Assembly (NCBI RefSeq): GCF_041379045.1
Contig: NZ_CP166871.1
Span: 2,418,001 to 2,482,000 of the forward strand
Length of the DNA stretch: 64,000 nucleotides
Direction: 5' to 3'
Source of the DNA: Thalassotalea ponticola
Lineage (GTDB): Bacteria; Pseudomonadota; Gammaproteobacteria; Enterobacterales; Alteromonadaceae
Numbering within the stretch: position 1 is the first letter of the stretch; each line of letters opens with the position of its first letter. The translations under genes were made by a program, and so were the position numbers. Positions 1 through 64,000 of the stretch are shown piece after piece. The notes below the pieces were generated by a model. That model worked only from the letters and a program-made list of their open reading frames with translations, ran no database searches and had not been told where the DNA came from.

Positions 1-1202
1 TGTCTCAATATTGGTTTCGCACAGTGACTTGGTCGCTAAAAGTCGCCTCCAAATTTCTCAACATTCCCAAACCACTGCTGTTCTGTGGCCTCGACAGTCG
101 TTATAAACTGTTGAATTTAATTGCTGATCAGGGCAGTCATCGCGTGTTATTGGTGAGTGACTCTGGGCTGTTGAAGCTGGGTCTTCTCGAACCATTAGCC
201 AATCACTTAGAGCAACAAGGGGTAAGCGTTAGTCTGTTTACCGATATCATGGCCGATCCCAGTGAGTCGGTTATCGTCAAAGGCATTCATGTTTTACAGC
301 AAAAACAATGCGACATTGTACTGGCCGTGGGCGGCGGTTCGGCGATTGATGCGGCAAAAATGATCGCGGCATTAGCGAGGCTACCAGATGTTAGCGAACA
401 CAGTATAAGGCGTTGTGCTGGCATGCTTAAAATAATCAACAAAGGCCTGCCGTTATACGTTCTGCCTACCACGGCGGGAACTGGCTCAGAAGCAACGATG
501 GCGGCGGTGGTCAGCCATAGTAGTACCGGGCAGAAATACGCGATTATATCTCCAGCAATAAGCGCTGATGTGGCCGCCCTAGATGCACAGTTAATGACCA
601 AGCTTCCCGCGCACTTAACGGCCGCGACAGGCATGGACGCGCTAACCCATGCCATTGAAGCGTTTTGTTCAAAAAACGCCAGCAAAGAAACCGACTTGTT
701 TGCATTGACCGCGACCCGCTTAATATTTGCTAACTTATTAACCAGTGTTAACCAACCGGATAATTTAACAGCACGTGAAAATATGGCTTTGGCATCGTTT
801 TATGCCGGTCTAGCCTTTAACAAAGCCGGTGTTGGCTACGTGCACGCTTTTGCCCATCAACTCGGTGCAAAATACCACATATCACATGGGCTAGCTAATG
901 CCATGGTTTTACCCACTGTTATGCGCTTTAACCAGGGTGCATGCGCATCTCGTATGGCAGTATTAGCACGCCATATCAATCTCGAAGGCAATGAGCAGGA
1001 TCAACTCAGTGAGCGGTTTATTCAAGCTGTAGAGCAACTGTGTCATCAACTCGACATCCCCCAAACGGTGTCGCCACTGAGTACTAACGACTACGATGAT
1101 ATCATCAAACACGCCCTTGACGAGGCGCATTACTTATATGCCGTACCGCGTTTTCTCGACGCTCAACTCGCTCGCTCTCTGTTACAATCAATCACCGCTT
1201 GA
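1..1202 (+). CDS. Iron-containing alcohol dehydrogenase (5' end cut by one base)
   Basis: NAD(P)-dependent group III (iron-type) alcohol dehydrogenase, cytoplasmic; substrate unknown. Visible motifs are the nucleotide-binding GGGSAIDAAK, the TAGTGSE loop, and the metal-ligand segments DALTHAIEAF and HAFAHQLGAKYHISHG. A GTG at 24 could start the protein, but the frame is open to the edge and the first two bases of the window are TG followed by TCT CAA. The natural start is therefore probably an ATG whose A lies one base outside, giving about 400 residues beginning MSQYWF; this is inference. Its end is 217 bp before miaB and it appears to be a separate transcription unit. Confidence 0.88.
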   Translation, partial: SQYWFRTVTWSLKVASKFLNIPKPLLFCGLDSRYKLLNLIADQGSHRVLLVSDSGLLKLGLLEPLANHLEQQGVSVSLFTDIMADPSESVIVKGIHVLQQKQCDIVLAVGGGSAIDAAKMIAALARLPDVSEHSIRRCAGMLKIINKGLPLYVLPTTAGTGSEATMAAVVSHSSTGQKYAIISPAISADVAALDAQLMTKLPAHLTAATGMDALTHAIEAFCSKNASKETDLFALTATRLIFANLLTSVNQPDNLTARENMALASFYAGLAFNKAGVGYVHAFAHQLGAKYHISHGLANAMVLPTVMRFNQGACASRMAVLARHINLEGNEQDQLSERFIQAVEQLCHQLDIPQTVSPLSTNDYDDIIKHALDEAHYLYAVPRFLDAQLARSLLQSITA

Positions 1203-1419
1203 GCAAACCGCCCCCTCGTAGTGAACATATTAACCTGATAGTTACAAATTAATACGCGTGCAATGCTGGCAGAATATGTGAAGAAAGAGTAAAATACGCC
1301 CCCTTTAGATTAAACTTAGCGTACCTGTATAAAAGGTTTCCACAGCTAAATTGTGGTTATGCATGCGCTAGATTCGTGCGTAAATTATTTTAGACACAGT
1401 TATTTTGGGCAATTATCAG
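1203..1419. other. Intergenic region upstream of miaB
   Basis: About 217 bp between the alcohol dehydrogenase and miaB. It must carry the promoter of the miaB-ybeZ-ybeY-corC-lnt cluster. AT-rich words resembling -10 elements occur (for example TAAAAT near 1290 and TATAAA near 1329), but none has a convincing partner at the right spacing, so no specific promoter is called. No terminator or RNA gene was recognised. Confidence 0.4.
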
Positions 1420-2862
1420 ATGAGTAAAAAGCTTTACATTAAAACCTGGGGCTGTCAGATGAACGAGTATGACTCGCAAAAGATGGCAGACTTGTTAGAT
1501 TCTACTCACGGTTTCGTAGAAGTAAGCGAGCCGGAAGAAGCAGATGTGTTGTTATTAAATACCTGCTCAATCCGTGAAAAAGCTCAAGAAAAAGTTTTCC
1601 ACCAACTCGGCCGTTGGAAAACGATGAAAAGTAGCAAACCAGACCTTATCATCGGTGTTGGTGGCTGTGTTGCATCTCAAGAAGGCGACGCAATTCGCCA
1701 GCGTGCGCCATACGTTGATATCGTATTTGGTCCACAAACGCTGCACCGCTTACCGGAGATGATCAATCAGGTAAACAACAACGAGCAATCTGTGGTCGAT
1801 GTGAGCTTTCCTGAAATTGAAAAATTTGATCGCCTGCCAGAGCCTAAAGCAGAAGGCCCAACTGCATTTGTCTCAATTATGGAAGGTTGCTCTAAGTACT
1901 GTACATTCTGCGTTGTACCTTATACCCGTGGCGAAGAAGTATCGCGTCCGTTAGATGACGTGCTATACGAAATTGCCCAGCTGGCGGCACAAGGCGTGCG
2001 CGAAGTTAACCTACTCGGCCAAAATGTAAACGCCTATCGCGGTGAAACCCACGACGGCGGTATTTGTCGCTTTTCTGAGTTGCTGCGTTTAGTGGCAACC
2101 ATCGATGGTATTGATCGCATTCGCTACACCACATCACACCCAGTAGAATTTACTGACGATATTGTTGAGGTGTACAAAGACGTACCTGAGCTTGTGAGTC
2201 ACTTGCACCTGCCTGTACAAAGTGGTTCAGACCGCATCTTAACAATGATGAAACGCGGTCACACAGCGATTGAGTACAAGTCAAAAATCCGTGCCTTACG
2301 TCGCGCTCGCTCGGATATTGCCATGTCTTCAGACTTTATCATTGGCTATCCTGGCGAAACTGACCAAGACTTTGAAGACACGATGAATCTGATCAAAGCC
2401 ATCGACTTTGATTTGAGCTTTAGCTTTATCTACAGTGCACGTCCTGGTACGCCTGCCGCAGATGCGGTTGATGATGTGACTGATGAGACCAAAAAACAAC
2501 GCCTACAGATATTGCAAGATCGCATCAACTCGCAAGCCTTACAGCATGCGCGACGTATGCTGGGCAGCGAACAGCGCATTTTAGTTGAAGGCCCGTCGAA
2601 GAAAAACCCAATGGAACTTCGCGGACGTACCGAAAACAACCGCATTGTTAACTTTGAAGCGCCTCATACGGTTATCGGTCAATTTGTTGATGTTGAAATT
2701 ACCGATGTGTACGCAAACTCATTGCGAGGCAAGTTAGTGCGCACCGAAGATCAAATGGGTCTTCGCATCGCTCACTCACCAGCGGATATTTTGGCCAACC
2801 AACACCACAATACGCCGCGCCACGGTGTTGATGAACTCGGCGTTGCGACATTTGAGCCATAA
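1420..2862 (+). CDS. miaB: tRNA-2-methylthio-N6-dimethylallyladenosine synthase MiaB
   Basis: Radical-SAM methylthiotransferase that converts i6A37 to ms2i6A37 in tRNAs reading UNN codons. Order of domains: N-terminal UPF0004 domain with cluster cysteines ([23 protein letters not shown]), radical-SAM core with the CxxxCxxC motif in [17 protein letters not shown], and a C-terminal TRAM domain. About 480 residues, the usual length. A TTG 15 bases upstream is in frame, but the ATG at 1420 ([10 protein letters not shown]) matches the family N-terminus. First gene of the conserved miaB-ybeZ-ybeY-corC-lnt cluster. Confidence 0.97.
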
Positions 2863-2913
2863 TTTATAGTAGTGTACGTCTATTACTTTTTACGTTGACG
2901 AATCGAGCATATT

Positions 2914-3921
2914 TTGACCAATACTGATAATGACAAGAAACACAGCCACGAAGCCTTGTTAGAGCCGCTTGATAATAATCGACTAGCGGTTCTATGTGGC
3001 CCGTTGGATGACAATCTACGCAAAATTGAACGCCGCTTTGGCGTTGAAATTAGCTACCGAGGTAATAACTTTAAAGTGCACGGTAAAGATTTAGTGTGCA
3101 AAGCTATTATCAAGTTACTCAAAGATTTATATGTGACGACGGCACCTGTCAAAGGCAAAATCGGCAATATTTCAGCTGAAGATTTGCACTTGGCGATGAC
3201 CGAACTCAACGTATTAGAGCAAGAAAGTAGTGAGCATGAGGCTGACTACGAGAAGATGGTTACCATCAAAACAAAGCGCGGAATTATCAAACCACGCAAT
3301 GATAACCAAGCCGAATATGTACAAAACGTACTCACTAATGACATTAGCTTTGGTGTTGGCGTTGCCGGTACCGGTAAAACATATTTGGCCGTCGCATGTG
3401 CGGTTGATGCCCTTGAACGACAGGAAATTCGCCGAATCTTACTAACCCGCCCTGCGGTTGAAGCCGGTGAAAAGCTTGGCTTTTTACCGGGTGACTTAAG
3501 TCAAAAAGTCGATCCTTATCTACGCCCGTTATACGACGCGCTATTTGAAATGCTCGGTTTTGAAAAAGTCGAAAAGCTGATCGAACGCAATGTGATAGAG
3601 GTAGCGCCTCTTGCTTACATGCGCGGGAGAACCCTAAATGACGCGTTTATTATTTTGGATGAGAGCCAAAACACCACCGTTGAACAAATGAAAATGTTCC
3701 TGACGCGTATTGGCTTTAATTCAAAAGCGGTGATCACTGGTGATATTACCCAGGTTGATTTACCTCGCGGTCAACGCAGTGGATTGCGCCATGCTATTGA
3801 AGTGTTGAACAATATCAAGGGAATTAGTTTCAACTATTTCCAAGCAAAAGACGTTGTTCGCCATCCCGTTGTCGCTCGTATCGTAGAAGCGTACGAGCGT
3901 CACGATACTCAGCACAATTAG
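2914..3921 (+). CDS. ybeZ: PhoH-like ATPase YbeZ
   Basis: PhoH-family P-loop ATPase, 335 residues, known to act with YbeY in ribosome/RNA metabolism. Walker A is [11 protein letters not shown] (about residue 150) and Walker B is FIILDESQN; an N-terminal RNA-binding-like segment precedes the ATPase core. The start appears to be TTG at 2914, preceded by GAG six bases upstream; no in-frame ATG exists between the preceding stop (2896) and this point, so a non-ATG start is required. It lies 51 bp after miaB and 8 bp before ybeY, consistent with one operon. Confidence 0.93.
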
Positions 3922-3929
3922 CGAGACCG

Positions 3930-4403
3930 ATGATGAGTAGCTCAGATATTGCCGTTGATTTACAAATTGCTTGCGATAATCCAAACCTGCCAAGCGCTGA
4001 GCAGTGTCAATTGTGGGCTGAAACCGCACTTGGCGAGTACAACAAGCCATTTGAATTGACCATTCGTCTGGTTAATCGCGATGAATCTCAACAATTGAAC
4101 AAGCAATACAGGGACAAAGACAAACCGACCAATGTTTTGTCTTTTCCATTTGAGGTACCCGATGGCATTGATCTTGATTTACTCGGCGATCTGGTCATCT
4201 GTGCCGATGTTGTTGAAACTGAAGCAACACAGCAAAACAAACCGCTTTTTGCCCACTGGGCACACATGATCATTCACGGGTGCTTGCATTTGCTCGGCTT
4301 TGATCATATAAACGAAGATGATGCAAATGAAATGGAAGCGATAGAAATTAGGTTACTTGCCGATCTTGGTTTTACTAACCCCTATATCGTTTCTGAAGAT
4401 TAA
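3930..4403 (+). CDS. ybeY: Endoribonuclease / rRNA maturation factor YbeY
   Basis: Zn-dependent single-strand RNase-type protein for 16S rRNA 3' end maturation and ribosome quality control. The signature [11 protein letters not shown] supplies the three zinc-ligand histidines near residue 115. Length 157 residues, normal for the family. Two consecutive ATGs (3930, 3933) are possible starts. Sits between ybeZ and corC with only 8 and 25 bp spacers, as in other Gammaproteobacteria. Confidence 0.96.
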
Positions 4404-4428
4404 CTAACTAAGGATATACAACTGCTCT

Positions 4429-5304
4429 ATGAGCGACGACAATTCCCAGTCTCCTAACGGCTCTTCGAAGTCTTTGATGGAAAAAATAGTTCAAGCCTTT
4501 AGTCAAGAGCCGCAAAGCAAAGAAGAATTAGTTGATGTACTTGTTGATGCAACCGATCGCGATCTGATCAAGCAATCAACCAAACAGATGCTTGAAGGCG
4601 TGTTAGAAGTAAGTGATATGCGGGTAAGGGATATTATGATCCCTCGTTCTCACATGGTCACTATTGACATATCGCAAACGGTAGAAGAGTTTTTACCGAC
4701 AATGATAGAGTCTGCTCACTCTCGATTTCCAGTAACCAATGAAGATATCGATCACATAGAAGGTATTTTGTTGGCCAAAGATTTATTGCCTTATGCGTTT
4801 AGTAAAGACGCAAGTGAAATTTGCGTTGCTGACTTGTTGCGCCCTGCGATGATTATCCCAGAGAGTAAGCGCGTAGAGCCATTGCTCACCGATTTTCGTC
4901 AAGAGCGTTATCACATGGCGATAGTCGTTGACGAGTACGGTGGCGTATCTGGGCTAGTTACCATCGAAGATATCCTCGAGTTAATTGTTGGCGAAATTGA
5001 AGACGAGCACGATGACACGCTAGAGCGCGAAATCCGCCATTTAAGTGGTCAAGTGTATCAAGTTAAGGCTTTAACAGAATTAACTGACTTTAATCAGTAC
5101 TTTAATTCGGGCTTTAACGAAGAGGAAGCCGACACGGTTGGCGGTATTGTGATGCACGGCTTTGGTCATATGCCCAAGCGAGGAGAAAGCATCACCATAG
5201 ACAAATTTAATTTTAAAGTGGTTAGTTGTGATCGCCGACGTATTCAACAATTGCAGGTAACCATTCCTGACGATCATGAAATCAGTGGCAAACTATCTGA
5301 CTAA
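4429..5304 (+). CDS. corC: CorC/YbeX, CBS-domain ion-efflux accessory protein
   Basis: Cytoplasmic CBS-pair protein with a C-terminal CorC_HlyC domain (291 residues), linked in enterobacteria to Mg2+/Co2+ efflux and ribosome-related phenotypes. Recognisable stretches are [10 protein letters not shown] at the first CBS motif, [19 protein letters not shown] in the second, and [15 protein letters not shown] in the C-terminal domain. The membrane DUF21 domain of larger homologues is absent, as expected for CorC. The gene is between ybeY and lnt in the classic order. Confidence 0.94.
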
Positions 5305-5340
5305 CCTGCCTTTTCACTGACTGTAAATAAAATAAAAAAT

Positions 5341-6909
5341 ATGAAAAAAGCAGCGCTAAATAACCGTTTATTGATTACCAATTCGTTATTAGCACTGCTT
5401 TTTTGCTTTTTCAGTGGCGCCATAGCCACCCTGGCGTTTGCGCCGTTTGGCTATTGGCCGTTAGCGTTTGTCTCGGTCATCTTGTGGTTGTCGCAAATCG
5501 ATCAACTCGATGCTTGGCAGGCGACTAAGCGCAGCTTTGCTTGGGGCTTGGGCTACTTTAGTTTTGGCATTAGTTGGGTTCACGTTTCTATTGAACAATT
5601 TGGCGGCTTACCACTGTTAGTTTCGCTGCTATTAATGTTGCTACTATGCGGTTATTTGGCTCTTTTTCCGGCGTTTGCGGCATGGATAAGCTCGCGCCTA
5701 ACGCGAACCCAGCACGTCAGTATATTATTGCTTCCCATGGCGTGGTTACTCAGTGAGTATCTGCGCAGTGTGCTGTTAACCGGTTTTCCTTGGCTCGCCC
5801 TAGGATACAGTCAAATTGACGGACCACTTGCCCCGCTTGCGCCGATTGTCGGTGAAATAGGGATCAGTGTGTTGATGATGTGTATTTGTACGAGTCTGTG
5901 TTTACTGGTCAATAAACGTCGAATCACCTTGGCGTCTCTAGGTCTGCTGGTCATCGCCATTAGCACGGTTATTAGCCAGCAGCTGTCGTTTACACAAGTT
6001 AAACCAAATAGCTTTAGCGCCGCCTTAGTGCAAGGCAATATCGAACAGCAACTTCGCTGGGACGAACAAGCAGAGCAAGATATCATCGACTTGTACGTAA
6101 ATTTAAGTGAACCTCTGTATAGCCAGCACGATATTGTAATATGGCCTGAAGCCGCAATTCCAAGATTAGAACCACTGGCGCAAGACACGCTTAGATTGGT
6201 TAATCAAACAGCACTAGCCAACAACAGTAGTGTGATCACGGGGATCATTAACTACCAACCGCAAAGCCGTGAGTTTTTTAACAGCATTGTCGTACTGGGC
6301 AAACACAGCCAAGACGACCAACGCTCGGGTTATTACTACGGCAATAGCAATACGTTTAATAAACATCACTTGCTTCCCATTGGTGAATTCGTGCCATTTG
6401 GCGATCTGCTTCGCACTATTGCACCACTGTTTAATTTGCCGATGTCATCGTTTACCGCTGGCGATTACGTGCAAAATAATTTATTGGCAAACGGCATTCA
6501 GTTACTGCCGTTAATTTGCTTTGAAATCGTTTTTGCCGATCAGCTTGCCGCTAATTTAACCGCGAACACCGACGCCATACTAACCATCAGCAATGATGCG
6601 TGGTTCGGTGACTCACACGGGCCTCACCAACATTTAGAAATAGCCCGCATGCGAGCCTTAGAGTTCGGCAAGCCGGTGATCAGAGCGACCAACAATGGCT
6701 TGACTGCGGTGATTAACGAGCACGGTACGATCACCGAGCAAATACCTCAATTTACTCAGGCGACACTATCGGCCAGTATTAACAAAGTACAAGGTAACAC
6801 TCCGTATGCCACTTACGGAAGCCTAGTGCACACCGTCCTCGTATCCTTGATAGCCATAGTATTTTTATTGCGCTTTGGCCAACTTCGCTATCGACGCCCA
6901 ACCGTTTAG
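5341..6909 (+). CDS. lnt: Apolipoprotein N-acyltransferase Lnt
   Basis: Inner-membrane enzyme that adds the third acyl chain to the N-terminal cysteine of lipoproteins. Several hydrophobic membrane segments cover about residues 10-220, followed by a periplasmic carbon-nitrogen hydrolase domain and a last membrane helix near the C-terminus. The catalytic triad is visible as Glu270 (WPEAAIP), Lys341 (FNKHHLLPIGEF) and Cys393 (LICFEIVF), close to E. coli E267/K335/C387. 522 residues. Last gene of the miaB cluster. Confidence 0.96.
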   Translation: MKKAALNNRLLITNSLLALLFCFFSGAIATLAFAPFGYWPLAFVSVILWLSQIDQLDAWQATKRSFAWGLGYFSFGISWVHVSIEQFGGLPLLVSLLLMLLLCGYLALFPAFAAWISSRLTRTQHVSILLLPMAWLLSEYLRSVLLTGFPWLALGYSQIDGPLAPLAPIVGEIGISVLMMCICTSLCLLVNKRRITLASLGLLVIAISTVISQQLSFTQVKPNSFSAALVQGNIEQQLRWDEQAEQDIIDLYVNLSEPLYSQHDIVIWPEAAIPRLEPLAQDTLRLVNQTALANNSSVITGIINYQPQSREFFNSIVVLGKHSQDDQRSGYYYGNSNTFNKHHLLPIGEFVPFGDLLRTIAPLFNLPMSSFTAGDYVQNNLLANGIQLLPLICFEIVFADQLAANLTANTDAILTISNDAWFGDSHGPHQHLEIARMRALEFGKPVIRATNNGLTAVINEHGTITEQIPQFTQATLSASINKVQGNTPYATYGSLVHTVLVSLIAIVFLLRFGQLRYRRPTV

Positions 6910-7072
6910 CCTCGTATTTACCACGGTTTAACCCGCGTTTTTTTTTATCTTGTTGCCGCGTGTTTGATCGAATCACTATTTAGCCTGCGACATTTTTCTT
7001 TTGCTTTGGTGAGCATCGCGTTATGGTATAAAAACAGATGATAACAAACACTTAGACTGACGGGACGTTAAC

Positions 7073-8722
7073 ATGAAACTGCACGCCTTGCTTTGGCTCC
7101 CCTGCTATTTAATGGCCAGCTCTGCGCTAGCGCAAACCTCGCTGTTGAAAAACATTAATGGCTATACCATGGAAAATGGTAAGCTGGTTAAATTTCACGC
7201 GATAAAGTACAGCGATGATACCATTGATAAAATCTTCAAAGACGGCGAAACGCTGCCAAGTACTGACCAATTACAGGTCATTGACGGTAAACAAAAGACC
7301 GTATTGCCAGGGTTAATTGACGCACATGGCCACGTGCTTAACTACGGCCTTAGTCTGATTCGAGCAAATTTGGTCGATAGTACCAGCGAGCAAGATGCGG
7401 TAAGCATAGTCAGTCGATATAGCAAACAAAACCCAACGATCAAGTGGCTACAGGGGCGTGGTTGGAACCAAGAGCGCTGGGAGAATAAAAGCTTTCCTAG
7501 CGCGAGTAGCCTCGATCGAGTCATTGCTGATAAACCCGTGGTGCTGGCTCGCATCGATGGTCACGCAATATGGGTCAATAGTAAAGCCATGCAACTTGCC
7601 AACATAGATAGACACACTGATGATGTTGATGGTGGCGAAATCGTTCGCGACAGCGATGGAAATCCCACAGGCGTATTTATCGATAATGCGATGCAACTGG
7701 TATACGACACAATACCCGACATGACTGTGGCCGAAAAAGAACATGCGTTAACCATGGCGATGCAGTCACTTGCCGCTGTCGGGTTAACCAGTGTTCACGA
7801 CGCGGGTATTAATTCGGATAATCTGCAGGCGTATAAAAATTTGAGCACGCGCAAGCAAATGCCGATCCGTATAAATGCCATGCTCGATGCGACTGACCCA
7901 CTGTATAGCAAACATTTAAACGATGGACATGTTCGCTCTGACGATGACACGTTGGTAATGCACAGTGTTAAAATCTCCGCAGATGGTGCGCTCGGCAGTC
8001 GAGGTGCGGCACTCATTGAAGACTACACTGACAAGCCGCATCACAAGGGTTTACTGTTGCACTCAAAGCACCGGTTAACAGACTTAGTGCAGCAAGCTAT
8101 GCAAGCTGGGTTTCAAGTCAACACCCATGCCATCGGCGACGATGCCAACAAGCTGGTTTTAGATACCTATCAACAACTGATCCAGCAAACACAAAGTGGT
8201 GCAATGCGACATCGCGTTGAGCACGCACAAGTTTTACAATTAAGTGATATACCTCGCTTTGCCGAGCTCAACATCATCGCTTCAATGCAAGCAACGCATG
8301 CCACATCAGATAAAAACATGGCCGAAGACAGACTGGGCAATCAACGCATAAAAGGGGCTTACGCATGGCGCAGTTTACTCGACAGTGGTGCGGTAATTGC
8401 CGCGGGCTCTGATTTCCCAGTTGAATACCCAAATCCATTTTTTGGCTTACACGCCTCAGTGACCCGCCAAGATCACGCCAATCAACCGCGCGATGGCTGG
8501 TATAAAAACGAAGCGATGACATTAACAGAAGCATTTAATAGTTTTACCCTAGGTGCAGCTTACGCAGGACATCAAGAAAACATTATCGGTAGCCTTGAAG
8601 CGGGCAAGAAAGCCGACTTTATTATCGTTGACCGCGATATTTTTAGCATCGACAGCAAAGACATTTGGAAAACACAAGTGCTAGCAACTTATGTAAATGG
8701 TCAGCCGGTAAAAATTGACTGA
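7073..8722 (+). CDS. Exported amidohydrolase (YtcJ-like metal-dependent hydrolase)
   Basis: 549-residue amidohydrolase of the amidohydro_3/YtcJ group with an N-terminal signal peptide (cleavage probably after SSALA, about residue 20), so likely periplasmic. Metal-site elements are DAHGHV (HxH), NTHAIGDD, HRVEHAQ and AAGSDFPVE; the C-terminus has the typical GSLEAGKKADFIIVDRDIF. The substrate cannot be told from sequence. ATG at 7073 follows GGGACG about 7 bp upstream. Transcribed toward the peroxidase gene 71 bp downstream; an 8-bp inverted repeat (TGGCATCA/TGATGCCA, 8740-8761) separates them. Confidence 0.86.
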   Translation: MKLHALLWLPCYLMASSALAQTSLLKNINGYTMENGKLVKFHAIKYSDDTIDKIFKDGETLPSTDQLQVIDGKQKTVLPGLIDAHGHVLNYGLSLIRANLVDSTSEQDAVSIVSRYSKQNPTIKWLQGRGWNQERWENKSFPSASSLDRVIADKPVVLARIDGHAIWVNSKAMQLANIDRHTDDVDGGEIVRDSDGNPTGVFIDNAMQLVYDTIPDMTVAEKEHALTMAMQSLAAVGLTSVHDAGINSDNLQAYKNLSTRKQMPIRINAMLDATDPLYSKHLNDGHVRSDDDTLVMHSVKISADGALGSRGAALIEDYTDKPHHKGLLLHSKHRLTDLVQQAMQAGFQVNTHAIGDDANKLVLDTYQQLIQQTQSGAMRHRVEHAQVLQLSDIPRFAELNIIASMQATHATSDKNMAEDRLGNQRIKGAYAWRSLLDSGAVIAAGSDFPVEYPNPFFGLHASVTRQDHANQPRDGWYKNEAMTLTEAFNSFTLGAAYAGHQENIIGSLEAGKKADFIIVDRDIFSIDSKDIWKTQVLATYVNGQPVKID

Positions 8723-8793
8723 GGCAAAAACTTTTCTATTGGCATCAACGTAATGATGCCATTAGAATTATTAAAAACACGAGAGGCGGTATT

Positions 8794-9393
8794 ATGAAAA
8801 AATTATTAACTTTAGTTCTTACCACGGTACTTTCAGTTAACACAGCTTTTGCAGAGCAGGTGCAAGAAACATCTGGCTTAGTTGTTGCTGGTGGTAAACC
8901 AATTACACTATTGGGAAAACAAGTGTACAAAGGCAACCCTGCACCTGATTTTAGTGTTGTTGACGAAGGCTTTAAAAGAGTCTCACTTGCCGATTTCAAA
9001 GGCAAGACGGTGTTAATTTCTGCGGTGCCAAGCTTAGACACAGGGGTATGCTCAATTCAAACCAAACGCTTTAACGAAGAGGTTGCCAATTTACCTGAAA
9101 ACGTTGTTGTTCTGACGATCAGTGCCGATCTGCCATTTGCGCAAAAACGATTTTGCAGCACCGAAGGCGTTGACGCGTTAAAAGTGCTATCGGACTCTGT
9201 ATGGCACGATTTCGGTGAAAAATACGGGTTGGTCATTAAAGATATGGGGCTGTTAAGTCGCTCTATTTTTGTTATTAACGGCCAAGGTAACATTGTGTAT
9301 AAAGAGTTGGTTCCAGATATTTCAAAAGAGCCTAACTACGACCAAGCTCTGGCTGCAGCCAAAGAGTCAGCCGAGCTCGACAAAGCCATTTAA
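8794..9393 (+). CDS. tpx: Thiol peroxidase (Tpx type) with export signal
   Basis: Atypical 2-Cys peroxiredoxin reducing alkyl and lipid hydroperoxides. The peroxidatic Cys is C86 in SLDTGVCSIQT and the resolving Cys is C121 in KRFCSTEG, spaced as in E. coli Tpx. Unlike E. coli Tpx, the first 20 residues form a convincing Sec signal peptide ending TAFA, so the mature enzyme should be periplasmic. 199 residues with precursor. Strong GAGAGGCGG ribosome site before the ATG. Followed by two stem-loops. Confidence 0.92.
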   Translation: MKKLLTLVLTTVLSVNTAFAEQVQETSGLVVAGGKPITLLGKQVYKGNPAPDFSVVDEGFKRVSLADFKGKTVLISAVPSLDTGVCSIQTKRFNEEVANLPENVVVLTISADLPFAQKRFCSTEGVDALKVLSDSVWHDFGEKYGLVIKDMGLLSRSIFVINGQGNIVYKELVPDISKEPNYDQALAAAKESAELDKAI

Positions 9394-9396
9394 TTG

Positions 9397-9465
9397 ATAC
9401 CCATAGTCCTTGGACCATGGGGTATTCAAGTTAAACAAGCCACCTGCGGTATCGGGTGGCTTGTT
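9397..9465 (+). terminator. Two stem-loops after tpx
   Basis: The first stem-loop (9397-9425) has about 12 pairs with one bulge and one mismatch. The second (9434-9444 paired with 9455-9465, AACAAGCCACC/GGTGGCTTGTT) is a perfect 11-bp stem with a 10-base loop. The T-run after it is poor, so termination strength is uncertain. Confidence 0.6.
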
Positions 9466-9646
9466 GATTGACCCAAGTTTCATTACATTACAATTTTCTC
9501 TGGCCAATACAAAGCGCCTACCCTGAATCCCCCTTTGCTGCGACTGATACGTTAATTTACCTTAATTCCCCCCCTGCCCTTACAAGTTGTTAATTCAGGC
9601 TTTATTTCACCTGCCACATAAAAAAATATAATTTTTTTAAGGTTTT
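9466..9646. other. Intergenic region between the tpx stem-loops and the ibpA promoter
   Basis: AT-rich stretch of about 180 bp with no reading frame or RNA gene that can be supported. It ends in a long A/T tract (9619-9640) immediately before the heat-shock promoter. Confidence 0.5.
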
Positions 9647-9675
9647 CCCTTGAATAGACATTTTTTGCCCATATT
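9647..9675 (+). promoter_or_regulatory. Sigma-32 heat-shock promoter of ibpA
   Basis: CCCTTGAA at 9647-9654 matches the RpoH -35 consensus CTTGAA, and CCCATATT at 9668-9675 matches the -10 consensus CCCATNT, with a 13-base gap that is within the family range. The expected transcription start is in the 9680s, giving a 5' leader of about 140 bases before the ibpA ATG. Seen directly in sequence; activity is inferred. Confidence 0.8.
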
Positions 9676-9802
9676 AAATAATTGTCGCCGCCATAATGGG
9701 ACGACAACACAGTAAACCGATGATCTGTTTACTTATTTTATTAACGCCTGTTCAATTGTGAAGGGCACAAATACACAGTCGAAAAACGCTCGAATGTGTC
9801 AA

Positions 9803-9824
9803 CATATTGCTTAACGAGGATATG
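9803..9824 (+). promoter_or_regulatory. ROSE-like RNA thermometer hairpin over the ibpA ribosome-binding site
   Basis: CATAT (9803-9807) pairs with ATATG (9820-9824). Inside, TTGCT (9807-9811) faces AGGA (9817-9820): U-A, U-G, an unpaired or G-G G9809, C-G, U-A, closing a UAACG loop. This is the conserved UUGCU/AGGA core of ROSE elements, which hides the Shine-Dalgarno sequence at low temperature and melts on heat shock. It is the proximal hairpin of the leader; upstream hairpins were not resolved by eye. Confidence 0.75.
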
Positions 9825-9827
9825 ATT

Positions 9828-10283
9828 ATGCGTACTTTAACTACAGATTTTAGCCCACTATACCGTTCTTTCATTGGCGCCGAGCACCTTGCGAGCCTGA
9901 TGGACCAAGCAAGCCGTTCAGAAAAACAGTCGGCTTATCCCCCGTACAACATTGAGTCTATTGCCGATGACAAATACCGCATTACTATGGCTGTTGCCGG
10001 TTTTGTCGAATCAGAACTCGATATCGAGTCGCATGAAAATTCACTAACGGTAACCGGAACCAAAACACGCAAAGAAGACGAACAACGCACCTATTTGTAT
10101 CAAGGTATCGCCGATCGTAACTTTGAGCGTAAATTTCAATTGGCAGACCACGTAAAAGTCGTCAATGCCTATATGGAAAACGGCCTACTGCACATTGAAT
10201 TAGTACGAGAAATTCCAGAAGCATTGAAGCCTAGAAAGATTGCGATTAACGGCAAAAACTTATTAGAATCAACAACCAATTAA
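9828..10283 (+). CDS. ibpA: Small heat-shock protein IbpA (Hsp20)
   Basis: Holdase chaperone of the alpha-crystallin/Hsp20 family that binds aggregating proteins. The protein (151 residues) begins MRTLTTDFSPLYRSFIGAE, aligning with E. coli IbpA; conserved stretches are YPPYNIE, VAGFVESELDI, RTYLYQGIADRNFERKFQL and IPEALKPRKIAIN. ATG 9828 is chosen because AGGA (9817-9820) is 7 bp upstream; an in-frame ATG at 9822 is too close to it and a TTG at 9807 lies in the thermometer. Expressed from a sigma-32 promoter and followed by a strong terminator. Confidence 0.95.
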   Translation: MRTLTTDFSPLYRSFIGAEHLASLMDQASRSEKQSAYPPYNIESIADDKYRITMAVAGFVESELDIESHENSLTVTGTKTRKEDEQRTYLYQGIADRNFERKFQLADHVKVVNAYMENGLLHIELVREIPEALKPRKIAINGKNLLESTTN

Positions 10284-10313
10284 GCCGTAGCAACTTCATT
10301 TATCTCCCTGTTT

Positions 10314-10338
10314 AGCCCAGCCTTTGCTGGGCTTTTTT
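10314..10338 (+). terminator. Rho-independent terminator of ibpA
   Basis: AGCCCAGC (10314-10321) pairs with GCTGGGCT (10326-10333) over a CTTT loop and is followed by a six-T run (10333-10338). The repeat array begins at the very next base. Confidence 0.92.
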
Positions 10339-10850
10339 GTACATGGATGTACTTATCCTCGCGAGCCATGGATGGTGCTAGCGTGGGTTTGTACATGGAT
10401 GGTGCTAGCGTGGGTTTGTACTTGGATAGTGTTAGCTAGCCAGTGTACTTATCCTCGCGAGCCATGGATGGTGCTAGCGTGGGTTTGTACATGGATAGTG
10501 CTAGCGAGGGTTTGTACTTGGATAGTGTTAGCTAGCCAGTGTACTTATCCTCGCGAGCCATGGATGGTGTTAGCGAGGGTTTGTACATGGATAGTGTTAG
10601 CTAGCCGATGTACTTATCCTCGCGAGCCATGGACGGTGTTAGCGAGGGTTTGTGCATGGATAGTGTTAACTAGCCGATGTACTTATCCTCGCGAGCCATG
10701 GATGGTGTTAGCGTGGGTTTGTACATGGATGTACTTATCCTCGCGTGCCACTGATGGTGCTAGCGAGGGTTTGTACTTGGATAGTGTTAGCGTGGGTTTG
10801 TACATGGAGTACTTATCCTCGCGTGCCACGGATGGTGTTAGCGTGGGTTT
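10339..10850 (+). repeat. Modular intergenic repeat array, copy 1 (512 bp)
   Basis: The whole interval can be parsed without remainder into 27-bp modules beginning GTAC. Seven carry a 15-bp insert (TTATCCTCGCGAGCC), making 42-bp units, at 10349, 10445, 10541, 10610, 10679, 10731 and 10809. Seven lack it, at 10391, 10418, 10487, 10514, 10583, 10652 and 10773. Three are truncated to 9-10 bases (10339, 10721, 10800). The core is ATGGATRGTGYTAGC; the tail is either GWGGGTTT or a TAGCC-containing variant. The units are crowded with palindromes (GTAC, CTCGCGAG, CCATGG, GCTAGC), and CCTCGC can pair with GCGAGG within a unit. Function unknown; a homologous array is at 24328. Confidence 0.95.
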
Positions 10851-10934
10851 GCAGCGCCCTATTACACTCATCGTCTTGTTTAGGTAAAATACGCTGCACC
10901 AACGGCGAGAACAACGATAAGGACAAGTCACTCA

Positions 10935-11186
10935 ATGGCTAAACCCAACAAAAAATTGCCACAAAGAACCGTCAGTGTGCAGTGTCAGCAATGCAAAGCG
11001 ATATTGTATAAATACAAAAAAGGGGGCAAAGGAAGTTTGATCAAATGCTTTAAAGAGCGCATTGTCGAAGACTTCACCGAGCAGCCAGGGGTTTGTCCCA
11101 AGTGTGTTACTCAATTTGCCCGCGAAACCTTGGTAAGAGGAACGCCCGCATTTAAAATCATTGGCAATAAGGCAATTTGTAAATAG
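10935..11186 (+). CDS. Small zinc-ribbon-like hypothetical protein
   Basis: 83 residues, basic, with two Cys pairs (VQCQQCKAI near residue 17 and GVCPKCV near residue 54) arranged like a zinc ribbon, and no membrane or signal segment. ATG at 10935 is preceded by AAGGAC about 10 bp upstream. The family was not recognised by name. It lies just right of the repeat array, and the short spacer 10851-10934 must hold its promoter (a TAAAAT word lies at 10884). It is convergent with the Atl gene on the other strand. Confidence 0.72.
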   Translation: MAKPNKKLPQRTVSVQCQQCKAILYKYKKGGKGSLIKCFKERIVEDFTEQPGVCPKCVTQFARETLVRGTPAFKIIGNKAICK

Positions 11187-11278
11187 CAGTATGGTCAATA
11201 AAAACCAGTGAGCACCAGCGTTACTGGCGAAGCCGCAGTCAAAATACTCAGCGGATAGTAACGATGGCAGCGGAGCGC

Positions 11279-11620
11279 CTAATAGCTCAGTTTGAACAGA
11301 ATGTCCTCGAGCGACACCTGCCATGCGTAATCAGCCAAACAGCTCCGTCCGTTGTCAATAACCACACCTTCTTGTTGTAAACGAGACTGTTGCAGTAAAT
11401 ACGCCGCACTGCCTTGGGGCAGTGATATTCTCCCCTTCGCGTTCACCACTCGATGCCATGGTATTGAGCTGTTATGAGCTGACTCAGCCAATGCTTTACC
11501 AACCAGTCTAGCTCGATTTGGCAAGCCGGCGAGGTCGGCAATTTGGCCATACGTAGCTACCTTACCTGGAGGGATGTATTTTACCGTTTGGTAAATACGC
11601 TGGTAGCGTTGTTGGCTCAT
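11279..11620 (-). CDS. atl: Alkyltransferase-like protein (MGMT family, Trp at active site)
   Basis: 113-residue member of the O6-alkylguanine-DNA alkyltransferase fold. The active-site motif is PWHRVV (Trp55) instead of PCHRV, so it cannot accept alkyl groups; such Atl/YbaZ proteins bind O6-alkylguanine lesions and hand them to nucleotide excision repair. The helix-turn-helix region PPGKVATYGQIADLAG and arginine-finger region NRARLVGKAL are present. Its start overlaps the end of the upstream VCBS-repeat gene by 4 bp (ATGA), implying translational coupling. Confidence 0.9.
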   Translation of the reverse strand: MSQQRYQRIYQTVKYIPPGKVATYGQIADLAGLPNRARLVGKALAESAHNSSIPWHRVVNAKGRISLPQGSAAYLLQQSRLQQEGVVIDNGRSCLADYAWQVSLEDILFKLSY

Positions 11621-13140
11621 TCGCTAACTCGCAACACCAATAAGCGATTTTGCCGGTGTTCTTTGGCGTCATTATCTTCGCTATCATAGCGCACGAGTAG
11701 TTCCGCTTTGCCGTCTAAATTGAGATCATCGGAGGTAAGTAAAACCCCATCTTTTGGTAAGCGCACACTGACACTTTGATATTTTTTATCGAGCAAGCGT
11801 CCCTTACCTCTGCCGGGATAAATTTTTAGCATATTATCGTCTTTTGATAAGATCAGCTCTTTCGAACCATCGCCGTCAAGATCGGCAAACTGAATCACCG
11901 GCGCACCACTTTTTCCCGATGACAAACTGAACTTAAGCTCCACTTCATCTTCAAAGCGTTGTTGATACTTTAACTCGTCATCAAGAGAGAAAATTAACAC
12001 TTTCTGATCGACGCTACCCGATAACAGGGCCTGAATCACTTGTGATACCGATATATCAAAGCTCGAGGCCATCACTTCTTGACGCGCATCGTTATCGACG
12101 TCGATAAAGTCTAATTGTGCCAACGTTCCCTCTGACTTTATCGCGGTACTTGCATTTAACGGGTAAGCAATATTTTGCGATTGCTTTTCCCCAAGGTAAA
12201 CTTCGTAATCATTGCTCTTATCGAGCACCCCTGAGCTTTTAGTAAAGCGCACGATAATATCGGCAACGCCATCGTTATCGACGTCGCGCAAGTCATCAAT
12301 TGTGCGATGAATAAAGTTACTTTGATCTAAGTTTTTACCATCTGCGCCCCTAGCATCCCACCAATTTATGGTGCTGATGGTGGGGTTAAGAGCAATATTA
12401 ATTGCCTTTGCGTTAAAACTGCCTCGTGTATTTTGCGGGTACACGTCAAGAACACCTTTTGCCGGTAACACTAAGTCTTTCAAACCGTCAAATGTCATAT
12501 CCACCAAATAGTACGGCGTTTCGGTATAACTTACCGAATTTTCAAATATCTCTACTGTCGGCTCTATCGCCATCTGTTGTTGCATAAAGGTGGCATCAGG
12601 CAGCTGTAAATAAACGTTAAGCGTGGTGAAGTCGATTAATACCACATCGTCTAGCTTGTCATTATTGATATCTTTAATAAAATTAGAGCGCTTCAGGTAT
12701 TGAGCTCGATTGTTGATGTAAATTGAGCTGACCTCAACGATGGGGGTGAAGGAGGGCTGCTTTGCAACATCGAGTTTGGCCACGTGATCACTGGCCAAAA
12801 AATACAAACTTGCCTTTTCTAGCGTATCGTCATTATCGCCCCGCTCGCTCATATCGTAGGCAAAGTAAGCGTCGCTTAGTTCAATGTCAAACTGCAAGCT
12901 ATATTCACTAGTGTTCGGATCAAAGGCATACATAGCTAACCGAGACTGGCCATTTCGGTCTCCTACCAGCAAGATTTCTTTGCCCGGATGGTCGCTTAAA
13001 TCAACACTAATAGGCTGTTGAGATATATTAAACGGCGCGTCAATTTGATAGGTGTCGAAATCAAAAAACGGTTTTGCATCAACGCCTAAGGATAGTCCTA
13101 ATAGCGCAGTCATTAACCAAAAACGTGGTTGTCTTACCAT
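11617..13140 (-). CDS. Exported FG-GAP/VCBS-repeat protein
   Basis: 507 residues with an N-terminal signal peptide (MVRQPRFWLMTALLGLSLGVDA). It contains several calcium-binding FG-GAP/VCBS-type elements: DINNDKLDDVV, DVDNDGVADIIV, DVDNDARQEVM, DLDGDGSKELI and DLNLDGKAELLV. These suggest a beta-propeller, extracytoplasmic protein; ligand unknown. GAGAG precedes the ATG at 13140. The downstream neighbour is a cytoplasmic DNA-repair protein with which it shares a 4-bp overlap, an odd functional pairing. Confidence 0.82.
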   Translation of the reverse strand: MVRQPRFWLMTALLGLSLGVDAKPFFDFDTYQIDAPFNISQQPISVDLSDHPGKEILLVGDRNGQSRLAMYAFDPNTSEYSLQFDIELSDAYFAYDMSERGDNDDTLEKASLYFLASDHVAKLDVAKQPSFTPIVEVSSIYINNRAQYLKRSNFIKDINNDKLDDVVLIDFTTLNVYLQLPDATFMQQQMAIEPTVEIFENSVSYTETPYYLVDMTFDGLKDLVLPAKGVLDVYPQNTRGSFNAKAINIALNPTISTINWWDARGADGKNLDQSNFIHRTIDDLRDVDNDGVADIIVRFTKSSGVLDKSNDYEVYLGEKQSQNIAYPLNASTAIKSEGTLAQLDFIDVDNDARQEVMASSFDISVSQVIQALLSGSVDQKVLIFSLDDELKYQQRFEDEVELKFSLSSGKSGAPVIQFADLDGDGSKELILSKDDNMLKIYPGRGKGRLLDKKYQSVSVRLPKDGVLLTSDDLNLDGKAELLVRYDSEDNDAKEHRQNRLLVLRVSE

Positions 13141-13285
13141 AAATAACTCTCTTGCTGTTTGCCAACGCTGCAGCGCACGGCCACTCGTTCATTGATAGTT
13201 TACTGGACACACGAGCACAACGTCGCCCGTCCCTTGTTGTAGCCCTGTGTTGTAACTTACTGCTCGTCGTATTTAACGCCACCGC

Positions 13286-13954
13286 CTACCAGGCTAATGG
13301 CTCGCCATTGGCGTGAAAAAACATACCCGATGTATTCATATCCAACGTCTCGATAAGTGCCATTATCCGCTTGGCCGCTTGTTCTGGCTGAATATCTCCG
13401 CGCAATTGGGTCATTTGGGTTTGTACGTAACCCGGGTGATAAACCCCAACGGCAATGTGTCGTTCTGACAAATCTTTCGCCAGCGAAACAGCCCCAGCGT
13501 TTAACGCGGCCTTACTCATTCGGTAGCCGTATCGGCCGCCTGAGCTGTTATCGGCGATAGAGCCCATTCTCGATGTAATAAAAGCGATTTTGCTACCTTG
13601 CTTAAGCTTCGGTAACAAAGCTCGGCTAATATTTAACGGCGCTAAGGCATTTACCATAAACTGGTCTGTAATTGTTTGAGTATTAAAATCGCTTAAGGTT
13701 TCATTACGCAATACCCCCGCGTTATTGATCAGTAGATCAACATCAACGTTAGCCAATGCACTAATTAATCTTTGTACACCTTGCTGTTGAGTGATATCAA
13801 TTTGGTCGATGATGTGGATATTGGGCAACTGACCGAGTTGTTCACTCGATTGACGACACACGGCGTAAACATTATCCCCGCGAGCGCAATAATGTTGCGC
13901 GAAGGCCAAACCAATACCGCGGTTTGCACCGGTGATTACAACGTTATTTTTCAC
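13286..13954 (-). CDS. Short-chain dehydrogenase/reductase
   Basis: 222-residue classical SDR with Rossmann glycine motif TGANRGIG (residues 8-15), NNAG, catalytic Ser in ITSRMGS, and YRMSK as the YxxxK pair; PGYVQTQM follows. Oxidoreductase with unknown substrate. GTG start (13954) with a strong AGGAG site about 6 bp upstream. A 145-bp spacer without recognised signals separates it from the VCBS gene downstream. Confidence 0.88.
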   Translation of the reverse strand: MKNNVVITGANRGIGLAFAQHYCARGDNVYAVCRQSSEQLGQLPNIHIIDQIDITQQQGVQRLISALANVDVDLLINNAGVLRNETLSDFNTQTITDQFMVNALAPLNISRALLPKLKQGSKIAFITSRMGSIADNSSGGRYGYRMSKAALNAGAVSLAKDLSERHIAVGVYHPGYVQTQMTQLRGDIQPEQAAKRIMALIETLDMNTSGMFFHANGEPLAW

Positions 13955-14051
13955 AATAAACTCCTATTTTTATTGTAATTATGGTTTATAAACGATAATA
14001 GTTATTGATTACTAATGTAAATCATTAACACCGTAATAGAAACAGGTGACT

Positions 14052-14603
14052 ATGACTCAATACCATTTGCCCACGCTCGAAACAGAGCGCCTCGTGCTTC
14101 GCCCTGGTTTGCACAGTGACTGGCCGTTTATTTATCGCATGCAGTCTGATGTTGAGCAAATGGCGCACATAAGAACGGTTCGAACAGATGCACAACTAAA
14201 GTCTTGGTTTGTCGACTTTGCCAAGCCATTTACTGGGCAAGAAAACGCTTGGGTTACATTAACGGCAGTAGACAAGCAAAGCGAGCGGCCAGTTGGGTAT
14301 TTTTGCCTGCGAATTATCAATATGTATAGTAAAACCATTGAAATCGGTTATCAGATCTGTAAATTTCAACAACGCCGAGGCTATGCGAGCGAGGGAGCGT
14401 TAGCGACAAAAACAATGGTCTTTGAGCGATGGGATATGCACAAAGTATATGCTTATTGCAATCAACCCAACGTGGCCAGCTGGAAAGTCATGGAACGCAT
14501 TGGCTTGCGAAAAGAGGGATTACTAGCGCAAGATTATCGCATTGGTGACACTTGGCACAATACGTTGATTTATGGCGAGGTTAACCCGAAGTACAAGTCG
14601 TAG
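14052..14603 (+). CDS. GNAT acetyltransferase (RimJ/RimL type)
   Basis: 183 residues. Begins LPTLETERLVLRPGLHSDWP, the typical beta1-alpha1 of RimJ/RimL-like N-acetyltransferases, with an acetyl-CoA-binding segment near QQRRGYASEGAL and the C-terminal NQPNVASWKVMERIGL signature. Acceptor unknown. ATG at 14052 is preferred over an in-frame GTG at 14046 because the likely AGG Shine-Dalgarno overlaps that GTG. Convergent with the globin gene. Confidence 0.87.
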   Translation: MTQYHLPTLETERLVLRPGLHSDWPFIYRMQSDVEQMAHIRTVRTDAQLKSWFVDFAKPFTGQENAWVTLTAVDKQSERPVGYFCLRIINMYSKTIEIGYQICKFQQRRGYASEGALATKTMVFERWDMHKVYAYCNQPNVASWKVMERIGLRKEGLLAQDYRIGDTWHNTLIYGEVNPKYKS

Positions 14604-14685
14604 CATTTTAGTTGTCCACTGGATTACCCGCCAATGCGTTAACCGCACAACGTAACAATCAACGCACTTGCCCATATATGTACTG

Positions 14686-15108
14686 CTATCCGGTTTGTTC
14701 TCGCTCAATAAACAAGGTGGCTAACTGTTGGTAAGCGCGTTGCCACGCTTGCTCTGTTTGTGAGGTAAAATCGGCACCGAGTAACTCGCGTAACGTTTCA
14801 ATTAAATGAACGCCAACAATGTGATAATGCGCAGGTTGCACGCCTGCTTGCTGGTGCTTATGCACAATGTGATCAATAACACCATTGAGTACGGATAAGT
14901 CATCTAAGTGTTTGACGTAACCCACAATGGCTTCAAATAACGCCAATTGTTGCTTGCCTGTTTGCAAGTTTTCACTGCTAAACATTGGTTGTAATTCAGG
15001 GTGGTGGGAAAATAAACGTTGATAAAAGTGTTCGGTACTGGCACTTTTCACCGCCATTAGTGCGGGGAGTGTAGCCTGAACTCGCTCAATATCACGGCTT
15101 GATAACAT
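14686..15108 (-). CDS. Single-domain globin
   Basis: 140-residue haem protein resembling the N-terminal domain of flavohaemoglobin and Vitreoscilla-type haemoglobin. The proximal His is probably in PAHYHIVG and the distal region is in FYQRLFSHHPELQPMF. No reductase domain follows, so it is a stand-alone globin for O2/NO chemistry with an external reductant. Divergent from rimO. No NsrR-like operator was recognised upstream. Confidence 0.88.
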   Translation of the reverse strand: MLSSRDIERVQATLPALMAVKSASTEHFYQRLFSHHPELQPMFSSENLQTGKQQLALFEAIVGYVKHLDDLSVLNGVIDHIVHKHQQAGVQPAHYHIVGVHLIETLRELLGADFTSQTEQAWQRAYQQLATLFIEREQTG

Positions 15109-15256
15109 ACGGGTTTAAATCCTTATATTTTTTACTTTCTCAGACCTGTGTACAGCGTTTAATCCACTATAAACCTAAGTCACTGTGCGGTGTATCAATT
15201 TATTAGAGTGTAGCGCACAACCGACACTTACACCCTGCATTTGATACAAATATTGT

Positions 15257-15285
15257 CAGACATAAAGTGCCTATTACGCTATAAT
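15257..15285 (+). promoter_or_regulatory. Candidate sigma-70 promoter of rimO
   Basis: TATAAT at 15280-15285 is a perfect -10 hexamer, with CAGACA at 15257-15262 as a weak -35 at 17 bp spacing. It lies about 50 bp before the rimO start. Confidence 0.55.
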
Positions 15286-15336
15286 CTGGCCACTTGAAAT
15301 TTGCCTATGTATCATTTTATTTGATAAGGACTCTCC

Positions 15337-16770
15337 ATGACTGTTGAGCAATTCGATCCTAAACAAACGACCACTTTGCAGACGCCAAAGAAGGTTATAG
15401 AAGAACAGTCTCGCATGACAACCAACCAGCAAGTAGAAACCGGTGTTGCGAGTAAGCCATCTCGTATCGGCTTTGTTAGCCTTGGCTGCCCTAAGAACTT
15501 AGTTGACTCTGAACGCATTCTTACCCAATTGCGCACCGAAGGATATGACGTAGTAAATTCGTACAGTGATGCGGAGCTCGTTATCGTTAATACCTGTGGC
15601 TTTATTGACTCTGCGGTAAAAGAGTCACTTGATACCATAGGTGAAGCACTGGCTGAAAACGGCAAAGTGTTAGTAACGGGGTGTTTGGGAGCCAAAGAAG
15701 ACGAGATAACCGAAATTCATCCAAATGTACTTGGCGTTACAGGCCCCCACGCGTACGATGAAGTAATGAACCAAGTTCATCAACACGTCACAAAACCCGA
15801 GCACAACCCATTTGTTTCACTGGTGCCTAAACAGGGGATCAAATTAACGCCGAAACACTACGCCTACTTAAAAATATCAGAAGGCTGTGACCATCGTTGT
15901 ACCTTCTGTATTATTCCCTCAATGCGCGGAGACCTCGACTCTCGGCCGGTTGGAGAGGTCCTCAGTGAAGCCAAACGCCTAGTAAAGTCTGGTGTTAACG
16001 AGTTATTAATTATATCGCAAGATACATCAGCGTACGGCGCAGACGTTAAGCACAAGCTCGACTTTTACGAGGGGATGCCAGTAAAAACCCACATGAATGC
16101 GCTGTGCGAAGAGTTATCTAAACTTGGCGCATGGGTGCGTCTGCATTACGTTTATCCATACCCGCATGTGGACGACATTATTCCGTTGATGGCCGAAGGC
16201 AAAATACTGCCTTATTTAGATATCCCATTACAGCACGCCAATAAGCGCATTTTAAAGCTAATGAAGCGCCCTGGCAGCTCAGACAGAACCTTAGAGCGGA
16301 TCAAAAAATGGCGTGAAATCTGTCCTCATCTGGTTATTCGCTCAACCTTTATCGTTGGCTTCCCTGGCGAAACTGAGGAAGAATTTGAAGAATTACTCGA
16401 CTTTTTACGTCAAGCACAACTCGATCGCGTCGGTTGTTTTGCCTACTCAGATGTTGAAGGTGCACGCGCCAATGAATTACCTGACCACCATAGTGAAGAG
16501 GTGAAACAAGACCGCTTACAGCGTTTTATGGCGGTACAAGCTGAGATATCTAAACAAAAGTTAGCGGATAGAATTGGTCAAGAGTACTTGGTCCTTATTG
16601 ATGAAGTAAATGCTGAAGGTGCTGTTGGGCGAAGTTATATGGATGCGCCTGAAGTTGACGGCAAAGTGTTTTTAACCGACGAATTCGATGTTGAACCGGG
16701 CGATATGATATGGGCACAAGTCATTCACGCCGATGAGCACGATGTCTGGGCGGTTAAGGTAGAAGACTAA
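15337..16770 (+). CDS. rimO: Ribosomal protein uS12 methylthiotransferase RimO
   Basis: Radical-SAM enzyme that methylthiolates an Asp of ribosomal protein uS12. N-terminal UPF0004 cysteines lie in [20 protein letters not shown] and VTGCLG; the radical-SAM motif is [13 protein letters not shown]; a TRAM domain ends the protein. It has 477 residues, longer than E. coli RimO (441) because of a polar N-terminal extension of about 40 residues before [11 protein letters not shown]. The ATG at 15337 has a TAAGGA site 8 bp upstream, supporting the longer form, although ATG 15415 is an alternative. Confidence 0.95.
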
Positions 16771-16793
16771 CCGCTAACAACGTCCTATCAATG

Positions 16794-16831
16794 CGCCTTT
16801 AGCGACTAAAGGCGTATGAACAGTCGCTAAA
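16794..16831 (+). other. Overlapping alternative hairpins after rimO
   Basis: CGCCTTTAG (16794-16802) pairs perfectly with CTAAAGGCG (16806-16814). TTTAGCGACT (16798-16807) can instead pair with AGTCGCTAAA (16822-16831). The two stems are mutually exclusive. There is no T-tract after either, so this is not a typical terminator. Confidence 0.5.
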
Positions 16832-16945
16832 ATAGCCTCTGGATACAAAATCAATACAAATTAAAACAAGCCTAAAATTCGAGCAAAACATTAACTTTGT
16901 TAATAACTTAGTCACACCTATGTCACATCCCTAGCGGTCACAGTG

Positions 16946-16975
16946 TCAATGCTGAGCAGCGCAGCATTGATTTTT
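16946..16975 (+). terminator. Terminator-like hairpin upstream of the M15-type gene
   Basis: TCAATGCTG (16946-16954) pairs with CAGCATTGA (16962-16970) and is followed by five Ts. It is 176 bp after rimO and about 70 bp before the next ATG, so it could end the rimO transcript or act in the leader of the downstream gene. Confidence 0.5.
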
Positions 16976-17047
16976 ACTGCGAATTTGCATAATCTAGCGC
17001 AAATTTTGAACACCCCAATACAAATCACCATCAAACTTAGAGGTAGT

Positions 17048-17611
17048 ATGAGCTTAGTTTGTCCACAACGTCGTCGCTTTTTTAAGAAAGCGGGTAGTCT
17101 CCTTGCCATCGGTGCCACAGCGTCTTTAGTCAGTAAAACGGCTTACGCAACCTTGCCCGTTGAAGCATCGACAAAGCATTTGTCTCTCTATAACCGCCAT
17201 ACAGGTGAGCGCGTGCAAGGGGTATTTTTTAGCAATGGCAATTATCAAACAGAGGTGATGAGCGCATTTAATCACCACTTGCGTGATCATCGTCAAAATG
17301 AAATCACAGAAATGGATCCTAAGTTGTTTGACTTTTTACATAAGATTCAACAGTACTTAGTCACTGACAAAGAAATTCATATCATTTCTGGCTACCGTTC
17401 ACCGAAAACCAACGAAATGTTGGCAAAGCGCAGTAATAAGGTAGCAAAACGCAGTTTTCATATGCGCGGCAAAGCCATTGACTTTGCCATTCCAGGCATT
17501 GAGCTGAGCCGAGTTCGCGATGCGGCCAGAGCATTAAAACTCGGTGGCGTGGGTTATTACCCCGGTTCTGGATTCATTCACATTGACACTGGGTGGGTGC
17601 GCAACTGGTAA
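17048..17611 (+). CDS. Tat-exported DUF882/YcbK-like M15 peptidase-fold protein
   Basis: 187 residues. The N-terminus PQRRRFFKKAGSLLAIGATASL is a twin-arginine signal. The remainder is a peptidase M15A/DUF882 domain with SGYRSPKTN, SFHMRGKAIDFAI (zinc His and Asp) and GFIHIDTG (second His), as in E. coli YcbK/MepK, a murein endopeptidase. Periplasmic peptidoglycan role inferred. The ATG at 17048 is preceded by AGAGGT; a longer in-frame ATG at 16943 would bury the Tat signal and begins in the terminator-like hairpin, so it is rejected. Confidence 0.88.
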   Translation: MSLVCPQRRRFFKKAGSLLAIGATASLVSKTAYATLPVEASTKHLSLYNRHTGERVQGVFFSNGNYQTEVMSAFNHHLRDHRQNEITEMDPKLFDFLHKIQQYLVTDKEIHIISGYRSPKTNEMLAKRSNKVAKRSFHMRGKAIDFAIPGIELSRVRDAARALKLGGVGYYPGSGFIHIDTGWVRNW

Positions 17612-17707
17612 CGACTTCGCCAATTTAGTAGACATGTCGCATTTTCGCGAGAAACGATGCTAATTTTCCCTTATGATTGAAACCTCATAATATCATAAGA
17701 GATTGTC

Positions 17708-19186
17708 ATGCTACTTGAACCAGCAATTTGCCATCAAGCGCGATTGAGTAAAGATCGCCGTTTTGATGGCAAGTTTTATACCGCAGTGATCACCACGGGT
17801 ATCTACTGTCGACCAACCTGCCCTGCAGGTCCCGCACTCGAGCCCAATGTGCGTTATTTCAATACCGCCGAACAGGCTGAATCGCAAGGTTTTAGAGCCT
17901 GTAAGCGGTGTAAACCAGAGCTCGCACCAAGACAACCTCTGCCAACCACAATTGAACGCGCTATTAATAGCTTGCAGCAGCAACCGTATCTCAACGTTGC
18001 TGAACTAGCTCTACAATTGCAACTCAGTGAGCGCCAACTGCAACGTTTATTTGACCAACAGTTGTCGATAACGCCACAACAGTTCATTAGCCAGCATCGC
18101 CTCATTCGCGCTCGTACCTTGTTATTGCACAGTAACCTGACAATCTCTGACGTAGCAACGATTGCAGGCTTTCGCTCATTGCGAAGCTTTAACGACAACA
18201 TTAAGCGTCATTACCAAGTTACCCCAAGCCAGTTGCGCCAGCAAAACACCGCAGCGTTAAACCCGCAACAAAGCTACAGTGTAAAACTTGCCTACCAAGC
18301 CCCGTTGGACTTCAAGCGATTACTTGAATTTTTTAAAACTCTCATGATCCCGGGTGTTGAATTTATCGATGACGACAGTTATCAGCGCTCCATTCAGTTA
18401 TTTAATGACGCGGGGCAAGTGACGTGCCAAGGCTGGTTTAGGGTGAGTTATTACAATCAATACTACTTGCATTTAGAGCTTCAATTGAGTGATTACCAAT
18501 ACCTGAATCAGGTATTACAACAAGTTCGGGTGATGTTTGACTTGGATTGTCATATTGAGCAAATAAATCAGCACCTCAAACGAGATCCGCGGTTAGCCGA
18601 CATTATTCGTCAACACCCGGGCTTGCGCCTGCCGGGTTGCTTTGATTTATTTGAATTTTCTATTCGCGCCATACTTGGTCAGCAAATTAGTGTTAAGGCG
18701 GCAACCACCTTAGCTGCGCGAATTAGTCGTCGCTACGGTACGTCAATTTCAGCATCTGCCTGTGCGCCGAGTCAGCTTAGCCATTACTTTCCCCGTGTTC
18801 AAACTCTTGCCAACGCGGAGTTTGAACAACTTGGAATCACCACGACGCGCATTGCCACCCTGCGCCGGTGGATAGATTACTATCAGCAAAACGGCGCGAC
18901 ATTATCTAAATATCAGTCGGCAGAAGACTTGGCCAAACAATTGTGCAAGATCAAAGGTATTGGTCCTTGGACCGCACATTACATTGCGATGCGCGGACTG
19001 AGCCTAAATGACGCTTTTCTGCCATCCGATCTGGGGGTGATAAAAGCCTTTGACCGCCAGCTCAGCAGCAAACAAATATTAACTGAAGCCGAAGCTTGGC
19101 GTCCTTGGCGCGCTTACGCGACTATGTACTTGTGGGCATCGCTGAGTTCTGCTGAGGTACCGATGAACAAGGATAAATCAAAATAA
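17708..19186 (+). CDS. Ada-AlkA fusion: methylation sensor/activator plus 3-methyladenine DNA glycosylase
   Basis: 492 residues in three parts. Residues 1-75: Ada metal-binding domain with Cys34, Cys38, Cys65, Cys68 (GIYCRPTCPA, ACKRCKP); Cys34 corresponds to the methylphosphotriester acceptor of Ada. Residues 80-180: AraC-type helix-turn-helix. Residues about 190-490: AlkA N-terminal domain and HhH-GPD glycosylase (IKGIGPWTAHYIAMRG, LPSDLGVIKAF). The Ada O6-methylguanine transferase domain is missing and is supplied by the next gene, 2 bp downstream. The same arrangement is known in Mycobacterium (AdaA-AlkA plus Ogt). Probably autoregulated adaptive response. Confidence 0.92.
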   Translation: MLLEPAICHQARLSKDRRFDGKFYTAVITTGIYCRPTCPAGPALEPNVRYFNTAEQAESQGFRACKRCKPELAPRQPLPTTIERAINSLQQQPYLNVAELALQLQLSERQLQRLFDQQLSITPQQFISQHRLIRARTLLLHSNLTISDVATIAGFRSLRSFNDNIKRHYQVTPSQLRQQNTAALNPQQSYSVKLAYQAPLDFKRLLEFFKTLMIPGVEFIDDDSYQRSIQLFNDAGQVTCQGWFRVSYYNQYYLHLELQLSDYQYLNQVLQQVRVMFDLDCHIEQINQHLKRDPRLADIIRQHPGLRLPGCFDLFEFSIRAILGQQISVKAATTLAARISRRYGTSISASACAPSQLSHYFPRVQTLANAEFEQLGITTTRIATLRRWIDYYQQNGATLSKYQSAEDLAKQLCKIKGIGPWTAHYIAMRGLSLNDAFLPSDLGVIKAFDRQLSSKQILTEAEAWRPWRAYATMYLWASLSSAEVPMNKDKSK

Positions 19187-19188
19187 TC

Positions 19189-19707
19189 ATGCTTTATTAT
19201 CAATCAATGAACAGCCCAATGGGCGACATTATGGTGGTCGCCAACGACCACGGCATAACCGAAGTGGCCTTTCAACAAGGCGCTGTACCGGTGATCGTGC
19301 CAACCGAGTCAAGTGATACGATCGTCCTTGCAAACCAGCACAGTGGCCGCCGTGTTCCCGACCATTTAGCGCGCGCAATAACACAACTCGATCAGTACTT
19401 TAGTGGCCGTAGAACAACATTTGACTTACCTCTAGCCCAGCAAGGTACCGATTTCCAACAGCGCGTTTGGCAGGCCTTAACTGATATACCTTACGCCAGT
19501 ACTTGCAGTTACGGCGAGCTGGCTCAACAGCTTGGCAAGCCCAAGGCGATGCGCGCGGTTGGCAGTGCTAATGGCAAAAACAAGATAGCGATTATCGTGC
19601 CGTGTCATCGCGTTATCGGCAAAAATAATAAACTCACAGGTTACGCTGGTGGCTTAGCACTTAAAGCACAACTATTGTCACTTGAAAACGCCCGTTTTAC
19701 TCCGTAA
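19189..19707 (+). CDS. ogt: Methylated-DNA-[protein]-cysteine S-methyltransferase
   Basis: 172-residue suicide enzyme removing O6-methylguanine and O4-methylthymine from DNA. The catalytic motif IVPCHRVIG is intact (unlike the Trp-containing Atl at 11279-11620), followed by LTGYAGG. N-terminal domain begins YYQSMNSPMGDIMV. Starts 2 bp after the Ada-AlkA fusion stop, so the two form one operon for alkylation damage. Confidence 0.95.
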   Translation: MLYYQSMNSPMGDIMVVANDHGITEVAFQQGAVPVIVPTESSDTIVLANQHSGRRVPDHLARAITQLDQYFSGRRTTFDLPLAQQGTDFQQRVWQALTDIPYASTCSYGELAQQLGKPKAMRAVGSANGKNKIAIIVPCHRVIGKNNKLTGYAGGLALKAQLLSLENARFTP

Positions 19708-19743
19708 ACTTGCGCAGCGAGGTTAGTATTTTAAGTGGGTTTT

Positions 19744-20139
19744 ATGAATTTTGTAATTATCGCCTTAGCGATATTGATTTTGCTTTGGATGGCCTGGCGA
19801 CTATACCAAGCAAAGCGCTACAACCGATTTATCGACTGGCTACACAGCGATGTACAGCCGCGGTTATGCGAGCAATTAAAACGCGAATTGATTGCCCATC
19901 GAAGTCCTGAATACCAAAACACAGATACACACATCGATGCGACATTGCGCTATTACAGTCAATATCCGGTTCGCATTTTTGACGCCGCCGTAGAGCGGCA
20001 ATTGATTGGGCCTGAGTGGTTTGAGAACAAACAAAATAAACGCCACGCCCAACATTTATTGTTTGTACAAGCGGGCATGAGACAAACGGCGAAATCGCTT
20101 TTTTGCCAAACAAAGTCCGCCGAAGAACGAACCCAATAA
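19744..20139 (+). CDS. Membrane-anchored hypothetical protein
   Basis: 131 residues. Starts with one hydrophobic helix (MNFVIIALAILILLWMAWRLY) followed by a basic, soluble domain with no family I recognise. It would be an N-in or N-out single-pass inner-membrane protein. The ATG at 19744 places the helix at the very N-terminus; an in-frame GTG at 19735 would add three residues. It lies 36 bp after ogt and may be cotranscribed. Confidence 0.7.
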   Translation: MNFVIIALAILILLWMAWRLYQAKRYNRFIDWLHSDVQPRLCEQLKRELIAHRSPEYQNTDTHIDATLRYYSQYPVRIFDAAVERQLIGPEWFENKQNKRHAQHLLFVQAGMRQTAKSLFCQTKSAEERTQ

Positions 20140-20173
20140 CGCGATAACAGCATTGGTTGGTGAGTAAACTAAT

Positions 20174-20205
20174 AAGCCGCTTTCAACAATAGCTGAAAAC
20201 GGCTT
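20174..20205. terminator. Bidirectional hairpin between the hypothetical gene and rluB
   Basis: AAGCCG (20174-20179) and TTTCA (20181-20185) pair with TGAAA (20194-20198) and CGGCTT (20200-20205), with one internal mismatch. It sits between convergent genes; the T-rich tails are weak on both sides. Confidence 0.65.
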
Positions 20206-20236
20206 AGTGATATTTTAACGTGACCCGATACCGAGC

Positions 20237-21109
20237 CTATCGACGCTTGCGCCTCGCCGGCGGCGCACTTTGTTGGCGACGCTGTTGATGCTTTTTGACG
20301 TTTTTGCGGATTTTGCGACTTTTGTTGTGATCTATGCGCTTTTCATCCACTTTGACTTTTGATTCGGTTTCCGGTTTCAACCCCACTAATTTGCGATAGT
20401 AATTAACGTCTTTTAAACCCAGTTCAAGCCAGCCACCTAAAGGCAAGCGACGATCCATTTGCAAATCACCATAGCGAACTCGAATCAATCGACTTACCTG
20501 TACATCTTGGCTTTCCCACAAACGACGAACCTCGCGATTACGGCCTTCGGTCAATACTACGTGGAACCAGTGGTTGCGTCCTTCACCGCCTTTATAGGTG
20601 ATTTTTTTAAAGCGCGCCATGCCGTCTTCAAGTTTCACCCCGTGTCGCAAACGCTGCAACATGGCTTCATCGATTTCTCCAAATACCCGTACCGCATACT
20701 CGCGCTCTACTTCGTGTGACGGATGCATTAATCGATTCGCCAGCTCGCCGTCATTGGTAAATATCAACATGCCCGAGGTATTGATATCTAAACGCCCCAC
20801 GGCCACCCAGCGACTGCCTTCAATTTTCGGTAATCGGTCAAATACCGTAGGCCGACCTTCGGGATCTTTGCGGGTACACATCTCCCCTTCGGGTTTGTTG
20901 TACACCAACACTCGGCACACCTGTTCTTGCGCATCGGCAATTTTTACGATGTGGCCGTCAAGGCGGATTTGCTCAGTGCCTTCTACGCGGTCGCCTAGAA
21001 ACGCAGTTTTGCCATCAATACTGACTCGCCCTTGGCTAATAACGGCTTCCATTTCACGGCGCGAGCCCTTACCAGCTCGAGCGAGTACCTTTTGTAATTT
21101 TTCAGACAT
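20237..21109 (-). CDS. rluB: 23S rRNA pseudouridine-2605 synthase RluB
   Basis: Pseudouridine synthase of the RsuA/RluB family, 290 residues. N-terminal S4 RNA-binding domain ([18 protein letters not shown]), then the catalytic [17 protein letters not shown], with Asp as nucleophile. The C-terminus is a lysine/arginine-rich tail typical of RluB. It is 38 bp downstream of scpB in the gene string rnm-yciO-scpA-scpB-rluB. Confidence 0.95.
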
Positions 21110-21147
21110 TCAATCTTCTCATTTATTTGCGTTGCCTTCACGGCAAG

Positions 21148-21729
21148 TTATGCTTCCTCTGTTTGAGGTTGCTGCTCAGCGTCAGCCACGTCAATGTCAG
21201 TGATATCCATCAACGGGGGTAGCTGTTGTAACGATGTTAAGGAAAAATAGTCCAGAAATTCGTTCGTTGTTGCAAACAGCGCTGGACGCCCGGGGACTTC
21301 TTTGTGACCCACAACGTGAATCCAATCTCGCTCTTGCAATGTTCTAATTATATAACTACTTACCGATACTCCGCGAATATCTTCAATTTCACCACGCGTT
21401 ATCGGTTGTCGGTAAGCAATTAAGGCAAGAGTTTCGAGTAACGCTCGCGAGTATTTTGGCGCTTTTTCCTTGAATAACAAACCAATGTAGTCACTGTATG
21501 CTTGGCGCGCTTGAAAGCGAAATCCTGAGGCTACTTCAACCAGTTCAACAGCGCGTGCATCATAATCATTTTGTAGCTGTTGTAAAATGGTTTGCAGCTG
21601 TTTTTTTGAAATTGTCACTTTTTCACTTAGCGTTTGATGCAGTGTATTTAACGACAATGGCACGGCGGAAACAAATATCATTGCTTCAACAACCGATTTA
21701 ATGAATTTATCATTGTGATCTTGGGCCAT
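21148..21729 (-). CDS. scpB: Segregation and condensation protein B
   Basis: Winged-helix kleisin-associated subunit of the SMC-ScpAB condensin, 193 residues. Conserved stretches are VEAMIFVSAVPLS, LETLALIAYRQPITRGEIEDIRGV and GHKEVPGRPALFATT. The acidic, Gln-rich C-terminus is usual. Starts 6 bp after scpA. An Smc partner should exist elsewhere in the genome. Confidence 0.95.
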   Translation of the reverse strand: MAQDHNDKFIKSVVEAMIFVSAVPLSLNTLHQTLSEKVTISKKQLQTILQQLQNDYDARAVELVEVASGFRFQARQAYSDYIGLLFKEKAPKYSRALLETLALIAYRQPITRGEIEDIRGVSVSSYIIRTLQERDWIHVVGHKEVPGRPALFATTNEFLDYFSLTSLQQLPPLMDITDIDVADAEQQPQTEEA

Positions 21730-21735
21730 GACGTA

Positions 21736-22554
21736 CTACCTCAATCTGAGTTGAATTAAACCAAATGTTTGTGCTTGGATACACTCTACCAGTGACTCTT
21801 TAACAAGTTCCAATATCGCTAAAAACGTTACCACTACTCCCGCTCGCCCTTCGTCAACCTGAAACAAGGCAGAGAATTCGGTATAGTCGTGCTTGTTCAG
21901 TTGATTTAATATCATCGCCATTCGCTCTCGCGTTGATAAGCTTTCTCTTGCGATGTGATGATGTTCAAACGCGGCGGCGCGCTTGATTACGCCCTGCACG
22001 GCTAACACCAAATCTTGCACACTGACTTCTGGGGCAATATACGCCGGTTTAAAGCCATCTGGCAGGCCGACACTGGTCTCGAAGTTGTCTCGTTCCAAAC
22101 GCGGTATTAACTCGATTTGCTCAGCTGCCTGTTTGATCACTTCGTATTCCTGCAACCGTCTAACCAGCTCTGCTCTGGGATCGTCTTCATCGTCATCAAC
22201 ATCCGTTTTAGGCAGTAATAGTCGAGATTTTATTTCAGCCAAAATAGCCGCCATCACTAAGTATTCTGCCGCTAACTCAAGCTTCAAGTCTTTCATTAGG
22301 TCGACGTAGTCCATATATTGACGAGTGATTTCGGCAATCGGCAAATCGACAATATCAAACTTTTGTTTGCGAATTAAATACAACAGCAAATCAAGTGGCC
22401 CCTCAAAGGCCTCTAAGATAATTTCTAATGCATCAGGCGGAATAAATAAGTCTTGTGGCTTTTCGACGACCGCTTGGCCGCGCACAAGCGCTAACGGTAA
22501 ACTTTGCTGAAACATTTCACCGTTTGTCTGAGCTGATTCAGCGCGCTTGGTCAT
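21736..22554 (-). CDS. scpA: Segregation and condensation protein A
   Basis: Kleisin subunit of the SMC-ScpAB complex, 272 residues. Recognised by the FEGPLDLLLYLIRKQKFDIVDLPIAEITRQY region and EYLVMAAILAEIKSRLLLP. The N-terminal 40 residues precede the conserved core. It begins 3 bp after yciO ends; the operon is tightly packed. Confidence 0.95.
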   Translation of the reverse strand: MTKRAESAQTNGEMFQQSLPLALVRGQAVVEKPQDLFIPPDALEIILEAFEGPLDLLLYLIRKQKFDIVDLPIAEITRQYMDYVDLMKDLKLELAAEYLVMAAILAEIKSRLLLPKTDVDDDEDDPRAELVRRLQEYEVIKQAAEQIELIPRLERDNFETSVGLPDGFKPAYIAPEVSVQDLVLAVQGVIKRAAAFEHHHIARESLSTRERMAMILNQLNKHDYTEFSALFQVDEGRAGVVVTFLAILELVKESLVECIQAQTFGLIQLRLR

Positions 22555-22557
22555 TGC

Positions 22558-23181
22558 TCAACCACCAAACGGCTCAACAGGACCTTCACCAACGCGAAGA
22601 ATCTCGGGAAAATTTTCAGTAAAGTCGACGACTGTGGTCGGTTTTTCACCGAGATAACCACCGTTTAAAATAAGGTCAACATGCTTATCAAGGTGCTCTC
22701 GGATCGCGTCTGGATCAAACTCAGCCATCTCATTGCCCGGCAGGATCAGGGTGGTAGACATCAGTGGTTCACCTAACTCAGCGAGTAACTGTTGAGCAAT
22801 TTGATTATCGGGTATGCGAATACCTATGGTCTTTTTCTTCGGGTTTAGCAAGCGTCTCGGTACTTCTTTGGTACCTTTAAAGACAAAAGTATATGCGCCT
22901 GGCGTGTTGTTTTTCAGCAAACGAAAACTGGCGTTATCAACCCGCGCATACTCGGCCAATTGTGACAGGTCTTGGCACACCAAAGTAAAATTGTGATCTC
23001 GATTGATATCGCGAATACGACAAATTCGGTCGAGTGCTTTTTTATCGCCCAAATGACAACCAAGCGCATAGCCCGAATCCGTCGGGTAAACAATCACTCC
23101 ACCGTCGTTGATGATAGCCACGGCTTGCTTAAGCAGTCGAGGTTGCGGGTTGTCTGGGTGCATATAAAAGAACTGACTCAT
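22558..23181 (-). CDS. yciO: YciO, Sua5/YrdC-family protein
   Basis: 207 residues, paralogue of threonylcarbamoyl-AMP synthase TsaC/Sua5. The protein aligns throughout with E. coli YciO (MSQFFYMHPDNPQPRLL, GGVIVYPTDSGYALGC, NNTPGAYTFVFKGTKEVPRR). Role in t6A formation is uncertain for this subfamily. ATG at 23181 has AGGAT upstream and fits the family; an in-frame start 27 bases earlier lacks support. Confidence 0.93.
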   Translation of the reverse strand: MSQFFYMHPDNPQPRLLKQAVAIINDGGVIVYPTDSGYALGCHLGDKKALDRICRIRDINRDHNFTLVCQDLSQLAEYARVDNASFRLLKNNTPGAYTFVFKGTKEVPRRLLNPKKKTIGIRIPDNQIAQQLLAELGEPLMSTTLILPGNEMAEFDPDAIREHLDKHVDLILNGGYLGEKPTTVVDFTENFPEILRVGEGPVEPFGG

Positions 23182-23189
23182 AAATATCC

Positions 23190-24074
23190 TTAATTCCAAT
23201 GACGCCATACCGGCGGAACATCGGCGGTTAATTGCAAATTGCGGCCCAGTTCACTCCACCTATTTGGCGCGTGAAAATCAGAGCCCACCGAGGCTTGAAG
23301 GTCGTATTCAACACACAAGCTCGCCAATAATTGTTTTTGTTGGTCGTTCATTTGCGGCGACACAATTTCCATGGCATCGCCGTTAGCGGCTTTAAAGTCA
23401 ACGATTAAGCGACGTAACCACTTTGTCGATAACTTGTATTTCATCGGATGAGCAATAACGCTCTGACCGCCCGCTTTGGCAATTACCTCAACCGCGTGTT
23501 CGACACTACACCACTGCGGCTTAACGTACGCTCGTTGACCTTTGCCGATGTATTTATCAAAGGCTTTTTGCATACCACTAACATGGCCTTGCTCGTGCAA
23601 TGCTCGAGCAAAGTGTGCACGTGTGATCGACCCGTTTTTGGCTAACAACTTAGCGTATTGATAACAATCAGCAAAGCCGGCTTTGGCCAATTTTTCGGCC
23701 ATTAGTGTTGCCCTTGTCTCTCTTGCTTGTTGTTGTGCATTGATAAGTTCAACTAACTGTGGATGTTTTGCATCGACGTTTAAACCGACGATGTGAATTT
23801 CAAAATTCTGCCACATGGTCGATATTTCGATGCCGCTTATCAAACGTAATGGCAACCCTTTTAGCTCAATAAAAGACCGTGCAGGAGCTAGCGCATCAAC
23901 GGTGTCGTGATCGGTAATGGCAAGTTGCTCGACCCCCATTGTATCTGCCCTCAACACCAATTCTTGTGGCGTCAATCGACCGTCAGAGCAGGTTGTATGC
24001 GAGTGCAAATCAACTCTGATTAATTTGTGTTGCTGGATTAAATTATCGACAATAGGTCTTGACTTCATCGCCAT
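23190..24074 (-). CDS. rnm: RNase AM / 5'-3' exoribonuclease with PHP domain (YciV/TrpH)
   Basis: About 294 residues. PHP phosphoesterase motifs DLHSHTTCSDG, AITDHDTVDA, ISGIEIST and VGSDFHAPNRW provide the metal ligands. The E. coli homologue (YciV, now RNase AM) trims 5' ends of rRNAs and degrades short RNAs. The start is uncertain: TTG 24098, ATG 24074 and ATG 24068 are all in frame and none has a good ribosome site; ATG 24074 is given. Divergent from the trp operon, as in enterobacteria. Confidence 0.9.
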   Translation of the reverse strand: MAMKSRPIVDNLIQQHKLIRVDLHSHTTCSDGRLTPQELVLRADTMGVEQLAITDHDTVDALAPARSFIELKGLPLRLISGIEISTMWQNFEIHIVGLNVDAKHPQLVELINAQQQARETRATLMAEKLAKAGFADCYQYAKLLAKNGSITRAHFARALHEQGHVSGMQKAFDKYIGKGQRAYVKPQWCSVEHAVEVIAKAGGQSVIAHPMKYKLSTKWLRRLIVDFKAANGDAMEIVSPQMNDQQKQLLASLCVEYDLQASVGSDFHAPNRWSELGRNLQLTADVPPVWRHWN

Positions 24075-24204
24075 TTTACGCTGTTCTATAGATAACAAGC
24101 CATTTTACGTGGTTAATTGATGAATTAACAGCGACAACAACAATTAAAGTCTGATAGTTGCTGACAGTACAAGACACAATCGTCGATTTGAGAGCGAATA
24201 GCAC
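24075..24204. other. rnm-trp divergent intergenic region
   Basis: About 130 bp carrying the trp promoter and probably the rnm promoter. I could not identify a convincing TrpR operator (no recognisable CTAG-containing dyad) nor an unambiguous -35/-10 pair. Confidence 0.4.
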
Positions 24205-24267
24205 ATGCCGAAACTGAGTTCAATGACCAAGGTCAACAACAAGCATTGGTGGTTTCATAACACATAG
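24205..24267 (+). CDS. trpL: trp operon leader peptide TrpL
   Basis: 20-codon frame MPKLSSMTKVNNKHWWFHNT ending in TAG at 24265, with tandem Trp codons (TGG TGG at 24247-24252). A shorter 14-codon version could start at ATG 24223; neither start has a strong ribosome site (GAGAG at 24190-24194 for the longer one). The Trp pair and the stop lie in segment 1 of a four-segment attenuator, so ribosome stalling there would favour the antiterminator. Too short for ordinary gene prediction. Confidence 0.82.
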   Translation: MPKLSSMTKVNNKHWWFHNT

Positions 24268-24327
24268 AAAGTGGGTTATGTGCGTTGTCGTATCTGTATT
24301 TTAAGCCCGCTTCTCGCGGGCTTTTTT
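24259..24327 (+). terminator. trp attenuator
   Basis: Segment 1:2 pairing: CACATA (24261-24266) with TATGTG (24277-24282). Antiterminator 2:3: GTGGGTT (24271-24277) with AAGCCCGC (24303-24310), using two G-U pairs. Terminator 3:4: AGCCCGC (24304-24310) with GCGGGCT (24316-24322), followed by six Ts (24322-24327). The alternatives are mutually exclusive as in classical Trp attenuation. Confidence 0.88.
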
Positions 24328-24501
24328 GTACATGGATGTACTTATCCTCGCGAGCCATGGGTGGTGCTAGCGTGGGTTTGTACATGGATAGTGTTAGCTA
24401 GCCGAGTACTTATCCTCGCGAGCCAAGGATGGTGCTAGCGAGGGTTTGACTGGATGTACTTATCCTCGCGAGCCATGGATGGTGCTAGCGAGGATAAGTA
24501 C
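24328..24501 (+). repeat. Modular intergenic repeat array, copy 2, inside the trp leader
   Basis: Begins at the base after the attenuator T-run with the truncated module GTACATGGAT, then a 42-bp unit (24338), a 26-bp unit (24380), a 42-bp unit (24406), an 8-base remnant (24448) and a last unit at 24456. In that last unit GTACTTATCCTCGC (24456-24469) is repeated as its exact reverse complement at 24488-24501, giving a 14-bp stem with an 18-base loop. Same family as 10339-10850; the junction with the terminator is identical at both loci. It would be transcribed in every read-through trp mRNA. Confidence 0.95.
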
Positions 24502-24671
24502 ACGGATGAGCTTTAGCTCGTAGAATACTCGGCGATCTCAACCGAACGCGTAGGCGTATGAAACACAAGTGCGTTCGTGAATGAGTACGTATCAAAACAC
24601 ATAAGATTGTCGATTCGCTCATCGCTGAACAAATAAAGCAACAGGCATAAGTATAAATAGGAGCCAAAACA
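24502..24671. other. Trp leader segment between repeat array and second mini-ORF
   Basis: 170 bp without a credible gene. It contains a short hairpin (GAGC/GCTC at 24508-24519) and an inverted repeat CGAACGC/GCGTTCG (about 24542-24575). A TATAAA word at 24652 is present but has no good -35. Confidence 0.45.
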
Positions 24672-24734
24672 ATGTTAACAATCAAGGTAAAAGCATGGTT
24701 TATCTGGTGGTTACAACCACTGTACGCTGGATAA
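24672..24734 (+). CDS. Second Trp-rich mini-ORF upstream of trpE
   Basis: 20-codon frame MLTIKVKAWFIWWLQPLYAG with three Trp codons (24696, 24705, 24708), TAA at 24732. AGGAG (24659-24663) is 8 bp before the ATG, a better ribosome site than that of trpL. It ends 31 bp before the trpE start. GTGGT (24707-24711) can pair with ACCAC (24716-24720). No rho-independent terminator follows, so it is not a second classical attenuator. It may be a regulatory peptide for trpE translation or a displaced leader; whether it is translated is unknown. Confidence 0.6.
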   Translation: MLTIKVKAWFIWWLQPLYAG

Positions 24735-24765
24735 CTAACAACAGACTCATTTGAAAAGGCAAACC

Positions 24766-26445
24766 ATGAAGACAAAAAAGAACAACTGCGCAGCGGCTAA
24801 AACCGCGCAAACCGAACACCTTAACGAGATAAACACCGGCACATCGGCCGACACATCCTCCGTGCGTATCGTCACCCAAACACTGAGTGCTCCGTACCAA
24901 GCTGATCCGTTATCGCTTTACCAAAAGTTAACGGTTGACTCCAATCAGTCGCTATTATTGGAGTCAGCTGAAATTAGCGACAAACGCGCGTTAAAATCGA
25001 TTCTCGTTCTCGACCCCCTGTTAAAAGCGACCTGTCACGGCAACAAAGTGGTGGTAAAAGCGCTACAACAACAAAGCAACGCCGCCTTAACGCACTTAGC
25101 AGATCAATTGGCCGCAAACCCCAAATTACACATTTCCATGGATAAGCATACGCTGACTATCAGCTGTCAGACAGAGGTCGAACCTTGCGATGAAATGTCG
25201 CGCTTATTGGCTACTACGCCGCTACATGTATTACGTCAAATTCAGCAGTTGCCTCATGATGACCATCCCTTTTCACTGTTTTTAGGCGGTTGTTTTGGTT
25301 TTGATTTGATCACGGTTAGTGAAGTATTACCCGATGTTGCACAGGGCGAGAACCACTGTCCCGACTTTGTCTTTATGCTCGCCGGCTCGCTGTTGGTCAT
25401 CGATCATCAGCAACAAAGCTGTGAGTTAATAGTCAACTCAATCATAAGCGCAGACGATAAGCTTGCCGAGCGCCAACTCAAAGCACAGCTTCGCTTGGCA
25501 GAATTGCAGTTTCACTGCCAACAACATTACCCGAGTACCGAGCTCAACCTCGACCAAGATGTTAGCTACTCTGCTACTGTTGACATCAGTGATCAGCGCT
25601 TTTGTCAGCATGTCGAAACCTTAAAGCAACACATTAGAGCCGGTGACATCTTTCAGGTGGTGCCATCTCGCTGCTTTGGCCTGCCGTGTGCAAACCCGTT
25701 ACTTGCGTATCAAGCGCTAAAACAAACTAACCCAAGCCCCTATATGTTTTATTTACAGGACCGCGATTTTAGTTTGTTTGGTGCCAGTCCAGAATCGGCG
25801 TTAAAGTTTGCTAGCCAGAGCCGGCAAGTTGAGCTGTATCCCATTGCGGGAACGCGCCCTCGCGGCTTTACCTCATCCGGGGAATACTGCGCTGATCTCG
25901 ACGGCCGTATTGAGCTGGAATTGCGCTGTGACGTCAAAGAAAACGCCGAGCATTTAATGTTAGTTGACTTAGCTCGCAACGACATAGCGAGAATCTGTGA
26001 AGGCGGGAGTCGTTATGTGGCCGAGTTACTCAAAGTGGATCGATACTCTCACGTCATGCACCTAGTCTCTCGAGTGGTGGGCAAGTTGCAACCGCAACTC
26101 GACGCCTTACACGCCTATCAAGCGTGCATGAACATGGGCACTCTATCTGGCGCACCTAAAGTGATGGCCACCACGTTAATACGGCAAATAGAGGGCAAGC
26201 GAAGAGGTAGCTATGGTGGAGCCGTCGGTTATTTAACCGGACAAGGCGACATGGATACCTGTATTGTTATTCGCAGTGCCTTTGTCAGCGACAACCAAGC
26301 GATCGTTCAAGCTGGCGCAGGTGTGGTTTACGACTCTATCGCCAGTGCTGAAGCCGACGAAACCCGACAAAAAGCGCGCGCGGTCTTGCACGCCATCGCA
26401 ATCGCTAACGCAAATCAAGGTGTCCGCCAAGGAGGCTTGTCATGA
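24766..26445 (+). CDS. trpE: Anthranilate synthase component I
   Basis: 559 residues; converts chorismate plus ammonia (from TrpG) to anthranilate. The N-terminal LLLESAEISD matches the Trp feedback-inhibition site; catalytic stretches are GDIFQVVPSRCF, GASPESALKF, PIAGTRPRG, DLARNDIARI, HVMHLVSRVVG, SGAPKVMA and YGGAVGYL. ATG 24766 has AAGG 6 bp upstream; an in-frame TTG at 24751 is less likely. Its stop overlaps trpG by 4 bp. Confidence 0.96.
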   Translation: MKTKKNNCAAAKTAQTEHLNEINTGTSADTSSVRIVTQTLSAPYQADPLSLYQKLTVDSNQSLLLESAEISDKRALKSILVLDPLLKATCHGNKVVVKALQQQSNAALTHLADQLAANPKLHISMDKHTLTISCQTEVEPCDEMSRLLATTPLHVLRQIQQLPHDDHPFSLFLGGCFGFDLITVSEVLPDVAQGENHCPDFVFMLAGSLLVIDHQQQSCELIVNSIISADDKLAERQLKAQLRLAELQFHCQQHYPSTELNLDQDVSYSATVDISDQRFCQHVETLKQHIRAGDIFQVVPSRCFGLPCANPLLAYQALKQTNPSPYMFYLQDRDFSLFGASPESALKFASQSRQVELYPIAGTRPRGFTSSGEYCADLDGRIELELRCDVKENAEHLMLVDLARNDIARICEGGSRYVAELLKVDRYSHVMHLVSRVVGKLQPQLDALHAYQACMNMGTLSGAPKVMATTLIRQIEGKRRGSYGGAVGYLTGQGDMDTCIVIRSAFVSDNQAIVQAGAGVVYDSIASAEADETRQKARAVLHAIAIANANQGVRQGGLS

Positions 26446-27092
26446 GCCAGTTGTTTATTCTCGATAACCTCGATTCATTTACGTATAACCTCGTGGATGA
26501 GTTTAAGCGCTTGGGTTACGACCCGATAATTTACCGCAACACTCTGCCTGCTCAGTATATTTTTGAGGCCATGCAACAGCAAGATGACGAAGTTATCTTA
26601 GTGCTTTCACCTGGACCGGGCTCGCCCAGTGACGCTGGTTGTTTAATGGCGTTAATCGCACTTTGCCACGGTCATTACCCGATGCTAGGTATCTGTCTTG
26701 GTCATCAAGCATTAATTCAGTACTTTGGTGGCCGTATTGGTCGTGCTGGCGATGTCGTTCACGGAAAAGCGTCTTTGATAACGCATACCGAAACCGGGCC
26801 ATTTGCCCAGCTACCACAGCCACTTCATGTCGCAAGGTATCACTCATTGGTCGCCCAATCGATGCCATCAGAGTTGCAGACCTTAGCCACATACAACGAT
26901 GTAGTCATGGCTGCCGGTAGCGACAGTGAACGCGTTTTGGGTCTGCAATTTCATCCAGAATCAATATTAACGTCGAATGGCAGTCAGTTACTGGAACAAT
27001 GCTTGCACTACCTATCAACTTGTTCGATGGCGGTGGACAACACGTGCTATGGCTCAACGTCAACCACTCGGACAGCGGGTAAAAAGGGGTAA
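26442..27092 (+). CDS. trpG: Anthranilate synthase glutamine amidotransferase
   Basis: 216-residue class I glutamine amidotransferase. Catalytic Cys in GICLGHQAL, and the His/Glu pair in LGLQFHPESIL; the N-terminus is LFILDNLDSFTYNLVDEF. It is a separate gene, not fused to trpD as in E. coli. The last 25 residues extend beyond the usual domain. Overlaps trpE by 4 bp and ends 3 bp before trpD. Confidence 0.95.
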   Translation: MSQLFILDNLDSFTYNLVDEFKRLGYDPIIYRNTLPAQYIFEAMQQQDDEVILVLSPGPGSPSDAGCLMALIALCHGHYPMLGICLGHQALIQYFGGRIGRAGDVVHGKASLITHTETGPFAQLPQPLHVARYHSLVAQSMPSELQTLATYNDVVMAAGSDSERVLGLQFHPESILTSNGSQLLEQCLHYLSTCSMAVDNTCYGSTSTTRTAGKKG

Positions 27093-27095
27093 GAG

Positions 27096-28094
27096 ATGTT
27101 ATCACAATTAATAAACGGCGACAGTTTAAGCCAACAACAAAGTGAACAATTCTTCAGCGACGTTATCAGTGGGCAAGTGGAGCCCGCCTTGTTAAGTGCG
27201 GTACTCACTGCGCTGGCGATCAAAGGCGAGACGCCAGAAGAAATAGCTGGTGCGGCGTTGGCAATAAGAGCAGCAGCCAAACCCTTTGTAGCTAATCAAC
27301 GTAAACTGGTTGACTGTGTCGGTACCGGCGGTGATGGCCACAACACCATTAATATATCAACCACGGCAGCGATTGTTGCCGGTGCGTGTGGTTTACCCGT
27401 TGCCAAGCACGGCAACCGCAGTGTTTCAAGTAAATCTGGCTCCGCCGATTTATTAGAGACGCTGGGAGTAAAATTGGATATGAGTGCGGCCACGGCCTAT
27501 CAATGCATTGAGCAAGCCGGAACCTGTTTTTTGTATGCGCCTCATTATCACGCGGGCTTTAAACACGCCGCTAAGGTGCGCTCTGCTCTGGGTGTTAGAA
27601 CACTGTTTAATATCCTCGGACCTTTAGTTAACCCCGCTGCGCCAAAAATCATGCTACTTGGCGTATACGATAGCCGCTTATTGATGCCGATGGCCAAAGC
27701 GTTGCAACTTACCGGAGTTGAACGAGCTTGGGTAGTTTACGGCTCTGGACTCGATGAAATAGCCATACATGGTCCAACACAGGTCATCGACATAACACCA
27801 CAGTCATTGCGAGAACTGACTATTACGCCAGAGGATTTTGCTATTCCATATCACCCGCTCGCCAGTATCAAAGGCGGTAGTGCGACTGAAAATGCTCAGT
27901 TCAGTTTAAATGTCATCAACGGCTGCGGCCAACTTGCGCATCATCACGCGGTGGTGATCAATACTGCTGCTCTTTTGTATTTAGCCGGCCAAACCGATAA
28001 CCTAGCCCAAGCAAGCGACATTGTACAACAGGCGATTGCACAGGGCTTGGCGGCCAATACCTTAGCAACACTGGTCGAGGTAAGTCATGGCTAA
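27096..28094 (+). CDS. trpD: Anthranilate phosphoribosyltransferase
   Basis: 332 residues; transfers phosphoribose from PRPP to anthranilate. PRPP/anthranilate motifs: VGTGGDGHNTINISTTAA, KHGNRSVSSKSGSADLLE and HYHAGFKHAAKVRSALGVRT. AAAGGGG lies just before the ATG. Its end overlaps trpCF by 8 bp. Confidence 0.96.
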   Translation: MLSQLINGDSLSQQQSEQFFSDVISGQVEPALLSAVLTALAIKGETPEEIAGAALAIRAAAKPFVANQRKLVDCVGTGGDGHNTINISTTAAIVAGACGLPVAKHGNRSVSSKSGSADLLETLGVKLDMSAATAYQCIEQAGTCFLYAPHYHAGFKHAAKVRSALGVRTLFNILGPLVNPAAPKIMLLGVYDSRLLMPMAKALQLTGVERAWVVYGSGLDEIAIHGPTQVIDITPQSLRELTITPEDFAIPYHPLASIKGGSATENAQFSLNVINGCGQLAHHHAVVINTAALLYLAGQTDNLAQASDIVQQAIAQGLAANTLATLVEVSHG

Positions 28095-29481
28095 TATTTT
28101 ACAAAACATTATTGCCCACAAGCGCGTAGAAATTGACCAACTAAAACAACGCCAACCATTGGCCTCGCTGCTCGACTCGATTACCCCGACAACGCGCGAT
28201 ATGTATGCGGTGCTAGCACAGCCGGGTTGCCACTTTATTTTAGAGTGTAAAAAAGCGTCGCCGTCAAAAGGGCTAATTCGCGCCGACTTTAACCCTCAGG
28301 CAATTGCACGTGTTTATGACAAATACGCCAGCGCCATTTCGGTATTAACCGAACAACGTTTTTTTCAAGGAAGTTTTCAGTACCTTCGTCAAGTGCGGCA
28401 AGTTGTCGACTGCCCAATTCTCAACAAAGATTTTTTCATCGATGCCTATCAAGTACACTTGGCCCGTTATCACGGCGCAGATGCCATCCTGTTAATGTTA
28501 AGTGTGTTAACCGATGAACAGTACTGTGCTTTGGCCAAGGTGGCCGAAGACTACAATATGGCAATTCTCACCGAAGTTTCTACCGTTGCTGAAACCGAGC
28601 GGGCAATCGCCCTTGGCGCGCGCCTTATCGGTATTAACAATCGCAATTTAAGGGACTTAACAACCGATACCACGCGCACTTTTGACTTGGCGTCACTGAT
28701 CCCGAGTGACCGGATGATCATTTCTGAATCGGGCATAAATGACAATAAACAACTTCGAGCTTTAGCCTCCGTCGCCAACGGCTTTCTCATTGGCAGCTCA
28801 CTTATGGCCCAAAACGACATTGACTTCGCCTGTCGCCAATTGATTTATGGCGATCACAAAGTCTGCGGTATGACCCGCAGTGAGGATATCGTTCATGCCA
28901 TAGGCGCAGGCGCAACCAGTGTTGGTATGATCTTTGTCGATTCATCGCCGCGTTGCATCAGTTTACAAAAAGCTCAACAACTACAAGCTGAGGTGGCGTT
29001 TCAGTGCGATCATCAGGTGCGCTATATTGCGGTATTTAAAGATCATAGTATTGACGTCGTGGTTGAGCATTGTCAGCTACTAAACTTGTGGGCTGTACAA
29101 CTTCACGGTCGTGAAGACCAACACTATATCGCCCAGTTACGCCAACAGTTAGCCAGTAAAATCAAGATCATCAAAGCGTTGGCTGTTGACGCGTGCATAC
29201 CGCAAGCCGTTGTCGGTAGTGATATGTATTTATTGGACAACAAGCAACCTGGTTCTGGGCAAGCGTTTGACTGGTCGCTAACACACCACATCCAACAGCT
29301 AAATGCACCGGTTATGCTCGCCGGTGGCATTGACAGCCATAATGTCAAAGATGCGATTGCCCTGCTGTTGCAAACCGATATGCTTGGCCTCGATATAAAC
29401 TCTGGTGTCGAACTCTGTGCTGGGGTAAAAGACAAACACAAACTACAACAATTGTTTACTTTGCTAAGACAATATAACTAG
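28087..29481 (+). CDS. trpCF: Bifunctional indole-3-glycerol-phosphate synthase / phosphoribosylanthranilate isomerase
   Basis: 464-residue fusion of two TIM barrels, as in enterobacteria. IGPS part (about 1-255): ILECKKASPSKGLIR, DFFIDAYQV, GINNRNLRDL, ISESGI. PRAI part (about 257-464): HKVCGMTRSEDI with catalytic Cys, VGMIFVDSSPRC, VQLHGRED, LAGGID and LDINSGVE. Catalyses the two steps between phosphoribosylanthranilate and indole-glycerol phosphate. Confidence 0.96.
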   Translation: MANILQNIIAHKRVEIDQLKQRQPLASLLDSITPTTRDMYAVLAQPGCHFILECKKASPSKGLIRADFNPQAIARVYDKYASAISVLTEQRFFQGSFQYLRQVRQVVDCPILNKDFFIDAYQVHLARYHGADAILLMLSVLTDEQYCALAKVAEDYNMAILTEVSTVAETERAIALGARLIGINNRNLRDLTTDTTRTFDLASLIPSDRMIISESGINDNKQLRALASVANGFLIGSSLMAQNDIDFACRQLIYGDHKVCGMTRSEDIVHAIGAGATSVGMIFVDSSPRCISLQKAQQLQAEVAFQCDHQVRYIAVFKDHSIDVVVEHCQLLNLWAVQLHGREDQHYIAQLRQQLASKIKIIKALAVDACIPQAVVGSDMYLLDNKQPGSGQAFDWSLTHHIQQLNAPVMLAGGIDSHNVKDAIALLLQTDMLGLDINSGVELCAGVKDKHKLQQLFTLLRQYN

Positions 29482-29490
29482 GTGATATTG

Positions 29491-30711
29491 ATGAATGACT
29501 TAGACCATAACCACGCTCAACACAGTGCCTATTTTGGCGAATTTGGCGGTATGTATGTTAGCGAGCTTCTCGTCCCTGCACTTGAGCAACTCGAACAAGC
29601 CTTCATTGACAGCCAAGGTGATGACCAGTTCCAACACCAATTAAACGAACTGCTGGAAAAATTTGCCGGTCGGCCCACACCACTAACCTTGTGCCGCAAC
29701 CTGCACAACAACGATCGGGTTAAGCTGTATCTCAAACGAGAAGATTTATTGCACGGTGGTGCCCACAAAACCAACCAAGTGTTAGGTCAAGCCCTATTGG
29801 CAAAACGCATGGGTAAAACCGAAATAATCGCTGAAACGGGTGCCGGTCAACACGGTGTTGCTACTGCAATTGCCTGTTCGCTATTGGGTTTAAAGTGCCG
29901 CGTATACATGGGCAAAGTTGATTGCGACCGCCAACAGCCCAACGTATTTCGCATGAAATTGATGGGGGCTGAAGTGATCCCAGTAACCGCCGGCTCAGGC
30001 ACCTTAAAAGACGCGGTTAACGAGGCGTTGAGAGATTGGTCGGCAAACTATCAAAACGCCCATTACCTGCTCGGTACGGCAGCCGGACCACACCCATTTC
30101 CCACCATCGTGCGCGAGTTTCAAAAAGTGATCGGTATCGAAGCTAAACAACAAATTATCGAAGAGCAAGGACGCTTACCTGACTATGTGGTTGCCTGTGT
30201 CGGCGGAGGCTCTAATGCCATCGGTATGTTTAATGATTTCATCCCGCACGAAGAGGTAAAACTGATCGGCGTTGAAGCCGGCGGTAAAGGCATCGACTCG
30301 GGTGAGCACGGCGCCACCTTAGTGGCGGGAACGAAGGGCATGTTACACGGTGCGTATACCTACATTATGCAAGATAACGATGGTCAAATTGAAGAGTCCT
30401 ACTCGATTTCCGCGGGGTTAGATTACCCTGCGGTGGGCCCCCAACACGCGATGTTAAAAGACAGTAAACGCGCGCAGTACGTCGCGATTAATGACGAACA
30501 AGCGTTAGCCGCGTTTAAGGCACTGTCGCGTTCGGAAGGTATTATCCCTGCATTAGAGTCATCACATGCAATTGCCTATGCATTACAATTGGCCAACCAG
30601 GCAACCGAAGATACGGTGATCCTTGTCAACTTGTCTGGTCGAGGCGATAAAGACTTAGCGCATGTGATGAGCATTATAGGTGACAATAACGAGCAGGAGG
30701 CAGGACAATGA
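29491..30711 (+). CDS. trpB: Tryptophan synthase beta chain
   Basis: 406 residues; PLP enzyme condensing indole and serine. PLP lysine in [13 protein letters not shown], phosphate-binding loop [12 protein letters not shown], and the N-terminal [21 protein letters not shown] at 29491 follows AGGTGA by 5 bp; an in-frame GTG at 29482 falls inside that ribosome site. Overlaps trpA by 4 bp. Confidence 0.97.
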
Positions 30712-31544
30712 CACAACCGCATAAATTGGGGTATCGCTACCGCGAATTATTTGCCCAGCTTGAGCAAAAACGACAAGGTGCCTTTATTCCTTTTGTCACC
30801 ATTGGCGACCCGAACAAAGAGCAATCGATTGAAATCATTAAAACGCTGATCGATAACGGTGCCGATGCATTGGAGTTAGGCATCCCCTACTCCGATCCAA
30901 GTGCCGATGGCTTGACTATACAACGCGCCACATCCAGAGCCCTTACCGCCAATGTTAATACCGATGTTTGCCTAGACATATTAGCCACTATTCGACGTTA
31001 CAACGCCGATATCCCCATTGGTTTATTACTGTATGCCAACATTGTCTTTGCTCGTGGTATTGATAGATTTTATCAACAAGTCAATGCCGCAGGTGTTGAC
31101 TCGGTGCTGATTGCCGATGTGCCAATGCGCGAAGCTGCGCGCTTTAAACAGGCTGCCGAGCGCCATGGTATTGCGCCAATATTTATTGCCCCGCCAAATG
31201 CCAGTGAACACACCTTAAAGCAAGTTGCGGCGCAAAGCGTCGGTTATACCTATGTGCTGGCTCGAGCCGGTGTTACGGGAACCAACGTAGAGGCCGAGCA
31301 ATGCTCGAGTAGTCTGTTATCAGCGCTGGCTGAGTTATCCGCTGCGCCACCGGTGCTTGGATTTGGGATCTCATCGCCAACACAGGTGCAAAACGCTATC
31401 GCATCTGGTGCTCGCGGTGCGATATCAGGCAGTGCGGTGGTCAATATCATTGCTGATAACCTCGATAATCAGCAACTGATGTTAAGCAAATTGGCTGACT
31501 TTACCAAGGCGATGAAACAAGCCACCGACATATCGGCGATGTAA
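30708..31544 (+). CDS. trpA: Tryptophan synthase alpha chain
   Basis: 278-residue TIM barrel that cleaves indole-3-glycerol phosphate. Catalytic Glu in [15 protein letters not shown], and the phosphate-binding [10 protein letters not shown] and GAISGSAVV. Begins [30 protein letters not shown]. Last gene of the trp operon; a terminator follows 30 bp downstream. Confidence 0.97.
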
Positions 31545-31574
31545 CACAGACCAGCGAATAACGCTTAAGTTGAC

Positions 31575-31599
31575 AACAGGGTGTCGACGACGCCCTGTT
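31575..31599 (+). terminator. Terminator of the trp operon
   Basis: AACAGGGTGTC pairs with GACGCCCTGTT around a GAC triloop (11 bp including one G-U), followed by a moderately T-rich tail. Confidence 0.8.
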
Positions 31600-31645
31600 A
31601 TTGTTGTGTTATGATAAACAAACCGATTGGCCAAGGATCTCGCTT

Positions 31646-31813
31646 ATGTTTAAAGTCATTTTACTTATTGCGTTAGCTTTTATTATTAGCGGCGTCTATC
31701 TGCTTTATAAAAGCGCGAAAAAATTCAACTTATCCGAGCAACAGTTAGAACGAATAAAACAGCGCAACCAGGAGCTTGAGCGACAAGAGCGCGAACACGA
31801 CGAGCGACCTTAA
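31646..31813 (+). CDS. Small membrane protein, DUF2897-like
   Basis: 55 residues: one N-terminal membrane helix (MFKVILLIALAFIISGVYLLY) then a charged helical tail (LERIKQRNQELERQERE). The pattern fits the DUF2897 family of small gammaproteobacterial inner-membrane proteins, function unknown. ATG 31646 has AAGGA 8 bp upstream; a start 45 bases earlier would lie in the terminator region and is rejected. Confidence 0.75.
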   Translation: MFKVILLIALAFIISGVYLLYKSAKKFNLSEQQLERIKQRNQELERQEREHDERP

Positions 31814-31943
31814 CATCGCGGCTGTGTTGTATTAGTTCTGGGCAAAAGCTAAATGCCCTAGTCAACACTGCCGGCGTCAAAGGCAAAAAGCGCTTGTACA
31901 GCTTTGCAGCGGCTTAACTCATTGAACTAAAACAGCGCCGTGA

Positions 31944-32222
31944 TTAACTGCGGTAAATTGTTTGAATCAAGTGGAAGCCAAACTGGGTTTTAACCGGACC
32001 GTGAATTTCCAATACCGGCTTGTTAAATACCACATCGTCAAACGCTTTCACCATTTGGCCTTTGCGAAACTCGCCTAAGTCGCCACCTCGCTTGCCCGAT
32101 GGGCAGGTCGAAAACTTCTTCGCGAGCTTTGCGAAATCCTCGCCGTTAGCCAATTGCTTTTTCAACTTTTCAGCTAGGGCTTTATCTTTAACCAGAATAT
32201 GTCGAGCGCTTGCTACGGCCAT
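31944..32222 (-). CDS. ppiC: Parvulin-type peptidyl-prolyl isomerase
   Basis: 92-residue single-domain rotamase resembling E. coli Ppi[56 protein letters not shown]. Cytoplasmic (no signal). ATG 32222 has AGGAGA 7 bp upstream, deciding the start against an in-frame TTG 24 bases earlier. The 130-bp gap to the DUF2897 gene carries nothing recognised. Confidence 0.92.
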
Positions 32223-32345
32223 ATCGTATCTCCTATTTGACAACAATCAAAAAACCTACGTATTTAAGGGATATTATTATACATCAGTGTGCGACTTAGG
32301 TTAGAGTTTAAAATGATTTAAACAATTCGATAGTACGAACCACTG

Positions 32346-32936
32346 ATGACCGATATCAAGACACTGTTTGCCAACAATCAGGCGTGGGCAAAAAGAATTA
32401 GTCAGCAACAACCTGACTTTTTCGAACAATTATCAAAACAACAGAACCCTGAGTACTTGTGGATTGGCTGTTCTGATTCGCGCGTTTCGGCGGACCAATT
32501 GCTCGGATTGATGCCCGGACAAGTGTTTGTCCATCGCAATATTGCGAATCAAGTCATTCACACCGACCTCAATTGCCTATCGGTGATTCAATACGCCGTT
32601 GATGTTTTGAAAGTAAAACACATTATTGTTTGCGGCCATTATGGCTGTGGTGGGATCAGTGCCTCGCTTGATCAAGACCAACACGGCTTAATCGATAACT
32701 GGTTGCGCCACATCAACGACGTACAGCGCTTTCACCAAGCGACTTTAGACGCACTTGAGGGAGAGGCCTTGGTCAATCGCCTGTGTGAGCTAAACGTCGT
32801 AGAACAAGTGATTAACGTTGCCAAAACCACAACCTTAATCAATGCTTGGCAAAACAAGCAAGAGGTAACGATTCACGGATTTATCTACAACTTAAAAGAC
32901 GGAATTTTAAAAGACTTAAACGTCAGCGTGAACTAA
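32346..32936 (+). CDS. can: Beta-class carbonic anhydrase
   Basis: 196 residues; interconverts CO2 and bicarbonate. Zinc ligands and the catalytic dyad are at the same positions as E. coli Can: Cys42 and Asp44-Arg46 (IGCSDSRVSADQ), His98 and Cys101 (VCGHYGCGG). Divergent from ppiC with a 123-bp spacer. Confidence 0.96.
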   Translation: MTDIKTLFANNQAWAKRISQQQPDFFEQLSKQQNPEYLWIGCSDSRVSADQLLGLMPGQVFVHRNIANQVIHTDLNCLSVIQYAVDVLKVKHIIVCGHYGCGGISASLDQDQHGLIDNWLRHINDVQRFHQATLDALEGEALVNRLCELNVVEQVINVAKTTTLINAWQNKQEVTIHGFIYNLKDGILKDLNVSVN

Positions 32937-33103
32937 ACGTTAGCGCCACCTAATTGAGCACGGCAGTGGCCTCTTTTTGTATGCGCTCGTATCCTTCTGC
33001 GTTTAGACGTTGCCAATCACAACCTCACATCGCAAATGCAGGGTTGCAAATTGTCACGCCCCCCCCCGCACCGCCATCCGACAAAGATAAATAGCAGGCA
33101 AAA

Positions 33104-33128
33104 AAAAACCAGCGCGATGCTGGTTTTT
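33104..33128. terminator. Bidirectional terminator between can and the TonB operon
   Basis: AAAAACCAGC (33104-33113) pairs with GCTGGTTTTT (33119-33128) over a GCGAT loop. A-rich and T-rich flanks make it usable from either strand; it lies 23 bp after the TPR gene stop on the minus strand. The C-rich stretch just upstream (33060-33070) is unremarkable otherwise. Confidence 0.88.
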
Positions 33129-33150
33129 TATTACTGATAGCGAGTATCCA

Positions 33151-34413
33151 CTAGCCTAGCTTTTTCTTACGCTCTGCTGTATCGCGGATATAAGATGCCC
33201 AAGCACGCGCTGCTTTGCGAGTCTTAGGATCTTTTTGTGCTTCTTTGATCATAACCGCTGCTTGCGAGTATTTCTCTTGATAGAAATACGCTTCAGCTAA
33301 TGTCATGTATACAGAGCCTTGGTTTTCGATGCCCAACTCTAGTGCTTTCTTAAGCGCTACGGTTGCTTCGTCGAAACGCTCAGACTGCTGCAACAGCATA
33401 CCTTGACGGCGGTAGTGTTTTGGATCGTTTGACAGTTTCGCTGTCTCACCAAAGTACTTCGCTGCCGTGTCTACTTCTTGCGCTGCGTGGAATGCATTTG
33501 CCATGGTAAACAAGTTTGCATCTGTGCGCGGAATTAAACCGTTGTCAATGTACTTTTCCATAAGCTTTGCAGCGCGAAATGGAACATCGGCTTGCTGATA
33601 TAAGTTGGCGAGCATTTTGATCTCAGACTCTTTCTCAAGAAAGCCTTGTTGATACGCCATATCTAACGTATACAATGCCTTTTTGTAGTCCTCAACCAAG
33701 GTATAAAACATACCTAGCTGCGTCCACCACTGCTTGTTCTCTGGGAACAACTGCACCACTTCTTCAAGTACACCTACCGCAGGCTTATACTGCTTGCGCT
33801 CGTAGTAAGAAGTCAGCTTCAAAATGTATGGATTTTGATTAGGCTCTTTGTACAAAGCAATCGCTTTGTCTGCAGGCTCAATCATTTTATCCAATTGCTT
33901 AAGCTCGTAATGTGCTTGCGCAATCTTTACATACGTATTAGCGTCTTCTTCACAGGTAAAGTCCATCCAAGCTGCATAGTTTTTCAATGCATCTTTGTAT
34001 TGCTTTTCTTGCATTTGCAAGTCAGCTAATAGCTTGATGGTATCGGCGTGCTCTTTTTCGTTAAGCACTTCGTTCTTTACTGAGCTCTCAAGGTAAGGCA
34101 ATGCTTTCTTCGCATGGTCTCCACCTTTGGTCGCGTACATATTGGCAATAAAGCGATCAAGGTAAGCTCGGTCATACTCTTTGCTAGCTTCAACCGCTAG
34201 TAAGATTGATAGCGCATCGTCGATGCGATCTTCAGAGTACGCTTCAAAAGCCTTTTGAACTTTTTTACCGATGCTTGGGCCAACAATCTTGGTGCGAGCA
34301 GGCTTTGCGTTCGGGTCTTTTGGACAGTTAGCAAATGCATGCGCTGTTCCAGAAACCGTTGACGTCGCAACCATTGCGACCACCACAGAAGTGCTTAGTA
34401 GTTTTTTGATCAT
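33151..34413 (-). CDS. Periplasmic TPR protein of the TonB2-type system
   Basis: 420 residues with a signal peptide (MIKKLLSTSVVVAMVATSTVSGTAHA). The rest is built of tetratricopeptide-like helices (for example AYEKLFPENKQWW-type units around 200-260 and EAYFYQEKYSQAAVMIKEA near the end). Tetratricopeptide proteins of this kind accompany TonB2/ExbB2/ExbD2 clusters in Vibrio and Alteromonadales. It shares one base with the tonB stop and is the last gene of the operon. Confidence 0.85.
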   Translation of the reverse strand: MIKKLLSTSVVVAMVATSTVSGTAHAFANCPKDPNAKPARTKIVGPSIGKKVQKAFEAYSEDRIDDALSILLAVEASKEYDRAYLDRFIANMYATKGGDHAKKALPYLESSVKNEVLNEKEHADTIKLLADLQMQEKQYKDALKNYAAWMDFTCEEDANTYVKIAQAHYELKQLDKMIEPADKAIALYKEPNQNPYILKLTSYYERKQYKPAVGVLEEVVQLFPENKQWWTQLGMFYTLVEDYKKALYTLDMAYQQGFLEKESEIKMLANLYQQADVPFRAAKLMEKYIDNGLIPRTDANLFTMANAFHAAQEVDTAAKYFGETAKLSNDPKHYRRQGMLLQQSERFDEATVALKKALELGIENQGSVYMTLAEAYFYQEKYSQAAVMIKEAQKDPKTRKAARAWASYIRDTAERKKKLG

Positions 34414-35039
34414 TACTGTGCTCCCCCTTGTTGGCTCATCTTGAAGTCAAGCTGAACTGTCATGCCAGGTTGTCTTTGCGGCTTGCCGTCAACAACTTTT
34501 GGCTTGTATTTCCACTTGCGAAGCGCGCGTTTGGCTTCCTTGTCGAAAATACGTCTTGGCTCAGCAGCGATAACTTCAACATCTTCTACACCACCAACTT
34601 CGTTAATGGTGAAACGTAGCTGTACCCAACCTTCTTTACCGTCGCGAGCTGCTTGAATTGGATACTTAGGCTCAATTCGAACAATCGGTGTTGCTTCACC
34701 GTCGCGTCCAAATCCCGCACCAGGTGCATCCATACCAGCACTTGCACCAGACAACTCAACACCAGGAACGTTGAATGACACACCAGAGGTGTCGCTACTT
34801 GTTTCCGGCTCCGGAGCCTGAGGCTTCGGTGGCGTCTTCGGTGGCGGCGGCGGCGGCGGTGGAACGCGCTTACGCTCTTGTACTTTTGACTCAGGCGGTG
34901 CCGATACGATATCGATGATTACCGATTCATCTTCACCAGCGTTACGTTTAGCGCCACCTGAAATCAAGTATGCCATAAAGACAAACAAACCAAAGGTTAC
35001 AGCAACGCCTAGTAGTATTGATACTAAAAAGCGAACCAT
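34413..35039 (-). CDS. tonB: Energy transducer TonB (TonB2-type)
   Basis: 208 residues: one N-terminal membrane anchor (FLVSILLGVAVTFGLFVFMAY), a periplasmic proline-rich stretch with PPPPPPPKTPPKPQAPEPE, and a C-terminal TonB domain (VRIEPKYPIQAARDGKEGWVQLRF, ALRKWKYKPK). Transmits proton-motive force from ExbB/ExbD to outer-membrane receptors. Shorter than E. coli TonB, as usual for TonB2. Starts 3 bp after exbD. Confidence 0.94.
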   Translation of the reverse strand: MVRFLVSILLGVAVTFGLFVFMAYLISGGAKRNAGEDESVIIDIVSAPPESKVQERKRVPPPPPPPPKTPPKPQAPEPETSSDTSGVSFNVPGVELSGASAGMDAPGAGFGRDGEATPIVRIEPKYPIQAARDGKEGWVQLRFTINEVGGVEDVEVIAAEPRRIFDKEAKRALRKWKYKPKVVDGKPQRQPGMTVQLDFKMSQQGGAQ

Positions 35040-35041
35040 AA

Positions 35042-35446
35042 TTAACCACCTGTCGCTGCAGCAATGGAAATCTTATCGATTCCTGCATCCTTGATTGCAT
35101 CCATAACTTTAACAACAACGCCGTGTTTAGCGCCTTTGTCAGCTTGGATGATTACGATATCGGTTGGTTGCTCAGCAAGTAGTTTTTCGATGTTAGCTGA
35201 AACACGCTCAACATCAACTACACGCTTGTCCATCCAGATCTCACCATTCTCACGAACAGCAATAAAAATGTTCGCTGATGGTTTTTTACTTGCATTGGCC
35301 GCTTTAGGCTTTTGCACATCTATACCAGCTTCTTTAACAAATGAAGTGGTTACGATGAAGAATATTAGCATGATGAATACGATGTCTAGCATCGGCGTCA
35401 TATCTACTGCTGCTTCTTCCTCTTCACGAATGCGTTTACGTGCCAT
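35042..35446 (-). CDS. exbD: Biopolymer transport protein ExbD
   Basis: 134 residues; one membrane helix with the essential Asp in VDMTPMLDIVFIMLIFFIV, and a small periplasmic domain ending KDAGIDKISIAAATGG. Proton-channel partner of ExbB. Lies between tonB and exbB, 12 bp after exbB. Confidence 0.95.
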   Translation of the reverse strand: MARKRIREEEEAAVDMTPMLDIVFIMLIFFIVTTSFVKEAGIDVQKPKAANASKKPSANIFIAVRENGEIWMDKRVVDVERVSANIEKLLAEQPTDIVIIQADKGAKHGVVVKVMDAIKDAGIDKISIAAATGG

Positions 35447-35458
35447 GTGAAAATCTCT

Positions 35459-35983
35459 CTAGTGATGAGGTAAGCTATCTACAAGCTTAGCCTTCGCCAT
35501 TTTTACTTTCGCGTCTAATCGGGTACTGAAGAATACGCCAGATAATGCCGCTACCATTCCCGCCATTGTCGGGATTGTTGCCATTGAAATACCGTCAGCC
35601 ATAAGGCGTGGGTTACCGGTCCCTTGTGTGGCCATAGTTTCGAAAACCGTAATCATACCGGTTACCGTACCTAACAGACCAATAAGAGGACACATGGCTA
35701 CAAGAGTTTTGATAGTCAGCATACGCGCGTCTAATATCTCTGTCGCTTCAGAAATCCATGTATCTCTAATTCTGTGAGCATACCATGATGTAGTATCGGT
35801 TCTGGCTTCCCATTTGGCGATGATATCGCTTTTCATTTTTGGGTAAACTGATGCTAAGAACCAATACTTCTCAATCATTAATATCCACATTAAGAAGAGT
35901 GCCACGGCAACGAAGTACAATACTCCACCGCCGGTGGCTATAAATTCCCTGACAGATTCCCAAAGCTCTATCAGGTATAACAT
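35459..35983 (-). CDS. exbB: ExbB-like TonB-system energiser (short form)
   Basis: 174-residue MotA/TolQ/ExbB protein with three membrane helices. Conserved segment LVAMCPLIGLLGTVTGMITVFETMA and IPTMAGMVAALSGVFF line the proton path. This short ExbB2 type lacks the longer loop of E. coli ExbB. It overlaps the preceding gene by one base. Confidence 0.93.
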   Translation of the reverse strand: MLYLIELWESVREFIATGGGVLYFVAVALFLMWILMIEKYWFLASVYPKMKSDIIAKWEARTDTTSWYAHRIRDTWISEATEILDARMLTIKTLVAMCPLIGLLGTVTGMITVFETMATQGTGNPRLMADGISMATIPTMAGMVAALSGVFFSTRLDAKVKMAKAKLVDSLPHH

Positions 35984-37341
35984 TAGTGTTTCTCCTTCTC
36001 GGCGATCTCAGCTACGATGCCCGCAGCTTGCTCGTCAAGAACATGGAAGATCTGCTTACCACGAGTAGCCACAATAGAGTGGATAAGGATTAGTGGTAGT
36101 GCAGCGATTAGACCCATAGCTGTTGTTACAAGTGCCATTGAGATGTCACCCGCCATGATTTTAGGATCACCAGTACCGTAAAGCGTGATTGATTGGAACG
36201 TACCGATCATACCAACAACTGTACCTAGTAGACCTAGTAGTGGCGCGATAGCCGCAAAGATCTTGATGATGTTGATACCGCGTTCAACTTTTGGTGTTTC
36301 ACGCAAGATAGCTTCATCAAGTTTAAGTTCTAGCGACTCAGCATCAACGTCTTTGTTGTCGTTGTAAACTTGTAGCAAACGACCTAGAGGGTTGTTTGGA
36401 TTAGGCTGTGCAGTGTTCTTAAGTTGTGCGCGGATCTTAGCACCGGTAGCACCTAAGTAAATTAGACGCTCAAGAGCGATTAATAGACCTAAGATAAGAA
36501 CTGCAGTGATAACGTAACCTACTGTACCACCTTGGTGGAAGCGCTCTTCAAGAGTCGCTTTTTGCGTCTCTAACTTCAAGATTTGACCTTTTGAAGGGTC
36601 AATAAACAGAGGCGCATAACCAGCAGAGTTTGCGGTAAATGGCGCAACTGTACCAACGATTGCACCGTCAGGTTGCTTACCTAGTGGTTGAATAAGACCT
36701 TGCTCGTCGTTGTAGTTCAAGTAACCGATATCTGAAGATACCAAGTTGAATGAACCAATACGCGTTACATTAGCAGAACTCTTAGTACCGTCTAGGTTTG
36801 TGATTTCAGCTTCGAAGCTCGCAACTTTACCAGACTCAGTCATTTCTGTTTGTAGAGCGAACCAAAGTTCTTCTAGTTCAGACAATACTGGGATTTCTTT
36901 GGCGTTAGCAAGCTTGTTTAACACATCTTCACGACCTGGGTATTGAGCGCTAACAACTGAGGTAGCGATACGGCCGTATGCATTGCTTGATGCGCGACGA
37001 ACAACACCGAACATTTCACCTAAGTCGCCTTTTGCAGCTTCAAGCTCGGCTTCTTTGTTGGTTAATGTTGTTTCGTTGTCAGCAAACTGCTTAGTTAAAC
37101 GTGCGTTGCGCTCGTTTTCTTGAGCAAGTTCTGCTTTCGCTTTGTTTAGTAGTGCTTGCTTGTCAGCACGAGCAGATAAGAACTCTTGCTCACGAGCTTT
37201 GTCAAGCTTAGCAACAGATACGCGATCTGCTTTGATCTTTTGTAGTAGGTCGTCTAACTGGTTTGCATTTGCAGTCGTTGCGATACCAGCTGTTAGAGCC
37301 ATAGTTGCAGCAATTGCTGCGCTTTTGATAAATTTATTCAT
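35983..37341 (-). CDS. ttpC: Long MotA/TolQ/ExbB protein with periplasmic N-terminal domain (TtpC-like)
   Basis: 452 residues: signal peptide (ending TANA), a coiled-coil-rich periplasmic segment (about 25-110), a beta-type periplasmic domain, then three membrane helices with the ExbB signature AAIAPLLGLLGTVVGMIGTFQSIT. In Vibrio the homologous TtpC is required by the TonB2 system. Thus the operon has two ExbB-family proteins. Overlaps the DUF3450 gene by one base. Confidence 0.9.
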   Translation of the reverse strand: MNKFIKSAAIAATMALTAGIATTANANQLDDLLQKIKADRVSVAKLDKAREQEFLSARADKQALLNKAKAELAQENERNARLTKQFADNETTLTNKEAELEAAKGDLGEMFGVVRRASSNAYGRIATSVVSAQYPGREDVLNKLANAKEIPVLSELEELWFALQTEMTESGKVASFEAEITNLDGTKSSANVTRIGSFNLVSSDIGYLNYNDEQGLIQPLGKQPDGAIVGTVAPFTANSAGYAPLFIDPSKGQILKLETQKATLEERFHQGGTVGYVITAVLILGLLIALERLIYLGATGAKIRAQLKNTAQPNPNNPLGRLLQVYNDNKDVDAESLELKLDEAILRETPKVERGINIIKIFAAIAPLLGLLGTVVGMIGTFQSITLYGTGDPKIMAGDISMALVTTAMGLIAALPLILIHSIVATRGKQIFHVLDEQAAGIVAEIAEKEKH

Positions 37342-38117
37342 TATTCACCCGCTGCATATACTGGTAGTTTAACTAAGTCAGGCGCAGACTGTTTACGAGC
37401 CATGCGAATTGCTTTAGTGATAGGGTTAAGGTATTCCTCACCTAACGCCTTCCAGCTGCGGTCGCTGTGATCCCAAATCCATGCGTTTTTAAGATCAAGT
37501 GATTGAGCAACTAACACAGTACGTCCCATGTGAACGAAGTCTACAGTGATAGTTTGACCTTCAAATTCAAGGTCACCTTGGTACGCAGAGAACATTGAAC
37601 CGTAGTCTGTTTCAATTTCGTAGGCTTCAAGCACTAAACGGAATTGCTCAGCTACCGAGATACCTTGACGAGACATAACGTCTTTCAAGCGATCTAGACG
37701 GTCTTGACGGTCTGCTAAGTTTACAGGGATGTCAGCTTCGATAAATTGCTCTAGTGAGTCAATCATCTTGTACATTAATGGTACAACACCTTGCTTGGTG
37801 TTTTGAATCGTACCAATTTGACGCTCAAGTGAGTCGATACCCTTTTGCTGGTCATCTACTAGACGCTGAATGTGGTCATTGTAAACTTTCAAGTTTTCAG
37901 TTTCGTCAACAACGGTACGGTACTCAGCTAAAAGCTCTTGAGTTTGCTCATAAATATTGTTGATTTTCTTTTGTGAATTAGCTGATGCGTTAATTTTAAC
38001 AGCTTCAGCTTTTTGCAGTTCATTTAGGCTGCTAGCAGAAGCAACATTGCTGCTTGCTAAAGCCAAGGCGCCAATAATCGAAGAGGCGATTAGGCTTTTC
38101 TTGCTCATTTTGGACAT
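37341..38117 (-). CDS. DUF3450 family periplasmic coiled-coil protein
   Basis: 258 residues with a signal peptide (cleavage near ASNVASAS). Residues about 35-120 are strongly coiled-coil (KAEAVKINASANSQKKINNI, DDQQKGIDSLERQIG). DUF3450 genes are regularly first in TonB2-type operons; function not established. ATG 38117 has GGGA about 4 bp upstream and is chosen over a TTG at 38126. First gene of a six-gene, tightly overlapped operon. Confidence 0.88.
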   Translation of the reverse strand: MSKMSKKSLIASSIIGALALASSNVASASSLNELQKAEAVKINASANSQKKINNIYEQTQELLAEYRTVVDETENLKVYNDHIQRLVDDQQKGIDSLERQIGTIQNTKQGVVPLMYKMIDSLEQFIEADIPVNLADRQDRLDRLKDVMSRQGISVAEQFRLVLEAYEIETDYGSMFSAYQGDLEFEGQTITVDFVHMGRTVLVAQSLDLKNAWIWDHSDRSWKALGEEYLNPITKAIRMARKQSAPDLVKLPVYAAGE

Positions 38118-38952
38118 AGTTCCCAACCAATTGCTATTTAACTTGTTCCAATCAACCCAATATTGGGTCTGCGGATCTGATTCAACCGACGTACGCGTAA
38201 GCTTGTCGAGTTGCTCAGTGCTCTTACGTTGTCATACAACAGAAATACAACAATGTTAACCTAAAGTGTCGTTGACAACACGTTACGTTAGCAAACTTGC
38301 TATTTCTGCCATGTTATTCATAAAAAGACAGCTTTATATAAGACAATAGCTAGGCGCTAATGTCAATCATTTTGCGCTGTTGGGCGCAAATGAATGGCAA
38401 AAACCCTATGCATTGTATTATTTTTAGTCTAATTACTCAGATTCGACAACTGTTATGTATCCGCGCGCCATTTTTACTAACGGCAACGGGATAGTCAAAC
38501 AAAAATTCGCGCCAATTGTCGCATTTTTAACGCACTTTGCAAACCATAGTAAAAGAATCTTTCTTTAACAATTATTTAGCCGATAAAAATAAATCTCGCC
38601 TCAGTCGATCCGAGGTAATTGAGCGTTCACTTTACCACCACATTATAGTTAAACAATGGCCGTTCGGTGAAATAATAGACGAACAACATGGGCAAGGGTG
38701 TGCTAGGCGCGTTAACAGTTTTATAAATCCACTTTGTAGCCGCATAAAAAGAATACATGAGTAAGCAAAGAGGTGCGCCACGAACTCATGCGTCTCCATG
38801 TAAGCGCGCACAGCTGTTTGATTGCCCTATCTCACTGTCGGCTATCATCGATTGACGATACGCTCGCCTAGCCTCGCACAGCACGATTGAACGCAGGGTT
38901 TGGCTGTTTGACCAAAGATAATTTGATCTGAGGTACGCCAGCAACACCAATA
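38118..38952. other. Long non-coding region between the TonB operon and the receptor gene
   Basis: About 835 bp. The part near 38118-38400 should hold the operon promoter on the minus strand. An inverted arrangement around GTTGTCATACAAC (38229-38241) is visible but not assigned. A 75-codon frame at 38537-38764 starts with TTG, lacks a ribosome site and is not accepted as a gene. No RNA gene was recognised. Confidence 0.5.
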
Positions 38953-38977
38953 AAAAAGGCCGCCGAAGCGACCTTTT
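38953..38977 (-). terminator. Terminator of the TonB-dependent receptor gene
   Basis: AAAAGG and CGC (38953-38963) pair with GCG and CCTTTT (38968-38977) with one mismatch over a CGAA loop; on the minus strand a T-run follows. About 26 bp after the receptor stop codon. Confidence 0.78.
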
Positions 38978-39002
38978 GTTATTGCTAGCTAAGCATCAGT
39001 TC

Positions 39003-41636
39003 TTAGAACTTGATGTTGTAGCTTACGCGGTAGTCACGACCAAAGTTGTTGTACAAGTTTTGGTCGGTCCACTGACCTAGTGAGTTAAGTACTGGGTCTT
39101 CGTCAGTCAAGTTGTTAACTTGGAACGTGATGGTACCGTATGAACCTGCATCGTATGATGCTGTCACGTGGTGTAGGATCCAAGAGTCTAACTTGCCGCT
39201 TTCTTCTAACTTGTTATCAACTACACGAGAAGACTCTGATGTAGAAGCTGTGTAGTTAGTCGTCCATGCGAAGCTAAATGCGTCCATTGACCAACCAACA
39301 GTTGCTACTGCTTTGTGATCTGGCGCACCGTCAGTACCTGCGTAGTTGAACTCGTCACCCCAATCAAGAACAAATGAGTTGATCATGTTCAAACGGAAGT
39401 CACCGAATGCTGTTTCAAATGCACCGCTTAACGTTACGTCAACACCTTCGATGTTAAGGCTACCTTCACTGTTGTAGTAACCAGTACCCGCTTCTAGTAG
39501 ACCACCACCTGGTGAACGAATTAGGTAGAAGGTTTCATTAGTCGTGTCAGCACCTTGCTCAAGCGCAACCAAGTCGCCTTGGTCTTCGTCTGTCAATAGA
39601 CCCTGAACAGTTTTGGTTTGGATTGCGTTAGTGATTGACAAGTCGAAGTAATCCACTTTTACGCCGATATCGTCAGTGATATCCCAAGCAACACCGATGT
39701 TGGTGTATTCTGATTCTTCAGCACCTAGGTTCGGGTTAGACTTGTAGTACGTATCAAATTGACGCTCTGGACAATCTTCTGGTGAAGTGCCTTGTTGCTC
39801 ACACTGACGGAAGTCAGTTGCTGCTTCTGCAGAGAAAGTAGTTGCTGCGTTTAGCTCATCTAGGCCTGGTGCGCGGAACGACTCAGAGTAAGATGCACGA
39901 ACAACAAGACCGTCTAGTGGCTCCCAACGAACAGCTGCCATTGGCGCTACGTTGTCACCAAAATCAGAGTAATCATCGTAACGTGCTGCGATGTTAAGCT
40001 CTACCGAGTCGATGATTGGCATTTGTGCTTCGTAGAAGAACGCTTTGATATCGCGTTCACCAGCTGCAGAGTTACCTGCTGAACCACCGATTAGACCTGC
40101 TTCTGACTGACCGTCGTACAAGTCAGAGTAAGTTTGCTCCATGTACTCAGTACCGAAGTAGTGAGCGATGTCACCACCTGGAAGAGCAAATAAGTCGAAA
40201 CCGATACCAGCGAAGTATTGGTCAAACGTTGAAGACGAATCTTGAAGCGTGGTTGACTTCATGTTGGCTGTACCAACTTCAGAACCAAGTGGGATGTCAT
40301 TCTTCTCGTTGTACGCTAAACCACCGTAAGATAGGTAGAAACGACCTACTGATTTGTTATCAGCGATGTTTCTGTGGTAGTAAACTTCCCAAGACGCGTT
40401 GTTCCAATCAAGCTCACCAGTTAAACCAGTTAAGTAATCTTGGTTGTAATCGTCTACGATACCGTCACGGTTACCGATACCAACCCAACGGAATAGACCG
40501 TATGCACCGTCAACACCGTACGGGTTGTGCGGGTTGTCAGCTGAGATGTTTGCCCAAGGCGCTGCTGGTGGCGCGTAACGACCAAACGATTCGTTTTGTA
40601 CGAACATCGCACGACCGAACCACTCGATGCCATCAGTTAATTCATAGTTCGCGTCAACGAATAAGGTGTTACGGTCAACAGATGCCGTGTTGTATGAAAC
40701 GTTTGCGTAAGCAAATGCACACACTTCACCGTCGTAACCAGTACCTGGTTTTGCATTCATTTTCATGAATACGTCTGAACCGTACTCAGCGATTAAGTCA
40801 TCACATAGAGGTGACGCTTGAACTTCAGAGAAATCTGGAGCAAATACAGATGCACCGTACCAAGACCAACCGTCAGCTTCACCAGTGTAGATATCAATCA
40901 CACCGTCGCCGTTTAAGTCGTTAGTTTTTGCTGCTGTGTACGGACGCGCACCATCAGAGATACCTTGACGACGTTGGTGATCGAACGAGAACGTTACGTT
41001 ACCTTTGTCATTTGAGTAACCACCGATGATTGAGAATTCATTTGAGGTAGTACCTTCGTCTTGGTCACGTTGACCTGCACCAACAGTGAACTCTAAACCT
41101 TCGTAGTTCTTTTTAAGGATGATGTTAACAACACCTGCCATTGCGTCAGAACCGTAAGTAGAAGATGCACCGTTAGTTAAGATTTCGATACGCTCAACAG
41201 CCGCCATTGGAATGGCGTTAAGGTTAGCTGATTGACCACCTAGAGTTGGAGAACCAGGTAAACGCTTACCGTCTAGTAGAACTAGTGTACGCGCTGAACC
41301 AGCACCGCGTAAGTTGATGGTTGCTTGTGACTGAGCTGAAGAACCAGAACGCTCAGAGAAAGAACCAAATGAGTTGAATGATGAACCACGTAGCGCGTCA
41401 GCTACGGTAAAGTTACCTTCAACTTTGATGTCTTCAGCGGTCATAACGGTAACCGGTGAAGCACCTTCTAGGTCGGTACGCTTGATGCGTGAACCGGTAA
41501 CCTCAATGCGTTCAACATCTTCTTCAGCTGTTGCTTCTTCTGCTGCAAATGCATTTGCAGAGATACCAGCTGTTGCGCTTGCGCCAAACACTAAGGCAAG
41601 GCGAACGGCTTTAGCAAGTTTATTATTGCTATACAT
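39003..41636 (-). CDS. TonB-dependent outer-membrane receptor
   Basis: 877 residues with signal peptide (ending SANAFA). A TonB-box-like VERIEVTGSRI follows, then the plug domain (SPVTVMTAEDIKVEG, TINLRGAGSARTLVLLDGKRLPG, VERIEILTNGASSTYGSDAMAGVVNIILK) and a 22-strand-type barrel ending in Phe (VSYNIKF). Substrate unknown; this plug type in Alteromonadales is common among peptide and carbohydrate receptors. ATG 41636 has GGGAGT 6 bp upstream, deciding the start over a frame beginning 48 bases earlier. Probably energised by the adjacent TonB2 operon. Confidence 0.93.
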   Translation of the reverse strand: MYSNNKLAKAVRLALVFGASATAGISANAFAAEEATAEEDVERIEVTGSRIKRTDLEGASPVTVMTAEDIKVEGNFTVADALRGSSFNSFGSFSERSGSSAQSQATINLRGAGSARTLVLLDGKRLPGSPTLGGQSANLNAIPMAAVERIEILTNGASSTYGSDAMAGVVNIILKKNYEGLEFTVGAGQRDQDEGTTSNEFSIIGGYSNDKGNVTFSFDHQRRQGISDGARPYTAAKTNDLNGDGVIDIYTGEADGWSWYGASVFAPDFSEVQASPLCDDLIAEYGSDVFMKMNAKPGTGYDGEVCAFAYANVSYNTASVDRNTLFVDANYELTDGIEWFGRAMFVQNESFGRYAPPAAPWANISADNPHNPYGVDGAYGLFRWVGIGNRDGIVDDYNQDYLTGLTGELDWNNASWEVYYHRNIADNKSVGRFYLSYGGLAYNEKNDIPLGSEVGTANMKSTTLQDSSSTFDQYFAGIGFDLFALPGGDIAHYFGTEYMEQTYSDLYDGQSEAGLIGGSAGNSAAGERDIKAFFYEAQMPIIDSVELNIAARYDDYSDFGDNVAPMAAVRWEPLDGLVVRASYSESFRAPGLDELNAATTFSAEAATDFRQCEQQGTSPEDCPERQFDTYYKSNPNLGAEESEYTNIGVAWDITDDIGVKVDYFDLSITNAIQTKTVQGLLTDEDQGDLVALEQGADTTNETFYLIRSPGGGLLEAGTGYYNSEGSLNIEGVDVTLSGAFETAFGDFRLNMINSFVLDWGDEFNYAGTDGAPDHKAVATVGWSMDAFSFAWTTNYTASTSESSRVVDNKLEESGKLDSWILHHVTASYDAGSYGTITFQVNNLTDEDPVLNSLGQWTDQNLYNNFGRDYRVSYNIKF

Positions 41637-42203
41637 GTTTACTCCCTGGATCACTTTAAGTGATTCGTGTTGTTTTAATATCAAAGCTATATTGCTTCGT
41701 TACTTTTCTTATCGAAAGGCGTAATGCCTAATCTGTCGACCTTGATAATAAAACGATTCTCTTTAACAGGTCAACAACATATCCACCACAAAGTTAAACT
41801 TTTTTAACATTTTTTTACCAAAACTAATAACTTACTCACAACAAACGCATAAAATGCCACAAAACATGCATTTATATTAACAAAGGTTATCTGTTAATCA
41901 CTCTCGCATCAGCGAATGGGTCAAGAACAACCAGATAATGCGGCGGATTGTTCATATTTTGATTTGCTATACACACAAAGTTACATATGTTACCTAACGC
42001 TTGAAGGACATGTGATCATCGAAGGCGTGTTACCCATACTAAATAAAAGGAGAAATCATTTCACTTATGGTCTTGGCTATTTAATAATGTCTATTGGCAA
42101 ATGTTGACACCCATTAGCATCGACAGCGGCCTTAGCGATAACGATAAACCTTAACACTCACATTTTCAGGACAGAATGACATCTAGGCACACCGTTGCCG
42201 GTC
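41637..42203. other. Intergenic region between the receptor and TSUP genes
   Basis: About 567 bp, AT-rich, with the receptor promoter on the minus strand and the TSUP promoter on the plus strand. No Fur-box-like dyad was recognised. A 63-codon frame at 41916-42107 has no ribosome site or protein-like features and is not accepted. Confidence 0.5.
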
Positions 42204-42992
42204 ATGTTTTCAATGCTAGAGATATTTGAACAACCATCATTATTATTTTTATTGTCATTAGTTGGCTTACTGGCAGGGTTTATTGACGCCATCGCCGGTG
42301 GCGGAGGCTTGCTCACTGTTCCCGCCCTGCTTACCACCGGACTGCCACCGCATTTAACGCTCGGTACAAATAAGCTGGCGGCGTGTTTCGGCTCATTCAC
42401 GTCGTCGCTAACGTTTTACCGTAAAAAACTGTTTGATCCGATTTTCTGGTTATCCAGTGCGATAGCAACCGCGATTGGCGCTTTTATCGGGACTATTGCG
42501 GTAAATTTAATGTCCAGTGAGGCATTAAATAAAGTGTTACCGATTATTATCTTGCTGTGTGCTGTGTACGCCCTATTGGCTAAAACCGCATTGGTTGAAA
42601 CGACAACGCTGCCGTTAAAAACAGCGCGGTTGAAATTACAGCAAAGGTTACAGGGTGTAGTATTGGGCTTTTACGATGGCGTTGCAGGCCCAGGGACCGG
42701 AACGTTTTGGGTGGTATCTAACCTCGCCTTGTATAAAATGAACATTCTACTCAGTTCTGCCTTGGCTAAGAGCATGAACTTTATCAGCAATTTCGTTTCG
42801 TTAGTGGTATTTTTATATCTTGATCAGGTAAATATCGTTTACGGTTTAGCCATGGGCGTATTTATGGTGTTAGGTTCTTGGTTAGGTGCGCATTCAGCTA
42901 TTCGCTATGGCAGTAAATTTATTCGACCGGTATTTATATCGGTGGTAGTTATTATGGCACTGCGTTTAGCGTATGAGGCATGGGTGATTTAA
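42204..42992 (+). CDS. TSUP/TauE-SafE family permease (YfcA-like)
   Basis: 262 residues with about eight membrane helices. Contains the repeat-family motifs GFIDAIAGGGGLLTVPALL and LGTNKLAACFGS in the N-terminal half and GVVLGFYDGVAGPGTGTFWV and NFVSLVVF in the second half. Putative anion or sulfur-compound transporter; substrate unknown. Starts at 42195 (TTG), 42204 (ATG) and 42213 (ATG) are possible, none with a strong ribosome site. Its stop overlaps the priC start. Confidence 0.86.
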   Translation: MFSMLEIFEQPSLLFLLSLVGLLAGFIDAIAGGGGLLTVPALLTTGLPPHLTLGTNKLAACFGSFTSSLTFYRKKLFDPIFWLSSAIATAIGAFIGTIAVNLMSSEALNKVLPIIILLCAVYALLAKTALVETTTLPLKTARLKLQQRLQGVVLGFYDGVAGPGTGTFWVVSNLALYKMNILLSSALAKSMNFISNFVSLVVFLYLDQVNIVYGLAMGVFMVLGSWLGAHSAIRYGSKFIRPVFISVVVIMALRLAYEAWVI

Positions 42993-43639
42993 TGAAACAC
43001 AGCGACCAGCAAGCATGGCAAAAACTAAGTAGTATAATCAGCGAATTGGAGCAGCAAGCAACGGCTGTTGACCAGGCCAACGAGAAGCGCAAACAACATT
43101 ATTACTTGCAAGAAAGCCCGCTGTTTTCAGAAACCACATTTCCAATATCAAGTAACCGCCTTCGCCCCTATGTGGTTTATGTACAAAAGCAACTTAAACA
43201 CGTTCAACATTTGCTCAGCAATAATCAACAGCAACTAGCCGATGCGCTACTGATACAAATAGAGCAGCAAGTCAGTGCCATTATTGTCGCCATTAAATCG
43301 GATCAAAATCGCCACCGAGACAGTGACTACCGCTTGCAACGCAACAAGCGTCGCAATCAGCAACAGCAAGCCGAAGACAGCAATAAGCAGTTAGCAAAAC
43401 GGGTTATGCTCAGCGCCCATCAATTACATACTAAACTGGTCGAATACCGAGGCTTTGAGAGTCGTTTGGAATTGATGATCAAAGATCACGAAAAAAAACT
43501 GGCAAGGGCCCAAGGCAACGACAAGACAACCGAGCAGCAGAAAATTTTCGCGTTGCACCAGCGATTAGGTCGATGTCGCCGAGCCATCAACGACGTGGAA
43601 CGGCAAATAGAAGAAAGTGATAAGCGCAGCGTGCGCTAG
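42992..43639 (+). CDS. priC: Primosomal replication protein PriC
   Basis: About 215 residues, helical and basic. The C-terminal LHTKLVEYRGFESRLELMI and LGRCRRAINDVERQIE match the PriC family (PriC-dependent replication restart, loading DnaB at stalled forks). ATG 42992 overlaps the TSUP stop (TAATG); an ATG at 42980 is an alternative start. Coupled to the TSUP gene as in related genomes. Confidence 0.84.
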   Translation: MKHSDQQAWQKLSSIISELEQQATAVDQANEKRKQHYYLQESPLFSETTFPISSNRLRPYVVYVQKQLKHVQHLLSNNQQQLADALLIQIEQQVSAIIVAIKSDQNRHRDSDYRLQRNKRRNQQQQAEDSNKQLAKRVMLSAHQLHTKLVEYRGFESRLELMIKDHEKKLARAQGNDKTTEQQKIFALHQRLGRCRRAINDVERQIEESDKRSVR

Positions 43640-43642
43640 TCA

Positions 43643-43671
43643 AAGCCAAGCTCAATAAACGAGCTTGGCTT
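43643..43671. terminator. Bidirectional terminator between priC and the sulfotransferase gene
   Basis: AAGCCAAGCTC (43643-43653) pairs perfectly with GAGCTTGGCTT (43661-43671) over an AATAAAC loop, between convergent genes. Confidence 0.82.
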
Positions 43672-43714
43672 GACGATTGCGACAAGCACTATCTAAGTAG
43701 CGTGTCAATTCTGG

Positions 43715-45658
43715 TTAGCGGTTGTACCCGTATTGATCAATGTGCTCTTTAAGAATTGGCTCGACCGACGCCAATTGCGCTTTGTAATGCTGGTGTCGGG
43801 CAACCGCTTTGGTTGATATTTCATTGGTCACGTCGCGGTAGCTTGGTGTGCTGATGTTGCGCTGCAACGCCTTTTGGCGATAGCTATTCATCTCGTCGTG
43901 CCAGCTAGAGCCGGTAAAATCAAGCACCCTTTGCACCGTGGCGTTAAAGTCACTGATCAAATCTTCGTAGCGATATTCAATGTATTCATCACTGCGCAAA
44001 TGTTGCTTGTACACTTGCCACAACGTCATCACTTGATGGTAAAACTCTGCCGCGTCGTTGAGGTCGAGGAAATGGGTCATCGCTGAGTTTAACTCAAACT
44101 TTTGCATAAAGCAGCTGATCACCACATCGCGCGGATCGCGAAGCGCAACGATAAACTTGGCATCGTTGAACAAGGTACGAATCAACGGTAGATGGACAAT
44201 ATTAAGTGGCAATTTGTCAATTAACTGGCCGTTGGGCAAGGTGCCGTGCGTTGCCTCTATGTGTTGCCAAAACACCTGGCGATAACGGGCTTTATCGGCA
44301 TCGGTTAAGTCACTTAATGCTTGTGGGTAGGCCTTGTATTCTTCGCGCATTTGTCCAATTATCGCGTTAATCGGCGAGTTTTCATCGGTGGTGGTGAGCT
44401 CTGGATGAGCTTTCAACACTTGCTCCATCAGCGTGGTACCAGAGCGTGGAAAGGCGACGAAAAAAATCGGTGTTTTGGGTTTTGTCGCTACCGGTTGCTC
44501 CACTTGGTTGTTGATCGCTTTGGCCTGTGACTGATACGCCAACAGCATGTCGGTGTAACCCGAGCTATCTATTTTACTGGCTGACATACTGGCCATAAGC
44601 TGATTGCTTTGCAAGAACGCTTGATACGCTTGTTGGTATTGGCCTGATTCATCAAGCGCTAAGCCCAACTGATGATAGGCTTCAACGCTGGTGGGTTTAT
44701 CAAGCCCGTATTTTAACGATTTTTGTAATAACTTGACCGCTTTGCCCGCCTGCTTCTGCCGGCGCAAGACGATGCCCTCGAACATGATCACTTTCGGATT
44801 GCCCGGTTGTAACTGTTTTGCTTTAACGACATAGGCGGCGGCGTTATCGACATCGTTTTGCAATTCATAACAGCTCACTAACTGCAGTAAAACGTCGACG
44901 TTATCGGGCTCTAATGCTATCGCCCCACGCAAACAAGTTATCGCTGACAAGGTGTTTTTTTGCGCCAACAACACATTCGCCATCAGTTGGTGCCCTTCTG
45001 CTCGGTTGGCAAATAAGCGTTGATAATCACTGGCGACAAGGGCTGCTTTTTCCAGTTGGTTGCTGGCGATGTAACAGCTGGTTAAGTGTGCCAGTGCAGC
45101 GTCATTATCGGCCTCAATCGCCAATGCGCGGCTAAAATGCTCAATTGCAGGTGTCAGATTATTGCTTTGTAACGCACAAATGCCGGCGTTAACAAAGTAA
45201 TTGGCCACAGTATCATCGCGGCTTATCGCGCTAGCAAAATAATCGTTGGCTTGCGCTAACTGCCCCTGCTGTAGTGCGACCACACCAAGCATATGCCAGA
45301 CATCAGCGAGATCGGGATGAGCTTGGTGTAAGCTTTGATACACTGGCAAAGCAAGGTCGATACGTCCTTGTCGGTGTAATTGCTTTGCTTGTTCTAAGCG
45401 AGTATTAATCGACTCATCAGATGGCTCATTATCTGTGTGCGTAGAAGACGCAGCGGTACTGTGTTTTACATCATCAGTTGCCGAACGAGCGATGGGCTGA
45501 CCGTGATCAGATGTGGTGTGCACAGACAACTCACTGTCACTTTGTTCCGCCGGTGTCTGCGCCGTATTGGTCGACTTTTCTTCTGTACTGTGGCGACTAA
45601 CAGTTTGCGGTTGATGCTGCTTATTTGATGAAAACAGCGACTTAATCCAATTCATCAT
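43715..45658 (-). CDS. TPR-repeat sulfotransferase
   Basis: 647 residues. Residues 1-110 are polar and low-complexity with many Ser/Thr; about 110-400 form tetratricopeptide repeats (HPDLADVWHMLGVVALQQG, HFSRALAIEADNDAALAHL); the C-terminal part is a sulfotransferase with PAPS-binding FVAFPRSGTTLMEQVLKAH and ALRDPRDVVISC. No signal peptide or membrane segment. The acceptor is unknown; such TPR-sulfotransferase fusions are common in marine Proteobacteria. Single-gene unit. Confidence 0.88.
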   Translation of the reverse strand: MMNWIKSLFSSNKQHQPQTVSRHSTEEKSTNTAQTPAEQSDSELSVHTTSDHGQPIARSATDDVKHSTAASSTHTDNEPSDESINTRLEQAKQLHRQGRIDLALPVYQSLHQAHPDLADVWHMLGVVALQQGQLAQANDYFASAISRDDTVANYFVNAGICALQSNNLTPAIEHFSRALAIEADNDAALAHLTSCYIASNQLEKAALVASDYQRLFANRAEGHQLMANVLLAQKNTLSAITCLRGAIALEPDNVDVLLQLVSCYELQNDVDNAAAYVVKAKQLQPGNPKVIMFEGIVLRRQKQAGKAVKLLQKSLKYGLDKPTSVEAYHQLGLALDESGQYQQAYQAFLQSNQLMASMSASKIDSSGYTDMLLAYQSQAKAINNQVEQPVATKPKTPIFFVAFPRSGTTLMEQVLKAHPELTTTDENSPINAIIGQMREEYKAYPQALSDLTDADKARYRQVFWQHIEATHGTLPNGQLIDKLPLNIVHLPLIRTLFNDAKFIVALRDPRDVVISCFMQKFELNSAMTHFLDLNDAAEFYHQVMTLWQVYKQHLRSDEYIEYRYEDLISDFNATVQRVLDFTGSSWHDEMNSYRQKALQRNISTPSYRDVTNEISTKAVARHQHYKAQLASVEPILKEHIDQYGYNR

Positions 45659-45952
45659 ACCGTGGTTAACTTAGTGTTATTATAAAATTGCCTCAGAGTA
45701 AAATAATTACCCGATAACTGCAATGCCGACGAGAAATTTTAGCCGATGCTCTGCTTTAAGGTGCTAGAGTGGTGAAAAAGGCATTTACTTATAAAGCAAG
45801 CTAAAACCACAGTGACAATCAAAAAACAGCACTTGTACTGAGCTATTGAACGGCAAAGACTAAAACACCAACAACTGCGTCTGGCTAAATTGATTTACAA
45901 CGTGAAGATTTACAAACTGAAGATTTTAAAGAGTAAGAAAGGTGATGATTGG
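45659..45952. other. Intergenic region between the sulfotransferase gene and ffs
   Basis: About 294 bp, AT-rich. It should contain the sulfotransferase promoter (minus strand). No reading frame or structured element could be supported. Confidence 0.45.
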
Positions 45953-46061
45953 GTGGCCCCTCTCAGCCTCATCCCGGCACATGAGTCGTCTGCTACGGTT
46001 GCTTCCTTCCGGACCTGGCCGGGTTAACAGAGTATCATTGCGGGAGGACCAAGAGGTGCCA
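45953..46061 (-). ncRNA. ffs: 4.5S RNA (signal recognition particle RNA, small bacterial type)
   Basis: On the minus strand the transcript contains CAGGTCCGGAAGGAAGCA, the universally conserved SRP domain IV apical loop bound by Ffh, flanked by paired arms: the 5' GGCACCTCT pairs with the 3' AGAGGGGCC. About 108 nt, matching E. coli 4.5S RNA in length and in the TCCTCCCGCAA and GTGCCGGGATG segments. Ends approximate to a few bases. Confidence 0.96.
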
Positions 46062-46159
46062 TAAAGTGCTTAGGTACAACCTAAGTGGCAGGCATTATGA
46101 ATAAATGTGTTTTAGCTTGCAAGTGATATTTATTAAATTTGTGCATTTCTTGTCCACCG

Positions 46160-46747
46160 TTAAAACAACTGCGGTTTTTTTGCACTGTTGGCATCAAATA
46201 GCGCCTTAAACTCAGCCAATTCTCGGTCAATGTCATCGCCGATATAACGCAACGGCATAAACTCAATTTGTTTCTTTTTAAAATTAAATTGGATTGGAAA
46301 TACCGGTACGTTTGCCTGACGTGCGATTTGTAAAAAACCGGTTCGCCAATGTTCAACTTTCGAACGCGTGCCTTCGGGAGACAGGGCTAGGATGAGTTGC
46401 TCGTGCTGATTAAATTGATCCACCATCTGCCCTACCACCCCGTGGGCACTGCGCCGATCCACGGCGATTCCACCCAAGCTAAGCAGTATCGGCTTTAACG
46501 GCCATACAAAAATCGTGTGTTTGCCGAGAAAGTGCAATTTTACATCGAGGGCAAGTTTGGCAATAACGCCAATAATAAAATCCCAATTCGAGGTATGTGG
46601 CGCGACCGCCATGATCATTTTTTGCTGTGCAGGAAATTCGCCAACAAAACGCCAACCAATCAACTCAAATAACCACAAGCCAAAACGCTGCCCCAAATGG
46701 CTGTGCTGTCTTGGCACTTGGGCAGGGACCTCGGGTAACGACGCCAT
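46160..46747 (-). CDS. Lysophospholipid acyltransferase (PlsC-like)
   Basis: 195 residues of the 1-acyl-glycerol-3-phosphate acyltransferase superfamily: catalytic HX4D in APHTSNWDFI and the glycerophosphate-binding SPEGTRSKVEHWRTGF. It is a short form with one hydrophobic N-terminal region. ATG 46747 lies just after the stop of the DUF3014 gene (TGATTATG), so the two are translationally linked. Likely acts on membrane lipids at the inner membrane. Confidence 0.87.
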   Translation of the reverse strand: MASLPEVPAQVPRQHSHLGQRFGLWLFELIGWRFVGEFPAQQKMIMAVAPHTSNWDFIIGVIAKLALDVKLHFLGKHTIFVWPLKPILLSLGGIAVDRRSAHGVVGQMVDQFNQHEQLILALSPEGTRSKVEHWRTGFLQIARQANVPVFPIQFNFKKKQIEFMPLRYIGDDIDRELAEFKALFDANSAKKPQLF

Positions 46748-46749
46748 AA

Positions 46750-47628
46750 TCAATCGGCCTTCGCAGCCATTGCTCGGTCCAATTCGAGAGCGATGGCCTT
46801 TAATTGCATGAGATTTTCAGGTCCTAACCGCAACAGTAACTTATCGGCATCAGGTAAGCTCTCGAGCTCACTGTCTTGATAGGTATAGACCACCTTAGGC
46901 TGAATAAGCACTTCACGGCCACTTGCTACTTTAGCGTCGAGAATGCGTTGTAAACAGGCTTGTACAGCGCGTTCAAAATCTTGCTCTGAATAGCCTAATT
47001 CGGCATATGCATTAACCAATAACGGCCTCACGTTTTGGTACGTCGCCACCAGTTGTTCAGGCTCAAAAGAGAGAAATAAATCAATGTATTGTTGATAGCG
47101 TTCCCAGTTTTGTCGATTGACATTAAATACCGGAGCGTCATTGTCTTGCTCAACCACTTGATATTTGCTATCCAGGGGCTTTAACGGCAAGTGTTTATAG
47201 GCTATATCGCCTCGGGCGAAATTATCGATAACCACTGCACTGCGCCGGATCAAATCATCGCTCAAAATCAGCGATAACAGCGATTTACTGACACTTATTT
47301 GTTTGAGCTCTTGCATGATAAAGTCATCGCTGTTATCAAGCTCAGGTAAATCAACAACCGGCGTTGGTACCTCACTGGCTTCGGTGTTGATCACGGGTTC
47401 CGGTTCATCTACGGGTTCAACAACCACCGGCTCCGGTTCGGGCTTTGGCTCGGCGACGGGCTCTTGCGGCTCACTGACAACCGATTCATCCGCTGGCGAA
47501 TCCACTTTTGTTGGGGTGTTCGAGTTAAACAAGAAAAAAGCCCAAATCGCAGCCACAAGCAAACAACAGACCACTATAAGAGTTGTCAGTGAGGTGGCTC
47601 CCGTAGCCTTTCTAACGCCGTTATTCAT
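46750..47628 (-). CDS. DUF3014 family membrane protein
   Basis: 292 residues: N-terminal membrane helix (LTTLIVVCCLLVAAIWAFFLF), an acidic proline/glutamate/valine-rich spacer (VAEPKPEPEPVVVEPVDEPEP) and a conserved C-terminal DUF3014 domain (NVNRQNWERYQQYIDLFLSFEPEQLV). Function unknown; periplasmic orientation likely. Start ambiguous: ATG 47628, or TTG 47634, which is nearer (6 bp) to the GAGG ribosome site. Confidence 0.82.
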   Translation of the reverse strand: MNNGVRKATGATSLTTLIVVCCLLVAAIWAFFLFNSNTPTKVDSPADESVVSEPQEPVAEPKPEPEPVVVEPVDEPEPVINTEASEVPTPVVDLPELDNSDDFIMQELKQISVSKSLLSLILSDDLIRRSAVVIDNFARGDIAYKHLPLKPLDSKYQVVEQDNDAPVFNVNRQNWERYQQYIDLFLSFEPEQLVATYQNVRPLLVNAYAELGYSEQDFERAVQACLQRILDAKVASGREVLIQPKVVYTYQDSELESLPDADKLLLRLGPENLMQLKAIALELDRAMAAKAD

Positions 47629-47710
47629 AAGCAAAAAATGCCTCTAAAATAGCTAATTTATCTAATAAAGATAGCTGTTTAGCTCGGCTGGGTAAAGTCT
47701 GATGAGCGAT

Positions 47711-47740
47711 TTATCCGCTGCCTTTTGCGGCAACGGATAA
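47711..47740 (-). terminator. Stem-loop after maiA
   Basis: TTATCCG and TGCC pair with GGCA and CGGATAA around TTTTGC, about 11 pairs with one mismatch. It sits between maiA and the DUF3014 gene on the same strand; there is no good T-run, so terminator activity is uncertain. Confidence 0.5.
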
Positions 47741-47750
47741 ACCAGATTGA

Positions 47751-48395
47751 TTAACTGTTGGCGTCTGCTTGCTGTTCAGGCTCGGCATCAATAAACGCCT
47801 GCAGTGATGCGCAATTTTCAGCGATGCGAGTGATTGTTGGATACGCCGACATATCGACGTTGAAACGCTTGGCATTATAGATTTGCGGGATCAAGCACAA
47901 GTCAGCGACCGATGGCGTGTCTCGATAACAAAATTTACCTGCGCATTGACTCAATCGTTGTTCCAAGGCAGAAAACCCTTGCTCAATCCAATGGCAATAC
48001 CAGTCTGACTTTTGTTGGTCGCTAACGCCCATTGACTGACTCAAGTATTGTAATACGCGCAAATTATTGAGCGGATGAATATCGCAGGCAATGTCATAAG
48101 CCAGCGCCTTCACCGCAGTACGGCCGGTAAGATCACTGGGATACAAAGGCACCTTGGGATATTTTTCGTCTAAGTAATCAATAATCGCCAACGACTGATT
48201 AATCACCATATCGCCATCGACTAGGGTTGGAACCAATTCATTGGGGTTGAGTTGCTTGTACTGAGCACTGTGTTGCTGGCCGCCATCTTTGACCAGATGA
48301 ATGCTTTTGTGTTGATGGGGCAATTGTTTCAGGTTCAACGCAATGCGCACCCGATAAGCCGCCGATGAACGCCAATAGCCATAGAGAGTAAGCAT
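47751..48395 (-). CDS. maiA: Maleylacetoacetate isomerase (zeta-class GST)
   Basis: 214-residue glutathione-dependent isomerase of tyrosine/homogentisate catabolism. N-terminal active-site SSAAYRVRIALN, glutathione-binding LVPTLVDGD and NQSLAIIDYLDEKYP, then the C-terminal helical domain with the SVADLCLIPQIYNAKRF motif. Lies directly downstream of tyrR (9 bp), which fits a role in aromatic amino acid breakdown started by PhhA nearby; homogentisate genes themselves are not in the window. Confidence 0.9.
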   Translation of the reverse strand: MLTLYGYWRSSAAYRVRIALNLKQLPHQHKSIHLVKDGGQQHSAQYKQLNPNELVPTLVDGDMVINQSLAIIDYLDEKYPKVPLYPSDLTGRTAVKALAYDIACDIHPLNNLRVLQYLSQSMGVSDQQKSDWYCHWIEQGFSALEQRLSQCAGKFCYRDTPSVADLCLIPQIYNAKRFNVDMSAYPTITRIAENCASLQAFIDAEPEQQADANS

Positions 48396-48404
48396 ACTAG
48401 CTCC

Positions 48405-49955
48405 TTAAATTTTAATGGTTTTCTTATTGATATTATATTCGCGCAGTTTATTGGCGATGGCGGTATGACTCAAGCCGAGTTTACGCGCTAGTTGACGCGT
48501 ACTCGGGTACGCGGGATAAAGCTTGCGCAGCAACTGGGCTTCGAAATTCTTTACCGCCTCATCGAGTGTTTCGTTAAACTCAGTTTCTAAATAACCGCTA
48601 TCCGAGCTATAGGTCGGTAATTGTAAGTGCGCTTTGCTCATTACATCGACGTCTAATAACGCCACTGCCCGTAAAATGGTGTTCTCTAGCTGCCTGACGT
48701 TACCCGGCCACGGATAATTTTCAATAAACTCAGCACATGACTGTTCCATTTTTATCATCGGCCGCTGACTTGCTTGGCACGCTTTTTTACAAAAGTGTTC
48801 AGCAAGAGGCAAGATATCTTTGCGCCGGGTGCGCAGTGCAGGGATGTTTAAGCCCAGTACATTCAAACGATAATACAGGTCTTCTCTAAACTGCCCGGTT
48901 TCCACCAACGCCAACAAATCAACATTGGTGGCACTGATGATACGCACGTTTATTTCGATTTCATTTTCATCGTCAACGCGACGATAGCGTCCGTCATCAA
49001 TGACGCGCAATAACTTAGACTGCATCGTGGACGACATTTGCGCTACTTGGTCGAGGAATATAGTACCGCCTTGGGCCAATTCGAATATCCCTTTCTTAAC
49101 GTCGCCAGATTGCTGTAAGCGACCAAACAGCTCCGATTCACATGCTTCATCGGGCATGGATGCGCAATTGACCACGATAAACGGCTTATCTGATCGATCG
49201 CTAGCCTGATGACAGGAGCGCGCAATGAGCTCTTTACCCGTACCGGTTTCGCCGGTTAAAAGAATGGATGAGTCAAGCAATGCCATGCGGCGAGCTTCGC
49301 GCACGACTTTTCGCATCAGTGGCGAAAATGCCAAGACATTGGCAAAGTCGTTGTCTTTAGGTTGATTAAACGCATTGATTTGTTGGCCAAGACGCGCTTC
49401 TGACTTGAGCATGATCACCGCGCCGGCAATCACCTTGGTGTTGTTTTCAGACGGTAATTGTACCGGCAGGATGTCGGCGACAAAGTCCTCGTCCATAAAT
49501 TTGATACGACGCGTTTGCGGCAATACTTCACTCGACTCCATATATCGTGAAAAGTTAAACCCTTTGATCCAGTGATTTATCGGTTGCCCTTTGATCTCTT
49601 GCTCGGTTTCGGGAATGCGCTGCAACGCCATATCGTTTAACGAGTACACTAAGCCGCGGCCGTCAATTGAAAGAATGGGGTCGGGAATGGTTCTGACCAA
49701 GGTATCAAGAACGTGGCGCTCGCGCTCTGAAGGCATGTAATTGGTGGTCTTTACATCTTTAACGCCATTGATCAAACGCAACTGCGGCATAAAATCTTGC
49801 AATTGTGTGAACTCTAAGTCTGGCATATGCATAAAGATTTGTCCGGACTCGGTAATCGCATCAATACCTTTGATATTGATTTGTCGCTCAACAAAAATCG
49901 CTAACACTTCTTGTGCTATACCAACGCGATCTTCACAGGTAATTTCTAATCGCAC
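48405..49955 (-). CDS. tyrR: Aromatic amino acid regulator TyrR/PhhR
   Basis: 516 residues: N-terminal ACT domain (VRLEITCEDRVGIAQEVLAIF), PAS domain (about 80-190), AAA+ domain (LLTGETGTGKELIARSCHQ, GTIFLDQVAQ) and a C-terminal Fis-type helix-turn-helix (RQLARKLGLSHTAIANKL). The sigma-54 contact motif GAFTGA is absent (the stretch reads GRLQQSGDVKKG), as in E. coli TyrR. GTG start at 49955, matching the family N-terminus. A perfect TyrR box lies 25 bp upstream, implying autoregulation. Confidence 0.94.
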   Translation of the reverse strand: MRLEITCEDRVGIAQEVLAIFVERQINIKGIDAITESGQIFMHMPDLEFTQLQDFMPQLRLINGVKDVKTTNYMPSERERHVLDTLVRTIPDPILSIDGRGLVYSLNDMALQRIPETEQEIKGQPINHWIKGFNFSRYMESSEVLPQTRRIKFMDEDFVADILPVQLPSENNTKVIAGAVIMLKSEARLGQQINAFNQPKDNDFANVLAFSPLMRKVVREARRMALLDSSILLTGETGTGKELIARSCHQASDRSDKPFIVVNCASMPDEACESELFGRLQQSGDVKKGIFELAQGGTIFLDQVAQMSSTMQSKLLRVIDDGRYRRVDDENEIEINVRIISATNVDLLALVETGQFREDLYYRLNVLGLNIPALRTRRKDILPLAEHFCKKACQASQRPMIKMEQSCAEFIENYPWPGNVRQLENTILRAVALLDVDVMSKAHLQLPTYSSDSGYLETEFNETLDEAVKNFEAQLLRKLYPAYPSTRQLARKLGLSHTAIANKLREYNINKKTIKI

Positions 49956-49979
49956 TAAACATCTCTTCCCCAAAGTCAA

Positions 49980-49997
49980 TGTAAACGATATTTTACA
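49980..49997. promoter_or_regulatory. Perfect TyrR box upstream of tyrR
   Basis: TGTAAA-N6-TTTACA is exactly the TyrR consensus (TGTAAAN6TTTACA). Position just upstream of the tyrR start suggests repression of its own promoter. Confidence 0.88.
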
Positions 49998-50001
49998 TGA
50001 A

Positions 50002-50037
50002 AAAAGGCGAAAAACACCACCGTATTTTTCGCCTTTT
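50002..50037 (-). terminator. Terminator of phhB
   Basis: AAAAGGCGAAAAA (50002-50014) pairs perfectly with TTTTTCGCCTTTT (50025-50037), a 13-bp stem with a 10-base loop, placed between phhB and tyrR on the minus strand. Confidence 0.85.
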
Positions 50038-50073
50038 ACTGTAACTTTGTCTTACTGCTAATCGATGGTTTTG

Positions 50074-50415
50074 CTATTCGCTCAGCAGTTCGTCAGTTTT
50101 TGCCGCACAAATAAAATCGTTGCGATGTAAACCGTGAATCGCATGAGTCCACCAAGTGATCGTCACTTTTCCCCACTCGGTTAAAATGGACGGGTGGTGA
50201 AACTCAGCTTCAGCTAATGCCGCTACCTTATTGGTAAACTCAAGGGCTAGCTTAAAGTTTTTAAATTTGAATTCTCGCTCTAACATCATCACCCCATCGC
50301 GCACTACAGGAGTCCAATCGGGAATTTCGGCGATTAGCACAGCTAGTTCTTGTTCTGATACCTTAGGCGCATCTGCACGACACGCTTCGCATTCTTGTTT
50401 TGCTAACTCACTCAT
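50074..50415 (-). CDS. phhB: Pterin-4a-carbinolamine dehydratase PhhB
   Basis: 113 residues; recycles the tetrahydrobiopterin-type cofactor used by phenylalanine hydroxylase. Active-site histidines in AEFHHPSI and [20 protein letters not shown]. Starts 21 bp after phhA, forming a phhAB operon as in Pseudomonas. Confidence 0.95.
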
Positions 50416-50436
50416 GGTGTATTTTTTTTCCTATTG

Positions 50437-51240
50437 TTAACTGGCAATTTTCACATTTTTTGCTTCAAATAATGGCTTGTGCATACCCAGAGCCTTGGCT
50501 TGTTCCAACAACGCCATTAGATCCATCTCGGCAATATCATCAAGCTGATTAATCGACTGTAATAAAAAGTAAACCGGTTGCATGATGTCAATGCGATATG
50601 GCGTGCGCAAGACATCAATCACATCAAATGGCTTTCTTAGTGGCTTTGGATCGTCAATCGCATATTGGGTTTCTCCCGGCGATGATAAGATGCCGCCGCC
50701 GTATATACGCAGCCCTTGCTCGGTCTCAAGTAAGCCAAACTCTACCGTAAACCAATACAAGCGCGCTAAAAATACGCGATCTTCTTTACTCGCTTGCAGT
50801 CCCAACTGGCCGTAAAGCTGAGTAAAGTTAGCAAACGCCGGGTTTGTTAACAACGGGCAGTGACCAAATATTTCGTGAAATATATCGGGCTCTTGCAGAT
50901 AATCAAAATCTCGTTCACTGCGGATAAATGTCGCCACCGGGAACTTGCGCTCTGACAGCAAGCGGAAAAATTCGCCAAATCCGATTAACGCCGGTACGGG
51001 ATGACACTGCCAACCAGTCGCTTGTAGCAATACATCACTGACTTCACTCAACTGCGGAATGCGATCGACAGGTAAGTTTAATCGCTCTAGGCCGTCAATA
51101 AACTCATCACACGCTTTGCCTTGAATACAAGACAGTTGACGAGTGTATAAACGTCGCCAAATATCGTTCTCTTGCTCGGTCCACGCTATGTAGCCGTTTT
51201 CATCACCGTGTTTAGATACATACGATGTTGATTTTCCCAT
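50437..51240 (-). CDS. phhA: Phenylalanine-4-hydroxylase
   Basis: 267-residue, pterin-dependent, non-haem iron monooxygenase making tyrosine from phenylalanine. Iron ligands are the two His in HEIFGHCPLL and the Glu in the WFTVEFGLLETEQG segment; GGGILSSPGETQYAI is also conserved. It lacks the regulatory domain of the mammalian enzyme, normal for bacteria. Probably activated by TyrR/PhhR in response to aromatic amino acids. Confidence 0.96.
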   Translation of the reverse strand: MGKSTSYVSKHGDENGYIAWTEQENDIWRRLYTRQLSCIQGKACDEFIDGLERLNLPVDRIPQLSEVSDVLLQATGWQCHPVPALIGFGEFFRLLSERKFPVATFIRSERDFDYLQEPDIFHEIFGHCPLLTNPAFANFTQLYGQLGLQASKEDRVFLARLYWFTVEFGLLETEQGLRIYGGGILSSPGETQYAIDDPKPLRKPFDVIDVLRTPYRIDIMQPVYFLLQSINQLDDIAEMDLMALLEQAKALGMHKPLFEAKNVKIAS

Positions 51241-51352
51241 AATACTTCCTCTCTAAAGATTAGAAAGACGAGTATGTATTGTGCGTTATTGTGTTATTTT
51301 TATTGCTTTAGTGTCTCTGTTGGTCGCATCATACTCGCTTCTTAACGCTAAG

Positions 51353-51427
51353 ACTATAAGAAGATTTAACCAAATGATAACCCCTGGATAACAATTATCT
51401 TACCACAACCGTACGCTTTTGTTTACA
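51353..51427 (-). promoter_or_regulatory. Candidate phhA promoter with a weak TyrR box
   Basis: On the minus strand TTATCA (51375-51380) and TATAGT (51353-51358) make a possible -35/-10 at 16 bp. TGTAAA-N6-CGTACG at 51410-51427 is a half-strong TyrR box about 30 bp farther upstream, an activator-type position. A separate palindrome GATAACAATTATC lies between them (51386-51398). By-eye assignment. Confidence 0.4.
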
Positions 51428-51446
51428 CTGCCGTTACGGCGTACCG

Positions 51447-52508
51447 TTAGCGCTGATTGTGTTTTTCCAGTTCAACTCTTGGCTGTACCGTTGATGCACT
51501 AGATTTGAATACCCGTTTTAGTTGCTTGATCATGGCGCGTCGAACATCGGCAAGAGAAGGCCCGATGTGCTGTTGGTCAAATGGGATCGGGCGACAAAAC
51601 TGCAGTGTTTTTAACCCTAAGCGACTGGTTAGTATACCGGCGCCGAGTCCTTGTGCCGCGCGGCTGGAAAAGCGACCTAACGCTTCGACGCCAAACAAAT
51701 CAACACCGAAGTCAAGGATCAATTCACTGGCGCCGGCATAGGCCATGTTAGCAAGTACTTGCTTGATTAGTTTTATTCGACTCCAGTAACCCAATTTAAC
51801 CCCGTACAGACCGGCAATTTTATTGATCATGTTCAGATTGCGCCACATCATCAACAGCATATCGACGATGGCAAGTGGACTGACTGCAACCATCAACACC
51901 GCCTCACTAGATGATGATGCAATATGCTTAACCGCCTGCTCGTCGACATCGGATAACACGCGCTGGCTGTACAATTGCAAGATCTCTTTGTCCTGAAGGT
52001 GCGAATCTAACGAGTCAAGAAATTGATTAGCATCGATCTGATGGCTTTCAACCGGCAGCTTATCGGTTATTGATTGGCAAAACGTTTTTGCATCAAAGCT
52101 GGCTTTATCGTGAATAAGGTCGTGAGCACGTTGCACATCGTGTTGATGGCGCGATAACTCTCGTAAACTGAGTAACTCTTGCACCGCGTATTTGCCAACG
52201 ACAACCAACAGTAAACCAACAAATATCGCATATAGACTGGTTATCACTGGCGCATTGGTAAAGCCGTTGGCAAAAAATTCAATGCTTTCTATGACCACAA
52301 GTAACGTGAATAAGGCAGCGATAATTCGCCACAGCCAATTCGGTTTATTGCGTTGTGCTTGCTGCTCGACTTGCTCAACTTGTTGCTCGACGGCTTGCCA
52401 GGCTTGCTCTGGCAATACCAACGCATCGGGTGGCAATGATGAAGACGACGAATCCTCTTCATCGTTGTTATCAAATAAAATTTGCTGTTGCTCTTTGTCG
52501 TCTTTCAT
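51447..52508 (-). CDS. ycjF: YcjF/DUF697 family inner-membrane protein
   Basis: 353 residues with two closely spaced membrane helices (WLWRIIAALFTLLVVIESIEFF and SLYAIFVGLLLVVVGKYAV) and the C-terminal DUF697 region (SPLAIVDMLLMMWRNLNMINKIAGLYGV). N-terminus acidic and Ser-rich. Function unknown; it travels with ycjX and the psp genes. Overlaps ycjX by 4 bp. Confidence 0.9.
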   Translation of the reverse strand: MKDDKEQQQILFDNNDEEDSSSSSLPPDALVLPEQAWQAVEQQVEQVEQQAQRNKPNWLWRIIAALFTLLVVIESIEFFANGFTNAPVITSLYAIFVGLLLVVVGKYAVQELLSLRELSRHQHDVQRAHDLIHDKASFDAKTFCQSITDKLPVESHQIDANQFLDSLDSHLQDKEILQLYSQRVLSDVDEQAVKHIASSSSEAVLMVAVSPLAIVDMLLMMWRNLNMINKIAGLYGVKLGYWSRIKLIKQVLANMAYAGASELILDFGVDLFGVEALGRFSSRAAQGLGAGILTSRLGLKTLQFCRPIPFDQQHIGPSLADVRRAMIKQLKRVFKSSASTVQPRVELEKHNQR

Positions 52509-53947
52509 CGCAGCTTATCTCCTAACAAAAACTGAAGAGCTTGATCGAGGCGGATATGTGGTAGCGGTATGTGATCGTCTTGACTGTGCATCGGTTTAAA
52601 TGCAGTAAAGCGATACCCTGATTCCGGCCAGTTATCAGCTGAGGGGACTTTTGTCGGCACCGCGCCAGGATATAAAGTTATCACCTCATCGCTATCAGCA
52701 CTGCGCCCTTTGATAACCGCCAACGGCTGCCCCTTGTAATCGGTGGTGCCTTGTTGCGTGGTATTTACCGAGGCAATTGCCAACGACTGCATGTTGATAC
52801 CGTCAAAATTTCGCGATTTTTTCGCTTGATGCACTAGTTGCTCAAGCAACGCTAATAACCTCGGGTGCTGTTCACTAGGAATGTGATCAGCCTTGGTTGC
52901 CGCAAATAATAGCTTGTCAATTTTAGGCGAAAACAGGCGACTTAGCACATTACTTTTACCGTAGTTAAAGCTCTCTAAAATAACCGTAATTGCGCGTTGC
53001 AAATCGTCGAACGCATGACGGCCAAAATTGAGCGATGACAAAGGGTCCATCAACACAATTTGTCGGTCAAATCTGGAAAAGTGTTTTTTGTAAAAGCCTT
53101 TCACCAAGCGTTGCTGATATTCGATATAACGCGCTTGGAGCATGCCTATCATGGTTGAAGGATCGGCTTTTTGATAGGCGCTGTCGTCTAGCGTTGCAAA
53201 AAACGGATACGGTATGAATTGCAAGATAGGTGCCCCTTGATGCTCTCCGGGTAGGATAAACCTGCCGGGTTGAATTATCGACAGTCCATGCTGATTGCGA
53301 AATTGGTGCAGTAACTCGGTATACTCGGCGGCCAGTGAAGCCAACAGCGCCTCGTCGGCTGGCGCAAACGGTGACAGTTCCTCCACCCGTTTTAAAAAGG
53401 CCTCGGCGGCTGAGTAACGGGGCTGTTGATACAGCAAGTCGCGCATCGATTCTGACCATTGCCGATATGACATATCTAGCATTGGTAAATCCAATAACCA
53501 CTCGCCGGGATAATCGGTAATATCGAGGTACAAGGTAGCCGCATCACTGAGGTATTGCTGTACCCCTTGTTTGGCGGTATAGCGGATAGCTAAGCGCAAC
53601 TCACTTATCGTACGCGTTGGCTCTGGCCACTCGGGCGGATCAGCGGCAAGTGCAGCCATTGCCGCTTGGTAATCAAAACGGGCAATGTGTAAATGTTTTT
53701 GATTAACCCGCTTTGCTCCGATAAAGCGTTGACTGGCAACTACGTCAAAAAAATGTAGCGGGAACTCTGCAGATTCGTTTAGTAATTGGTTAACCAAGGA
53801 TGTAATGAAGGCCGTCTTGCCGCTTTGCGATAATCCGGTGACCGCAAGTGATACGTGCTTATCGGCACTTCGGTGCACTAATTCATGTACGTTACCACTT
53901 AACTTGTCGGTAAAGTTTTTGATTGTTTTACTGCTGAAGATTGCCAT
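52505..53947 (-). CDS. ycjX: YcjX family P-loop protein
   Basis: 480 residues; GTPase-like protein with Walker A in VTGLSQSGKTAF near residue 45 and DITDYPGEWLLDLPML as the switch region. Linked to the phage-shock (envelope-stress) regulon in enterobacteria. ATG 53947 (MAIFSSK) is preferred to a TTG 12 bases upstream; ribosome site weak. Heads the ycjX-ycjF pair. Confidence 0.9.
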   Translation of the reverse strand: MAIFSSKTIKNFTDKLSGNVHELVHRSADKHVSLAVTGLSQSGKTAFITSLVNQLLNESAEFPLHFFDVVASQRFIGAKRVNQKHLHIARFDYQAAMAALAADPPEWPEPTRTISELRLAIRYTAKQGVQQYLSDAATLYLDITDYPGEWLLDLPMLDMSYRQWSESMRDLLYQQPRYSAAEAFLKRVEELSPFAPADEALLASLAAEYTELLHQFRNQHGLSIIQPGRFILPGEHQGAPILQFIPYPFFATLDDSAYQKADPSTMIGMLQARYIEYQQRLVKGFYKKHFSRFDRQIVLMDPLSSLNFGRHAFDDLQRAITVILESFNYGKSNVLSRLFSPKIDKLLFAATKADHIPSEQHPRLLALLEQLVHQAKKSRNFDGINMQSLAIASVNTTQQGTTDYKGQPLAVIKGRSADSDEVITLYPGAVPTKVPSADNWPESGYRFTAFKPMHSQDDHIPLPHIRLDQALQFLLGDKLR

Positions 53948-54000
53948 ATGTTGTACCAAACGACAGACGATTTGTTGTTATTGATAAACAACTATAAAAC

Positions 54001-54025
54001 AAAAAAGCTGCTACGCAGCTTTTTT
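54001..54025 (-). terminator. Terminator of the pspABC operon
   Basis: AAAAAAGCTGC (54001-54011) pairs with GCAGCTTTTTT (54015-54025) over a TAC loop, 20 bp after pspC. Confidence 0.88.
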
Positions 54026-54044
54026 TCATAAATAACAACTTGTG

Positions 54045-54464
54045 CTACAAGCGATTGATTTCTCTCGATACAGTGTACTGTGACGATGTTACGTATCGCT
54101 CAATAGCCTGTAGTTCTTGCTCGAGACTATTAAACTTATGGCAAATGTCTCTTACCGCTTGTTTGGGCGTTTCCCCTGCTTGCCACACTTTCGCTTTCAC
54201 TTTAATCGACTCGTTGATAACGTCGTCATCGACAAAGTTTTTGGCGTTGCCGTGAGCAGCTAGGTGGCTTGGCTTCTTATCTAAAATAAACCATCCGGCA
54301 ATGTACAACAAGATAAACCAACCCATACCAAACAGGACACCCGAGACCACCAGAATACGCACTAACCACACTTCCCAGCCAAAGTATTGAGCTAAACCTG
54401 CACACACACCAGCTATTTTGCCTTTTTGCGGATCTCGAAATAACTCGCCTCTTGCCTTACTCAT
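54045..54464 (-). CDS. pspC: Phage shock protein C
   Basis: 139 residues; inner-membrane sensor that with PspB frees PspF from PspA. The PspC domain is residues 8-70 (LFRDPQKGKIAGVCAGLAQYFG, LVRILVVSGVLFGMGWFILLYI) followed by a cytoplasmic or periplasmic coiled-coil tail. ATG 54464 overlaps the pspB stop (ATGA), and GGAG lies 9 bp upstream. Confidence 0.93.
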   Translation of the reverse strand: MSKARGELFRDPQKGKIAGVCAGLAQYFGWEVWLVRILVVSGVLFGMGWFILLYIAGWFILDKKPSHLAAHGNAKNFVDDDVINESIKVKAKVWQAGETPKQAVRDICHKFNSLEQELQAIERYVTSSQYTVSREINRL

Positions 54465-54691
54465 GCTTTGTTTCTCCACTCTGGTGCTTCTGCATCTAAG
54501 ATAGCCTCAAGCGTTTTTATACGCTCTGCCATTTTGTCCGCAGTCTGCGATAACTCGGTTAGCTGTTGATACTCCTCAGCACTCAATCCCTGGCTTATTT
54601 GACGCTTTGAGCGATAGTGTAATATCAGCCAAATTGGCGCAACAATCACTAAGAATATGATGATCGGTGCCATTAATACATCTGGGTTCAT
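54461..54691 (-). CDS. pspB: Phage shock protein B
   Basis: 76 residues: N-terminal membrane helix (MAPIIIFLVIVAPIWLILHY) and a cytoplasmic helical tail (LSQTADKMAERIKTLEAILD). Works with PspC as envelope-stress sensor. It ends in the 4-bp overlap with pspC and begins 36 bp after pspA. Confidence 0.93.
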   Translation of the reverse strand: MNPDVLMAPIIIFLVIVAPIWLILHYRSKRQISQGLSAEEYQQLTELSQTADKMAERIKTLEAILDAEAPEWRNKA

Positions 54692-54727
54692 AGTGTCTCT
54701 CCTTACCTTTTTTCTGACAGCGCTTTA

Positions 54728-55420
54728 CTATTTCTTTTTCGATGCGGCTTTGGTCGCTTTGCTCGCGCCCTGCATTTTGGCCTTTAACGCTTCCAATTCC
54801 TTATCGATACTGTCATCGCTCTCTAATTCGGCAATTTCATCAGCGAGTGATTTTTTACCCAAATCATATGCATCAACCTGAGATTCCAAATCATCAATTT
54901 TTCTTTCGTAGCGATCAAAACGACTCAATGCGTCATCAACTTTACCGCTGTCTAATTTACTTTTCACTTTCAGGCGTGAACTAGCTGTTTTACCGCGCAT
55001 CACAATGGCTTTTTGACGTGCTTTGGCATCGGCAAGTTTTTCTTGCAGTTGGCCAACCTCGCCTTGAAGTTTAGCAATGTGATCGTCAAAACTCGACAAC
55101 TCTTGTTCCATTGCCTGAGCTGCTTCACTGCACTTATTCTTTTCCATTAGTGCCGCTCTTGCAAGATCATCACGTCCTTTGCTCAGCGCCAACTCGGCTT
55201 TTTCTTGCCAGCTATCGGCTTCTGCCAATGTGCGAGTTAATTGGCGCGTTAGCTCTTTTTTATCAGCCAAGCTGCGCGCCGATGAAGAGCGCACTTCAAC
55301 AAGTGTATCTTCCATCTCTTGAATAATCAGACGAACCATTTTTTCTGGGTCTTCTGCCTTATCAAGTAAGTTATTAATGTTTGAGTTAATGATATCTGTA
55401 AATCTAGAAAAAATACCCAT
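54728..55420 (-). CDS. pspA: Phage shock protein A
   Basis: 230-residue coiled-coil peripheral membrane protein (ESCRT-III/IM30 superfamily) that stabilises damaged inner membrane and inhibits PspF. Begins MGIFSRFTDIINSNINNLLDKAEDPEKM; long coiled coil spans about 30-220. ATG 55420 has GAGGAT 7 bp upstream. Expected to be transcribed from the sigma-54 promoter immediately upstream, activated by PspF from the divergent gene. Confidence 0.95.
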   Translation of the reverse strand: MGIFSRFTDIINSNINNLLDKAEDPEKMVRLIIQEMEDTLVEVRSSSARSLADKKELTRQLTRTLAEADSWQEKAELALSKGRDDLARAALMEKNKCSEAAQAMEQELSSFDDHIAKLQGEVGQLQEKLADAKARQKAIVMRGKTASSRLKVKSKLDSGKVDDALSRFDRYERKIDDLESQVDAYDLGKKSLADEIAELESDDSIDKELEALKAKMQGASKATKAASKKK

Positions 55421-55482
55421 GGTTACATCCTCACAATAAATATTAATGTTATTAATACAAAAAAACGTAGATAACACTTAAC

Positions 55483-55500
55483 ATTCACTTTTAATGCCAA
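55483..55500 (-). promoter_or_regulatory. Candidate sigma-54 promoter of pspA
   Basis: Minus-strand TTGGCATTAAAAGTGAAT resembles the E. coli pspA sigma-54 promoter (TTGGCACGCAAATTGTAT); the -24 element TTGGCA is intact and the -12 element is degenerate, as in that promoter. It is 62 bp before the pspA start. Confidence 0.6.
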
Positions 55501-55624
55501 CTTTAAAAAAAGAGCCAAACCTACTGATTTATATCGTATTTTTACAAAAAGGTAAAAAACACTTCTCTCCTTGCAGTTAATAAAATACACTATTTATTAG
55601 TGAAAAAAACCAATAAGTTCAATC

Positions 55625-56716
55625 ATGAGTCGATTTCAACAACAAGATAACCTAATCGGTCAATCAAATAACTTTCTCGAAGTGCTTGAGCACATCTCAC
55701 AAGTTGCGCCATTGTCCAAGCCGGTACTTATTATAGGTGAACGCGGAACCGGTAAAGAGTTAGTGGCTGCTCGCTTACACTATTTATCGAAGCGATGGGA
55801 TCAAAATTATTTAAAACTCAACTGCGCAGCATTGAATGAAAACTTACTCGAAAGTGAACTATTTGGTCACGAAGGCGGTGCATTTACCGGTGCCAACAAG
55901 CGCCATGAAGGACGATTTGAACGCGCCAACGGCGGCACGCTGTTTCTCGATGAATTGGCCAATACATCGGGATTGATCCAAGAAAAGCTGTTGCGCGTGG
56001 TTGAATACGGTGAATTTGAACGGGTCGGCGGTTCGCGCACGGTTAAAGCCGACGTTAGACTTATTGCCGCCACCAATGAAGACCTGCCAGCTATGGCCGA
56101 ACGGGGCGAGTTTCGCGCTGATTTACTCGATCGACTTGCCTTTGATGTCATTACCTTACCGCCTCTTCGAGAGCGCAAAGAAGACATTATTTTATTGGCC
56201 GAACACTTTGCTATAAACATGGCACGCGAACTAGACTTTGAATTATTCAGCGGTTTTACAGAAAAGGTGAAGAAGCATATGCTTGATTACCACTGGCCGG
56301 GTAACATTCGCGAGTTAAAAAACGTGGTTGAGCGCAGCGTATATCGCCATAACAACCCTCATTTAGCTGTCAGTGAGTTGGTAATAGACCCTTTTGACTC
56401 ACCGTTCAGACCGCAAAAGCGAGTCAAGACAGCTGACCGACAAGTGGGCACAGATAACGACACTAATCATTCAGTTAACGAACAACAAACCGACTCTACA
56501 ACGAGCTCCTCAGCGAATGCGAGTAACACCACTGTCGAGTACCCAGTATCACTCAAAGACTTATCTCAAAACTATGAAACCACGTTGTTAAAAGATGCGC
56601 TAGCGGCATGCCAATTTAACCAAAAGAAAACCGCCGAGGCACTACAATTAACTTATCATCAACTTCGTGGTTATTTAAAAAAATACAATTTACTAGATTC
56701 AAATGAGGCTGACTAA
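55625..56716 (+). CDS. pspF: psp operon transcriptional activator PspF
   Basis: 363-residue sigma-54 enhancer-binding protein without a receiver domain: AAA+ core with Walker A GERGTGKELVA, the sigma-54-contact GAFTGA in HEGGAFTGANKR, Walker B GGTLFLDEL, and a C-terminal Fis-type helix-turn-helix (KKTAEALQLTYHQLRGYL). A low-complexity Ser/Thr/Asn linker (about 270-310) separates them. Held inactive by PspA. Its TAA overlaps the sapA ATG by one base. Confidence 0.95.
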   Translation: MSRFQQQDNLIGQSNNFLEVLEHISQVAPLSKPVLIIGERGTGKELVAARLHYLSKRWDQNYLKLNCAALNENLLESELFGHEGGAFTGANKRHEGRFERANGGTLFLDELANTSGLIQEKLLRVVEYGEFERVGGSRTVKADVRLIAATNEDLPAMAERGEFRADLLDRLAFDVITLPPLRERKEDIILLAEHFAINMARELDFELFSGFTEKVKKHMLDYHWPGNIRELKNVVERSVYRHNNPHLAVSELVIDPFDSPFRPQKRVKTADRQVGTDNDTNHSVNEQQTDSTTSSSANASNTTVEYPVSLKDLSQNYETTLLKDALAACQFNQKKTAEALQLTYHQLRGYLKKYNLLDSNEAD

Positions 56717-58377
56717 TGCTCTGGCTGTGTAACTCAAACGGCTTTATCGCTTGCTGTCAGAGTTTTTTTAAACCTGCGTTGTTTGCCTTGCTGTTCGCGT
56801 TTATCGCTGGTTGCTCAGACGTTGAACAAGCGCCGGTACTCAATGAAGGTATTATTTATTGCAGTGAAGGTGCGCCAAATGCCTTCAATCCGCAGCTGGT
56901 GACATCTGGTACCACCATTGATGCCACGTCGCGACAGCTTTACAATCGATTACTCGACTTTAATGCGCAAAACTACGACAAAGTCCCATCACTGGCAAAG
57001 TCATGGCACGTCACTAAAGACGGACGATACATTACCTTTTATCTGCGTCACGATGTCTCTTTTCACCAAACCGAGTATTTTACCCCGACGCGCACGTTAA
57101 ATGCCGATGATGTAATTTTTAGCTTTAATCGCATTCTCGATGTAAACAACCCGTTTTACAAATCGGCGAAAGGGCAATTTCCATTTTTTCAAAGTATTGA
57201 CTTTGATGCCTTGGTAGACACCATTGAACGAATTGACGATTACACCATAAGGTTTCACTTAAACTACCCTCAAAGCTCTTTTTTAGCGAATTTAGCGGCG
57301 CCGTTTTCGGTGATATTATCTAAGGAGTACGCCGATTATCTGGTTGCCAACCAGTTGCCACTTACGCGTTTGGACTCAATGCCTATTGGCACCGGCCCCT
57401 TTAAGTTTAAAAGCTACCAAGTCGGCTCGTTAATTCGTTACGCGCGTCACGAAAATTACTGGCGTAAAAACGTTCAAATCAAGCAACTGTTGTTTAATAT
57501 TTCACCGCGTAACACCGGCCGTTTAACGAAACTATTTACCCATGAATGCGACGTCATTAGTTACCCGATTGCACTGCAAGAAATTCGTTCGAGAACGGAT
57601 CTTGAGCTAGAGCAAGTGACCTCGTTCAACGTTGCTTACATGGCCTTTAACACACAAAAACCACCGTTTGATAACCCAGTGGTACGCCGCGCCATTGCAC
57701 ATGCGATTAATAAGCAAGCCATCATTAGTGCGGTTTACTTTGACCAAGCCGATATCGCCGATTCCTTGCTGCCCAAAGCGTCTTGGGCTTACGACAGCAC
57801 TATTAATGGCATTGAGTATTCAGTGAGTAAAGCCAAACGACTGTTGCGCGATGCCGGACTAGAAAACGGTTTTCAAATCGACCTTTGGGCAATGCCAGTG
57901 CAACGAGCCTATAACCCCAATGCGCTAAAAATGGCGAAACTCATTCAAGCCGATCTGGCACAAATCGGCGTGACGGTAAATATCGTCCGTTATGAGTGGT
58001 CGACGTTCTTAAAAAAATTAGCGCGTGGCGAGCACCAGTCAGTGCTTATAGGCTGGTTAGCCGATCATCCAGACCCGGATAACTTCTTTTCACCATTGCT
58101 CAGTTGTGCTGCTGTTGAAACCGGTAGTAATCGCGCCCAATGGTGCAATCGAAAATTTGATCGACTACTTAAAAAATCTCTTTTAACCAATGACTTAAGC
58201 GAGCGTCAAGCGCTCTACACTCAGGCACAACAAATGCTGATCCAAGAGATCCCGCTGTTGCCCATTGCCCACGCTAAACGCTCACAAGCAAGGCTAAGTC
58301 ATATCAATGGCAACATCTTAACCGCTATTGGCGGCATTTCGTTTGAAGATGTACACAAGCAAGTGGAGAAACAATGA
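56716..58377 (+). CDS. sapA: Peptide ABC transporter substrate-binding lipoprotein SapA
   Basis: 553-residue SBP_bac_5 (DppA/OppA-like) protein with a lipoprotein signal; the lipobox is FIAGC near residue 33. The mature part has GEGAPN-type N-terminal elements (YCSEGAPNAFNPQLV), LRHDVSFH, PIGTGPFKF and VRRAIAHAINK. Part of sapABCDF, linked to antimicrobial peptide resistance and peptide or polyamine uptake. Synteny pspF-sapA is conserved in Gammaproteobacteria. Confidence 0.92.
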   Translation: MLWLCNSNGFIACCQSFFKPALFALLFAFIAGCSDVEQAPVLNEGIIYCSEGAPNAFNPQLVTSGTTIDATSRQLYNRLLDFNAQNYDKVPSLAKSWHVTKDGRYITFYLRHDVSFHQTEYFTPTRTLNADDVIFSFNRILDVNNPFYKSAKGQFPFFQSIDFDALVDTIERIDDYTIRFHLNYPQSSFLANLAAPFSVILSKEYADYLVANQLPLTRLDSMPIGTGPFKFKSYQVGSLIRYARHENYWRKNVQIKQLLFNISPRNTGRLTKLFTHECDVISYPIALQEIRSRTDLELEQVTSFNVAYMAFNTQKPPFDNPVVRRAIAHAINKQAIISAVYFDQADIADSLLPKASWAYDSTINGIEYSVSKAKRLLRDAGLENGFQIDLWAMPVQRAYNPNALKMAKLIQADLAQIGVTVNIVRYEWSTFLKKLARGEHQSVLIGWLADHPDPDNFFSPLLSCAAVETGSNRAQWCNRKFDRLLKKSLLTNDLSERQALYTQAQQMLIQEIPLLPIAHAKRSQARLSHINGNILTAIGGISFEDVHKQVEKQ

Positions 58378-59405
58378 TGTTGGACTTCACTCTTCGCCGG
58401 CTGAATTTATTATTCTTTACTCTGCTGATGCTGTCGATCGTCGCCTTTAGCTTGAATTACCTGTTTCCCGGGGATGCCTTAATTAATATGTCAGGTGAAA
58501 TCGCGATGAGTGAATCGCGACGACTACAGCTGATCGAGCTCTATCACTTCGATGCAGGAATATTTTCTCAATACATCGCATATATGGGGCAAATATTTTC
58601 CGCCAATTTTGGCGTATCGATGGCAACGTCAGCCCCCATAAGCAGCGAGTTAATGATTCGCCTACCAGCAACAATCGAATTGTGTTTAGCGGCGTTAACA
58701 CTAGCGCTTTTACTGGGCATGCCGCTGGGGTTTGTCGCGGCCATTTTTCACAATAGCCCATTGGATAAAGGCATCTTAGCGTTTGCCATGTTGGGTTATT
58801 CGATTCCAGTATTTTGGTTAGCGCTGATTTTAATTCTCGTATTTTCAATAACTTTATCTTGGCTACCCTCTGCCGGTCAGCTTAACTTACTGTTTGATAT
58901 TGAAACGGTAACCGGCTTTAAGCTAATAGATATTCTGATCAGTGATAGCCCGCATCGAAGCGCCGCCCTTCGCGATGCCTTGCTCCACCTAATACTCCCT
59001 TCGGTCGCTGTCGCATTAGCGCCGATGACCATATTTATTCGATTGGCGCGCACCTCAATGTTGGATGTACTCGATTCAAATTATATCAAAGCAGCCCGTG
59101 CTAAAGGCCTATCAAAGCCGATGATTATTTATCGTCATGGGATCCGCAATGCGCTGGTAGGTATCGTCCGACAAGTCGGTTTACAATTTGCTAATATCGT
59201 CACTATCGCCATGATTGCCGAAGTTATTTTTGCATGGCAAGGCGCTGGCAGTTGGTTGATAGAAAGTATTGAAGCGAGAGATTATACTGCCATTCAAGGC
59301 GGCCTTATAGCGTTGGCCACATTTACTTTTGTGATCAATATCATTGCCGATTTTATGTACGTGGCATTAAACCCATTAGAGCGATATAAAAAGCATGGCG
59401 GCTAA
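58374..59405 (+). CDS. sapB: ABC transporter permease SapB
   Basis: 343 residues with six predicted membrane helices, DppB-type permease. The EAA motif lies in AARAKGLSKPMIIYRHGIRNAL. Overlaps sapA by 4 bp and sapC by 11 bp. Confidence 0.93.
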   Translation: MMLDFTLRRLNLLFFTLLMLSIVAFSLNYLFPGDALINMSGEIAMSESRRLQLIELYHFDAGIFSQYIAYMGQIFSANFGVSMATSAPISSELMIRLPATIELCLAALTLALLLGMPLGFVAAIFHNSPLDKGILAFAMLGYSIPVFWLALILILVFSITLSWLPSAGQLNLLFDIETVTGFKLIDILISDSPHRSAALRDALLHLILPSVAVALAPMTIFIRLARTSMLDVLDSNYIKAARAKGLSKPMIIYRHGIRNALVGIVRQVGLQFANIVTIAMIAEVIFAWQGAGSWLIESIEARDYTAIQGGLIALATFTFVINIIADFMYVALNPLERYKKHGG

Positions 59406-60288
59406 TAATATTTATTTGGAACAAGAGTTTCCATCACCGATAAAACAGTTGTGGTTAACATTTCGCAGTTCACCTATTGCGATCGTCGCTTTCAGTGTCT
59501 ATGTGCTACTGGCCTTTTTGGCCTTAGTTGGCAACTTTATCACCCCTCACGACGTATTAGAGAACAACCTAGATAAGCTTTTACTGCCGCCAGCGTGGAG
59601 TAGCGATGGCGACATCAGCCATTTGCTCGGTACCGATGATTTAGGCCGTGATATGCTGTCGCGACTGATCAGTGGTACGTCGTTAACTTTTGGTTTAAGC
59701 TTTGTCGTGGTGTTTATCGCGATGACGGTCGGCGTGCTGATTGGCTCGTTTTCCGCGATCACTAGGGGGGTGAAAGCCAGCTTTCTAACCCACTTTTTAG
59801 ATGTGATATTATCGATTCCGTCACTGCTATTGGCGATCATTATCGTTGCCATTTTAGGGCCGGGCTTGAGTAATGTTCTGTGGGCGCTTGCACTGGTATC
59901 CATTCCACAATTTGTGCACGTCACTCGCAACGCCATCAAGCAAGAACAAAAAAAAGATTACGTACTGATCCCCATTCTCGACGGGGCGAGTGAAGTTCGG
60001 GTATTGATCACCTCTATTTTCCCTAATATCGTCGACAAACTCATTATTCAAGCAACATTAGCTCAGTCAGCCGCCATATTGGATATTGCCGCCTTGGGCT
60101 TTTTGGGTTTGGGGGCGCCCATCCCTATGCCAGAATGGGGATCGATGTTGGCTACCTCACTTGACTTGTTTTATCTCGCGCCGTGGACCACATATCTACC
60201 GGGACTGGCCATTTTGGTGACGGTAATGGCGACTAATTTAGTCGGCGAAGGATTTCGCCACGCCTTAAAAATTCAAAAAGAAAGCTAA
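59395..60288 (+). CDS. sapC: ABC transporter permease SapC
   Basis: 297 residues, DppC-type permease with an N-terminal region then membrane helices; LLGTDDLGRDMLSRLISG is the family signature and the EAA-like loop is DGASEVRVLITSIFPNIV. Ends one base into sapD (TAATG). Confidence 0.93.
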   Translation: MAANNIYLEQEFPSPIKQLWLTFRSSPIAIVAFSVYVLLAFLALVGNFITPHDVLENNLDKLLLPPAWSSDGDISHLLGTDDLGRDMLSRLISGTSLTFGLSFVVVFIAMTVGVLIGSFSAITRGVKASFLTHFLDVILSIPSLLLAIIIVAILGPGLSNVLWALALVSIPQFVHVTRNAIKQEQKKDYVLIPILDGASEVRVLITSIFPNIVDKLIIQATLAQSAAILDIAALGFLGLGAPIPMPEWGSMLATSLDLFYLAPWTTYLPGLAILVTVMATNLVGEGFRHALKIQKES

Positions 60289-61280
60289 TGAATTTACTAG
60301 ACATTAAAAATTTGAGTATTGAGTTGACCAGCGGTGGAGAAAATATCGTCGCCGTAGACCGCGTGTCATTGGCGCTAAAAGGCAGTGAGTTTCGCGGTTT
60401 GGTTGGTGAATCAGGCTCGGGAAAATCGATACTTGCACAAGCTATCGTTGGTGTGCTCGATGATAAGTGGCACGTGCATGCCGATAAATTTCATTGGCAA
60501 GGTATCGATATATTGCGCTTGCCATTGGAAGAGCGGAGGCAAATCATCAATCGCGATGTAGCGATGATTTTTCAGGAGCCGATAAGCTGTCTCGACCCCA
60601 CCAACACCATAGGCGAAGAAATCGAAGAAGCGCTTGACAGCAGCCAGTTCAGCGGCTTTTTTTGGCAACGAGCCCAACAGCGCAAAGCGGAGATTACGCG
60701 CCTATTTCACAAAGTGGGTATTAAAGATCATCGCGCTTGTATTAACAGCTACCCACATCAATTGAACAATGCGCTATGTCAGCGCGTGATGATCGCCATT
60801 GCCCTAGCGAAAAAGCCTAAGTTACTGATCGCCGACGAGCCGACCGCATCGATGGAAGCGGTAAATCAAAATCAAATATTCCGTTTACTGGCCAGTTTAA
60901 ACCAGCTCAAAAATATGTCGATATTACTGATCAGCCACGAGCTAGAAAAACTGAGCTACTGGACCAAGCATTTGACGGTTATGTACTCGGGGCAATTTGT
61001 TGAGGCCGGCACAACTGAGCAAATTCTAAGCAACCCTTTTCACCCCTATACCCGCGCATTGGTGGCAAGTAGCCCCAGTGGCGGTGAAGGTTATTTACCA
61101 AAACAACCGTTGGAAACGCTACCAGGTAGTATCCCCAGCTTAAGTCATTTACCCATTGGCTGTCGGCTCGGACCGAGATGTCCCAATGCGCAGAAAAAGT
61201 GCGTCAAAGCACCGAGCTTAAAGTCGTACAAAGGTCACCAAGTCAGTTGCCATTTTCCATACACAGGTAAACAACCATGA
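60288..61280 (+). CDS. sapD: ABC transporter ATPase SapD
   Basis: 330 residues. Walker A GESGSGKSILA, Q-loop MIFQEPISCLDP, Walker B LLIADEPT and the oligopeptide-type C-terminal Cys cluster (CRLGPRCPNAQKKC). The ABC signature is degenerate (PHQLNNALCQRVMIAIAL rather than LSGGQ), as also in E. coli SapD. Overlaps sapF by 4 bp. Confidence 0.93.
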   Translation: MNLLDIKNLSIELTSGGENIVAVDRVSLALKGSEFRGLVGESGSGKSILAQAIVGVLDDKWHVHADKFHWQGIDILRLPLEERRQIINRDVAMIFQEPISCLDPTNTIGEEIEEALDSSQFSGFFWQRAQQRKAEITRLFHKVGIKDHRACINSYPHQLNNALCQRVMIAIALAKKPKLLIADEPTASMEAVNQNQIFRLLASLNQLKNMSILLISHELEKLSYWTKHLTVMYSGQFVEAGTTEQILSNPFHPYTRALVASSPSGGEGYLPKQPLETLPGSIPSLSHLPIGCRLGPRCPNAQKKCVKAPSLKSYKGHQVSCHFPYTGKQP

Positions 61281-62077
61281 GCAACCTACTTGAAGTCAAA
61301 AATCTTAGTAAACAATACAAAGTTAAGACTGGTTGGTTCAAGCGTGATAAGAAAACCGTTTTAGAGCCTCTATCGTTTTCGTTAGATAGCAATGAAACGC
61401 TGGCCATTGCAGGCGAAATTGGCTCGGGTAAGTCGACCTTAGCGAAATTATTGGTTGGCGCGGCAAGACCGACAACCGGCGACATTTTTCTCAATGGGCA
61501 GCTGCTTGAAACTGGCAATTTTAAACAGCGTTGCCAACATGTGCGGATGATCTTTCAAAATGCCGGATCAACATTGAACCCAAGCTTAACGATCCGCCAA
61601 CAATTAGAAGAGCCTTTAAAACTCAATACCAAATGGGATGAAGCGGAACGACTTGAGGTGATCAGTTCAACCCTAGAAAAAGTAGGTTTGTTAGCTGACC
61701 ATATGCACTTTTACCCACACATGTTCTCAGGTGGCCAAAAACAGCGTATATCGCTTGCTAGGGCGATTATTTTACAACCTCAAGTCGTTATTCTTGATGA
61801 AGCGTTAACTGCGCTGGATTTGTCGCTGAGAGCGCAGCTAATTAACTTGCTGCTAGAGCTGCAACAGGCGATGGGCTTAACGTATATTCTGATATCTCAT
61901 GATCTTGATGTTATTCAACATTTTAGCGATAAAATTATGATTTTACGCAAAGGTAAAGTAGTTGAATATGGCACCACTGCTGAGGTACTGGCCAACCCCA
62001 AAAACTCCTTTACCCGAAACTTGATGCAAGCTCAGCGCAAAGGGCCGTCTAAAAAATCTAAAAAACACTCGCATTAA
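61277..62077 (+). CDS. sapF: ABC transporter ATPase SapF
   Basis: 266 residues; Walker A GEIGSGKSTLAK, Q-loop MIFQNAGSTLNP, canonical signature FSGGQKQRISLARA, Walker B VVILDEALTALD, H-loop LISHDLD. Pairs with SapD. Final gene of the pspF-sap unit. Confidence 0.93.
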   Translation: MSNLLEVKNLSKQYKVKTGWFKRDKKTVLEPLSFSLDSNETLAIAGEIGSGKSTLAKLLVGAARPTTGDIFLNGQLLETGNFKQRCQHVRMIFQNAGSTLNPSLTIRQQLEEPLKLNTKWDEAERLEVISSTLEKVGLLADHMHFYPHMFSGGQKQRISLARAIILQPQVVILDEALTALDLSLRAQLINLLLELQQAMGLTYILISHDLDVIQHFSDKIMILRKGKVVEYGTTAEVLANPKNSFTRNLMQAQRKGPSKKSKKHSH

Positions 62078-62426
62078 ACAAGGTGAGTTCCGCTCCCTAG
62101 TTAGCGAGTTTAACCTTATTGGTTGCTGCTCTTACTCGGCACTAAATAAGATATTTTATTAGCGCCTGACATAAGCCAACGCTTTAGTCCGGGCTCCACG
62201 CGCTTTGATATCAAATGGGCCAGTCCATGATAAAACCAACCGAGATTATCGGTAATACACGGTTTAATGACAGGCTAAATTAGCGGGTATTGCTCAATCG
62301 CTGGTGTGGCAAAAAAAGGGGTGCATCGCTAATAACTACAGAAACCAATATGATTTCTATTTACCAGCAACAAGTACAGCCGTTGATGCAGCTTAGCATC
62401 GCAGCAATGGCAGTTATCGAAAAATC
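62078..62426. other. Intergenic region between sapF and purF
   Basis: About 350 bp. On the minus strand a stretch 62116-62274 is open for 52 codons with a protein-like reading (ITDNLGWFYHGLAHLI...) but has no start codon near its beginning; it may be the remnant of a lost gene. A plus-strand frame at 62290-62532 runs through the terminator and is not a gene. Confidence 0.45.
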
Positions 62427-62457
62427 AAAAAAGGACCCACAAACGAGGTCCTTTTTT
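62427..62457. terminator. Terminator between sapF and purF
   Basis: AAAAAAGGAC (62427-62436) pairs with GTCCTTTTTT (62448-62457); T-runs on both strands make it bidirectional. It is 52 bp beyond the purF stop. Confidence 0.87.
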
Positions 62458-62508
62458 ATTTTATTTACGCTTGCTACAAGCTGCGTTGACGCGGTTTACA
62501 GCAGGCGA

Positions 62509-64000
62509 TTATTCAGCGCCTTCGTTGTGTAAATCGAGAATCGAATCGGCTTCTTTATCCGATTTTTCTTTACTCTCGTTATTTCTCAATGCATCGAGTT
62601 GTACAAGGTATTCGTTATCAATATCGTTGGTAATATATTGACCGTCAAATACTGAGGTCTCGAAGGTTTTGATATCAGGATTTGCTTTGCCTACCGAACT
62701 GATTAGATCAGGTAAATCTTGATAAATGAGTTTATCGGCGCCAATTAGTTCACAAATATCTTCTAACTCGCGGCCGTGAGCAATAAGCTCTGTGGCGCTC
62801 GGCATGTCAATACCGTATACGTTAGGGAAACGAACTTCTGGTGCCGCCGATGCAAAATAGACTTTCTTGGCGCCGGCTTGTCGGGCCATTTCAATAATTT
62901 GTCCAGACGTTGTTCCGCGAACAATAGAGTCGTCAACAAGCAATACATTCTTGCCCTTAAACTCTTGGTGAATTGCGTTTAACTTGCGACGCACAGACTT
63001 CTTGCGCTCGGCTTGGCCCGGCATAATGAACGTTCGGCCAACGTAGCGGTTTTTAACAAAACCTTGGCGGTATGGCAATTCGAGTTCATGTGCTATTTGC
63101 AGCGCTATATCACATGACGTTTCAGGAATTGGAATAACAACATCAATATCGAGGTCATCCCATTGACGAGCAATTTTCTTACCCAAAGCGACGCCCATTT
63201 CAACCCGACTTGCGTATACTGACATCTTGTCAATGGTCGAATCAGGACGAGCAAAATAGACAAATTCAAAAATACACGGGTTGTAACTTGGATTTTCTGC
63301 ACATTGGAACGAATGCAATTGTCCTTGTTCGGTAATGTAAATTGCTTCACCAGGTGCGACATCGCGAATGAATTCAAAATCACACGCATCAAGGGCTACC
63401 GACTCTGAGGCGACCATGTACTCTGTGCCCTGTTCAGTCTCACGCTTGCCAAATACCAACGGACGAATGCCATTTGGATCTCGAAATGCAACCATACCAT
63501 GGCCAACAATCAACGCCACACTCGCGTAAGCGCCACGTACCAGTTTGTGAACTTTGGCAACGGCAGTAAAAATATCTTCAGGGGTTAACTGCAGATTGTC
63601 ACTTTGACTTAATTGATGGGCAAACACATTCAATAACAGCTCTGAATCAGAGGTGGTATTTACGTGGCGGCGCGCTTCTTTAAACAACCAAGAGGCCAAT
63701 TCGTCGGCATTGGTTAAGTTACCATTGTGCGCTAGAGAAATACCAAATGGAGAGTTAGAGAAAAACGGTTGAGCTTCTGATGAGCTCGAGGTACCCGCTG
63801 TAGGGTAGCGAACATGGCCGATGCCAATATTGCCTTGTAGACGCAGCATATGACGCGTATGGAAAACGTCCTTTACCAAGCCATTGGCTTTTCTAAGACG
63901 AAATTTGTTGTCACTGATAGTAACAATACCAGCAGCGTCTTGGCCGCGGTGTTGAATAACTGTTAAACCATCATATAAAGCTTGGCCTACCGGTGACGTA
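62509..64000 (-). CDS. purF: Amidophosphoribosyltransferase PurF (5' end outside window)
   Basis: First committed enzyme of purine synthesis, transferring glutamine amide nitrogen to PRPP. The window holds all but the N-terminal few residues: the frame continues to 64000, with [43 protein letters not shown] and the PRPP loop [14 protein letters not shown]. The catalytic N-terminal Cys would lie just past the edge. Do not take the TTG near 63879 as the start; coding sequence of purF runs upstream of it. Confidence 0.96.

Follow-up and report, generated by a model that had tools for sequence, protein, structure and literature searches.

The window, i.e. the whole 64,000-nt stretch of Thalassotalea ponticola DNA analysed here, carries two arrays of short repeats, each of which begins on the base following the T-run of a terminator (positions 10339 and 24328). 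The first array lies behind a gene for a small heat-shock protein and the second within the leader region of the trp operon, with the following features:

9807..10283, + strand: Hsp20/alpha-crystallin gene (IbpA-like), an open reading frame with a Pfam HSP20 match (4e-20), whose terminator precedes array 1
10314..10338, + strand: intrinsic terminator of hsp20, an 8-pair hairpin (stem 10314-10333) with Ts to 10338
10339..10850, + strand: repeat array 1, comprising 7 x 42 nt, 7 x 27 nt and 3 stubs, with 16 GGA motifs
10349, 10445, 10541, 10610, 10679, 10731 and 10809, + strand: starts of the 42-mers of array 1
10391, 10418, 10487, 10514, 10583, 10652 and 10773, + strand: starts of the 27-mers of array 1
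10339 (10 nt), 10721 (10 nt) and 10800 (9 nt), + strand: stubs of array 1
24205..24267, + strand: trp leader peptide MPKLSSMTKVNNKHWWFHNT, with two adjacent Trp codons
24303..24327, + strand: trp attenuator terminator, an 8-pair hairpin (stem 24303-24323) with Ts to 24327
24328..24496, + strand: array 2, three modelled units between the trp attenuator and trpE
24751..31544, + strand: trp operon (trpE, trpG, trpD, trpCF, trpB and trpA), open reading frames with profile matches

The product of the 9807..10283 gene scores 172 bits against the NCBIfam IbpA model, below the model's cut-off of 212. A consensus scan around array 1 identified the terminator upstream and no terminator downstream on the + strand, while no promoter-like site of the consensus type was found between the hsp20 terminator and the array or inside the array. 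A further 84 bases separate the array from a small gene starting at 10935, for which only a weak zinc-ribbon match, under the cut-off, was obtained. By the known logic of attenuation, array 2 would be transcribed at tryptophan shortage. The trp leader and attenuator look intact, and a sub-threshold Rfam Trp_leader match is found there (27.2 of 41 bits).

Anatomy and structure of the repeat unit

The first-pass annotation had divided the 512 nt of array 1 into seven 42-mers, seven 27-mers and three stubs with no leftover, and recomputation of this split reproduced it exactly (sum 512; zero residue). TRF returned a period of 96 (42+27+27; 96% matches, score 473) and one of 69 (42+27; 93% matches), indicating that blocks of modules were duplicated. 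The growth by module duplication that had been proposed on first inspection agrees both with these periods and with the arrays of relatives, which contain from 1 to 12 modelled units. The accompanying description, a 27-bp unit with an optional block, is correct as to the modularity of the array but not as to its basic unit, since relatives carry a stub plus 42-mer of 52 nt. Judged by this sequence comparison, the natural unit is 52 nt in length and comprises two hairpins, both with ANGGAN loops. Full units elsewhere, of ~52 nt, consist of hairpin A (RTAC-ANGGAN-GTAY), a TTAT spacer, hairpin B and GGGTTT or a similar ending, and the aligned units of relatives start with RTAC or GCAC. In array 1, hairpin B has the outer stem CCTCGC/GCG(A/T)GG, the inner stem GCC/GGT and an ANGGAN cap, and two full units can be distinguished:

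10339..10390, + strand: full 52-nt unit, with hairpin A GTAC-ATGGAT-GTAC, TTAT, hairpin B with inner loop ATGGAT, and GGGTTT
10721..10772, + strand: second full 52-nt unit, with a hairpin B without GGA, CACTGATG

The 27-mer looks like a deletion product, probably a unit minus the 25 nt that separate its two copies of ATGGAT; the lone 42-mer may be a unit without its first GTACATGGAT.

The hairpin potential ascribed to the array at first pass is evident on folding, with the region 10305-10850 (terminator included) reaching -245.3 kcal/mol against -190.6 +/- 6.0 kcal/mol for its own shuffles (z -9.1; 0/100), while two single units of the window, folded alone, are no better than their shuffles (z -1.2 and -0.8). 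Local folding of array 1 gives its GGA motifs an accessibility of 0.59, compared with 0.25 for all positions, the highest among trinucleotides occurring at least 10 times; the shuffle control gives 0.26 +/- 0.09 for GGA (0/100 as high). The two alternative tails of the units, which had been called interchangeable, do exist, but their predicted structures differ: the GGA of the four 27-mers with a TAGCC tail (10418, 10514, 10583 and 10652) is mostly paired (predicted unpaired probability 0.14-0.22), and the remaining twelve GGA of the array have a predicted unpaired probability of 0.59-0.85. Units with a TAGCC tail are thereby predicted to hide their own GGA. Successive GGA motifs of array 1 are spaced by 24-27, 42 or 52 nt (overall 24-52 nt).

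Two covariance models, R1 (12 units) and the broader R2 (36 units), were used to search for further copies, and 150 of 155 matches, grouped into 97 arrays, form alignment A3. In this alignment (134 distinct units), which is fitted to the structure, 94.2% of the cells are paired, 15/16 pairs are changed on both sides and 0/500 shuffles reach any of five covariation measures. In an unfitted alignment of 12 units (A2), 96.9% are paired and 6/16 pairs are changed on both sides, although one of the five measures, further pair types, is ordinary (116/500 shuffles as high). G-U cells number 186 and A-C cells 45, with 113 of the 186 belonging to one consensus pair. The GGA columns of the loops are kept at 88-97% across the 150 units, most aligned units have AUGGAU in both hairpins, and hairpin A shows the invariants A-C-A-.-G-G-A-.-G-T in 23 units. 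As R1 and R2 both contain GGA, its presence in their matches is partly circular. A model-free census of loops outside the modelled units, less biased in this respect, places ANGGAN as the top class on 4-pair stems (79, against 41 for the next), but only in a tie with two other classes on 5-pair stems (16 each). In a census of loci outside the window whose elements all lie on one strand, ANGGAN-capped hairpins outside the modelled units are found in 81/1124 cases at up to 400 nt from an array and in 6/1693 further off. These 81 hairpins have 27 different 4-nt stems, and 53 of them lie on the strand of the element.

Distribution and genomic context

The source genome (3.35 Mb, one contig) contains 16 units by model: the two arrays account for ten, and the other six are single copies in rRNA operons. 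Of 18 stretches matched when named genomes were scanned with a pattern, 15 are labelled Thalassotalea. With R1 (E<=0.01) the element is found in 13/15 same-genus genomes and in 21/97 relatives, at 0 to 44 copies per genome. With R2 (E<=0.001) it is found in 46/369 sampled genomes of the class, representing 38/272 genera; two of the 46 belong to its own family, and ~0.4 false genomes are expected provided that the roughly calibrated E-values hold. Copy numbers in the class are lower bounds, as 15 candidates were scored per genome. Restriction to two loci, which the first-pass annotation had linked to a one-off duplication, is thus nearly the case in the source genome, where only the six rRNA-operon copies are added to the two arrays, but is contradicted by the relatives.

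Among 28 loci of the class, GGA is present in hairpin A of 27 and in hairpin B of all 28, a partly circular result given that R2 favours GGA; these loci include L285, L288 and L291, the sites of L266, L270 and L276, which had been used for building R2. Their stems differ from those of the source genome, being commonly GTCGC/GCGAC or GCCGC/GCGGC, and the loop of hairpin B is CAGGATG in 5/28. A separate pattern search of the class matched 14/369 genomes (4 in the backwards control). Of 14 loci from this search, three have both hairpins (L276, L266 and L270), four have a hairpin A whose continuation is cut or altered (L264, L267, L281 and L268, the last in the own family) and seven are unrelated. 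Matches of 19 nt to array 1 were also observed (L027-L031): for four rRNA-operon copies such a match lies ~3.3 kb away, and two other places have one as well.

Once the five arrays in rRNA operons are set aside, 60 of the remaining 92 arrays lie directly behind a terminator-like hairpin plus T-run, as compared with 246/35,230 control positions in non-ORF DNA of the same loci. Where fewer than four Ts stand in front (26 arrays), the preceding feature is in many cases, by eye, a further GGA-loop hairpin whose stem differs. Among the 70 arrays behind four or more Ts, some of which are in rRNA operons, a crude frame finder, also used for the class copies, places the nearest upstream frame on the same strand in 56, with 30 arrays between same-strand genes and 24 between a same-strand and a convergent gene. 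In genome G005, one element lies directly behind the terminator of a CsrB-like GGA-rich stretch (L155, about 1010-1314; by eye).

The hsp20 terminator was inspected by eye in 14 genomes. In five (G000, G005, G006, G008 and G010) an array of GGA hairpins starts at most about 3 nt from the T-run, in G011 an IS110-type gene occupies the site with one unit beyond it, and in eight the site is empty. The filled sites have stems unlike each other and loops that are all of the ANGGAN or AGGAU kind (by eye), suggesting that the loop is retained to a greater degree than the stem.

In the rRNA operons, the copies stand behind TTTT of the antisense strand, with no terminator. They occupy the 23S-5S spacer and run antisense to the rRNA, whose precursor thus carries AUCCAU loops. 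Both loops nevertheless keep GGA in such copies from three genera:

L022, 361-411: single copy in the 23S-5S rRNA spacer, antisense to the rRNA
L212, 1217-1267: single copy in the 23S-5S rRNA spacer, antisense to the rRNA
L213, 1211-1261: single copy in the 23S-5S rRNA spacer, antisense to the rRNA

Across the class, 4/11 intergenic copies are antisense to both neighbours and 17/28 copies overlap an open frame, many such frames being perhaps spurious in GC-rich genomes.

Relation to known RNA and DNA elements

The first-pass annotation had not recognised the array as a named repeat family, and Rfam at gathering score concurs: over the window only SRP RNA is found, with no family at the arrays, and over 20 class loci one tRNA is found, with none at the element. 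Weak Rfam hits around array 1 fall mostly on the terminator and were discarded, as were sub-threshold Leu_leader hits beside elements at L046 and L052, which are probably ordinary terminators; the array at the L046 site (L128) lies 46 nt beyond the end of a same-strand gene, and at L052 the distance from the end of a 471-codon frame to the array is 77 nt. BLAST of array 1 against phages and plasmids returned no match, nor did a search of viral contigs with one exact pattern. Within the scope of literature text searches and Rfam scans, the family was not found in print. The text search gave no match for GTACATGGATGTAC or for CsrA combined with repetitive extragenic palindromic, hairpin and GGA, several unrelated matches for CANGGANG (mangrove or waste papers) and, among the matches listed for CAUGGAUG, none that by title concerns bacterial repeats.

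By the tests made here, the element is no member of TwoAYGGAY, CsrB or RAYT-REP. It resembles TwoAYGGAY (RF01731) in having AYGGAY loops on two hairpins, and the Rfam consensus loops CAUGGAUG and GCCAUGGAUGGC are practically those of the element. The match, at 10661-10793, reaches however only 17.8 bits against a gathering score of 43 (E 9.2), and no match at E<=1 was obtained in 20 related loci. The TwoAYGGAY model has a long outer stem enclosing both hairpins, which is absent from the 52-nt unit and from its covariation, and the element, unlike TwoAYGGAY, is tandem, dispersed and post-terminator. The excerpted part of PMC4333381 describes CsrA binding by TwoAYGGAY as predicted, not proven, and that of PMC2864571 lists the motif for human gut, gamma-Proteobacteria and Clostridiales.

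A second likeness, that of many GGA-loop hairpins per RNA at bridging distances, is to CsrB, CsrC, RsmY and RsmZ. These are free sRNAs with their own promoter and terminator, whereas array 1 has a terminator before it and no promoter-like site of the consensus type was found inside. The CsrB model RF00018 (gathering score 71 bits) has no match at E<=0.01 in the source genome and exceeds its cut-off in 0/15 same-genus genomes, with weak matches in six. By eye, five intergenic stretches (L229, L232, L233, L235 and L236) are GGA-rich in the manner of CsrB-type sRNAs while remaining under the RF00018 cut-off, and the only Y1 transposase gene of the source genome is preceded by a GGA-rich stretch with short hairpins (L073, about 1090-1330) that is possibly a CsrB-type RNA. 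Other tandem GGA-hairpin arrays, with unrelated stems and periods of about 55 and 48 nt, were observed at L230 (1499-1730; G012) and L231 (1474-1800; G009), respectively. The Pf1-Pf3 Csr sRNAs of Pseudoalteromonas fuliginea, a marine relative, are likewise GGA-rich intergenic CsrA antagonists, but differ from the element in that the sections of PMC11882849 used here describe them as promoter-driven sRNAs with 25, 21 and 9 GGA motifs and a terminator at the end. These sections also report their expression in laboratory E. coli K-12 with iodine staining for glycogen.

As short, dispersed, extragenic palindromes that are multi-copy and cluster in arrays, the units recall REP/RAYT systems, though 17 of the 28 class copies overlap an open frame. 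REP elements begin with a 5' GTAG/GGAG tetranucleotide; the element, by contrast, starts with RTAC or GCAC and its units stand head to tail. Nor were copies found to flank Y1 transposase genes: of the genus's 22 Y1 transposase places, 10 were searched with R2, none giving a match at E<=0.01 (best E 0.031), and a RAYT is thus no evident mover. In G002, however, the distance between one element and a sub-cut-off Y1 match is ~1.4 kb. The proximity of Y1 transposase genes to GGA-rich RNAs was dropped as a lead, since those stretches look CsrB-type by eye and no R2 match was found beside the ten places.

Candidate roles of the element

The analysis delineates a real, dispersed family of two-hairpin elements that is widespread in the class, with two candidate roles, that of a CsrA decoy under certain conditions and that of an element acting at the level of DNA. 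The interpretation first given to the array is thereby supported in part, with unit size, terminator adjacency and the CsrA-type ANGGAN loops departing from it.

We propose, at a probability of slightly under one half, that the array is a tandem copy of a REP-like dispersed element made of CsrA-type sites, and that it acts as a CsrA decoy once the terminator has been passed. The 52-nt element, dispersed among many Gammaproteobacteria, would have grown in tandem here, each unit giving two hairpins whose ANGGAN loops have the form of a high-affinity CsrA/RsmA site. Copies in the genus mostly lie directly behind intrinsic-terminator T-runs, on the strand that would give GGA in the RNA. Polymerase passing the terminator, through read-through behind hsp20 or antitermination behind the trp attenuator, would produce an RNA with a string of GGA hairpins, and these, 24-52 nt apart, may be bridged by a CsrA dimer, with the result that CsrA would be titrated or the RNA held by CsrA.

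The sections of PMC7652899 used here report a CsrA SELEX ligand, RUACARGGAUGU, with ACA and GGA always kept, hexaloops in 44/55 loops and four or fewer pairs in most stems; the same sections give CAGGA(U/A/C)G as the CsrB repeat and 10-63 nt as the distance over which CsrA bridges sites. A CsrA/RsmA site consensus of (A/U)CANGGANG(U/A) is given in the excerpts of PMC6692469 and PMC6849547. The element carries ACANGGANGU in the hexaloop of a short hairpin, as in the consensus excerpted, and the hairpin A invariants equal the letters of the SELEX ligand, while the CAGGATG loops of hairpin B in 5/28 class loci equal the CsrB repeat quoted in those sections, all of which argues for CsrA sites. The GGA spacing likewise falls within the bridging range those sections report, in favour of a decoy. 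Further support comes from the covarying stems, the kept loop GGA, the ANGGAN-capped hairpins near arrays, the accessibility of GGA, the position behind terminators (the trp attenuator among them) and the arrays with unlike stems at the hsp20 terminator. A csrA gene is present in 14/15 same-genus genomes, including 13/13 near-complete ones. The source genome has three csrA-type genes (L248, L310 and L311), all keeping MLIL and SVHR.EI; the other genomes of the genus have one or two, with none found in the 78% complete G003. Against a decoy stand the facts that polymerase stopping at the T-run never makes the array, that no promoter-like site of the consensus type is found there, that GGA is kept in the antisense rRNA-spacer copies, that 4/11 intergenic class copies are antisense to both neighbours and 17/28 class copies overlap an open frame, and that the genus already has CsrB-like RNAs (by eye), to which a sponge would be additional.

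A wider role, in which the copies together form a distributed, genome-wide CsrA sponge gated by termination, seems unlikely to us. Many terminators and one or more amino-acid attenuators would then have CsrA sites strung out past their stop point, with lost termination (starvation, heat shock, antitermination) summed into CsrA titration by way of a self-spreading repeat.

A purely DNA-level, REP/MITE-like element is a strong rival explanation, to which we give a somewhat lower probability than to the decoy. Its hairpins would be the single-stranded DNA sites of a mobilising enzyme that targets T-runs behind hairpins, with GGA as the signature of the enzyme and CsrA irrelevant. With GGGTTT behind it, hairpin B has the look of a terminator, so that a unit would itself offer the enzyme a target; the tandem growth would follow from this. 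Such spread as DNA is favoured by the antisense rRNA copies, which lie behind antisense TTTT with no terminator, by the class copies that are antisense or within frames, and by the lack of a consensus promoter-like site at array 1. The start of the element at the very end of T-runs, its mixed orientation outside the family, the dispersal of copies (0 to 44 among 97 relatives) and their presence or absence at the hsp20 terminator also fit. The same loop on neighbouring hairpins with 27 different stems would, however, be odd for an enzyme reading stems, the ten Y1 transposase places searched offer no evident mover, as noted above, and the empty hsp20 sites are too diverged for a target duplication to be read.

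Should the RNA of the CsrA decoy be made and bound, terminator read-through and attenuation would become inputs to the Csr network. Should it not be made or bound, the family would illustrate how a palindrome that spreads as DNA comes to resemble an RNA motif recognised by a protein. In its habits the family is like REP elements, and its hairpins have the consensus ligand of CsrA, a global RNA-binding regulator.

An improbable alternative is a structural 3' element without a specific protein, serving as a back-up barrier, a stabiliser of read-through RNA or an insulator between convergent genes. While the position behind terminators, the strong folding of the whole array and the 24/70 arrays between a same-strand and a convergent gene would suit such an element, the kept ANGGAN loops are left unexplained, 30/70 arrays lie between same-strand genes and a terminator already precedes the array. 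A one-off local duplication, contradicted by dispersal in relatives and by stem covariation, or a coding repeat (42 and 27 being multiples of three, with a 187-codon open frame at 10324-10887 spanning array 1) is highly improbable, and the latter was rejected because the frame starts on a TTG inside the hsp20 terminator, its product is without a Pfam match and the full unit of 52 nt is no multiple of three.

A tandem repeat of a different kind, with a 15-bp period, is found elsewhere in the window (45892-45926 and 45958-46054), where it immediately precedes the small SRP RNA gene on the - strand.
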